From Actinomycetota bacterium (GTDB lineage: Bacteria > Actinomycetota > Acidimicrobiia > Acidimicrobiales > Acidimicrobilacustridaceae), in the NCBI GenBank assembly GCA_016185305.1, contig JACPNV010000016.1, positions 58,211-93,571 on the forward strand: a stretch of 35,361 bases of DNA, in the 5' to 3' direction. Under the pieces are notes generated by a model. The model saw nothing but the letters and a program-made list of their open reading frames with translations. It was not told the DNA's origin and ran no database searches. How positions within the stretch are numbered: the stretch's first letter is position 1; each line of letters opens with the position of its first letter. Positions 1-35,361 of the stretch are shown in pieces. Position numbers and translations under genes: made by a program.

Positions 1-1192
1 CGATCGCTTCGTCCTCGGTGTCATACGGCATGATGCACAGCACCGGGCCGAAGATCTCTTCCTGCGCGATCGTCATGTCGCGAGTGACGTCGGCGAAGAT
101 CGTCGGCTTCACGAAGTAGCCCCGGTCGAGCTCGCCGGGAGCGTCTGGTCCACCGGTCACGAGGGTGGCGCCCTCGTCGATGCCCTTCTGGATGTAGCAG
201 CGCACGCGATCGCGCTGGGCCGCCGAGATGAGCGGGCCGAGATCGGCGCCGCTGTCGGCCGGACCGACCGTCATCGCCTCGGCCTTCTCGCGAGCGAGAT
301 CGGCGACCCGGTCTTGCAACGACCGGGGGACGAGCATCCGCGTCAGCGCCGAGCACGTCTGGCCCGAGTTGAGGAAGCAGCCGAACTGCACGCCCGGCGG
401 AACGCAGGCTTCGAGGTCGGCATCGTCGAGGATCACGTTCGCCGACTTGCCGCCGAGCTCGAGGGCGACGCGCTTGACCGTCTGCGATGCGACCTCCGAC
501 ACCCGCTTGCCCGCGCGAGTCGAACCGGTGAACGACACCATGTCGATATCGGGATGGGCCGCGATCGCCTCGCCCACCACCAGACCGGTGCCGCTCACGA
601 GGTTGAACACGCCCGCGGGCAGACCGGCGTTCTCGACGATCTCGGCGAGGATGAACGCGTTGAGCGGGGCCACCTCGCTCGGCTTCAGCACGACGGTGCA
701 GCCGGCAGCCAAGGCGGGCGCGACCTTCGCCACGATCTGGTGCAGCGGGTAGTTCCACGGGGTGATGGCGCCGACCACGCCGACCGGCTCGCGGACGACC
801 AGCGAGTTGCCGAGCTGCTGCTCGAACTCGAACTCGTCGAGGAGCTGCACGAAGGAGGCCATGTTGCCCGCCGGCAGGCCCGCCTGGATGAGGTTGGCGA
901 ACATGAGGGGCATCCCGACCTCGCGCGAGATCACTTCGGCGATCTCACCGCTGCGCTCGCCAAGGCCCTCGGCCAACGCCTGCAGGTACTTGCGCCGTTC
1001 CTCCCTGTCGGTCGCGCTCCATGCGGGAAAGGCCGCCTTGGCCGCGGCGACGGCCCGGTCGACATCAGCCGGCGTGCCCTCGGGGACGTGACCCATCACC
1101 GCTTCGGTGTTGGCATCGATCACGCCGATCGTGGCCGAGCTCGCGCTCGGAACCCAGGCACCGTCGATGAAGAGCTTGTCGTGCTCGGTCAC
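1..1192 (-). CDS. Aldehyde dehydrogenase (NAD(P)+-dependent, ALDH superfamily), C-terminus beyond window
   Basis: Oxidises an aldehyde to the carboxylate with NAD(P)+; the substrate cannot be told from sequence. The translated strand starts [16 protein letters not shown] and gives about 397 of the usual 470-490 residues; the rest lies left of base 1. Visible ALDH landmarks are the TPWNYPLHQ and VLKPSEVAP cofactor-binding segments, FTGSTRAGK, the general-base Glu245 in LELGGK, and the nucleophile Cys280 in NSGQTC, 35 residues later as is usual. Start: GTG at 1192 is chosen because a run of AAAGGGGGG ends 5 nt upstream; a second GTG at 1195 would leave only 2 nt. It is divergent from the glycosyltransferase gene at 1353. 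The frame is open throughout and looks functional. Confidence 0.93.
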
Positions 1193-1352
1193 CACTTCCC
1201 CCCTTTGCTGGTCAGCGATCAAGTAGCTCGCGTAGGCTTCGGACACGCTACCGGCCCGGTGGCGGTCTGCCACGTGCGGCGAGCACGGCGGCCACTGGCG
1301 CTCCTGGCCGCGAGCCTGCGCCAGTAGAGTTGCCCGTCGAACGCTCTCCCCT

Positions 1353-2798
1353 ATGGCTCCCGTTCCCTGCGCTTCCATCGTCATCCCGTGCTACGACGAG
1401 GCACCGACCATCAAGGCGGTGCTCGAGCGTGTGCTTGCGTCCCCGTACACGGCCGAGGTCATCGTGGTCGACGACGGTTCGACAGACGGCAGCGCCGCGC
1501 TGGCCCGCAGCGTCGACGACCCGCGGGTGCGCGTCTTCGAGCATGGGCTCAACATCGGCAAGGGTGCGTGCCTCCGCCGAGCCTTCCGCGAGGTCACCGC
1601 TCCGTACGTCATCGTGCAAGACGCCGATCTCGAGTACGACCCCGCGATCTACAAGCAGCTCCTCGAGCCATTGTTCGACGACGCCGACGTCGTGTTCGGG
1701 TCGCGGTTCGCTCCTCAGCCGCATCGAGTTCTCTACTTCCGGCACTCTCTCGCGAACAAGTGCATCACCTTTCTCTCCGACGGCGTCACCAATCTGAACC
1801 TCTCCGACGTGATGTCCGGCGCGAAGGCGTTCCGCCACGAGGTGCTGGAATCGATCGAAGTCGAGCAGGACCGCTTCGGCGTCGAGCCCGAGCTCGTCGC
1901 CAAGGTCGCGGCCGGGCGCTGGCGCGTCTTCGAGGTCGGCATCCCGTATGAGGGCCGCTCGTACGCGGAGGGGAAGAAGGCGACCTGGACGGCGGCCATC
2001 GGCAGCTTGCTCGCGGTGTTCCGCTACTCGCGGTTGGGCACTCGACTCGCCAAGCCGCGGGAGACGTTCGAGGCGGTCACCTTCTCGAGTGCTGACGTCG
2101 AGCTGGCAGAGGCGCTCGACAGCCTCGACGACGCCGGCAACTACGCCGACTGGATCGTCGAGCTGATCGCACCGCACCTCGGGCCACGAGTGCTCGAAGT
2201 GGGGGCCGGCCACGGCACGATGTCGGTTCGCCTGCGCGATCTCGCAGCGTCGTTGACGGCGACTGAGCTCTCGGCCCGCTCGGCCGACCTGCTGCGAGAG
2301 CGCTTCGCTGGCGATCCCAAAGTTTCGGTGGTCGAGGGCGACATCGCCACGGCAGCCGCTCACGGCCCGTTCGACTCGGCGGTCATGGTCAACGTCCTCG
2401 AGCACATCCCCGACGACATCGGCGCGCTGCGCGACCTCCACGACGCGATCGCACCGGGGGGAACGGCGGCGATCTACGTTCCCGCGTACGAGGTGCTCTA
2501 CAGCGACTTCGATCGGCGCATCGGTCATTGCCGCCGCTACCGGCGATCGACCATCGTCCAAGCGCTCACCACCGCAGGCTTCGAGATGGTGAGCGTCCGC
2601 TACCTGAGCCTGCCCGGCGCGCTCGCGTGGCTGGTTGTCGCACGCCTGCTCGGCCGGCAACCCACCAACCCGCGCATCGCGGGCTTGTACGACCGGGTTG
2701 CCATACCAGTCCTCCGCCGCGTCGAAGCCCGGTGGGAGATGCCGGCTGGCCAGTCACTGCTCGCCATCGCTCGGCGCCCCCTCGAGGCCGCCGACTGA
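1353..2798 (+). CDS. Bifunctional family-2 glycosyltransferase / class I SAM-dependent methyltransferase
   Basis: This 481-residue cytoplasmic protein has two catalytic halves. Residues 5-235 are a GT-A glycosyltransferase of the dolichyl-phosphate-mannose-synthase type: [10 protein letters not shown], the nucleotide-sugar motif VVDDGSTDG (39-47), and the metal-binding DAD at 90-92 in [12 protein letters not shown]. Residues 255-475 are a Rossmann methyltransferase with SAM motif [10 protein letters not shown] (280-288), the acidic TATEL strand end and NVLEHI (347-352). There are no membrane segments. The pairing suggests transfer of a sugar and methylation of the same glycolipid or lipid-linked sugar, but the acceptor is unknown. 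ATG 1353 has no Shine-Dalgarno sequence; a TAGAGT hexamer at 1325-1330 could be the -10 box, giving a short leader. It converges on icd with 49 bp between the stops. Confidence 0.9.
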
Positions 2799-2847
2799 CC
2801 CGCCGACTCACGCAAGAGCACTGCGCCGAGCCGGTTCGAGGTCGGGC

Positions 2848-4044
2848 CTACAGCCGGTCGACGATCGCCGACGCGAACTCTGAGCACTTGACCTCGGTGG
2901 CGCCGTCCATCAAGCGGGCGAAGTCGTAGGTCACGATCTTGTCGGCGATCGTCTTCTCCATCGCGCTGACGATGCTGGCGGCGGCCTCGTTCCAGCCGAG
3001 GTGCTCGAACATCAGCACGCCGCTCAGCAGCACCGAGCCCGGATTGACCTTGTCCTGGCCGGCATACTTCGGCGCGGTGCCGTGGGTCGCTTCGAAGATG
3101 CCGTGGCCGGTCACGTAGTTGATGTTGCCGCCCGGAGCGATGCCGATGCCGCCGACCTGCGCGGCCAGCGCGTCACTCAGGTAGTCGCCGTTGAGGTTCA
3201 TCGTGGCGATGACGTCGAACTCCGCGGGACGGGTGAGCACTTGTTGCAGCGTGATGTCGGCGATGGCGTCCTTCACGAGGATCTTGTCGCCCGGGTCGCC
3301 GCCACAGTCGTCCCACCCGACGGCGACGTCGCTGAACTCCTCGCGCACGAGCTCATAGCCCCAGTTGCGGAAGGCGCCCTCGGTGAACTTCATGATGTTG
3401 CCCTTGTGCACCAGCGTGAGGCTCTTGCGGCCGTGCTTCACGGCGTAGTCTAGGGCGGCGCGCTGCAGCCGTTGCGAGCCGGTCTTGGACACGGGCTTGA
3501 TGCCGATGCCGCTGTCTTCGCGGATGCTCCACCCGAACGAGTCGTGCAGCAGCTCGATGAGCTTGCTCGCTTCGGGCGTGCCGCTCTCGACCTCGAGGCC
3601 GGCATAGATGTCTTCGGTGTTCTCGCGGAAGATCACCATGTCGACCAGCTCGGGCCGCTTCACCGGCGACGGCACGCCGTTGAACCAGCGCACCGGGCGC
3701 AGGCAGACGTACAGATCGAGGATCTGGCGGAGGGCGACGTTGAGGCTGCGGAACCCGCCGCCGATCGGCGTGGTGAGCGGGCCCTTGATGCCGATGAGGT
3801 AGTTCTGGAAGGTGTCGACCGTTTCCTGCGGGAGCCACTCGCCCGTCTCGTTGAAGGCCTTCTCGCCCGCCAACACCTCTTTCCACTCGATCGTCTTGGC
3901 GACCTTGGTGGCCGCGGCGTCGAGCACCAGCTTCGCCGCCGGCCAGATGTCGACCCCCGTGCCATCCCCCTCGATGAACGGGATGATCGGGTTGTCAGAG
4001 ACGTTCAGCGTGTGGTCTTCGTTCAGGGTGATCTTGTCGGCCAT
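2848..4044 (-). CDS. icd: Isocitrate dehydrogenase, NADP-dependent, homodimeric
   Basis: Converts isocitrate to 2-oxoglutarate and CO2 with NADP+ in the TCA cycle. The protein has 398 residues and is of the E. coli Icd type (416 in E. coli). The substrate-binding serine lies in [12 protein letters not shown] (Ser100, matching E. coli Ser113, the residue phosphorylated by AceK there). [22 protein letters not shown] follows in shorter conserved pieces, with [11 protein letters not shown] and [15 protein letters not shown]. The cofactor loop [18 protein letters not shown] keeps the Lys-Tyr pair that favours NADP. The start is ATG 4044, without a Shine-Dalgarno sequence; a promoter-like TTGTCT-17-TAGGGT ends 7 nt upstream, so the mRNA may be nearly leaderless. 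No frame breaks. Confidence 0.97.
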
Positions 4045-4051
4045 GCCGGCG

Positions 4052-4081
4052 ACCCTAGCGGCAAGACAAGTTCAAGACAAG
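4052..4081 (-). promoter_or_regulatory. Predicted icd promoter with duplicated CTTGTCTTG motif
   Basis: On the minus strand a -35-like TTGTCT (4080-4075), a 17-nt spacer and a -10-like TAGGGT (4057-4052) end 7 nt before the icd ATG. The nonamer CTTGTCTTG occurs twice in direct repeat (4081-4073 and 4070-4062), spaced 11 bp centre to centre, about one helical turn. That could be an operator overlapping the -35. The promoter assignment is inference from consensus; the repeats are directly visible. Confidence 0.5.
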
Positions 4082-4104
4082 TGTCGCCGCCGCGACCATC
4101 CGGC

Positions 4105-4142
4105 GGAAGATCGCGCACCTCCCAGGTGCAGGATCTTCCGTG
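4105..4142. repeat. 38-bp hairpin repeat, copy 1
   Basis: Near-perfect palindrome. Outer arms are GGAAGATC (4105-4112) and GATCTTCC (4132-4139); inner arms are GCACCT (4115-4120) and AGGTGC (4124-4129); a 2x2 internal bulge and a 3-nt loop (CCC) complete it. It matches copy 2 at 5146-5183 over 38 bp with one difference, which falls in the loop. The copies lie in direct orientation on either side of the DUF559 gene. Copy 1 sits between the divergent icd and DUF559 genes, where a terminator is not needed. Confidence 0.85.
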
Positions 4143-4239
4143 CTTGTCACAGGGCATCGGCATGATGGCGAGGACGGGGAACGCGGCCCTCCCGGGCTCG
4201 CGGACCGCCACGAACCCTCGAGCGAACGGTGTTGCAGCG

Positions 4240-5184
4240 ATGGACGACGATCTCGATGTCCGGGTGGCCAGACTGGCGCGGGCGCAACACGGTGCCTTCA
4301 CCCGGCGAAGCGTGCTCGAGCAGGGTGGTTCTGATCGGCAGATCGCCCATCGGCTTGACCGCCAACTCTGGCTTCCGACGGCTGATCCCGGGCGATACGT
4401 GCTCGCATCGAGCAGGCCGACGGCCGAGCGAACCTGGATGCTGGCCTCGTTCACGCACCCCGCAGCCGTCGTGTCCGGCAGGTCCGCCGCGCAGCTTCTC
4501 GGTATACGCGATGTTCGGGCCGAGCGACCCGAGATCACTGTTCCCGCTGGAGCACGATGTACGAGCAATCTGGCAATCGTTCGCCGATCGAAACTCATCC
4601 ATGCGACGAGGCGCCGAGGGATCCCCGTCATGCGCATCGAGCAGACGATCATCGACCTCGCCCGCCGGCTGAGCGAGGCCGACCTGTTCACCCTCACCGA
4701 TGACGCCATCGCGGCAAACGTCCTGGCGGCCGAACGACTCGCCGGTCGCTATGCCGTGGTGGCCCGATCACGCCCTGCGGGGTTGGCCAAGGTGCGAAGG
4801 TTGCTGGACGCGTTCGGCGACGGTTACGTGCCGCCGGCCTCCGAACTGGAACGGCTGCTCTACGCCACACTCGACTGGCCCGGCATGCCACCGTACGAAC
4901 GTCAGGCGTCGGCACCGTGGCGGTCACCGAAGGACGAACGCGTGGACGCGCTGATCCCGTCGAGCAACCTCATCATCGAGGCCGACGGTCGCCGCTGGCA
5001 CACGCGGGTGCGCGACTTCGACAACGACCGCCGGCGCGACAACGCGGCCGCCGCGCACGGGTACCTCGTGCAGCGGTACGGGTGGGAGATGCTTCGCCAC
5101 GAGCCGGACGACGTAGCCCGCTCAATCCTCGCGGCAACATCGCACGGAAGATCGCGCACCTACCAGGTGCAGGATCTTCCGTGA
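4240..5184 (+). CDS. DUF559 (Vsr-like) endonuclease-domain protein with AbiEi-type N-terminus
   Basis: A 314-residue soluble protein. Residues 5-55 resemble the AbiEi-antitoxin N-terminal winged helix (ARAQHGAFTRRSVLEQGGS ... GRYVLAS). Residues 200-295 form a DUF559 / very-short-patch-repair-like PD-(D/E)XK domain: Glu203 in SELERL, Asp236 in RVDALIP, and Glu247/Asp249 in LIIEADGRRWH. Such genes are common orphans in actinomycetes; function is unproven (nuclease, or antitoxin-like repressor). ATG 4240 begins the recognisable domain; the frame stays open far upstream, but that part is antisense to icd. The last 13 residues (HGRSRTYQVQDLP) are encoded by hairpin copy 2 and look added onto a natural end near LAAT. 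Copy 1 lies in the same frame upstream. Convergent with metF. Confidence 0.8.
   Translation: MDDDLDVRVARLARAQHGAFTRRSVLEQGGSDRQIAHRLDRQLWLPTADPGRYVLASSRPTAERTWMLASFTHPAAVVSGRSAAQLLGIRDVRAERPEITVPAGARCTSNLAIVRRSKLIHATRRRGIPVMRIEQTIIDLARRLSEADLFTLTDDAIAANVLAAERLAGRYAVVARSRPAGLAKVRRLLDAFGDGYVPPASELERLLYATLDWPGMPPYERQASAPWRSPKDERVDALIPSSNLIIEADGRRWHTRVRDFDNDRRRDNAAAAHGYLVQRYGWEMLRHEPDDVARSILAATSHGRSRTYQVQDLP
5146..5183. repeat. 38-bp hairpin repeat, copy 2 (overlaps DUF559 3' end)
   Basis: Same palindrome as copy 1, with loop ACC instead of CCC. Arms GGAAGATC (5146-5153)/GATCTTCC (5173-5180) and GCACCT (5156-5161)/AGGTGC (5165-5170). It covers the last codons and most of the stop codon (5182-5184) of the DUF559 gene and lies 23 bp from the metF stop, so it could also act as a bidirectional terminator for these convergent genes. 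Confidence 0.85.
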
Positions 5185-5205
5185 GATCTTCCCGACCGGA
5201 CCAGA

Positions 5206-6066
5206 TCAGGACGACAGGCCGAGGTTGGCGTAGATCTCGCGCGTGGCCGGCGAGCGGTTGAGCGTGTAGAAGTGCAAGCCGGGCGCGCCATGGTCGAGAA
5301 GCTCTTGACTGAGCTCGGTGGCGACGGCGATGCCGACCTTGCGCACCTCGTCGGGCTCGTCGGCGACCGCGTAGATGCGCTCAGCAAGCCACGCCGGGAA
5401 CTCGGCGCCCGCCATCGCCGCGAAGCGCTGGATCTGCTTCGCGTTGGTCACCGGCATGATGCCGGGCAACACCGGCTTGTCGCACCCCAGCGCCGCCAGC
5501 TCGTCGACCATGCGCAGGTAGTGCTGCGCCTCGAAGAAGAACTGGGTGATGCCGAAGTCGGTCGCGTTCAGCTTGGCGGCGAGGTGGTGACGGTCGTGAG
5601 CCCGGTCGCCGTTGGAGCGGGGGTGGAGCTCGGGATGTGCAGCGACGCCGATCGAGAAGTCGCCCACCGACTTCACCAGCTCGACGAGATCGAGCGCGTA
5701 CTCCAGCTCGTGCGGGTACTCGTCGAGATCGGTCGGCGGGTCACCCGCGAGGGCGAGGATGTTCTCGATGCCGGCGTCGCGGTACTCCTCGAGCAGCGAC
5801 GCCAACTGGTCGCGGGTGTGGGCGATGCACGTCAGGTGGGCCATCGCCGTGATGCCCGTGTCGCGCTGGATGTGGATCACGATGTCGCGGGTGCGGTCGC
5901 GAGTCGAGCCGCCCGCGCCGTAGGTCACCGACACGAACGATGGGCCGAGCGGTTGCAGCTCGCTGATGGTCTTCTCCAGCGCGCGCGCCGCCTCGTCGGT
6001 CTTCGGCGGGAAGAACTCGAAGGAGAACGTTCGCCCCTCGGCCAGCTCGTCTCTGATCTTGCTCAT
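5206..6066 (-). CDS. metF: 5,10-methylenetetrahydrofolate reductase
   Basis: Reduces 5,10-methylene-THF to 5-methyl-THF, the methyl donor for methionine synthesis; a flavoprotein with a TIM-barrel fold. The 286-residue product has the family start MSKIRDELAEGRTFSFEFFPPKT, whose FEFFPPKT carries the catalytic Glu. It also has SVTYGAGGSTRDRT, AHLTCIAHTRDQL, ILALAGDPP, GVAAHPELHPRS and the FAD-site stretch ITQFFFEAQHYLRM. ATG 6066 is preferred over an in-frame ATG 39 bases upstream because it begins the conserved N-terminus and follows GGGGGA by 8 nt. It lies 87 bp downstream of folD on the same strand, and both enzymes act on 5,10-methylene-THF. A 13-bp palindrome sits upstream of the start. 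Confidence 0.95.
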   Translation of the reverse strand: MSKIRDELAEGRTFSFEFFPPKTDEAARALEKTISELQPLGPSFVSVTYGAGGSTRDRTRDIVIHIQRDTGITAMAHLTCIAHTRDQLASLLEEYRDAGIENILALAGDPPTDLDEYPHELEYALDLVELVKSVGDFSIGVAAHPELHPRSNGDRAHDRHHLAAKLNATDFGITQFFFEAQHYLRMVDELAALGCDKPVLPGIMPVTNAKQIQRFAAMAGAEFPAWLAERIYAVADEPDEVRKVGIAVATELSQELLDHGAPGLHFYTLNRSPATREIYANLGLSS

Positions 6067-6086
6067 GCGTTGGTCCCCCGATGAAC

Positions 6087-6111
6087 CCCAACAGTTGGGT
6101 CCCAAAGCGTA
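6087..6111 (-). promoter_or_regulatory. Palindrome and -10-like box upstream of metF
   Basis: CCCAAC-A-GTTGGG is a perfect inverted repeat (6087-6099). On the minus strand it starts 6 nt after a TACGCT -10-like hexamer (6111-6106), so it would begin at the transcription start of metF and end 20 nt before the ATG. That is a typical place for a repressor site. The palindrome is seen directly; its function is inferred. Confidence 0.4.
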
Positions 6112-6153
6112 CGCGACGGGCGTGGCGCGCTCCTACCCGACCTCGATCACCAC

Positions 6154-7014
6154 TCAGCGGCCCGCGGCAAGCTCGGCGGCGTCAACCGTGTTCGCCAGCA
6201 ACATCGCACGGGTCATCGGGCCGACCCCACCGATGCGGGGCGACAACCAGCCAGCCACCTCGGCCACGTCATCGGCGACATCCGACAGCAGCTTCTTGCC
6301 GTCGAAAGAGACGCCGGCCGCGACGACGACCGCTCCGGGCGTGACCATCGCGGCGGTGATGAGCCCCGGCGAGCCGGCCGCCGAGATGAGGATGTCGGCC
6401 TGCCGCGTGTAGTTCGCGAGGTCCGCGACCCCGGTGTGCACGACGGTCACCGCGGCGTTCGCGTTGGGCCGCTTCAACGTCAAGAGGTTGGCCAGCGGGC
6501 GGCCAATGGTCAGCCCCCGCCCCACGATGACGACGTGCCGGCCAGCGATCGGGATCGCGTAGAACGCGAGCAGCGCCTGGATGCCGGCCGGCGTGCACGG
6601 CAGCGGCCCGTCCACTCCTTGCACCAGGCGGCCGAGGTTGACGGGATGGAGACCGTCGGCGTCTTTCGCGGGATCGACCTGCAAGAGCGCGGCCTCGTAG
6701 TCGAGGTGCGCGGGGAACGGGTACTGCATGAGGTAGGCGTGGACGCTCGAGTCGGCGTTGAAGTCGGCGACGACGCTCTCGACCTCGGCCTGGGTTGCGT
6801 GAGCCGGAAGGTGCACGTGCCGCGAGACCATCGACAGGGCCTCGCTGTCGCGGTGCTTCATCGCGACGTAGTTCGCCGACGGACCATCGTCACCCACGAG
6901 CAGCGTCCCCAGGCCGGGCACGACGTCTTTGCCCATGAGCACTTCGATGCGACCACGGAGGTCGTCCTTGATCCGCGAGGCCACCAGCTCTCCGTCCAAC
7001 TTCTGTGCAGCCAA
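6154..7014 (-). CDS. folD: Methylenetetrahydrofolate dehydrogenase / methenyltetrahydrofolate cyclohydrolase
   Basis: Bifunctional C1 enzyme that interconverts 5,10-methylene-THF, 5,10-methenyl-THF and 10-formyl-THF with NADP(H). The product has 286 residues, the normal family length. Recognised: LDGELVASRIKDDL at the start, NYVAMKHRDSEA with the catalytic Tyr/Lys, a DGLHPVNLGRL segment, PCTPAGIQALL, the nucleotide-binding VVIVGRGLTIGRPLANLL, and the C-terminal GGVGPMTRAMLLANT. Start: TTG 7014 is preferred because GGAGG ends 6 nt upstream and MAAQKLDG matches the family. An in-frame ATG at 7035 lies before that ribosome-binding site. It precedes metF on the same strand and supplies the formyl donor used by purN and purH nearby. 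Confidence 0.94.
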   Translation of the reverse strand: MAAQKLDGELVASRIKDDLRGRIEVLMGKDVVPGLGTLLVGDDGPSANYVAMKHRDSEALSMVSRHVHLPAHATQAEVESVVADFNADSSVHAYLMQYPFPAHLDYEAALLQVDPAKDADGLHPVNLGRLVQGVDGPLPCTPAGIQALLAFYAIPIAGRHVVIVGRGLTIGRPLANLLTLKRPNANAAVTVVHTGVADLANYTRQADILISAAGSPGLITAAMVTPGAVVVAAGVSFDGKKLLSDVADDVAEVAGWLSPRIGGVGPMTRAMLLANTVDAAELAAGR

Positions 7015-7218
7015 CCGTTCCCTCCATCGATCCATCGGCGACGCTGTGACGTCGATCGTGCTGAATCTAGGCGGTGCTCGCCGTAATCGAACGACGGCAT
7101 GGCTGTCAGGACTGCTGCAACCACCACTTCCGCATGCGCTCGGCCACTCGCATCGCAGCACTACGCTTCGACCCCGAGACCGCCGCAGGCGGGACTCTCC
7201 CGATCGAGGTGACAGAAG

Positions 7219-8088
7219 ATGAGCGACACGTCGCAGGGCCCCGGCTGGTGGCAGGCGTCCGATGGCAAGTGGTACTCCCCGGAGTCGCATCCCAGCTACC
7301 AGGCACCGACCGCTCCACAGCCAGCGGCTCCCCCACCTCCGGCCGCACCGGCGCCGATGGCGCCGCCGCCGCAGATGGCGCCGCCGCCGGTGGGCGGCCC
7401 CGGCTACGCCCCGCCACCGGCCAAAAAGGGTGGTAAGGGGTGCCTGATCGCCCTGATCGTTGTTCTCGTCCTGCTGTTCGGCGGGGCCGCCGCCGCCTAC
7501 GTCGGCCTGAGATGGGTGGGCAACCAGGTCGACAACGGCAACGCCTTCGGCAAGACCGAGTGCGATGCCATCAGCACCCAAGAGCTCAACAGCACGCTCG
7601 GCGGCAAGTACGAGGTGATCCAGCTCGGCGGCATCACCAACATCGCCGGCGCCGCCACCGACACGCGCATCATCCCCGACGCGACGTCCTGCCTCGCGAC
7701 GCAGCAGGCGACCAACGGCACCGGCGGCCAGAACGTCCGCATCGCGCGCTACGAGGGCGGCGACGCGGCCACCCGCTTCCAGACCGAGAAGACCAAGGCC
7801 AAGGGCACCACGGAAGACCGCGGCGGCGGGCTCAGCGTGGAATCGTCGTCGTACTTCAACAAAGACGTGCAAGCGGGCGACGAAGCCTTCTGCACCACGA
7901 GCGACCTGGCGCTGAGCTCGGGTGCGTTCGTCCGCAAGGGCAACGTGCTCATCTACGTGTCGATGATGGGCTCGGACTCCCTCCCGTCGTTCGACTCGAC
8001 GCCGTCCGGTCAGACACCGACGGTGAAGTTCACCGGCGACGACAAGAACTGCGAGCTGGCCCAGAAGGTCATCGAGAAGATCAAGTAG
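7219..8088 (+). CDS. DUF2510 membrane protein with extracytoplasmic domain
   Basis: 289 residues. The N-terminus holds a DUF2510 motif ([19 protein letters not shown], residues 7-25), a short actinobacterial domain found on many surface and secretion-associated proteins. A Pro/Ala-rich linker (28-68), a KKGGKG basic stretch and one transmembrane helix (about 75-97) follow. The C-terminal 190 residues should lie outside the membrane and contain four cysteines (near TECDA, TSCLA, AFCTT and KNCEL) that could form disulfides. I do not recognise the outer domain. ATG 7219 has a good GAGGTGA 6 nt upstream. The stop is 18 bp from the purH stop, in convergent orientation. Confidence 0.85.
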
Positions 8089-8106
8089 GCCCGAACCCAC
8101 GCTCGT

Positions 8107-9615
8107 TCAGTGGCGGAAGTGGCGCTCGCCGGTGAAGACCATGGCGAGGCCGTGCTCGTCGGCGGCGGCGATGACCTCCTCGTCGCGGATGCTGCCGCCG
8201 GGCTGGAGGACCACCGCGGCGCCGGCCTCGACGGCGCCATCGAGGCCGTCGGGGAACGGGAAGAAGGCGTCGCTGGCGTAGACGCCGCCCTTGGCCCGGC
8301 CGGCCGCCTTCTCGCACGCCAGCCGCCCCGCATCGCGGCGGTTCTGCTGGCCGCACCCGATGCCGACGGCCTGGCGGTCGTTGACGAGGACGATGGCGTT
8401 GGAGGTGACCTTGGCGACCACTCGCCACGCCAGCTCGACGTCGGCCCATTGCGCGTCGGTCGGCTGGGCTTTGGTCACCACCTGCCACTGGTTGCGATCG
8501 ATGACGACGAGGTCGGGCGTCTGCACGAGGTAACCGCCGTCGATCGAGCGCAAGCTGGGCGCGGGCGGCGAGGGCACGGGCGCCTCGAGCACGCGCATGT
8601 TGCGCTTCTCGAGCAACAGCAGGAGCGCACCCTCGTCGAAGCCGGGCGCGATCAGCACTTCGGTGAACACCGGCTTGAGCGCCTCGGCGATCGCGACGGT
8701 CACCGGGCGGTTCAGGGCGACGATGCCCCCGTAGGCAGAAACCGGGTCGCACTCGTGCGCTCGGACGTACGCAGTCGAGATGTCGTCCGCCAGCGCTACC
8801 CCGCAGGGGTTGGCGTGCTTGATGACCACCGCCGCGGGATCGTCCCCCAGCGACCAGACCAACCGCCACGCGGCGTCGGCGTCATACACGTTGAGATAGG
8901 ACAGCTCCTTGCCACCGTGCTGCACCGCTGTCTCCCACCACCCGGACTCGCCGCGCGTCGCGTACCGGGCGCCGACCTGGTGCGGGTTCTCGCCGTAACG
9001 GAGCACCTCGCGGCGGTCGAGGGTCAGCGCGATCGTTGCGGGCAGCTCGGCGGACCCGGCTTCGCTGCCCACACCATCGAGCCACCGCACGATCTGGGCG
9101 TCATAGGTCGACGTCGTGGCATACGCCTTGCGCGCCAGACGGCGCCTGGTCGCGGCCGACAGCTCGCCGCCACCTCGCAGCTCGTCGAGCACGATCGTGT
9201 AGTCCGCCGGATCAACGACCACGCCGACGAACTCATGGTTCTTGGCGGCCGCTCGCACCATCGCCGGCCCCCCGATGTCGATGAGCTCGACCGACGGGTC
9301 GGACGAGAAGGGATAGAGGTTGACGACGACGAGGTCGATGCCCTCGATGCCGTACTCCTCCATGTCGGCCTGGTGCTCGGCGTCGTTGCGATCGGCGAGG
9401 ATGCCGCCGTGCACCTTCGGGTGCAGCGTGACGACCCGGTGTCCGAGGATCGCCGGCACGCCGGTGACATCCGCGACGTCGGTGACGGGGAGGCCCACCT
9501 CCGCGATCGCCCGTGCGGTGCCGCCACTCGACAGCAGCTCCCAACCGAGATCATGGAGACCTTTCGCCAGCTCGACCACGCCTGCCTTGTCATAGACCGA
9601 CAGCAACGCCTTCAC
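8107..9615 (-). CDS. purH: Bifunctional AICAR formyltransferase / IMP cyclohydrolase
   Basis: Catalyses the last two steps of de novo IMP synthesis: formylation of AICAR with 10-formyl-THF, then ring closure. The product has 502 residues, slightly shorter than the usual 510-530. The N-terminal MGS-like cyclohydrolase domain shows [52 protein letters not shown] and VVNLYPF. The transferase half shows LRYGENPHQ, the active-site KHANPCGVA and [16 protein letters not shown], and ends in [17 protein letters not shown]. The start is GTG 9615, whose GTG overlaps the purN stop (GTGA), so translation is coupled. Confidence 0.97.
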
Positions 9616-10175
9616 AGCACGAACCCTCTTTCCATGATGTCTCTGACCGTCTGTACATACAGCGGGCGCTCGACCTGCTTGATGCGCTCGTGCAATGTGT
9701 CTTCGGTATCGCCCGCCTCGACCCCGACCGCGGCTTGGGCGAGAATCGGGCCGGCGTCGACCTCGTTGGTCGCGACGTGAACGGTGCAACCAGTGATCTT
9801 CACGCCCGCGGCGAGCGCATCGCGGACCGCATGCCAACCCTTGAACGAAGGCAGCAGCGCGGGATGGGTGTTGACGATGCGACCCTCGAACGCCTCGAAC
9901 ATGCTCTCGCCGAGGATCGTGCCGTAACCAGCCATAACGACCAGATCGATCTCGTACTTCTGCAACACGTCGATCGTCTGCTGGGTGTAGCCGTCGCGGT
10001 CGAAGTCGTTCCCGAAGCTGGTGCGCTCGATGAGCTCGTACGGCACCCCGTGATCCGTGGCGACATCGCTCGCCCGGCACGGCCGATCGAGCACGACGAG
10101 CTCGATCGAGATGCCGTCGTCGAGCATCGCTTCGAGGATCGTGCCGCTGCCCGACGCGAGCACGGCAGCACGCAA
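9612..10175 (-). CDS. purN: Phosphoribosylglycinamide formyltransferase
   Basis: Transfers the formyl group of 10-formyl-THF to GAR (third step of purine synthesis). With the start used here the product has 187 residues and begins LRAAVLASGSGT, which aligns with the normal PurN N-terminus. The catalytic residues are Asn102, His104 (VNTHPALLPSFKG) and Asp140 (TNEVDAGPIL), matching E. coli Asn106/His108/Asp144. TTG 10175 lies 1 nt after the stop of the upstream small gene (TGA-G-TTG), so reinitiation is likely. The alternative GTG at 10223 adds 16 residues without family resemblance and would overlap that gene by 47 nt. The 3' end overlaps purH by 4 nt. Confidence 0.9.
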   Translation of the reverse strand: MRAAVLASGSGTILEAMLDDGISIELVVLDRPCRASDVATDHGVPYELIERTSFGNDFDRDGYTQQTIDVLQKYEIDLVVMAGYGTILGESMFEAFEGRIVNTHPALLPSFKGWHAVRDALAAGVKITGCTVHVATNEVDAGPILAQAAVGVEAGDTEDTLHERIKQVERPLYVQTVRDIMERGFVL

Positions 10176-10176
10176 C

Positions 10177-10458
10177 TCAGTTGGCGACCCGTCCGACGCT
10201 CTCGCACCTGACACCGCGGGCACGGTAGCAGCACCCTGTCACGGCTCGGTCCGGTTTGTGGGCCGGTCCGCGCGGCGGCAACGGCTGGGGGCACAGCGAG
10301 CCGACGAGGCCCGCGATCGCGGCGTCTTCGAGGCCCTTGATCGTGGTCACCTTCGATGTCGAGCCGAACCCGATGGATGCCACCGGCTCGGTTCCGCATC
10401 GCCCACAGCGGGCGCCGCCGTACTGTGCCAGCCCGCACCCCGGGTACGTCGTCATCAT
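10177..10458 (-). CDS. Small Cys-containing protein upstream of purN, function unknown
   Basis: 93 residues, not recognised. It begins MMTTYPGCGLAQYGGARCGRCGTE, described here in parts: a Cys near residue 8 and a CGRC pair near 18-21, which suggests a zinc-ribbon-like knuckle, followed by a short helix region (VTTIKGLEDAAIAGLVGSL) and a basic, Cys-containing tail. The case for a real gene is a strong GGAGG 7 nt before ATG 10458 and a stop 1 nt before the purN start, making it the first gene of a tight trio with purN and purH. A second ATG at 10455 is possible. The C-terminal 40 residues are compositionally odd and could be non-conserved. Confidence 0.6.
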   Translation of the reverse strand: MMTTYPGCGLAQYGGARCGRCGTEPVASIGFGSTSKVTTIKGLEDAAIAGLVGSLCPQPLPPRGPAHKPDRAVTGCCYRARGVRCESVGRVAN

Positions 10459-10614
10459 CAGTGTTCCTCCATCCGCGGCGGCCACCGCAACGCGGGACGC
10501 GAAGCCGGTCGGTTGCTCGGGAATGCGAGGCGCGCCGGAACGGTTGGTGACACGGAATCGATGAACAGCCGGTCGAGGCAACGCGCCCGGGGGCTGACCG
10601 AGCCGGGAGCCACC

Positions 10615-11253
10615 ATGTCAGACCCTTCCTTTGCCAGGTCGGAGCGCCACCACCTCGCCGACGCGATGCTGGACCTCGGTGCCGACGCACAAACGTTGTG
10701 CGAGGGCTGGACCAACTACGACATGGCGGCTCATGTGGTGGTGCGGGAACGCAAACCGCTCACGGGCCTGGGCATCATGGTGCCCGCCTTCCACTCCTTG
10801 CACGACAACGCGATCGTCAAGGCCAAGCGTCGGCACTCGTTCCAGGCGCTCGTGGACAAGTTCCGCGGCGGTCCGCCGTTCACGTGGAAGGCCGTCGACG
10901 GGCTGTTCAACACGCAGGAGTACTTCATCCACACCGAGGATGTCCGCCGGGGTCCCGGCGACCACACGCCCCGTCCCGAAGCCGAGATCGCCGACCTGGA
11001 GGTCGCGCTCTGGAAGACGCTGCGGCGCGGCGCGAAGCTCATGGCGCGGGGCATCAAAGGCGTCGGGGTCGATCTCGTCGCACCCGATGGTGATGTGATC
11101 CACGCCCGGACCGGCTCGGAGACCGTGACGATCGCCGGCCGCCCCGGCGAAATCGTGCTGTACCTCGCGGGAAGGCGCAGTGCGGCCCAGGTGAAGCTCG
11201 AAGGCTCGCCCGAAGCCATCGCGATCGCCGAAGGCGCCGGGCTCGGCATCTGA
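10615..11253 (+). CDS. TIGR03085-like DinB-fold protein (maleylpyruvate-isomerase-type)
   Basis: 212 residues, resembling the actinobacterial TIGR03085 family, part of the DinB/mycothiol-dependent maleylpyruvate-isomerase-like superfamily. Typical features: the opening RSERHHLADAMLDLGADAQTLCEGW, seen in pieces, then YDMAAHVVVRERKPL with the family's conserved His, and a second His in NTQEYFIHTEDVRR. The C-terminal half (VDLVAPDGDVIHAR ... GRPGEIVLYLAGRR ... LEGSPEAIAIAEGA) resembles the wrapping domain of this family. The metal ligands are inferred; the reaction is unknown. ATG 10615 follows CGGGAG by 6 nt; an in-frame ATG at 10561 lacks such a site. It ends at a strong terminator hairpin shared with sucD. 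Confidence 0.8.
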   Translation: MSDPSFARSERHHLADAMLDLGADAQTLCEGWTNYDMAAHVVVRERKPLTGLGIMVPAFHSLHDNAIVKAKRRHSFQALVDKFRGGPPFTWKAVDGLFNTQEYFIHTEDVRRGPGDHTPRPEAEIADLEVALWKTLRRGAKLMARGIKGVGVDLVAPDGDVIHARTGSETVTIAGRPGEIVLYLAGRRSAAQVKLEGSPEAIAIAEGAGLGI

Positions 11254-11275
11254 TCCTCGACGGGCGTTACAACCA

Positions 11276-11303
11276 ACGGAGCCGGCCATGAGGCCGGCTC
11301 CGT
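11276..11303. terminator. Bidirectional terminator hairpin
   Basis: ACGGAGCCGGCC (11276-11287) and GGCCGGCTCCGT (11292-11303) form a perfect 12-bp GC-rich stem with an ATGA tetraloop. It lies between the convergent stops of the TIGR03085-like gene (11253) and sucD (11326). There is no U-tract, as is common in actinomycetes. Confidence 0.85.
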
Positions 11304-11325
11304 CGCGATCAGGTCCCGTCCGGCG

Positions 11326-12161
11326 CTACGCCCAGCCGTTCTCCTTCACGATCTGCACCATCAGCTCGCCTGCCTCGGTCGGGTTCTGGCCGACCTTCAC
11401 CCCGGCTGCTGACAGCGCCTCCATCTTGCCTCGCGCGGTGCCCTTCCCGCCGGAGACGATTGCCCCTGCGTGGCCCATCTTCTTGCCGGCAGGAGCAGTG
11501 ACGCCAGCGACGTAGGCCGACACGGGCTTGGTCATCTTGTTCTGGATGAACTCGGCCGCTTCCTCCTCGGCGGAACCACCGATCTCGCCGATCATCATCA
11601 CCGCTTTGGTCTCGGGGTCGGCCTCGAAGCGCTCGAGGCAGTCGATGAAGCTCGTGCCCGGAACGGGGTCGCCGCCGATGCCCACACACGTCGTCACGCC
11701 GATGTCGTGGAGCTTGAGCTCGTACAGCGCCTGGTAGGTGAGCGTGCCCGAGCGGCTGACGATGCCGACCGGGCCGCCCTCCTTGGCGATGTGGCCGGCG
11801 GTGATGCCGATGTTGCACTTGCCCGGGCTGATGATGCCGGGGCAGTTCGGGCCGAGCAGCCGCACGGCAGGGAAGTCGCGGCGCAACACGTTGTAGAACC
11901 AGGCCTCGTCGTGCGCGGGCACGCCTTCACGCCCGGGGCCGGGATGAAGATGCACGACACGTCGGCGCCCGTCTCGTTCACCGCGTCCGTCACGTTGCCG
12001 AAGATCGGGATGCCATCGACGTCGGTGCCGGCCTTCTTCGGGTTGGTGCCGGCGACGACGTTCGTGCCGTAGTCGCGGTTGAGCAGGCCGTAGTAACGAC
12101 CCTGGCTTCCGGTCAGCCCCTGGTAGACGACCTTGGTGTTCTCGTCAACGAAGATCGACAC
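11326..12161 (-). pseudogene. sucD: Succinyl-CoA synthetase alpha subunit, frame broken by a short deletion
   Basis: SucD binds CoA and carries the phospho-His of succinyl-CoA synthetase (TCA cycle substrate-level phosphorylation). The N-terminal part (GTG 12161 to about 11928) reads [20 protein letters not shown] ... [11 protein letters not shown]. The C-terminal part, in another frame (about 11928 to TAG 11326), reads [10 protein letters not shown] ... [20 protein letters not shown] ... [12 protein letters not shown] ... [12 protein letters not shown] ... [17 protein letters not shown], including the active-site His. Compared with E. coli SucD, about 19 residues (DSILEAIDAGIKLIITITE in E. 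coli) are missing at the junction. A 58-nt loss between two GAAGG copies fits exactly. It may be a genuine lesion or an assembly error; the rest is perfectly conserved. The start lies 1 nt after the sucC stop. Confidence 0.85.
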
Positions 12162-12162
12162 G

Positions 12163-13305
12163 TCAGTTGCTCCCAGCGAGCTCGACCACCTTGCGGGCGG
12201 CGTCCAGCATGGTCGGCTGCATCTGCAGCTTGTCGCTCAGATGCGGTCGGAGGATGTCGTGACCCTCGTCGGCGTTGGTGCCGTCGAGGCGTATCACGAT
12301 CGGGCTTCCGATGTCGATGCGATCGAGAGCAGCGATGATGCCGTTGGCCACCTCCTCGCCGCGGGTGATGCCGCCGAAGATGTTGATGAAGATCGACTGC
12401 ACGCGAGGGTCGTTGTCGATGATGCGGAGGGCGGCCACGAACTTGTCGGCATCGGCCCCGCCGCCGACGTCGAGGAAGTTCGCCGGCTCGCCGCCCACCT
12501 GGTTCACGACGTCGAGCGTGCTCATGGCCAGCCCGGCCCCGTTGGCGATGATGCCGACGTTGCCATCGAGACCGACGTACTGCAGGCCCGCGGTGTGCGC
12601 CGCCTGCTCACGATCGTCCCGCACCTGCGTCAGCTCGTAGTCGCCCCACTCGTGCCGGTACTCGGCGTTGTTGTCGAGGGTGACCTTGGCGTCGAGTGCG
12701 TGCACCGCGCCGTCGGTCTTGACGATGAGCGGGTTGATCTCGACGAGATCGGCATCGCCCTCGGTGTAGGCCCGGTAGAGCTTGAGGAGGATGTCGACCG
12801 TGCCGTCGGTCGCGTCGGGGTCGAGCTTCGCCGCCACGACCCAGGCCCGGGCGGACGGCTCGTCGAGCCCCTCGATCGGATCGATCCAGATCTTGGCGAT
12901 GGCGTCGGGATCGTTCTCCGCGACCGTCTCGATCTCGACCCCGCCTTGCGCGGACAGCATGCCCATGTGCTTCTTCTCGGAGCGATCGAGGGTGAAGCTC
13001 GCGTAGTACTCCTCGGCGATGTCGGAGGCGTGCTCGACCCACACGATGCGAACGGTGTGGCCCTTGATGTCCATGCCGAGGATGTTGCCGGCATGCTCGC
13101 GCATCTCTTCCTCGGTGGTGGCCAGCTTCACGCCGCCCGCCTTGCCGCGACCGCCGACGTGCACCTGGGCCTTGACGACCACCGGGTAGCCGACGGCTTC
13201 GGCCGCGTCGACGGCCTCGGCCACCGTGTCGACCGCCCGCCCGTCTGACACCGGGATCGCGAACGAGGCGAAGAACTGCTTTCCCTGGTATTCGAGAAGA
13301 TCCAT
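12163..13305 (-). CDS. sucC: Succinyl-CoA synthetase beta subunit (ADP/GDP-forming)
   Basis: ATP-grasp nucleotide-binding subunit of succinyl-CoA synthetase; 380 residues (388 in E. coli). Recognised: MDLLEYQGKQFFASFAIPV at the start, VVKAQVHVGGRGKAGGVK, EEYYASFTLDRS, DLVEINPLIV with the metal-binding Glu/Asn, ALDAKVTLDNNAEYRH, NGAGLAMSTLDVV, GGEPANFLDVGGGAD and FGGITRGEEVANGI. ATG 13305 begins the conserved N-terminus; the open frame upstream has no family resemblance. There is no Shine-Dalgarno sequence, but a TACGGT -10-like box ends 9 nt upstream, so a leaderless or very short leader mRNA is likely. sucD follows after 1 nt. Confidence 0.97.
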   Translation of the reverse strand: MDLLEYQGKQFFASFAIPVSDGRAVDTVAEAVDAAEAVGYPVVVKAQVHVGGRGKAGGVKLATTEEEMREHAGNILGMDIKGHTVRIVWVEHASDIAEEYYASFTLDRSEKKHMGMLSAQGGVEIETVAENDPDAIAKIWIDPIEGLDEPSARAWVVAAKLDPDATDGTVDILLKLYRAYTEGDADLVEINPLIVKTDGAVHALDAKVTLDNNAEYRHEWGDYELTQVRDDREQAAHTAGLQYVGLDGNVGIIANGAGLAMSTLDVVNQVGGEPANFLDVGGGADADKFVAALRIIDNDPRVQSIFINIFGGITRGEEVANGIIAALDRIDIGSPIVIRLDGTNADEGHDILRPHLSDKLQMQPTMLDAARKVVELAGSN

Positions 13306-13314
13306 CGGGCGGAC

Positions 13315-13334
13315 ACCGTAGCGAACACGTTCGC
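13315..13334 (-). promoter_or_regulatory. sucC -10-like box and adjoining palindrome
   Basis: On the minus strand TACGGT (13320-13315) ends 9 nt before the sucC ATG. Directly upstream lies the perfect inverted repeat GCGAAC-AC-GTTCGC (13321-13334). A regulator bound there would cover the -10/-35 spacer. The palindrome is visible; promoter and operator roles are inferred. Confidence 0.4.
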
Positions 13335-13419
13335 GGGCGGCGAAACGCCGGCCCCCGCCGCGAACCAACCGAACCGGGCCACCACCCGCGCCGAAACCAG
13401 CGCGCCAGCCGGCCCAGTT

Positions 13420-13460
13420 CGTCAGTGGGGCATCGTCAGTGGGGCATCGTCAGTGGGGCT
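13420..13460. repeat. Three tandem copies of a 14-bp unit
   Basis: The unit CGTCAGTGGGGCAT repeats at 13420-13433 and 13434-13447, with a third copy lacking the last base or two at 13448-13460. It sits in the 171-bp gap between the inactive clpP paralogue (stop 13477) and the sucC promoter. On the minus strand each unit reads ATGCCCCACTGACG and contains a tiny ATG-to-TGA frame. Probably a slippage-prone spacer. Confidence 0.8.
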
Positions 13461-13476
13461 CGTCGGTTCGGCGCCG

Positions 13477-14094
13477 TCAGCGGGTGCGGTCGGCGAGGCT
13501 GGCCGCGACGGCGTCCGCCGCCGGAATCGGATGGCCCCGGGTGAAGTGGTCGCAAACCTCGTCTCGGGAGAACGCCGATCGACGAGCGAGCTCATCGGCC
13601 AGTCGGCCTTCGAGCTCGCGCCGCTGATCGGCGAGCGCGGCGACCTGGTCCGTTGTGCCGGTGACGCTCGGCTCCGGTTCGAGGCGGAGGCAGACGCTGG
13701 CGTTCGGAGCGACGAGTCGCTCGCCGGTCGCCAGCGCGAGCAGCAGCGCCGCGGTGCCGTTGGCTTGCCCGATGGCGGTGGCCGCGACGGGTGAGTGGCA
13801 TCCCGCGATCGTGTCGAGCACAGGGACGATCGCGGTCAGCGGCCCGCCGGTGCTGTTGACCAACAGCGTGATCGCGTCGTCGCGACGGCCGTCGAACGTG
13901 AGGAGCTGCGCCACGATGTCGTTCGCCGCCGCGTCGTCGATCCGGCCGCGGACGAAGACGATGCGCCGATCGGCCAACGCTCGGACAGGATCGTCGCGCG
14001 CAGGATCGGACACGGTGGGGATGATGAGCGGCGACGGCGCGACAGGTTCCTCCTCTCGCTTGGTTGGGTCGACGTACGGAAACGGAGCGCTCAT
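13477..14094 (-). CDS. ClpP-family protein lacking catalytic Ser and His (inactive paralogue)
   Basis: 205 residues with the ClpP fold but a damaged active site. Aligned to the neighbouring active Clp[15 protein letters not shown] becomes [16 protein letters not shown], so the nucleophile Ser is Gly113. NARVLIHQP becomes [10 protein letters not shown], so the catalytic His is replaced (Arg137 by position). The Asp of the triad appears kept (Asp182 in CDHFTRG), as does the substrate-strand GG (STGGPL). The N-terminus has an extra 25 or so residues ([20 protein letters not shown]). ATG 14094 overlaps the clpP stop (ATGA), so the two proteins are made in coupled amounts. By analogy with ClpR of chloroplasts and cyanobacteria, it may build mixed ClpP rings as a non-catalytic subunit; that is inference. 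Confidence 0.85.
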
Positions 14095-14699
14095 CGGGCG
14101 ATGCCGGCGACGGGCCGCAGCACGCGCGTCTCGATGATCTCGTCGACCAGGCCGTAGTTCACTGCATCCTCACCTCGCAGGATGTAGTCACGGTCGATGT
14201 CCGCGAGGATGCGTTCGCGCGGCTGCCCGGTCGCGTGCGCGAGCACACCGACCATGCGGTTGCGCAGCTCCACCGTCTCGCGTATCTGGATCTCGAGATC
14301 GACCGATTGCCCCTGCGCGCCGCCGTGCGGTTGGTGGATCAGCACCCGGGCATTCGGGAGCGCGAGCCGCCGGCCGGGCGTGCCGGCGGCGAGCAGCACG
14401 GCCGCCGCCGACGCGGCCTGACCGACGCAGATGGTGGAGATCGGCGCGTGGATGAACTGCATCGTGTCATGGATGGCGAAGAGGGCGATCATGTCGCCAC
14501 CGGGCGAGTTGATGTAGAGGCTGATCTCTTTGTCCTGGCTCTCGCCCTCGAGGTGCAGGAGCTGGGCGATGACCAGGTTGGCGACCTGGTCGTCGATCGG
14601 CGAGCCGAGGAACACGATGCGCTCTCGCAGCAACCTCGAATAGATGTCGTAGGCGCGCTCGCCCCGGCTGCTGCTCTCGAGAACGGTGGGTATGAGCAT
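14091..14699 (-). CDS. clpP: ATP-dependent Clp protease proteolytic subunit (active)
   Basis: Serine peptidase that assembles into tetradecameric barrels and degrades unfolded proteins fed by ClpX or ClpC. 202 residues; the triad is complete: Ser97 in VGQAASAAA, His122 in VLIHQPHGG, Asp171 in [19 protein letters not shown] and the terminal [12 protein letters not shown] are typical. ATG 14699 has GAGGAG about 6 nt upstream. It overlaps the inactive paralogue by 4 nt. Upstream, in a 113-bp divergent gap, lie two operator-like inverted repeats for the ArsR operon; the nearer one is 45 bp from this start and could affect clpP as well. Confidence 0.96.
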
Positions 14700-14743
14700 G
14701 TCGGCTCCTCGGTGTCCGGCGCGCGTGGGCCGCCAGGTGACCT

Positions 14744-14767
14744 ATGCGCAACTGATGGGTTGCGCAT
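14744..14767. promoter_or_regulatory. Predicted ArsR operator site 1
   Basis: Perfect 9-bp inverted repeat ATGCGCAAC-N6-GTTGCGCAT. Its core GCAAC-N6-GTTGC recurs at site 2, 46 bp away, in the same spacing. It lies in the divergent region between clpP and the SRPBCC-ArsR operon. Confidence 0.7.
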
Positions 14768-14777
14768 CAGCGTACGG

Positions 14778-14813
14778 TTGCCCGGGTGGATGCGCAACCG
14801 TAGAGTTGCGGGA
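14778..14813 (+). promoter_or_regulatory. Leaderless promoter with ArsR operator site 2
   Basis: TTGCCC (14778-14783), a 17-bp spacer and TAGAGT (14801-14806) form a good sigma70-type promoter. Six bases later comes the ATG of the SRPBCC gene at 14813, so transcription would start at the first base of the start codon. Operator site 2, ATGCGCAAC-N6-GTTGCG (14790-14810), overlays the -10 box. A further pair TACGGTTGC (14773-14781)/GCAACCGTA (14794-14802) straddles the spacer. Repression by blocking polymerase is the obvious reading. Confidence 0.65.
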
Positions 14814-15229
14814 TGGAAGAGTCCCAGGTCGAGCACGCCGTCTCCGTCGAAGCGCCACCGGAGGAGGTGTGGTCGGCGCTCACCGACGACGGCGAGCTGT
14901 CGAGCTGGCTGGGCGACCACGCGGAGATCGACCCGGTGCCCGGGGGCGAGGGTCAGGTCGTCGACGACGACGGCGTCCTGCGGCGCATCCGGGTCGACGA
15001 AGTCGAGGAGGGCCGGTCGATCCGCTGGACGTGGTGGCCCGAGCCGAGCGAGGACGACGCCACGTCGGTCGAGATCACGATCGTCCCTGACGGTGGCGGC
15101 AGCGAGGTGCGCGTCGTCGAGACGGCCCCCGTTGCCTCCGCGAGCGCCGAGTGGTCGAGCCGCATGCTCAGCCTCGAGCTGGCGACACTGACCCGGCACG
15201 CGCTCGTGGGCGTGGCCATCTGCGTCTGA
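14813..15229 (+). CDS. SRPBCC / AHSA1-like domain protein
   Basis: 138 residues of the START/Bet v 1 (SRPBCC) fold, AHSA1 subgroup. The opening HAVSVEAPPEEVWSALTDDGELSSWLG is the standard strand-helix start of this group (shown in full nowhere else). A central GGEGQVVDDDGVLRRIRVDEVE and RSIRWTWWPE follow, then SVEITIVPDGGGSEVRVVET. These proteins bind small hydrophobic ligands, or are of unknown role. Genes for them are often paired with an ArsR regulator that controls both, as here: the ArsR start is 6 nt after this stop. ATG 14813 has no Shine-Dalgarno sequence; a promoter placed 6 nt upstream implies leaderless translation. Confidence 0.88.
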   Translation: MEESQVEHAVSVEAPPEEVWSALTDDGELSSWLGDHAEIDPVPGGEGQVVDDDGVLRRIRVDEVEEGRSIRWTWWPEPSEDDATSVEITIVPDGGGSEVRVVETAPVASASAEWSSRMLSLELATLTRHALVGVAICV

Positions 15230-15235
15230 CGACCC

Positions 15236-15571
15236 GTGCCGCGACGCCCCGACCCGGTAACAACCGATGCGGTGTTCGGCGCGCTCGCTGACCCGATGCG
15301 CCGGGCACTGTTGCGCGCCGTCGTCGACAGAGCGCCGGTGACTGCGACCGAACTGGCCGCGGACCTTCCGATCTCACGCCAAGCCGTGGCGAAGCACCTC
15401 ACGGTTCTCACCGATGCCGGCCTGGTCGAGCCGACGCGCGTCGGGCGGGAGGCTCGGTTCGAAGCGCGCACGGAGAACCTCGAACCGGCATCGAGCTGGA
15501 TCACCGAGACCAGCTCGGCATGGGAGAAGCGCTTCGACCGCCTGCAACGGCGGTTGCAACGCAAGCGATAG
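15236..15571 (+). CDS. ArsR-family winged-helix transcriptional regulator
   Basis: 111 residues. The opening VFGALADPMRRALLRAVVDR and the recognition helix LPISRQAVAKHLTVLTDAGLV followed by the wing EPTRVGREARFEAR are the classic ArsR/SmtB layout (cited in parts). There is no CXC metal site in the recognition helix region, so it probably senses something other than arsenite. The C-terminus is a basic helix (WEKRFDRLQRRLQRKR). The start is GTG 15236. Second gene of the SRPBCC operon and the likely binder of the two GCAAC-N6-GTTGC operators at 14744-14813. Confidence 0.92.
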   Translation: MPRRPDPVTTDAVFGALADPMRRALLRAVVDRAPVTATELAADLPISRQAVAKHLTVLTDAGLVEPTRVGREARFEARTENLEPASSWITETSSAWEKRFDRLQRRLQRKR

Positions 15572-15670
15572 CGGATCGCCGGGCGCTATGGCAGCACGGG
15601 TACCAGCCGCCGGTTGGGCGACGCCGAACGTGTCGCCAAGGTCGGCGGTGGTCGTGGTCAGCGAGACTGA

Positions 15671-16375
15671 CTACGGCGCCGCCGTCGTGGTCGGTGCCGG
15701 CGTCGTCACCGGCACCACGGTGGTGGTCGGTGCGGCCGAGGTTGACGGCGCCGTCGACAGGTCAGGCGCCGCGGCCGGAAGCGAGAGGTTCGGCGCCGGA
15801 GTGCTCGCGGGTGCGGCCGGGCTGCACACCTGCAGCAGGTCGACCACGAACACGAGCGGTTCGTTGGCGCCGATCTTGGGCGGGCTGCCCTTGTCGCCGT
15901 ACGCGAGGTCGGCCGGGATGACGAGGACGCGGCGGCCGCCGACCTTCATGCCGGCGATGCCTTGGTCCCAACCCTTGATCACCATGCCCTGGCCGAGGGT
16001 GAAGTCGAACGGTTCGGCGTTGCGGCTCCACGACGAGTCGAACTCGGTGCCGTCCTTCTGCAGCACGCCGACGTACTCCATCTTCACCGTGTCGCCGGCC
16101 TTGGCTTCGGCGCCGTCGCCGACCGTCACGTCGTTGGTCACGAGCTGGGTCGGCACGGGCTGCTGGTCGACCGTCGGCTTTTGGTCCGCGGGCGGCGGCG
16201 TGACGGTCGCGGGGGTGCAGTTCTGGGGCGTGGTCGAAGACGACGGCGCCGTCGCCGCCGCCTTGGCCGGGACGGTGAACGCGACCTCGGGCTCGGCGCC
16301 CTTGTTGGTACCGCACGCAGTGATGCCTGCGACGAGCACCACCAGCAACGCTGCAGGTGTGAGACGTCGGTTCAT
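15671..16375 (-). CDS. FKBP-type peptidyl-prolyl isomerase lipoprotein
   Basis: 234 residues. The N-terminus is a lipoprotein signal: basic MNRRLTP, a hydrophobic core, and lipobox ITAC with Cys21. A low-complexity Ala/Thr/Pro linker (30-78) leads to an FKBP domain at about 88-184: GDTVKMEYVGVLQKDGTEFDSS, FTLGQGMVIKGWDQGIAGMK, RRVLVIPADLAYGDKG and LVFVVDLLQV (in pieces). It should fold exported proteins at the outer face of the membrane. A Ser/Thr/Ala/Pro tail of about 45 residues with repeated TTT blocks follows, which is unusual. ATG 16375 has AAAGGGA 6 nt upstream; longer frames precede the signal peptide and are rejected. Confidence 0.92.
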   Translation of the reverse strand: MNRRLTPAALLVVLVAGITACGTNKGAEPEVAFTVPAKAAATAPSSSTTPQNCTPATVTPPPADQKPTVDQQPVPTQLVTNDVTVGDGAEAKAGDTVKMEYVGVLQKDGTEFDSSWSRNAEPFDFTLGQGMVIKGWDQGIAGMKVGGRRVLVIPADLAYGDKGSPPKIGANEPLVFVVDLLQVCSPAAPASTPAPNLSLPAAAPDLSTAPSTSAAPTTTVVPVTTPAPTTTAAP

Positions 16376-16506
16376 CGGATCCCTTTCTAAAAGCCGTGGA
16401 GGGCACGCTCGGCCATTCGGCTCGCACAACCTAGTGGTCGAGTCTGCCCGCGCGGCATCGCGGTGGATTTCACCCGGCGGTGGTGGTTCGCGACCATGTC
16501 GGGACG

Positions 16507-17061
16507 ATGCCCGTTCGGAAGACCAACCCGCGGACCGTGATCGTCGCGGTCGGCACGTTCGCCATCGGGGCGATCCTGGTCGTCGGGCTGTTCGTCTTCG
16601 CGGTCGGGCGGGCGTCGGAGTCGGGCAGGTTCGAGGTGAAGCTCGGGAGCGACACGTTCGACGCCGGCAGCAGCCAGCTCCGCGCCGAGTCGATCGCCGC
16701 TGACGGACCGTTCCTGTTCTCGGACGTGGCCGGCGGCCAGCGCGACATCTTCCTCCAGCACGAGGGCGACGACCCGAAGGCAGGGTGGTTGGCGTTCGAT
16801 GCCCGCAAGCCGGGCGAGCCCCGCGACTGCCAGCTCGTGTGGGAGAAAGGCGACAACCGGTTCCGCGACTCGTGCGACGGCACGTTCGTCGCCGCCAACG
16901 GCGAGGGGCTGCCCCGCTACCCGGTCGAAGTGAACGATCAGGGCAACGTGATCGTGAACCTCAACGCCGACAAGCCCAAGATCACGACGACGACGGTCCC
17001 GCCGGCGACGGATGAGATCTCGACCACCTCCACCATCAAGATCACCGGCGCCGGCCGTTGA
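16507..17061 (+). CDS. Single-pass membrane protein with degenerate Rieske-like domain
   Basis: 184 residues: a basic N-terminus, one membrane helix (about 11-33) and an exported domain ending in a Thr-rich tail. Residues 90-152 read like a Rieske fold: RDCQLVWEKGDNRF, then DSCDGTFVAANGEGLPRYPVEV and GNVIVNL (split here). The two cysteines (108 and 123) fall where a Rieske protein has its cluster Cys residues, but the paired His positions hold other residues, so no 2Fe-2S cluster is expected. The domain call is tentative. ATG 16507 is chosen over GTG 16480; both are open. Divergent from the FKBP gene, 17 bp from the convergent AMP-ligase stop. Confidence 0.7.
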   Translation: MPVRKTNPRTVIVAVGTFAIGAILVVGLFVFAVGRASESGRFEVKLGSDTFDAGSSQLRAESIAADGPFLFSDVAGGQRDIFLQHEGDDPKAGWLAFDARKPGEPRDCQLVWEKGDNRFRDSCDGTFVAANGEGLPRYPVEVNDQGNVIVNLNADKPKITTTTVPPATDEISTTSTIKITGAGR

Positions 17062-17078
17062 GCTGTTGACCTCGTCGG

Positions 17079-18593
17079 CTATTCGCCGAACAGTTCGATG
17101 AGCTCGCGCTTTTGCACCTTGTTGGTGCCGGTCCGCGGAAGCTGCTGCACGGCGACGACCCGCTTGGGCACCTTGTAGTCCGCGAGACGTTCGGCCGCCC
17201 ACTCCTCGAGTGCGAGCGACGCCAGGTCGGCGCCGTCCACGAGCCGCACCACGGCGGCGGGCACCTCGCCCAGCCGCTCGTCGGGAAGCCCGACGACGGC
17301 CGCTTCCAGTACGGAAGGATGCCGCTCGAGCGTCTCTTGCACCTCGAGCGCGTATACCGAATAGCCGCCGTGCTTGATGACATCCTTCTTCCGGCCGACG
17401 AACAGCACGGTGCCGAACGGGCCCCGGCGTGCGAGGTCACCGGTGCGGAGCCAGCCATCCGCGGTCACGGCGTCGGCTGTCGCCTCGGGCGAGTTCCAGT
17501 AGCCCTTGAGCACGCCGGGCCCTTGCACCCACAGCTCGCCGACCGCACCGCTCGAGACCTCGATGCCATCGTCGTCGACGACCTTCAACTTGTAGTTCGG
17601 TAGCTGGATGCCGACCGACTCGCCCAAGCCGAGCCCGATCAAAGGAGGCGAGAGCTTGGCCGCCACACCGCCGCCGACCTCGACCATCCCGTAGCCCTCG
17701 ACGAAGGTCGCCTCACCGAACGAGCCGGCGAACGGCAGCGTCATGGTCGCGCCCATCCGCTTGAACTTGAGCGCCAGATCGGCCGGCATGGCGTCGGCAC
17801 CCGAGCCCCAGATGCGCACGCAGCGAAGATCGCGATCCTCGGCGCGCGCTTCGAGCAGCATGCGGTACATCGCCGGCACACCGACGAACATCGTGGCCCG
17901 CCGGCTCTCGATGGCGTCGAGCACGTCGTCGGGACGGAACCGTGGGAGGACGTATGCGGGGATGCCGGCACAGGCCATCGCCATCAACACGGCGAACCCC
18001 ATGATGTGCGCGACCGGCAGCGCGAACACCGCTTCGTCTCGACGGAGGGCCGACGGCCATGCCACCCCCGCAACCACTTGGCCGACGAGAGCCTGGTGCG
18101 TGAGCGCCGCTCCCTTGGGCTGGCCCGTCGTGCCCGACGTGTAGAACAGCGCCGCGATGTCGCCGGGTTGCGCGGCCACCTGCTCGCTCAGCGGCTCCGC
18201 ACCATCGACCTCGTTGGCCGAGCGAACGATGAGCTTGGCCCCCGAGTCGCGCATGACGTGCTCGATCTCTTCGGGGCGCATCTGCTCGTTGACCGGCACT
18301 GGTATCGCACCCGCGCGCGACGCCGCCAGGCACAGAAGGAACATCTCGTAGCTGTTCGGTGTGGCGATCAGGATCCGATCGCCGGGCTCGCCGATCTTGC
18401 TCGCGATGCCGCCGCCCCACCGGTTGACGCGCTTGGCGGCTTGCACGTAGGTGATGCGGAGACCGCCATCGGCCTCCTCGACAAGGCGCCGCCCACCGTG
18501 GATGTCGGCGAGCGAGCCCATGATCGACCCCAGAGTCTCGTCGCGCCGGAAGATCATCTCCGCCCGCCGGAACGTGTTGACCGGGTTGAGCAT
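17079..18593 (-). CDS. AMP-dependent acyl-CoA synthetase / ligase (ANL superfamily)
   Basis: 504 residues. Activates a carboxylic acid with ATP to the acyl-AMP and then, probably, the CoA thioester. Motifs: P-loop FYTSGTTGQPKGAAL, ALPVAHIMGF, GYGMVEVGGG, the ribose-binding DGWLRTGDLARR and hinge VGRKKDVIKHGGYSVYALEV, and the catalytic Lys in GTNKVQKREL (cited in parts). Substrate unknown: fatty or aromatic acid. ATG 18593 has GGAGGAGGGG about 8 nt upstream. Downstream of the unknown 18646-19242 gene and the DUF2855 gene on the same strand, with 52 bp to the next gene; together they could be one transcript. Confidence 0.92.
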   Translation of the reverse strand: MLNPVNTFRRAEMIFRRDETLGSIMGSLADIHGGRRLVEEADGGLRITYVQAAKRVNRWGGGIASKIGEPGDRILIATPNSYEMFLLCLAASRAGAIPVPVNEQMRPEEIEHVMRDSGAKLIVRSANEVDGAEPLSEQVAAQPGDIAALFYTSGTTGQPKGAALTHQALVGQVVAGVAWPSALRRDEAVFALPVAHIMGFAVLMAMACAGIPAYVLPRFRPDDVLDAIESRRATMFVGVPAMYRMLLEARAEDRDLRCVRIWGSGADAMPADLALKFKRMGATMTLPFAGSFGEATFVEGYGMVEVGGGVAAKLSPPLIGLGLGESVGIQLPNYKLKVVDDDGIEVSSGAVGELWVQGPGVLKGYWNSPEATADAVTADGWLRTGDLARRGPFGTVLFVGRKKDVIKHGGYSVYALEVQETLERHPSVLEAAVVGLPDERLGEVPAAVVRLVDGADLASLALEEWAAERLADYKVPKRVVAVQQLPRTGTNKVQKRELIELFGE

Positions 18594-18645
18594 CGCCGGC
18601 CCCTCCTCCTCGTACCCGCGAAACGTTTACCCGCAAAGGGCTCAG

Positions 18646-19242
18646 TCACGCCAGTTCGAGGGCGACCAGTGCGGCGAGCGCGGCGTGCTTGTGGTCCTTC
18701 TGCCATGGCGACCCGACCGTCTTGCCCAAAGCAGCCACGGCTCCTGCGGCCGCAGCTGCATCCCAGCCGAGGTGATCGTGTACGAGATCGTCGAGTTGCT
18801 TCGGCGGGACGAGCTCGACGGGGATGCCCGCATCGACCGCCGCCTCGACGAGCGCGTCGCGGTACAGGGCCCCCTCGGCTGCGTGCATCAGGGCGTGGGA
18901 CGCGAGCACCTTCGCCACCGCGTCGGGGATGGACCGGGGCTGGCCCAGCACAGCAAGCGAAGCCAGGTCGTAGCCCGCACCGCCCAACTCGTCCTGCAGC
19001 GCCAGGACCTGCTCGCCCGCCCGGACGCGGGCATCCGCGACGACCTCCTCCACGATCCGCGCCTGCTCCGCCGGATCATCGACGTCTTGCGCGGCGTGGT
19101 AGGGCGCGCGGGGCAGCGCGGGGTCGAGCAGCTCGACCCGCCGTCGCAGGACGACGGCCGGCGCGCTCGCCCCGCCCGCGATCGCCACACTCACCGCCCA
19201 TCCGGTGTGAACGCTCATGCCGACCGCGGCGGTGCTGGCCAT
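18646..19242 (-). CDS. Conserved-looking protein of unknown function
   Basis: 198 residues, no signal peptide and no clear membrane segment; not recognised. Ala-rich, with notable stretches GWAVSVAIAGGASAPAVVLRRR near the start, PYHAAQDVDDPAEQARIVEE, ASHALMHAAEGALYRDALVE (two His and a Glu in HALMHAAEG) and a basic end GSPWQKDHKHAALAALVALE. An RNase H-like fold is conceivable from the strand-rich opening and the terminal Lys/His helix, but I cannot support it. ATG 19242 lies 3 nt after the DUF2855 stop, so the genes are coupled. An in-frame ATG at 19218 is an alternative. Confidence 0.7.
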   Translation of the reverse strand: MASTAAVGMSVHTGWAVSVAIAGGASAPAVVLRRRVELLDPALPRAPYHAAQDVDDPAEQARIVEEVVADARVRAGEQVLALQDELGGAGYDLASLAVLGQPRSIPDAVAKVLASHALMHAAEGALYRDALVEAAVDAGIPVELVPPKQLDDLVHDHLGWDAAAAAGAVAALGKTVGSPWQKDHKHAALAALVALELA

Positions 19243-19245
19243 GGC

Positions 19246-20328
19246 CTACTCGCCGAGCGCCAGCACCACACCGCGCGTCGGGTCGGCGTTGCCCCGCAGC
19301 GAATCGACGTACACCTGCTCGACCGCCTCAGGACCACTGGCCTCCTCGATGGTGAACCAGGTGTCGACCCACGTCAGGAAGCGCGCCCAACCTTCGCCGA
19401 CCGACGTGTCGAGGCTCGCCTGGCCCTGGGCGTCGACCCGCTTGCGGATCTGGTCGGGCGCGAAGAAGAACGCCGGCGCCGGCCCCTTCAGCTCGCCTTC
19501 GACCGGGAACGCGTCCCAGTGGGTTCCGCCGACGAAGCAGGAGTACAGAAGCTTGTCGTCGAGGTGCTCATGCACCGCGTGGCGGACGGCGGAGTCGCCG
19601 GCCATGTCGACGAAGATGCTCGGACGGCGGGCGAGCTCTTTCGCCTCGCCGTACTCCAACACCTGCGCGTAGATGCCGAGCGACTCGACGAAGGCACGGT
19701 TGCGGGCCGAGGTCAGTGCGATCGGGTCGACACCGTCGCGCCCGACGAGGAAGAACGCCGTGCTGATCGCGGTCTTGCTCGATGCGCTCGCGAGCACGAC
19801 CGCTTCCGCGCCCCAGAAGTTGCTGCCGCCGAGCAAGTCGTCGATGAGGAAGCCCGTGAAGAACAGTGGCCAGAACAGCATCCGCTCTCGCTCGCGATGC
19901 GGGTCGTACGCCGGGTCGCTGGCCGTGAAGGTGTACTGGTTATAGGTCGGCGGGAGGACCTGGCGGTGCGGCGTCGCATCGGCGAAGCGCCGCTCGTCGA
20001 CTCGCACCGGCTGCACGATGAGGTGCGACGACATCGGCAGGTAGCCATAGACCCGGGCACCCTCCGCCACGTCAGGGTGCTTGCTCTGCTCGACGTCGGC
20101 GAACCCCCACACGGGGACCCGACCCCAGGGCTCTTCGGTCGGGAAGAACTTCCAGTAGCCCAGCATGTCGCCGAACGCCGCGTAGGTGATGTTGTTGGCG
20201 GTGAACCCGAACCGGTCGACGCGGAGCAGCACCTGGCCGTCGAGCAGATCAGCCACCTCCGAGGTGACGATGCGAATGTTGTCCAGCTCACCCCGATGGA
20301 CCTCGAAGCTCGTGATGGTCGTGGACAT
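19246..20328 (-). CDS. DUF2855 family protein (MDR-like fold)
   Basis: 360 residues. The N-terminal run VLLRVDRFGFTANNITYAAFGD, then GYWKFFPTEEPWGRVPVWGFADVE, is the DUF2855 signature, and a Rossmann-like centre (EAVVLASASSKTAISTAFFL) suggests a relative of medium-chain dehydrogenases. Several members are annotated only by this domain number; the substrate is unknown. ATG 20328 has GGAGGGG about 7 nt upstream. It lies 54 bp downstream of pcrA and 3 nt upstream of the next unknown gene; the following gene is an acyl-CoA ligase-like enzyme, so a small catabolic or acyl-activating pathway is possible. Confidence 0.85.
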   Translation of the reverse strand: MSTTITSFEVHRGELDNIRIVTSEVADLLDGQVLLRVDRFGFTANNITYAAFGDMLGYWKFFPTEEPWGRVPVWGFADVEQSKHPDVAEGARVYGYLPMSSHLIVQPVRVDERRFADATPHRQVLPPTYNQYTFTASDPAYDPHRERERMLFWPLFFTGFLIDDLLGGSNFWGAEAVVLASASSKTAISTAFFLVGRDGVDPIALTSARNRAFVESLGIYAQVLEYGEAKELARRPSIFVDMAGDSAVRHAVHEHLDDKLLYSCFVGGTHWDAFPVEGELKGPAPAFFFAPDQIRKRVDAQGQASLDTSVGEGWARFLTWVDTWFTIEEASGPEAVEQVYVDSLRGNADPTRGVVLALGE

Positions 20329-20382
20329 CCGCGTCCCCTCCCTGCGCGTTCGACCTGCGCGCGAACTCTAACCCCACGCGTC

Positions 20383-22875
20383 TCAGAGCTTCTCGAGGGG
20401 CGCCCAGCTCAGCAGGAGCCGCTTCTCGCCCGCCCCCCCGAACCGCACGACGGCTTCTGCCTTGTCGCCTTGGCCGTCGATGTCGAGCACGACACCCTCA
20501 CCCCACTTGGCGTGCCGCACGTCGTCGCCGACCTTGATGCCGAGCCGATCGGCGCCGGAGGGCTGGGGAGCCTTCGGCTTCAGCGCGGCGTCGACCACCC
20601 GCTCGCGGTGCGTGTCCCAGGTGCGGTCGTCGTCGTCGGGGTCAAATGAACCGTAGGGCCGGCGCCCGGTGGGCTCGCCGTCGTGCCCCCACCTCGAGTG
20701 GCCGCCCTGCCTCCGCGAACCGCGCCGGTAGCCCTGCACCTCGTTGACCAAACCCGTGGGGATCTCGTCGAGGAAGCGGCTCGGCGGGTTGTACTGCGTG
20801 CTGCCGAACAGCGTGCGCGACCACGCGTGGGTGAGGTACAGGCGCTGCTTGGCGCGGGTGATGCCGACGTAGGCGAGGCGCCGCTCTTCCTCGAGCTGTG
20901 CGGGCTCGCCGATCGAGCGGAGATGGGGGAACACCCCGTCCTCCAGACCGGCGACGAACACGGCGGGGTACTCGAGGCCCTTCGCCGAGTGCAGGGTCAT
21001 GAGCACGACCGACGACTCGTCGTCGATCTCCAGGTCGTCGGTGTCGGCGACGAGGGAGACCTGCTCGAGGAACGCATCGACGGTCTCGAACTCCTGGGCC
21101 GCGCCGATCAGCTCGGACAGGTTCTCGAGCCTCCCCTCGGCCTCGACCGAGTGCTCACGCTCGAGGTCGCGCACGTAGCCCGAGCGATCGAGCAGCTCCT
21201 GCAGCACCATCGCCGGCCCGTCCTCGACGTACGCTCGCGCCCCGTCGATAACGTTGAGGTACTGCTGGATGCCTTTGGCGGCCTTGCCGCTCACGCCTGC
21301 CTCGTCGGCCCGGCGCAGCGCGTCGAGGAACGTCACGCCGCGGCCCGCAGCGAAGGTGTCAAGCTTCGCCACCGAGCTGTCGCCCACCCCTCGCTTCGGC
21401 ACGTTCAAGACGCGCTTGATGCTCACCTCGTCGGCGGGGTTCACGACCGCGCGGAGGTAGGCGAGCGCGTCCTTGACCTCGCGCCGGTCATAGAAGCGCG
21501 TTCCGCCGATGACCTTGTAGGGAATGCCGCTGCGCATGAGCTGCTCTTCGATCACGCGGCTCTGCGCGTTCGTGCGGTAGAAGACAGAGATGTCGCCCCA
21601 GCGGCAGTCGCCCGAGTCGTGCAGCGTCGACATCTGGTGGGCGATCCACTGGCCCTCGTCGGTCTCGTCGTCAGCTTCGTACTTCACGATCGCATCGCCA
21701 TGGCCCGAGTCGGTCCAGAGCTCTTTGGGTTTGCGCCCGAGGTTGTTGGCGATGACGGCGTTGGCCGCGTCGAGGATCGTCTGCGTCGACCGGTAGTTCT
21801 GCTCGAGCACGATCACGGTCGCGTCGGGGAACGCATCCTCGAACTGCAGGATGTTCCGGATGTCGGCGCCCCGGAAGTTGTAGATGGACTGATCGCTGTC
21901 GCCGACGACGCAGACGTTGTGGTGCTCGGCGCCTAGCAACAGCACGAGCTCGTTCTGGACGGAGTTGGTGTCCTGGTACTCGTCGACGAGGATGTAGCGG
22001 AAGCGGTTCTGGTAGTGCTGCAGGACGTCGGGATGGGTCTTGAACAGCTCGACGGTCTTGGCGAGCAGATCGTCGAAGTCCATCGCGCCGGCTTTGAGGA
22101 GCCGGGCCTGGTACTCGCGGTACACCTTGGCGATCTTGCGCTCGAAGATGCCCTTGGCGTTGGTCTCGTATTCGTCGACCCCGACGCCCTCGTTCTTGGC
22201 AGCCGAGATCGTGGCATGCACTGTTCGAGGCGGGAACTTCTTCGGGTCGAGGTTCTGGTCGCGCACGACATAGCCCGTGAGTCGCTGCGCGTCGGCCTGG
22301 TCATAGATCGTGAAGCTCGACGGGTAGCCGATCGCCTTGCCGTCGCGGCGGAGTATGCGCACGCACGCCGAGTGGAACGTCGACACCCACATGCGATGGG
22401 CGACGCGGCCGACGAGCTTCGCGACCCGAGCCTTCATCTCGTCCGCGGCCTTGTTGGTGAACGTGATGGCGAGGATCTCGAACGGCGAGACCCCGCTGTC
22501 GCGGATGAGATGCGCTATGCGGTGGGTGAGGACCCGGGTCTTGCCCGACCCGGCGCCGGCCACCACGAGGAGCGGGCCGTCCTCGTGGATCACCGCCTCG
22601 AGCTGCACCGGATTGAGACCATCGAGCAGATCGGCCCGGTGCGCACCGGCAAGGGCGTCGGCGTCGTCCGCGTAGGAATCCACAGGCACCACGCTGTCAT
22701 CGGACGGATCGATGTTCGCTATGACCTTGACGTTCTCTTCCAGCCCGGTGTTGTCCCCAACATCGTCCCCAACGTTGTCCCCAGCCCTGTCCTCTTGACG
22801 CCGGGACGGCGCCCGGAGCTCGGGCCGCGCCGGCTCACCATCGCGCGACGGGAAGAGCTCTTGCTGATCGGACAT
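20383..22875 (-). CDS. pcrA: ATP-dependent DNA helicase PcrA/UvrD
   Basis: Superfamily 1A 3'-5' helicase in nucleotide excision repair and removal of RecA or stalled polymerase. 830 residues from ATG 22875. Motifs in order: Q-motif LNPVQLEAVIHEDG, Walker A GAGSGKTRVLTHRI (107-120), FTNKAADEMKARV, ILVDEYQDTNSVQ, VGDSDQSIYNFRGAD, VLEQNYRSTQTIL, YKVIGGTRFYDRREVKDALAYL (in pieces), VVLMTLHSAKGLEYP and YVGITRAKQRLYLTHA. The C-terminal VRHAKWGEGVVLDIDG matches the PcrA tudor-like domain that contacts RNA polymerase in other species. The first 80 residues are acidic and disordered, with a GDNVGDDVGDNTG stretch from an imperfect 12-bp DNA repeat near 22749-22785. A 22-residue upstream extension is rejected as unlike the family. 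Confidence 0.96.
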   Translation of the reverse strand: MSDQQELFPSRDGEPARPELRAPSRRQEDRAGDNVGDDVGDNTGLEENVKVIANIDPSDDSVVPVDSYADDADALAGAHRADLLDGLNPVQLEAVIHEDGPLLVVAGAGSGKTRVLTHRIAHLIRDSGVSPFEILAITFTNKAADEMKARVAKLVGRVAHRMWVSTFHSACVRILRRDGKAIGYPSSFTIYDQADAQRLTGYVVRDQNLDPKKFPPRTVHATISAAKNEGVGVDEYETNAKGIFERKIAKVYREYQARLLKAGAMDFDDLLAKTVELFKTHPDVLQHYQNRFRYILVDEYQDTNSVQNELVLLLGAEHHNVCVVGDSDQSIYNFRGADIRNILQFEDAFPDATVIVLEQNYRSTQTILDAANAVIANNLGRKPKELWTDSGHGDAIVKYEADDETDEGQWIAHQMSTLHDSGDCRWGDISVFYRTNAQSRVIEEQLMRSGIPYKVIGGTRFYDRREVKDALAYLRAVVNPADEVSIKRVLNVPKRGVGDSSVAKLDTFAAGRGVTFLDALRRADEAGVSGKAAKGIQQYLNVIDGARAYVEDGPAMVLQELLDRSGYVRDLEREHSVEAEGRLENLSELIGAAQEFETVDAFLEQVSLVADTDDLEIDDESSVVLMTLHSAKGLEYPAVFVAGLEDGVFPHLRSIGEPAQLEEERRLAYVGITRAKQRLYLTHAWSRTLFGSTQYNPPSRFLDEIPTGLVNEVQGYRRGSRRQGGHSRWGHDGEPTGRRPYGSFDPDDDDRTWDTHRERVVDAALKPKAPQPSGADRLGIKVGDDVRHAKWGEGVVLDIDGQGDKAEAVVRFGGAGEKRLLLSWAPLEKL

Positions 22876-22948
22876 CGAGAGCAACCCTACCCAGGCGCGA
22901 TGACTGGCCCTTCCCGCCGAAACGGCGCGTGGTGCCGCCAAGGCGCCG

Positions 22949-23134
22949 TCAGGACAGACCGCTCCCGACGCTGCTGAACTTGCTCGACACCGACTTCCCG
23001 AAGAAGGTCACCGCGAGGACCGTGACCATGGCGATCAGCGCGACGAGCAGGGCGTACTCGATGAGGTTCGCACCCCGGTCACCGACCCGAAGATGCCCGA
23101 TGAACCACGCCGTCCCGAACTCGAACACAACCAT
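22949..23134 (-). CDS. Flp/TadE-type pilin (class III type IVb prepilin)
   Basis: 61 residues. The segment VGDRGANLIEYALLVALIAMV has the Flp prepilin layout: cleavage after Gly21, then Ala at +1 and Glu26 at +5, followed by a hydrophobic helix and a short polar end (FFGKSVSSKFSSVGSGLS). After cleavage the mature subunit would have 40 residues. The leader is longer and less basic than usual. ATG 23134 has AGGAG 8 nt upstream. No tad secretion genes are in the window, so this is an orphan pilin lying between pcrA and the dienelactone hydrolase gene. Confidence 0.88.
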   Translation of the reverse strand: MVVFEFGTAWFIGHLRVGDRGANLIEYALLVALIAMVTVLAVTFFGKSVSSKFSSVGSGLS

Positions 23135-23273
23135 AACGAGGCTCCTCTGTCCTGTCTCTGGACACGGTAAAGTCCACAAGCCGTCGATGAGAAATCGCTG
23201 AGGGTAGCCGCGAGGGTACCGCTCGCCGGTTCAGCTCCATCCGTCAGCCCCATCGGACGAGACCGCGGACCCC

Positions 23274-24098
23274 TCAGAGCAGGCGGTCGCGGAAGAAGTC
23301 GAGCACCTGGTTCAGCGCGTCGTGGGTGGGATGACCGGGCTCGTCGACGAGGTCTTCGGTGAGCACCGAGTGCGCCGACCGGCGGATCCCGAACTCGTTG
23401 CCCTTCGAGGAATCGATCTCGACGCCGACGAAGTTGTCTCCCAGCTCGTCGCGCAACCGCTCGAACCGTCGCCCGGGCGAGAGCTTGTCGCCGGTGAAGC
23501 GCACGCCGAGCACGCAGAGGTCGTCGGTCTCGCACCGCTTCTTGACCATGGCGAGGTCGGCGTCGGAGAGGTGGAGGTCGAACGCGCGCTTGCCCGTCGA
23601 CGGGATCGGCAGCGACGGTTGGGACAGCACTGGGGCCATCAGATGCTCGTCGACCGCCATCCCCAGCGCGAACCCGCCAGTGAAGCACATGCCGACGGCC
23701 CCGACGCCCTTGCCGCCGCACTTGGCGTACTCGTCGCGCGACAACGCCCGCAGCCACTCGCTGATGGGCTCGGTCGCCCGGGTGGCGAGCGCGCGGAACT
23801 CCTTGGAGACGCACGCGGGCCCGAGCGACTGAAGGCTGTAGCCGACCCGCGGTCGCCCGCTCTTCGCGACCGAGGCTTGGCCGGGCACGCCGAAGAGGTG
23901 GGGCATGACCGCGGTGCAGCCGATGCCTGCTACCCGGCGGGCGAACGCCGCGACCTTGGGGGTGATGCCGGGGATCTCGGCCATCACGATGACCGCCGGT
24001 CCGTCCCCCTTCCGGTACACGCTCCGCGTCTTGCCGTCATGGCTGAACGTCGTCTTCTCGAAGTCGTCGAGCGGGTCGTCACCGTCGTCTGGTCGCAT
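23274..24098 (-). CDS. Dienelactone hydrolase family protein
   Basis: 274 residues, alpha/beta hydrolase of the dienelactone hydrolase class. The triad can be placed: nucleophile Cys138 in GAVGMCFTGGFAL, Asp204 in RFTGDKLSP and His243 in SAHSVL; the gating Glu41 lies in VIVMAEIPGITPK, as in the Pseudomonas enzyme. It may open lactone rings in aromatic catabolism, but many homologues have other ester substrates. ATG 24098 is preferred because the 50 upstream residues in the open frame are low-complexity and overlap the divergent promoter region. Divergent from the LLM oxidoreductase gene at 24220. Confidence 0.88.
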   Translation of the reverse strand: MRPDDGDDPLDDFEKTTFSHDGKTRSVYRKGDGPAVIVMAEIPGITPKVAAFARRVAGIGCTAVMPHLFGVPGQASVAKSGRPRVGYSLQSLGPACVSKEFRALATRATEPISEWLRALSRDEYAKCGGKGVGAVGMCFTGGFALGMAVDEHLMAPVLSQPSLPIPSTGKRAFDLHLSDADLAMVKKRCETDDLCVLGVRFTGDKLSPGRRFERLRDELGDNFVGVEIDSSKGNEFGIRRSAHSVLTEDLVDEPGHPTHDALNQVLDFFRDRLL

Positions 24099-24219
24099 CG
24101 CCGCAGTATTGCCCACGCGGGCACTCGGCGGCCGGCCGGCGGCGCGACGGCCGGTCGCGTGGACAGCGTCGTGTCGAAACCGCGTAACCGGTGCCCGGCC
24201 GGGCCAGTCTGAACGGTTC

Positions 24220-25179
24220 ATGCCCTCAGAACCCCCGTCCCCGCACACCGCGCGCCCGTTCCGCGTCGGCGTGCAGGCCAGCAGCGCGGCCAGCGGGAAG
24301 GAGTGGCGAGATGTCGCGAAGGAAGCTGAGGATCTCGGCTACCACGTGCTCTCGGTCGCCGACCACCTCGACGACCAGTTCGCCACGGCACCGGCGATCA
24401 TGGCGGCGGCCGACGTGACGGCGAACATCCGGCTCGGAGCGGTCGTGTTCTGCAACGACTACCACCACCCGGTGGTGCTTGCGAAAGAAGCGGCGACGCT
24501 CGACCTGCTAACCGACGGCCGGCTCGAGTTCGGGCTCGGGGCCGGCTGGCAGAAGTCGGACTACACGACGAGCGGCATCCCGCTCGACGAGCCGAAGCGC
24601 CGGATCGACCGTCTCGAAGAGGCCCTCACCGTCATCACGGGTCTCTGGGCTCCCGAGCCGTTGACCTTCGCGGGCGAGCACTACCGCGTGCGCGGGCTCG
24701 ACGGACGCCCCAAGCCGGTGCAGTCGCCGCGACCGCCGCTGTTCGTCGGCGGGGGCGGCAAGCACATGCTGTCGGTGGCGGCTCGCTGCGCCGACATCGT
24801 CGGCCTGAACATCGACATGCGCCACGGGCGCATCGGCGAGACGTCCGGGCCAACCGCGACCGCGGAGGCCACCGACCACAAGGTCGCCTGGGTACGAGAA
24901 GCTGCCGGCGGCCGTTTCGGTGACATCGAGTTGCAGGCGCGCATCCACCTCGCGGCGGTCACCGACGATCGCCTCGGTCTCGCGGAAGCGGTTGCGCCCG
25001 CGCTCGGGCTCACCACCGAGCAGGCCCTGGAGACCCCACATGGGCTGGGGGGAACGGTCGAGCAGATCGTGGAGCAGTGCCTGCAGCGCCGGGAGCGCTA
25101 CGGCATCTCGTACCTCACCATCTCCGTTGACGCGATGCGCGAGTTCGCGCCGGTGGTCGCGGCGCTTCGGGCTCTTTGA
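24220..25179 (+). CDS. LLM-class F420-dependent oxidoreductase
   Basis: 319 residues with the luciferase-like TIM barrel. Features: FRVGVQASSAASGKEWRDVAK opening (in parts), LSVADHLDDQFATAPAIMAAA, RLGAVVFCNDYHHPVVLAKEAATLD, a GRLEFGLGAGWQKSDY substrate-side loop, RIDRLEEALTVI and PPLFVGGGGKHMLSVAAR. These are typical of the TIGR03621-type actinobacterial family that uses coenzyme F420 for hydride transfer. The substrate is unknown. ATG 24220 is the first start before the conserved barrel. The last 65 bp overlap, on the opposite strand, the DUF3006-like gene's 3' end. Confidence 0.9.
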   Translation: MPSEPPSPHTARPFRVGVQASSAASGKEWRDVAKEAEDLGYHVLSVADHLDDQFATAPAIMAAADVTANIRLGAVVFCNDYHHPVVLAKEAATLDLLTDGRLEFGLGAGWQKSDYTTSGIPLDEPKRRIDRLEEALTVITGLWAPEPLTFAGEHYRVRGLDGRPKPVQSPRPPLFVGGGGKHMLSVAARCADIVGLNIDMRHGRIGETSGPTATAEATDHKVAWVREAAGGRFGDIELQARIHLAAVTDDRLGLAEAVAPALGLTTEQALETPHGLGGTVEQIVEQCLQRRERYGISYLTISVDAMREFAPVVAALRAL

Positions 25180-25534
25180 CCTCGGCAGCGGTGGGCACAC
25201 CTGCCGCACCGGGGGCACCCACGGCATCCAGGGCCAGCGCTCGCGCCGCCCGGAGCTCGGACATCTCGAACTCGGACGTGCGCTTGGCACTGATCGGGCG
25301 GGAGAGGCGGTCCTCGATGGACCGTTCTTCGGGCACGCCGGCAGCCATGCCGATCACGACCAACCGCCCGTCCTGCTTGGTGAAGCGCACGCGGTCTCCC
25401 ACACCGGCGCCCACGGGGAGCATGTCGGTGGGTATGAACCACTCCTCCTGCTCGTTGCCCAGCAGCACCCGAGCGACGTCGTTGGCATCGACACCTTCGA
25501 TCCGACCCGCGACCTCGCGTTGCACGTTCCCCAC
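25115..25534 (-). CDS. Small DUF3006-like protein
   Basis: 139 residues. The first 60 (EVAGRIEGVDANDVARVLLG, then EEWFIPTDMLPVGAGVGDRVRFT) resemble the DUF3006 beta-barrel: a repeated-strand domain with the RIEG start, the central 'leave it to P..LP.GA..GD' pattern, and a final basic strand. The remainder is charged and Pro/Ala-rich, ending PPARTRASRQRRW. GTG 25534 has GGAGG 7 nt upstream, which decides the start against longer open frames. The final 21 codons run antisense to the end of the LLM gene. Function unknown. Confidence 0.72.
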   Translation of the reverse strand: MGNVQREVAGRIEGVDANDVARVLLGNEQEEWFIPTDMLPVGAGVGDRVRFTKQDGRLVVIGMAAGVPEERSIEDRLSRPISAKRTSEFEMSELRAARALALDAVGAPGAAGVPTAAEVKEPEAPRPPARTRASRQRRW

Positions 25535-25634
25535 GAACGATCCTCCCTCGACGCCATACCACACGCGCCCTGTCAGTTGATCGCACCCGCGCGGCAAGCA
25601 CTTGAGCAGACGGCGCGAAGTTGGGCCGAACGGC

Positions 25635-27221
25635 TCATTCCCACTCGATGGTGCCGGGCGGTTTCGACGTGATGTCGTAGGCGACCCGGTTCACGCCGGC
25701 CACCTCGTTGATGATCCGGCTCGACATGCGCTCGAGGAGGTCGTACGGCAGGCGGGCCCAGTCGGCGGTCATGGCGTCCTCGCTCGTCACGGCCCGGATG
25801 ATGATGGGGTGGGCGTACGTGCGCTCGTCGCCCATCACGCCGACGCTGCGGATGTCGGGCAGGACCGCGAACGCCTGCCAGATCTCACGCTCGAGACCGG
25901 CCTTCTTGATCTCCTCACGCACGATGGCATCGGCGTGTTGCAGGGTCGCCACCTTCTCCGGCGTCACCTCGCCGATGATCCGCACCCCGAGGCCCGGCCC
26001 GGGGAACGGTTGGCGCCACACGATCTCTTCGGGCAGTCCGAGCTCTTCTCCGACCCGGCGAACCTCGTCTTTGAACAGCCACCGCAGGGGCTCGACCAGC
26101 TCGAACTCGATGTCTTCAGGAAGCCCACCCACGTTGTGATGGCTCTTGATGGTGTCGGCGGCACCTCCACCCGACTCGATCACGTCGGGATACAGCGTGC
26201 CCTGCACCAGAAACCGCGCGTCGTCGATGCCGCCGGAGGAGTCCTCGAAGACCCGGATGAACAGCTCGCCGATGGCCTTGCGCTTCTCTTCGGGGTCGAC
26301 GATGCCTTCGAGGCGATCGAAGAAGCGATCGGCCGCGCGCACGTGCAGCAGCTCGATGCCGAAGTTGCGCCGGAACGTCTCGACGACTTGCTCGCCCTCG
26401 CCGCTGCGCATCAACCCCGTATCGACGAAGACGCACGTGAGTTGCGGACCGATCGCCTTGTGCACGAGTGCCGCCGCGACCGCGGAGTCGACGCCGCCGG
26501 ACAGGCCGCAGATGGCGCGGCCCGAACCAACCTGCTCGCGAACGGCATGCACCTGCTCTTCGATGATCGACGTCATCGTCCACGTCGGACGGCAGCCGCA
26601 CGCGTCATAGAGGAAGTGCTTGAGGATCTCCTGCCCGTACGGGGTGTGCGCCACTTCGGGATGGAACTGGACGCCATAGAGCTTGCGGCCGTGGTCCTCG
26701 AACGCCGCGGCCGGCACGTCCGGGGTGGTCGCCAGCACGCGCGCGCCCTCGGGGGGCTTGGTGATCGAGTCGAAGTGGCTCATCCAGACGGACTGGAAGC
26801 GAGGCTGGTCGGAGCGGAGGAGCACACCACCGTCACCGAGGACCGCGAGGTCGGTCTTGCCGTACTCGCCCCGGCCCGTGTTCGCGACCTCGCCGCCGCG
26901 CTGGAGGCTCATGAGCTGCGCGCCATAGCAGATGCCGAGCACCGGAACGCCGGTGTCGTAGACCTCCGGGTCGATCAGGGGCGCGTTCGGAACATGGACC
27001 GACTTGGGCCCGCCGCTGAAGATGACGCCGGCGGGGCTGTGCTCGACGATCTCGGCTGCGGTGATCGTGTGCGGGACGATCTCGCTGTACACGTGCGCTT
27101 CGCGCACGCGGCGGGCGATGAGCTGCGCGTACTGCGCACCGAAGTCGACGACGAGAACCGTGTCGAACTGCGATTCGAGTTCAGGGTTCACGAGGTCAGG
27201 GTTCACGTGCTTCTCGCTCAT
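25635..27221 (-). CDS. guaA: GMP synthase (glutamine-hydrolysing)
   Basis: Converts XMP to GMP using glutamine ammonia. 528 residues. The class I amidotransferase domain has nucleophile Cys98 in [10 protein letters not shown] and the His187/Glu189 pair in GVQFHPEV. The ATP-pyrophosphatase domain has the PP-loop [16 protein letters not shown], and the dimerisation domain ends in [39 protein letters not shown] and [10 protein letters not shown] are also typical. The start ATG 27221 overlaps the VOC gene's stop (ATGA), tying guaA translation to the upstream pair guaB3-VOC. Confidence 0.97.
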
Positions 27222-27559
27222 GCGGCACCAGCCAGCGTCAAGCCGTTCCCTTCGCTGTCGTTGACGTCGGCCGCGCGCGAGCCGTCGGCGCTGGCGTAGG
27301 GACCACTGATCACCATGCCGCCCATGCGCGGAACGGCGGAGATCGCCGCGTCGAGATCGGGCACCTCCACCACCAAGCCGGACTCGCGCGGGTTCCCGCC
27401 TGCGTGCAACGCCACCGTGGCCGGACCGAGCTTCAACTCCGAGATCTGGTCGGACTCGTACCGCACCACCGGCGCGCCGACGACCGCTCGGTAGAACGCG
27501 ACCGCACGCGCCATGTCGCCGACGTTCAGTGTGAAGTAGGTGCGGGTCGTGCGATCCAC
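27218..27559 (-). CDS. VOC (glyoxalase/bleomycin-resistance fold) protein
   Basis: 113 residues forming one vicinal-oxygen-chelate unit: [21 protein letters not shown] at the start (in parts), [40 protein letters not shown] and a final [14 protein letters not shown]. The end motif normally holds a metal-binding Glu, here in SEGNGL; the first His ligand of glyoxalase I is not evident. Ligand unknown. GTG 27559 begins the conserved domain 10 nt after the guaB3 stop and follows a GGAGG; GTG 27595 would overlap guaB3. Embedded between two GMP-pathway genes in one operon. Confidence 0.8.
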
Positions 27560-27569
27560 GGTGCGCGAC

Positions 27570-28718
27570 TCAGCCTCCGCCGCGAGCCGGCCCACTCGAG
27601 GCCCGAACCACGATCTCGGCCTTCTGGAACTCCTTGAGCGACTCGTACCCGCTGGTCGCCATCGACGAGCGCAGCGCGCCGAACAGGTTCAACTGCCCAC
27701 CGGACTCGTGCGACGGACCGACGAGAAGGTGTTCGAGCGCGCCCGCACGGGGCACCGCGGAGAGATCTCCGGTCGGAAGGGCCGGGTGCGTTGCCTCGAT
27801 GCCCCAATGCCGGCCCTGACCCGGCGCTTCGGTGGCCGCCGCCAGGGGGGCACCGAGCATGACGGCGTCGGCGCCACACGCGATGGCCTTGGCCATGTCG
27901 CCACCGGTGCGGATGTGGCTGTTCGCGATCACGTGGACATAGACACCGGTCTCGTCGAGGTGCCGCATCCGCGCCGCCTGCACGTCGCTGATCGCCGTGG
28001 CATGGGCCGCCCCGATGCCGAGCACGTCGACGGTGCCCCTCGGCGCTCGGCCCCCGCCGTGCCCGACGCCGACGATCACGCCGGCGGCGCCGGTGCGCAT
28101 CAGGTGGAGCGCGGCCTGGTAGCTGAAGCACCCGCCGACCAGAACCGGCAGGTCGAGCTCGCGCACGAACGTCTTCAGGTTCAGCGGCTCGGCGATCTTG
28201 GAGACGTGCTCGGCAGACACCACGGTGCCCTGGATGATGAGCACGTCGAGCTCGGCGTCGATCACGTACTTGGCGAGCTCTTGGGCCCGCTTGGGGCTCA
28301 CCGCCGCGCAGGACACCACGCCGGAGCCGTTGATCTGGCGGATGCGCTCGGCGATGAGCTCGGGCTTCACCGGCTCGCCGTAGATCGCCTGCAGCCGTTC
28401 GATCGAGGAGGGCTCGCCGGGGGCAAGGGTGGCGATCTCGTCGAGCTGCGCCCCGGGGTCGTCATAGCGAGTCCACAGGCCCTCCAGGTGCAACGGGGCG
28501 AGGCCGCCGAGCTGGCCGATCGTGACGGCCGTAGCCGGGCTCACGACGCTGTCGGCCGGGACGGCGACGAGCGGCAGCTCGAAACGGAAGGCGTCGATCT
28601 CCCAACCGAGGTCGACGCACTCGGGGTCGCGGGTACGGCGGCTCGGCACGATGCTGATGTCGTCGAGCTCGAACGCCCGCCGTGCCGTCTTGCCCAAGCC
28701 GATCTCGATCTCGGCCAC
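27570..28718 (-). CDS. guaB3: GuaB3-type IMP dehydrogenase-related protein
   Basis: 382 residues, a TIM barrel of the IMP dehydrogenase superfamily without CBS domains, as in the actinobacterial GuaB3 family. Seen: GLGKTARRAFELDDISIVPSRRTRDP (in parts), LPLVAVPADSVVSP, LGGLAPLHLEGLWTRY, VGGCFSYQAALHLMRTGAAGVIVG (in parts), and GTVDVLGIGAAHATAI. At the place where IMPDH has its catalytic Cys loop the sequence is GVGHGGGRAP, with no Cys, so classical IMPDH chemistry by that residue is not expected. GTG 28718 has AGAGGA 5 nt upstream. Leads the guaB3-VOC-guaA operon. Confidence 0.93.
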   Translation of the reverse strand: MAEIEIGLGKTARRAFELDDISIVPSRRTRDPECVDLGWEIDAFRFELPLVAVPADSVVSPATAVTIGQLGGLAPLHLEGLWTRYDDPGAQLDEIATLAPGEPSSIERLQAIYGEPVKPELIAERIRQINGSGVVSCAAVSPKRAQELAKYVIDAELDVLIIQGTVVSAEHVSKIAEPLNLKTFVRELDLPVLVGGCFSYQAALHLMRTGAAGVIVGVGHGGGRAPRGTVDVLGIGAAHATAISDVQAARMRHLDETGVYVHVIANSHIRTGGDMAKAIACGADAVMLGAPLAAATEAPGQGRHWGIEATHPALPTGDLSAVPRAGALEHLLVGPSHESGGQLNLFGALRSSMATSGYESLKEFQKAEIVVRASSGPARGGG

Positions 28719-28755
28719 GCTCTTCCTCTCGGAACTCCGGTGCAGGGAAGCTGCG

Positions 28756-28793
28756 AGTCTACTCGCGCCCGTCGCCGGCGATAATCCGCCGGC
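28756..28793 (-). promoter_or_regulatory. Hairpin and -10-like box before guaB3
   Basis: GCCGGCG-ATAATC-CGCCGGC (28774-28793) is a 7-bp GC hairpin that may terminate transcripts from the gene ending at 28860. Just downstream on the minus strand TAGACT (28761-28756) looks like a -10 box, sitting in GCGAG-TAGA-CTCGC. Both are inferred roles. Confidence 0.35.
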
Positions 28794-28859
28794 CGCCGGC
28801 TTCGCCTAGCTAGACGAGCTCGATCGTCGAATGCCCGATCGATTCGTGAGCCGTGGGCG

Positions 28860-29264
28860 TCAGCGGCGGGAGTCGGCGCCGTGGAGGGTCTTGAGGATCT
28901 GCTTCGCGATCGTCACGTTCATCTCGTAGACGGCGTTGCGACCCCGTTCGCCGACCTCCTGCAACACGCTTCCGCCCGTGAGGGTTTCCACGTTTCGGAG
29001 CCCGTCCACCAGGCGTTCCTTGGTGGCATCGGTGGCCTTGTAGCCCATGTCGGTGAGCGCCTTGACCACTTCGTTCTGGGCGACGGGCTTCGGCGCGGCC
29101 GACGCGATGATGCGCAGCGCGTCCTTGGTGAGGTTGGCCCCCTGCTCGATGGCCTGGGTGACGGTGATGTTGCCCTCCTCGTCGGCTTCCATCGACGCCA
29201 GCCAGCGCTTCACCTGGGCCACGATCTCCTGCTGCGAATCACCTTCGAAGATCACCTTCGGCAT
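28860..29264 (-). CDS. Small conserved-looking protein of unknown function
   Basis: 134 residues, soluble and mostly helical. It starts MPKVIFEGDSQQEIVAQVKRWLASMEADEE (in parts), then TVTQAIEQGANLTKDALRII, and PKPVAQNEVVKALTDMGYKATDATKERLVDGL has the feel of a winged-helix or other small helical DNA-binding fold, followed by NAVYEMNVTIAKQILKTLHG. I do not recognise a named family. ATG 29264 follows GAGGTAGG by about 9 nt; the upstream open frame is low-quality. No partner in the gap to guaB3 (141 bp). Confidence 0.75.
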   Translation of the reverse strand: MPKVIFEGDSQQEIVAQVKRWLASMEADEEGNITVTQAIEQGANLTKDALRIIASAAPKPVAQNEVVKALTDMGYKATDATKERLVDGLRNVETLTGGSVLQEVGERGRNAVYEMNVTIAKQILKTLHGADSRR

Positions 29265-29794
29265 GTCGACAAACCTACCTCGATCTAGGGACTCGCTTCG
29301 CTCGCTCGTGATCGGTGGCCCCTCGGGGCAGTGCACGAGAATCGGGGTTCGCTCGCCGCCGTGTCCGTGGGTGGGCGAAGGCCTGGAAGGTGAAGCGATC
29401 CGCGGCGGGCCCGATCGTCAACGCCACGGCCGCCGAAGACCCGACCCACCCCCACCACCTCGTCCCTGACCCGTCCATTCGGACTGGCGACGGTTTCGGC
29501 GAAGGGTCCGCACACCGCGGCGCGCACGACACGGAGGCACACCTCCGGTGACCAGCAGCGCCCGCCCGAAGCGGCCCTTGCCGGGCGTCACCGGTCCGAG
29601 CACCTTCGGCACCAGCAGCGGCGCGAGGAGGCTGCCGACCCCCATCGTCAGGCTCGTGACCGTGTCGCGCCGCTCGTAGTCCGCCGCGGTGATCGCCTCG
29701 CCGGCATCGCCGTCGCCGCGGGCATCGAGATGGGACTGCAGGAGCCCGATCGAGGTCCCGCATCGACTCCGCCACCACCTCGACCACATCAGCT
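29265..29794 (-). other. 530-bp stretch without intact gene; possible degraded coding sequence
   Basis: No frame here looks like a complete protein. On the minus strand one frame (roughly 29730-29560) gives a plausible piece with ITAADYERRDTVTSLTMGV and GSLLAPLLVPKVLGPV, then GKGRFGRALLVTGG, which could be the N-terminal part of a membrane protein such as a sterol desaturase-like enzyme. The continuation shifts frames: another frame (about 29480-29370) shows GSSAAVALTIGPAADRF. This is consistent with a gene remnant downstream of the PAP2 gene, but chance is not excluded. No RNA gene or strong hairpin noticed. Confidence 0.3.
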
Positions 29795-30445
29795 TCACCA
29801 GCGCCGAGCCGCACGGTCGCCGAGAGCAAGGTTGGTCAGGCTGCCGGCGGCGACACCGAGACCGACGCCACCCACGACGTCCAATGGGAGATGGGCGCCC
29901 ACATACAGCCGCGACAGAGCAGTGGTCGTCGCCGCGACCCATGCTGCGCCCTTCATCGGACGCGGCAACACCGGCGTGGCGACGACGGCCAGCGTGAACG
30001 CCACCGCCGCGTGGCCGGACGGGAAGCCGAGGCCGGTCTGCTCACGGCCGCGCACGTTCACCTCGTCGATGTGCGCTGCCGGACGGCCTCGCTTGATGCC
30101 GCGCTTGATGAGCTTGGCGCCGCCCCAGACCGCGAAGCCGCCCAGCCCGAGACCGACCGCCGTCGACGGCCGACGGGCCATGGCGGCAGCGCTCGCGGCG
30201 ACGCCCACCGACGCCAGGCTGCCCGACTGCATGACGGCCCAAGCCGGCCCGTGGAGGTGATCGGAGAGCTCGTTGACCTGACGGAACACGGCCTCCTCGT
30301 TCTCATCCACTTCGCGGGTGCGCGCGAGTGCGCTCGCCACGCTGAACATCGCGAGTCCGGCCGCGATCGCTTCGAGGTTGCGGGCACGGGCCTGGCGAGG
30401 GAGCGGCCGCCGGTTCCACGCCCGAAGCGCACCGATGGGAGACAA
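29795..30445 (-). CDS. PAP2-family lipid phosphatase
   Basis: About 216 residues, membrane-embedded. The three phosphatase motifs are present: KRGIKRGRP (KX6RP), FPSGHAA (PSGH) and SRLYVGAHLPLDVVGG (SRX5HX3D), with hydrophobic helices between them. It probably dephosphorylates phosphatidic acid, prenyl diphosphates or similar lipids at the outer face. The start is uncertain: TTG 30445 is the first start before the conserved part (ALRAWNRRPLPRQARARN); the frame is open to 30655, but that part runs through the intergenic repeats. No clear ribosome-binding site. Confidence 0.82.
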   Translation of the reverse strand: MSPIGALRAWNRRPLPRQARARNLEAIAAGLAMFSVASALARTREVDENEEAVFRQVNELSDHLHGPAWAVMQSGSLASVGVAASAAAMARRPSTAVGLGLGGFAVWGGAKLIKRGIKRGRPAAHIDEVNVRGREQTGLGFPSGHAAVAFTLAVVATPVLPRPMKGAAWVAATTTALSRLYVGAHLPLDVVGGVGLGVAAGSLTNLALGDRAARRW

Positions 30446-30450
30446 GCGCT

Positions 30451-30660
30451 CAATTGTCTGGGGGCTGCGCCCCCACGCACTCTCCGCTGGCGCTCCGAGC
30501 GCTCCCCATCCCCGGCGGGCTCCCTGGCGGTCGCGCCGCCGGCCGGCGCTCGCCACATCCCCAACAAATTGTCGATCTGTTGGCCGCAAGCGCCGAGCTG
30601 CCTCGGGAGCTGCGCCCCCACGCATCCACAACAACTTGTCGCTCCATGGCCGCAAGTGCC
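30451..30660. repeat. Intergenic cluster of two short repeated motifs and a hairpin
   Basis: Motif X, CTGCGCCCCCACGCA, occurs identically at 30465-30479 and 30610-30624; the first is part of the hairpin GGGGGC-TGC-GCCCCC (30460-30474). Motif Y, about 32 bp beginning CAACAA and ending GGCCGCAAGNGCC, occurs at 30562-30594 and 30629-30660 with about 28 of 33 bases shared; its start is echoed at 30451-30458 (CAATTGTC). Order Y'-X ... Y ... X-Y between the PAP2 and epoxide hydrolase genes suggests a decayed duplicated element. Confidence 0.65.
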
Positions 30661-30669
30661 TAAGGCTAT

Positions 30670-30675
30670 TAGCGT
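30670..30675 (+). promoter_or_regulatory. -10-like box 6 nt before epoxide hydrolase start
   Basis: TAGCGT (TANNNT) followed by exactly 6 nt and ATG 30682. The gene has no Shine-Dalgarno sequence, so a leaderless transcript is likely. Same geometry as at 14801 and 32642. Confidence 0.45.
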
Positions 30676-30681
30676 TCGACC

Positions 30682-31608
30682 ATGAGTCGCGCGAAACCGA
30701 GCGATCTGGATCCAGAGCGGTTTTCGACTCGCTGGTTCGAGGGCCGCGGCTTCCGGCAGGCGTACGTACGCGAAGGCACCGGCGGGGTGCCGGTGTTGCT
30801 CATCCACGGGTGGCCGGAGACCAAGCGCATCTGGTGGAAGGTCATCGACTCGATGGCCGGCGCCGGCTTCGAGGTGATCGCCCCCGACCTGCGCGGCTTC
30901 GGCGAGTCAGCGCTCGCGCCAGACGGCTTCCACGACGCGCCCTCGTCCTCCCGTGACCTCTACGCGCTCGCGCACGACGAACTCGGCCACGACAAGGTCG
31001 TCGTCGTGGCCGGCGACTACGGCGGCGCCATCGCGCAAGACCTCGCGCTCCGGTTCCCCAACTTCGTCGATCGCCTCGTGCTCTTCAACTCGCCTCTGCC
31101 CTACGACAAGGAACGGATGGCGCAACTCGACACCTTGGCCAAGAGCACGCACGACTACTTCATCCGCCAGGGCACCGATCCCGACGGTCTCCTCGCCGAC
31201 CTCCCGACACCCGAACAACGAGAGCGCTACATCGCCACGTTCTACTCGTCCCGCCTGTGGGCCCATCCCGGTGCCTTCGCCGACGCGACGATCGCGTTCC
31301 ACACCCAACCATTCGCCGACGCCGCCAAGCTCCGTGCGAGTTGGGGCGCGTACGAGCAAGTGTTCAACCCAGATACGAGGTCCGAGCCCATGCTCTACAC
31401 ACGCAACGAGACGACCAAGACGCTCATCATGTTCGGGACGTCCGATCACGTCATCGCGCCCGACTTCGATCGCATGGCCGCACTCGTCTTCGTCAACCAC
31501 GTCGGCCCCTATCTCCTCCGCGAATGCGGCCACTTCGTCCAGTGGGAAGCGGCCGAGATCCTCGTCAACACCCTCGTCGGGTTCTCTCCCGATCTCGTGG
31601 GTGCGTGA
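30682..31608 (+). CDS. Alpha/beta hydrolase, epoxide hydrolase-like
   Basis: 308 residues. The oxyanion-hole motif HGWP (42-45) and the nucleophile elbow VVVAGDYGGAIAQD, with Asp112 rather than Ser, put it with epoxide hydrolases and haloalkane dehalogenases; HGXP favours an epoxide hydrolase. The acid is probably Asp255 in MFGTSDHVIAP and the base His284 in ECGHFVQWE. A cap domain spans about 140-240. Substrate unknown. ATG 30682 has a TAGCGT box 6 nt upstream and no Shine-Dalgarno sequence. Convergent with the NUDIX gene, 35 bp apart, with a hairpin over the stop. Confidence 0.9.
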   Translation: MSRAKPSDLDPERFSTRWFEGRGFRQAYVREGTGGVPVLLIHGWPETKRIWWKVIDSMAGAGFEVIAPDLRGFGESALAPDGFHDAPSSSRDLYALAHDELGHDKVVVVAGDYGGAIAQDLALRFPNFVDRLVLFNSPLPYDKERMAQLDTLAKSTHDYFIRQGTDPDGLLADLPTPEQRERYIATFYSSRLWAHPGAFADATIAFHTQPFADAAKLRASWGAYEQVFNPDTRSEPMLYTRNETTKTLIMFGTSDHVIAPDFDRMAALVFVNHVGPYLLRECGHFVQWEAAEILVNTLVGFSPDLVGA

Positions 31609-31638
31609 CCGGTCAGATATGACCCGAAAAGCACCCAC
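31597..31638. terminator. Nested hairpin between convergent genes
   Basis: Outer arms GTGGGTGC (31597-31604)/GCACCCAC (31631-31638) enclose an inner hairpin GGTCA-GATA-TGACC (31611-31624). It covers the epoxide hydrolase stop and ends 5 bp before the NUDIX stop, so a bidirectional terminator is plausible though the fold is not compact. Confidence 0.4.
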
Positions 31639-31643
31639 GCTGG

Positions 31644-32318
31644 TCAGGCCGTGCGCGTGGCCAAGGCCAAGAGGTTGTGGAGCATAAAGGCGGTGGCGCC
31701 CCAGACGGTGTCACCGACGAGCTCGAAGAAGTAGAGCGGCCGGTCGAGGGGCGCGAGGCCCCAGTGCTCCTCGCGGAAGATGTCGGGGACGAGGAGCTCG
31801 TCGAGGGAGACGTGGAGGATCTTCTCCACCTCGTCGGGGTTGGCTGCTAGCTCGGGCCGCGCCGCGAGCTCGCCGACGAACGGGACGATGTAGGAACGAC
31901 TCGTGTAGGTCTTGAGATGGTCGAGCTCGCCGATGATCTCGACGTCGCCGGGCTTCATCCCGGTCTCTTCGAACGACTCGCGCAAGGCCGCCTCGCGATG
32001 GCTCTCGCCCGACTCGACCGCGCCGCCCGGGAAGCTCACCTCGCCCTGATGTGAGCGGAGGTGTTGCGCCCTCCGGGTCAGCACGACGAAGACCTCGCCA
32101 TCTGACTCGTACAGCGGGGCCAAGACGGCCGATGCGCGGATGCCCGTGCCTTCGAGTGGCGAGGGACGGGGCCGGCCGCTGTCGCGCAGCGCCGCTAGCA
32201 CCATCGCCATCGTCACGTGCCGGCGCTCGGCTGGAAGCGAGGCCCACGGTGGCGGCCCGCCCTCTTTCACGCCTGGAGGGCGAGGGATGAACTGGGGTCC
32301 GCCCCGGCCGTCGGGCAT
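31644..32318 (-). CDS. NUDIX hydrolase, coenzyme A pyrophosphatase type
   Basis: 224 residues. The Nudix box reads GAVESGESHREAALRESFEETGM (in parts GAVESGESHREAAL and RESFEETGM), with the REXXEE metal ligands intact. Before it stands LTRRAQHLRSHQGEVSFPGG, the extra motif (LLTXRXXXLRXHXGXVXFPGG) of CoA/acyl-CoA diphosphatases, which cleave CoA to 3',5'-ADP and phosphopantetheine. The ATG at 32318 overlaps the stop of the 56-aa gene upstream (TGATG), so translation is coupled; a longer frame to 32438 is rejected because it would run through that gene. Confidence 0.92.
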   Translation of the reverse strand: MPDGRGGPQFIPRPPGVKEGGPPPWASLPAERRHVTMAMVLAALRDSGRPRPSPLEGTGIRASAVLAPLYESDGEVFVVLTRRAQHLRSHQGEVSFPGGAVESGESHREAALRESFEETGMKPGDVEIIGELDHLKTYTSRSYIVPFVGELAARPELAANPDEVEKILHVSLDELLVPDIFREEHWGLAPLDRPLYFFELVGDTVWGATAFMLHNLLALATRTA

Positions 32319-32488
32319 CAAGACGCCGGCGAAGGCGCGCCCGCCGCGCTCTCGGCGAGCTGGTGGAGGAGATCGGGAAGACCACCCATCTTCAGGTTGC
32401 TCATGACCTTGCCCGGTGTCGTCTCGCCTCGCTCCCATTCCTTCCAGAACACGAGGAGCTTGGCGGGATCGGGAGGCGGTCTGTCCAT
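32318..32488 (-). CDS. 56-aa protein coupled to NUDIX gene
   Basis: Too short for most ORF cut-offs. The product reads MDRPPPDPAKLLVFWKEWER, then GETTPGKVMSNLKMGGLPDL and LHQLAESAAGAPSPAS. The amphipathic WKEWERGE and NLKMGGLPDLLHQL segments look conserved; from memory, unchecked, similar small proteins stand before NUDIX genes in other actinomycetes. ATG 32488 has GGGGAGG about 10 nt upstream, and the TGA stop overlaps the NUDIX ATG. Its ribosome-binding site and start lie in a 53-bp tandem duplication. Confidence 0.72.
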   Translation of the reverse strand: MDRPPPDPAKLLVFWKEWERGETTPGKVMSNLKMGGLPDLLHQLAESAAGAPSPAS

Positions 32489-32591
32489 CACACTCCCGCC
32501 TCCCCGCTGGTCACCGTCGATCGTTCCTTCGAGCTCAACATCACACTCCCGCCTCCCCGCTGGTCACGGTCCATCGTTCCTTCGAGTTCGG
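32486..32591. repeat. 53-bp tandem duplication carrying an RBS and start codon
   Basis: Copies at 32486-32538 and 32539-32591 differ at only a few bases. On the minus strand each ends GGGGAGGCGGGAGTGTGATG, so the ribosome-binding site and ATG of the 56-aa gene exist twice. The spare upstream ATG opens a 17-codon frame whose TGA overlaps the true ATG. Confidence 0.9.
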
Positions 32592-32641
32592 CATAGCGGA
32601 GATCGTAACGAGGGAAACCTCAAACGCGCTCTGCCCGCAAC

Positions 32642-32647
32642 TAACGT
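32642..32647 (+). promoter_or_regulatory. -10-like box 6 nt before potassium channel start
   Basis: TAACGT (TANNNT), then 6 nt, then GTG 32654; no Shine-Dalgarno sequence. The expected product is a leaderless mRNA. No convincing -35 box seen. Confidence 0.4.
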
Positions 32648-32653
32648 CCAACC

Positions 32654-33592
32654 GTGGCCGGGGACGACCAGACCCCCTCGTGGCGACGCCGGCGACGGGG
32701 AGATCCCGACCGGCGGCTCAAACGCGAGGCTTCCGATGTTCGCCATTTCGTGCGGTCGCTCGGCGCGCACGACATCGACGAGGCCGAGGATGCGCTCCGC
32801 GATCTGCGGCACGAACTGCGCGGCGAGTTCCTGGGCTCGGACAGCTACGTCCCGGTGTTCGTGCTCACCATGCTCATCGTGGTGCTCATCCCGCTAAGCG
32901 AGGGCAACATCTGGCTCCAGCTCCCGCTGACGTTCGTCGCAACCGGCACGCTGCTGCTGGCACTGCGCCGGTCCCACATCCGTGCCGCGCGCCTCCGATC
33001 GCTGTCGATCCTCGCCCTCGTCGCGGGGGCGATGATGCTCGTCGCCAGCGTCGCGGTCCACGCGACCGGCTCAACCAACCGTCTGTTCGCGTCGATCACG
33101 TCGATACTTCTCGGCTTCTTGCTGTTCCTCAGCATCCCCGCCATGCTGCGCCGCGTCCTCACCGCACCGAAGGTGACACTCAACGTCTTGTCGGGCGCAC
33201 TTGCCGCCTACCTGCTGCTCGGCCTGCTGTTCGCCTCGGCCTACCGGGTGATCGCCACGGCGACGACCGACCCCGAAACCAGGCAGACCACGTTCTTCGC
33301 GCAGAAGGCGCAACCGGTGTCGGCCGACTTCGAGTACTTCAGCTTCATCACCATCACCACCGTCGGCTACGGCGATCTGACACCGGGGAACGACGGCGCG
33401 CGCGCCGGCGCGGTCGCCGAAGCGATCATGGGCCAGGTCTTCCTCGTCACCATCGTCGCGAGGGTGGTCTCGAACCTCGGCACCGAGCGGTCGGCGGAGC
33501 AACGCCGCGGAGCCATCACCGAGTCGAGGCGGGATGCGAGCGCACCAGCCACCGACGACAGCGACGACAGCGACGCCGGCACGATGGACTGA
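32654..33592 (+). CDS. Potassium channel family membrane protein
   Basis: 312 residues. A charged cytoplasmic N-terminus (1-63) precedes hydrophobic helices at about 65-81, 88-105, 117-137, 147-163 and 177-198, then a pore loop with the potassium selectivity filter TVGYGD (236-241) and a last helix (251-275). That is a six-helix, one-pore layout as in voltage-gated-like channels, though I see no arginine-rich S4. Four subunits would form the pore. The tail is acidic (DDSDDSDAGTMD). GTG 32654 is the only start near the open frame's domain, with a leaderless-type promoter. Ends before a strong terminator shared with groEL. Confidence 0.9.
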   Translation: MAGDDQTPSWRRRRRGDPDRRLKREASDVRHFVRSLGAHDIDEAEDALRDLRHELRGEFLGSDSYVPVFVLTMLIVVLIPLSEGNIWLQLPLTFVATGTLLLALRRSHIRAARLRSLSILALVAGAMMLVASVAVHATGSTNRLFASITSILLGFLLFLSIPAMLRRVLTAPKVTLNVLSGALAAYLLLGLLFASAYRVIATATTDPETRQTTFFAQKAQPVSADFEYFSFITITTVGYGDLTPGNDGARAGAVAEAIMGQVFLVTIVARVVSNLGTERSAEQRRGAITESRRDASAPATDDSDDSDAGTMD

Positions 33593-33644
33593 GTCACACC
33601 GGCACCTCTCACGAACGCACCGTGACGAGACGCCGAGAAGGTCA

Positions 33645-33673
33645 ACGGCCGGCCCCGCAGAAGGGCCGGCCGT
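33645..33673. terminator. Bidirectional terminator hairpin
   Basis: ACGGCCGGCCC (33645-33655) and GGGCCGGCCGT (33663-33673) form a perfect 11-bp stem with a 7-nt loop. It lies between the convergent potassium channel (stop 33592) and groEL (stop 33763) genes. Confidence 0.85.
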
Positions 33674-33762
33674 CAGGTTGGGAATATCGCTTGGTGTAGC
33701 GGTTGCGAACTGCGATCAGGCTACCGCGACGAGGGCTTGACCGGGAAGCCAGAGATCTGGCC

Positions 33763-35361
<1,599 letters not shown>

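Follow-up and report, generated by a model that had tools for sequence, protein, structure and literature searches.

A DUF559 nuclease gene bracketed by its own hairpin pair: a candidate nuclease counterpart of the RAYT/REP arrangement

Among the repeats common in bacteria are the REPs, whose associated enzyme is the RAYT. REP copies are described as lying mostly between convergent or co-directional genes, and the CGTC REPs as apparently without a dedicated transposase (PMC3733652). The stretch of DNA analysed here (35,361 nucleotides, hereafter the window) sits in contig C5 of its own genome assembly (3.29 Mb, 72% complete) and holds a gene for an AbiEi-DUF559 nuclease with a hairpin at either end, an arrangement that recalls these systems (Table 1).

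Table 1. Coordinates of the features discussed; positions are those of the window except in the last row, which gives loci from other bacteria.
Feature	Position	Strand	Remarks
icd, host gene on one side	2848..4044	-	
Hairpin copy 1	4104-4142	.	divergent gap, icd (-) / DUF559 gene (+)
AbiEi-DUF559 nuclease gene (P0001, 314 aa)	4240..5184	+	ATG 4240 to stop 5184 is the best reading
AbiEi-like module, N-terminal winged helix, predicted DNA binding	4240..4833	+	residues 1-198
DUF559/Vsr-type nuclease domain	4834..5154	+	residues 199-305
Hairpin copy 2	5145-5183	.	overlaps 3' end of DUF559 gene, adjoins convergent metF
metF, host gene on other side	5206..6105	-	
GIY-YIG loci with pairs	L288:950-1600, L290, L291, L293-L296		L292 without pair

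The two hairpins are 39 bp each, start 1041 bp apart and differ by a single mismatch, located in the loop; the initial annotation had the loop difference right and gave the length as 38 bp. On the plus strand copy 1 folds with -26.9 kcal/mol (z -6.0) and copy 2 with -28.6 kcal/mol (z -7.4), and for each copy 0 of 200 shuffles were equally stable. When the minus strand was folded instead, with longer flanks, z was -3.2 for copy 1 (1/200 shuffles) and -7.1 for copy 2 (0/200). Four hairpins in the window score at least 11, and two of them are this pair. The other two (11276-11303 and 33645-33673) start with ACGG, finish with CCGT and are probably ordinary intergenic hairpins; elsewhere the window carries a 53-bp tandem duplication of 91% identity (32486-32591). 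As read from the letters, neither hairpin of the pair has a T run after its stem or a GTAG or CGTC tag at its base, and an Rfam search of positions 3500-6200 gave no match to a known RNA family up to an E value of 1. Copy 2 encodes the final 13 residues of the DUF559 frame, ahead of the stop codon, and copy 1 occupies the divergent gap, both as originally described. That the spacing is divisible by three had also been pointed out, but this weighs little because the frame 3472-5184 is open regardless.

Pfam matches of the encoded protein were to DUF559 and AbiEi, with none to Y1_Tnp. The DUF559 match stops at residue 299, and among 110 aligned homologues at least 95% have gaps at the positions of the final four residues; the domain is therefore complete without the hairpin-encoded tail, in agreement with the initial annotation. 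The catalytic domain has the homing-endonuclease/Vsr fold, a known homing-nuclease fold, and contains the conserved active-site residues E204, D236, E247, D249, H254 and D263. Neither a defence system (PADLOC matched the AbiEi portion and, weakly, DpdF) nor a gene of plasmid or phage origin (the protein had no tblastn match at 1e-5 in either collection) could be recognized.

The bracketing extends to the gene family. Across 61 genomes a search listed 108 homologous places, spread over 29 of the genomes; 92 of these places were taken as loci, and a Nakamurella gene was added. They yielded 95 frames. Six were partial and were dropped, as were seven of the 89 complete ones because their flanks were short, which left 82 genes with no less than 200 bp on either side. 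In the pair test, the two flanks of one and the same gene, reaching 350 bp beyond it, were compared, and the best local alignment between them was scored against a threshold of 44. This score was reached by 53 of the 82 genes, where all swapped pairings gave an expectation of 0.11; the 53 include the window gene and the Nakamurella gene, the latter having been located via its hairpins. A phylum survey found a homologue in 33 of 119 genomes and contributed 28 further loci with 26 testable genes, 11 of which reached 44 and 15 of which were without a pair. Altogether, matching repeats stand on both sides of 64 of 108 complete family genes, window gene included (52/81 + 1/1 + 11/26), and 44 of the 108 are without a pair at this threshold. 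Two controls gave no pair at 44: metF genes (0/28, best score 32) and arbitrary, overlapping intervals of 900 bp taken from the window and from six further loci (0/149, best score 39).

The repeat pairs are mostly hairpins of 40-60 bp, private to their gene. Among the 64, an ungapped palindrome was present in both copies of 36 and in at least one copy of 52, although a few counted pairs, such as the GC-rich simple sequence at L133, may not be hairpins. The copies are direct in 39 and inverted in 25, and the downstream repeat begins ahead of the stop codon in 31, as it does in the window. Different DUF559 genes of one genome have different hairpins when compared by eye, as with five in G038; of the two further homologues in the window's own genome, one has a pair (L075, score 66) and one has none (L074, score 20). 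Because of the 64 pairs, the excess over swapped pairings and the empty controls, it is very unlikely that the hairpins merely happen to flank the gene, and the scattering of pair hairpins in the same genomes, described below, also counts against chance. What this analysis establishes firmly is the association of a DUF559 gene with paired hairpins.

Hairpin similarity did not track protein similarity (Spearman -0.06, 1953 pairs), so co-divergence of the two is not borne out overall. Two proteins that are 72% identical (L136 and L140) have unlike hairpins, the pair score of L136 being 36; a few close pairs, e.g. L151/L155 and L171/L180, have a common outer stem by eye. This unlinked similarity argues against a fixed match between protein and hairpin unless specificity turns over fast. 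It follows that specificity changes rapidly or that the gene will enter any hairpin it meets.

Copies away from the gene were seen in relatives. Hairpins of the window type occupy three places in the 72% complete genome of origin, the third being a single diverged copy on another contig (G000:C2:1826-1860); the three homologues found in this genome lie on C5, C22 and C46. None was found in the other 395 genomes of the phylum that were searched. A strict pattern matched only Nakamurella aerolata, at three places, among GTDB species genomes, a set from which the window's genome is possibly left out, and matched nothing in viral contigs. One Nakamurella hairpin pair flanks a DUF559 homologue 31% identical to the window protein. 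A looser half-site pattern gave 129 matches in Nakamurella against 18 for a reversed control, and 93 against 48 in the window's genome, there mostly outside any hairpin; in the 61 relatives, matches to a looser pattern in G025 and G044 have unlike interiors and were taken as chance. In Nakamurella aerolata, clusters of three to five hairpins within a few kb, spaced by roughly 250-3000 bp, were noticed at L113, L114 and L118. When 30 hairpins from other genes were pooled as a query against 14 genomes, all 14 gave matches, and among the matches listed each was to a hairpin from its own genome.

The most extensive scattering was followed in two relatives. At least 28 places in G002 carry one hairpin, two of them flanking its DUF559 gene and at least 26 elsewhere, and at least 26 places in the complete chromosome of G042 carry another, two again flanking the gene. 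In G002, 24 copies were inspected, among them both flanking ones; 20 of these share 47 bp without any difference and have abrupt edges. None of the 24 has a GTAG or CGTC tag or a target-site duplication of at least 4 bases, the latter being expected of a DDE-type insertion sequence or MITE, and the only preferred edge bases are T before and A or G after the element. By a rough gene call, these copies divide into 10 between convergent genes, 6 between co-directional genes, 2 inside a reading frame and 6 undecided; by the same rough call, convergent or co-directional gaps hold 16 of 18 classified copies in G002 and 17 of 19 in G042. DUF559 remnants were absent from four stretches between other hairpin pairs roughly 560-920 bp apart in G002 and G042. 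A Y1 transposase (PF01797) gave no match in 13 of 15 genomes, that of the window among them, and a match in G042 and G060. The scattered copies thus look like REPs, but with the enzyme usually tied to REPs undetected in most of these genomes. The initial annotation would have abandoned a mobile unit if copies lay mostly away from DUF559 genes; in other genomes this is literally so, but it is not decisive since the same holds for RAYTs and REPs.

Comparison of the icd-metF locus bears on the age of the insertion. Among 29 relatives with a metF locus, four (G005, G006, G010 and G050) have icd near metF within the available stretch, and in none of the four does the gap between them contain a DUF559 match. 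The gap measures 1161 bp in the window, 137 bp in G006 and 156 bp in G010; at 995 bp in G005 and 597 bp in G050 it appears by eye to hold a different, lipoprotein-like frame (L045, L053). Absence of the unit from orthologous gaps had been proposed as a check, and vertical conservation of the gene at this locus as a contrary sign; as far as the DUF559 gene is concerned, the former was found and the latter was not seen. Because of this absence, the DUF559 gene is probably not an old resident of the gap, as far as four relatives show. The metF of G001, considered as an empty site from the same genus, precedes a different gene, so the insertion is not datable within the genus. Separately, a ACTTGTCTTGAACTTGTCT-like direct repeat lies upstream of icd on the minus strand (window 4060-4086); a ACTTGTCTTGAACTTGTCT-like repeat also precedes icd in G005, G006 and G010 by eye and looks like a conserved operator.

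Similar pairs surround small nuclease genes beyond Actinobacteria. With the residues of 3hrl as query, 40 plasmid-collection records were obtained and the small DUF559 genes on 20 of them taken for the pair test, of which 13 had pairs at 44 and 14 at 40. Here 20 of 380 swapped pairings reached 40, so that about 1 in 20 is expected; swapped pairings score this often owing to a likeness among these hairpins from one genome to another. Of the 13 positives, one (L284) looks like coding sequence instead of a hairpin, and a 21st locus, from E. coli, had no pair (scores 17 and 18), giving 13 of 21 in total. The positives come from Alphaproteobacteria, Deinococcus and Cyanobacteria. Several of the genes split operons (sufB/sufC, two transhydrogenase genes, paaD/paaZ), and on three Deinococcus plasmids they are found near hpa genes, each time at another point. 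No empty site matching a DUF559 locus to the base emerged, the two-sided sufB-sufC and pntA-pntB matches listed being only 67-77% identical; in the corresponding Azospirillum search only the source record matched both sides among the matches listed.

In Azospirillum the place between sufB and sufC is taken by a GIY-YIG nuclease gene with dimers of CGTCATCCCCGCGAAGGCGGGGATCCAG on either side, and these dimers match what is described for CGTC REPs (PMC3733652). Of 34 records of GIY-YIG relatives, eight were tested and seven had pairs, against 3 of 56 swapped pairings; a CGTC-REP-like pattern (CGTC, stem, CCA) is present at L288, L291 and L294. At one of these sites, in Sphingobium, the query is covered from end to end by seven records, and some 350 bp of it are missing from four others. 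In one of the four shorter records, aligned and judged by eye, a lone hairpin-like copy stands between fnrL and a response-regulator gene in place of hairpin-GIY-YIG-hairpin (L295 vs L297). Gain and loss cannot be told apart here, the strain difference reading equally as either.

We consider it reasonably likely, on these sequence comparisons, that the window unit works like a RAYT/REP pair consisting of a predicted DNA-binding nuclease and its own two 39-bp hairpins. Bracketing in many bacteria, together with scattered copies, makes the nuclease a likely partner in the spread of such repeats, and the homing-endonuclease fold fits a cut-and-repair account. We infer hairpin binding, DNA cutting and cut-driven spread: the nuclease would recognize its own hairpin, guided in Actinobacteria by the AbiEi module, and would cut DNA there, after which host repair would fill the break with a copy of the hairpin, alone or as hairpin-gene-hairpin. 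Movement of the gene into hairpins (homing) and of hairpins away from the gene may both occur. Counting against this reading are the single further, diverged hairpin in the window's own genome, the Y1 transposases of G042 and G060 and the family genes without a pair. The suggestion of a nuclease-driven mobile unit is thus supported for the kind, by the flanking pairs and scattered copies, the window unit itself being a candidate for mobility; of the alternative first offered, that a dispersed family of hairpins flanks the gene by coincidence, the scattering holds in relatives and the coincidence is very unlikely, given the controls. A broader proposal, which we make only tentatively, is a REP-type repeat class across phyla served by small homing-type nucleases in place of transposases: Vsr-like DUF559 proteins, in Actinobacteria joined to an AbiEi module, and GIY-YIG proteins would each cut their own hairpin and be spread along with it through host repair, and the GIY-YIG proteins would be the missing enzyme of CGTC REPs.

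A different account, which we judge unlikely, is that the gene moves and the hairpin does not, a homing-type nuclease entering pre-existing hairpins that another agent disperses. The route, to be held equally unlikely, would be that a lone hairpin is cut and the gene copied between the halves, so that the local hairpin is duplicated. This is consistent with the nuclease fold and with flanking copies that match each other yet can differ between close relatives. The Sphingobium comparison of a lone hairpin-like copy with hairpin-nuclease-hairpin also favours it, though for a GIY-YIG gene, but a recombination deletion between two hairpins would yield the same strain difference. Moreover, another agent is needed for hairpin spread, whereas Y1 transposase went undetected in most of the genomes searched, and the spread copies in G002 are of the same family as the gene-bracketing hairpin.

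Regulatory hairpins, either bidirectional terminators or operators of an AbiEi-like autorepressor kept similar by selection, seem improbable. The adjoining convergent gene at copy 2, the N-terminal AbiEi fold and the preference of G002 and G042 copies for convergent or co-directional gaps would suit such a function; the divergent position of copy 1 and the missing T runs do not, and regulation leaves dozens of near-identical scattered copies unexplained. That the gene is a passenger between ordinary REP copies spread by an undetected transposase is already disfavoured and equally improbable, for although the listed G002 and G042 copies lie mostly away from the gene and Y1 transposases exist in G042 and G060, the hairpins differ from one DUF559 gene to the next within a genome, and neither metF nor arbitrary intervals are bracketed.

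In the open-licence PMC literature we found no paper on the association described here: judged by title and start of abstract, papers on DUF559 with hairpins, palindromic repeats or a transposase deal with other subjects, none links AbiEi to DUF559 or DUF559 to REPs, and the GIY-YIG papers among the matches listed concern genome editing, DNA repair or fungal mitochondria. Should DUF559 and GIY-YIG nucleases prove to be partners of REPs, many genes of "unknown function" would gain a testable role, a nuclease-based route of repeat spread would open, and ready-made pairs of protein and hairpin target would be available for biochemistry.

Among known systems, the unit shares with the AbiE toxin-antitoxin the AbiEi fold, across the N-terminal two thirds of the protein, and differs in that no AbiEii nucleotidyltransferase partner lies beside it, the neighbours being icd and metF. 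The Vsr-type homing endonuclease I-Bth0305I (PDB 3r3p) has a chain named mobile intron protein, whereas the window gene is free-standing, AbiEi-fused and hairpin-bracketed. With RAYTs and GTAG REPs (REPtrons) there are likenesses in the partner gene flanked by hairpin repeats, in the window as in the family, in the numerous single copies at other places of the genome, as seen in relatives but with just one diverged copy in the window's own genome, and in the gaps that copies prefer (described for REPs in PMC3733652). However, the partner there is a Y1 tyrosine transposase and here a DUF559/Vsr-type nuclease fused to AbiEi, the GTAG tag is absent from the window pair and the G002 copies, and many of the hairpins are 40-60 bp long. 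On present evidence, the window unit is therefore arranged like a REPtron yet is not one, having neither Y1 domain nor GTAG tag. The actinobacterial DUF559 hairpins seen here differ in sequence from CGTC REPs, but share with them a REP-like hairpin form, in CGTC REPs often dimeric; repeats fitting the CGTC description bracket GIY-YIG genes at three loci, and small GIY-YIG genes are a possible missing partner of CGTC REPs.
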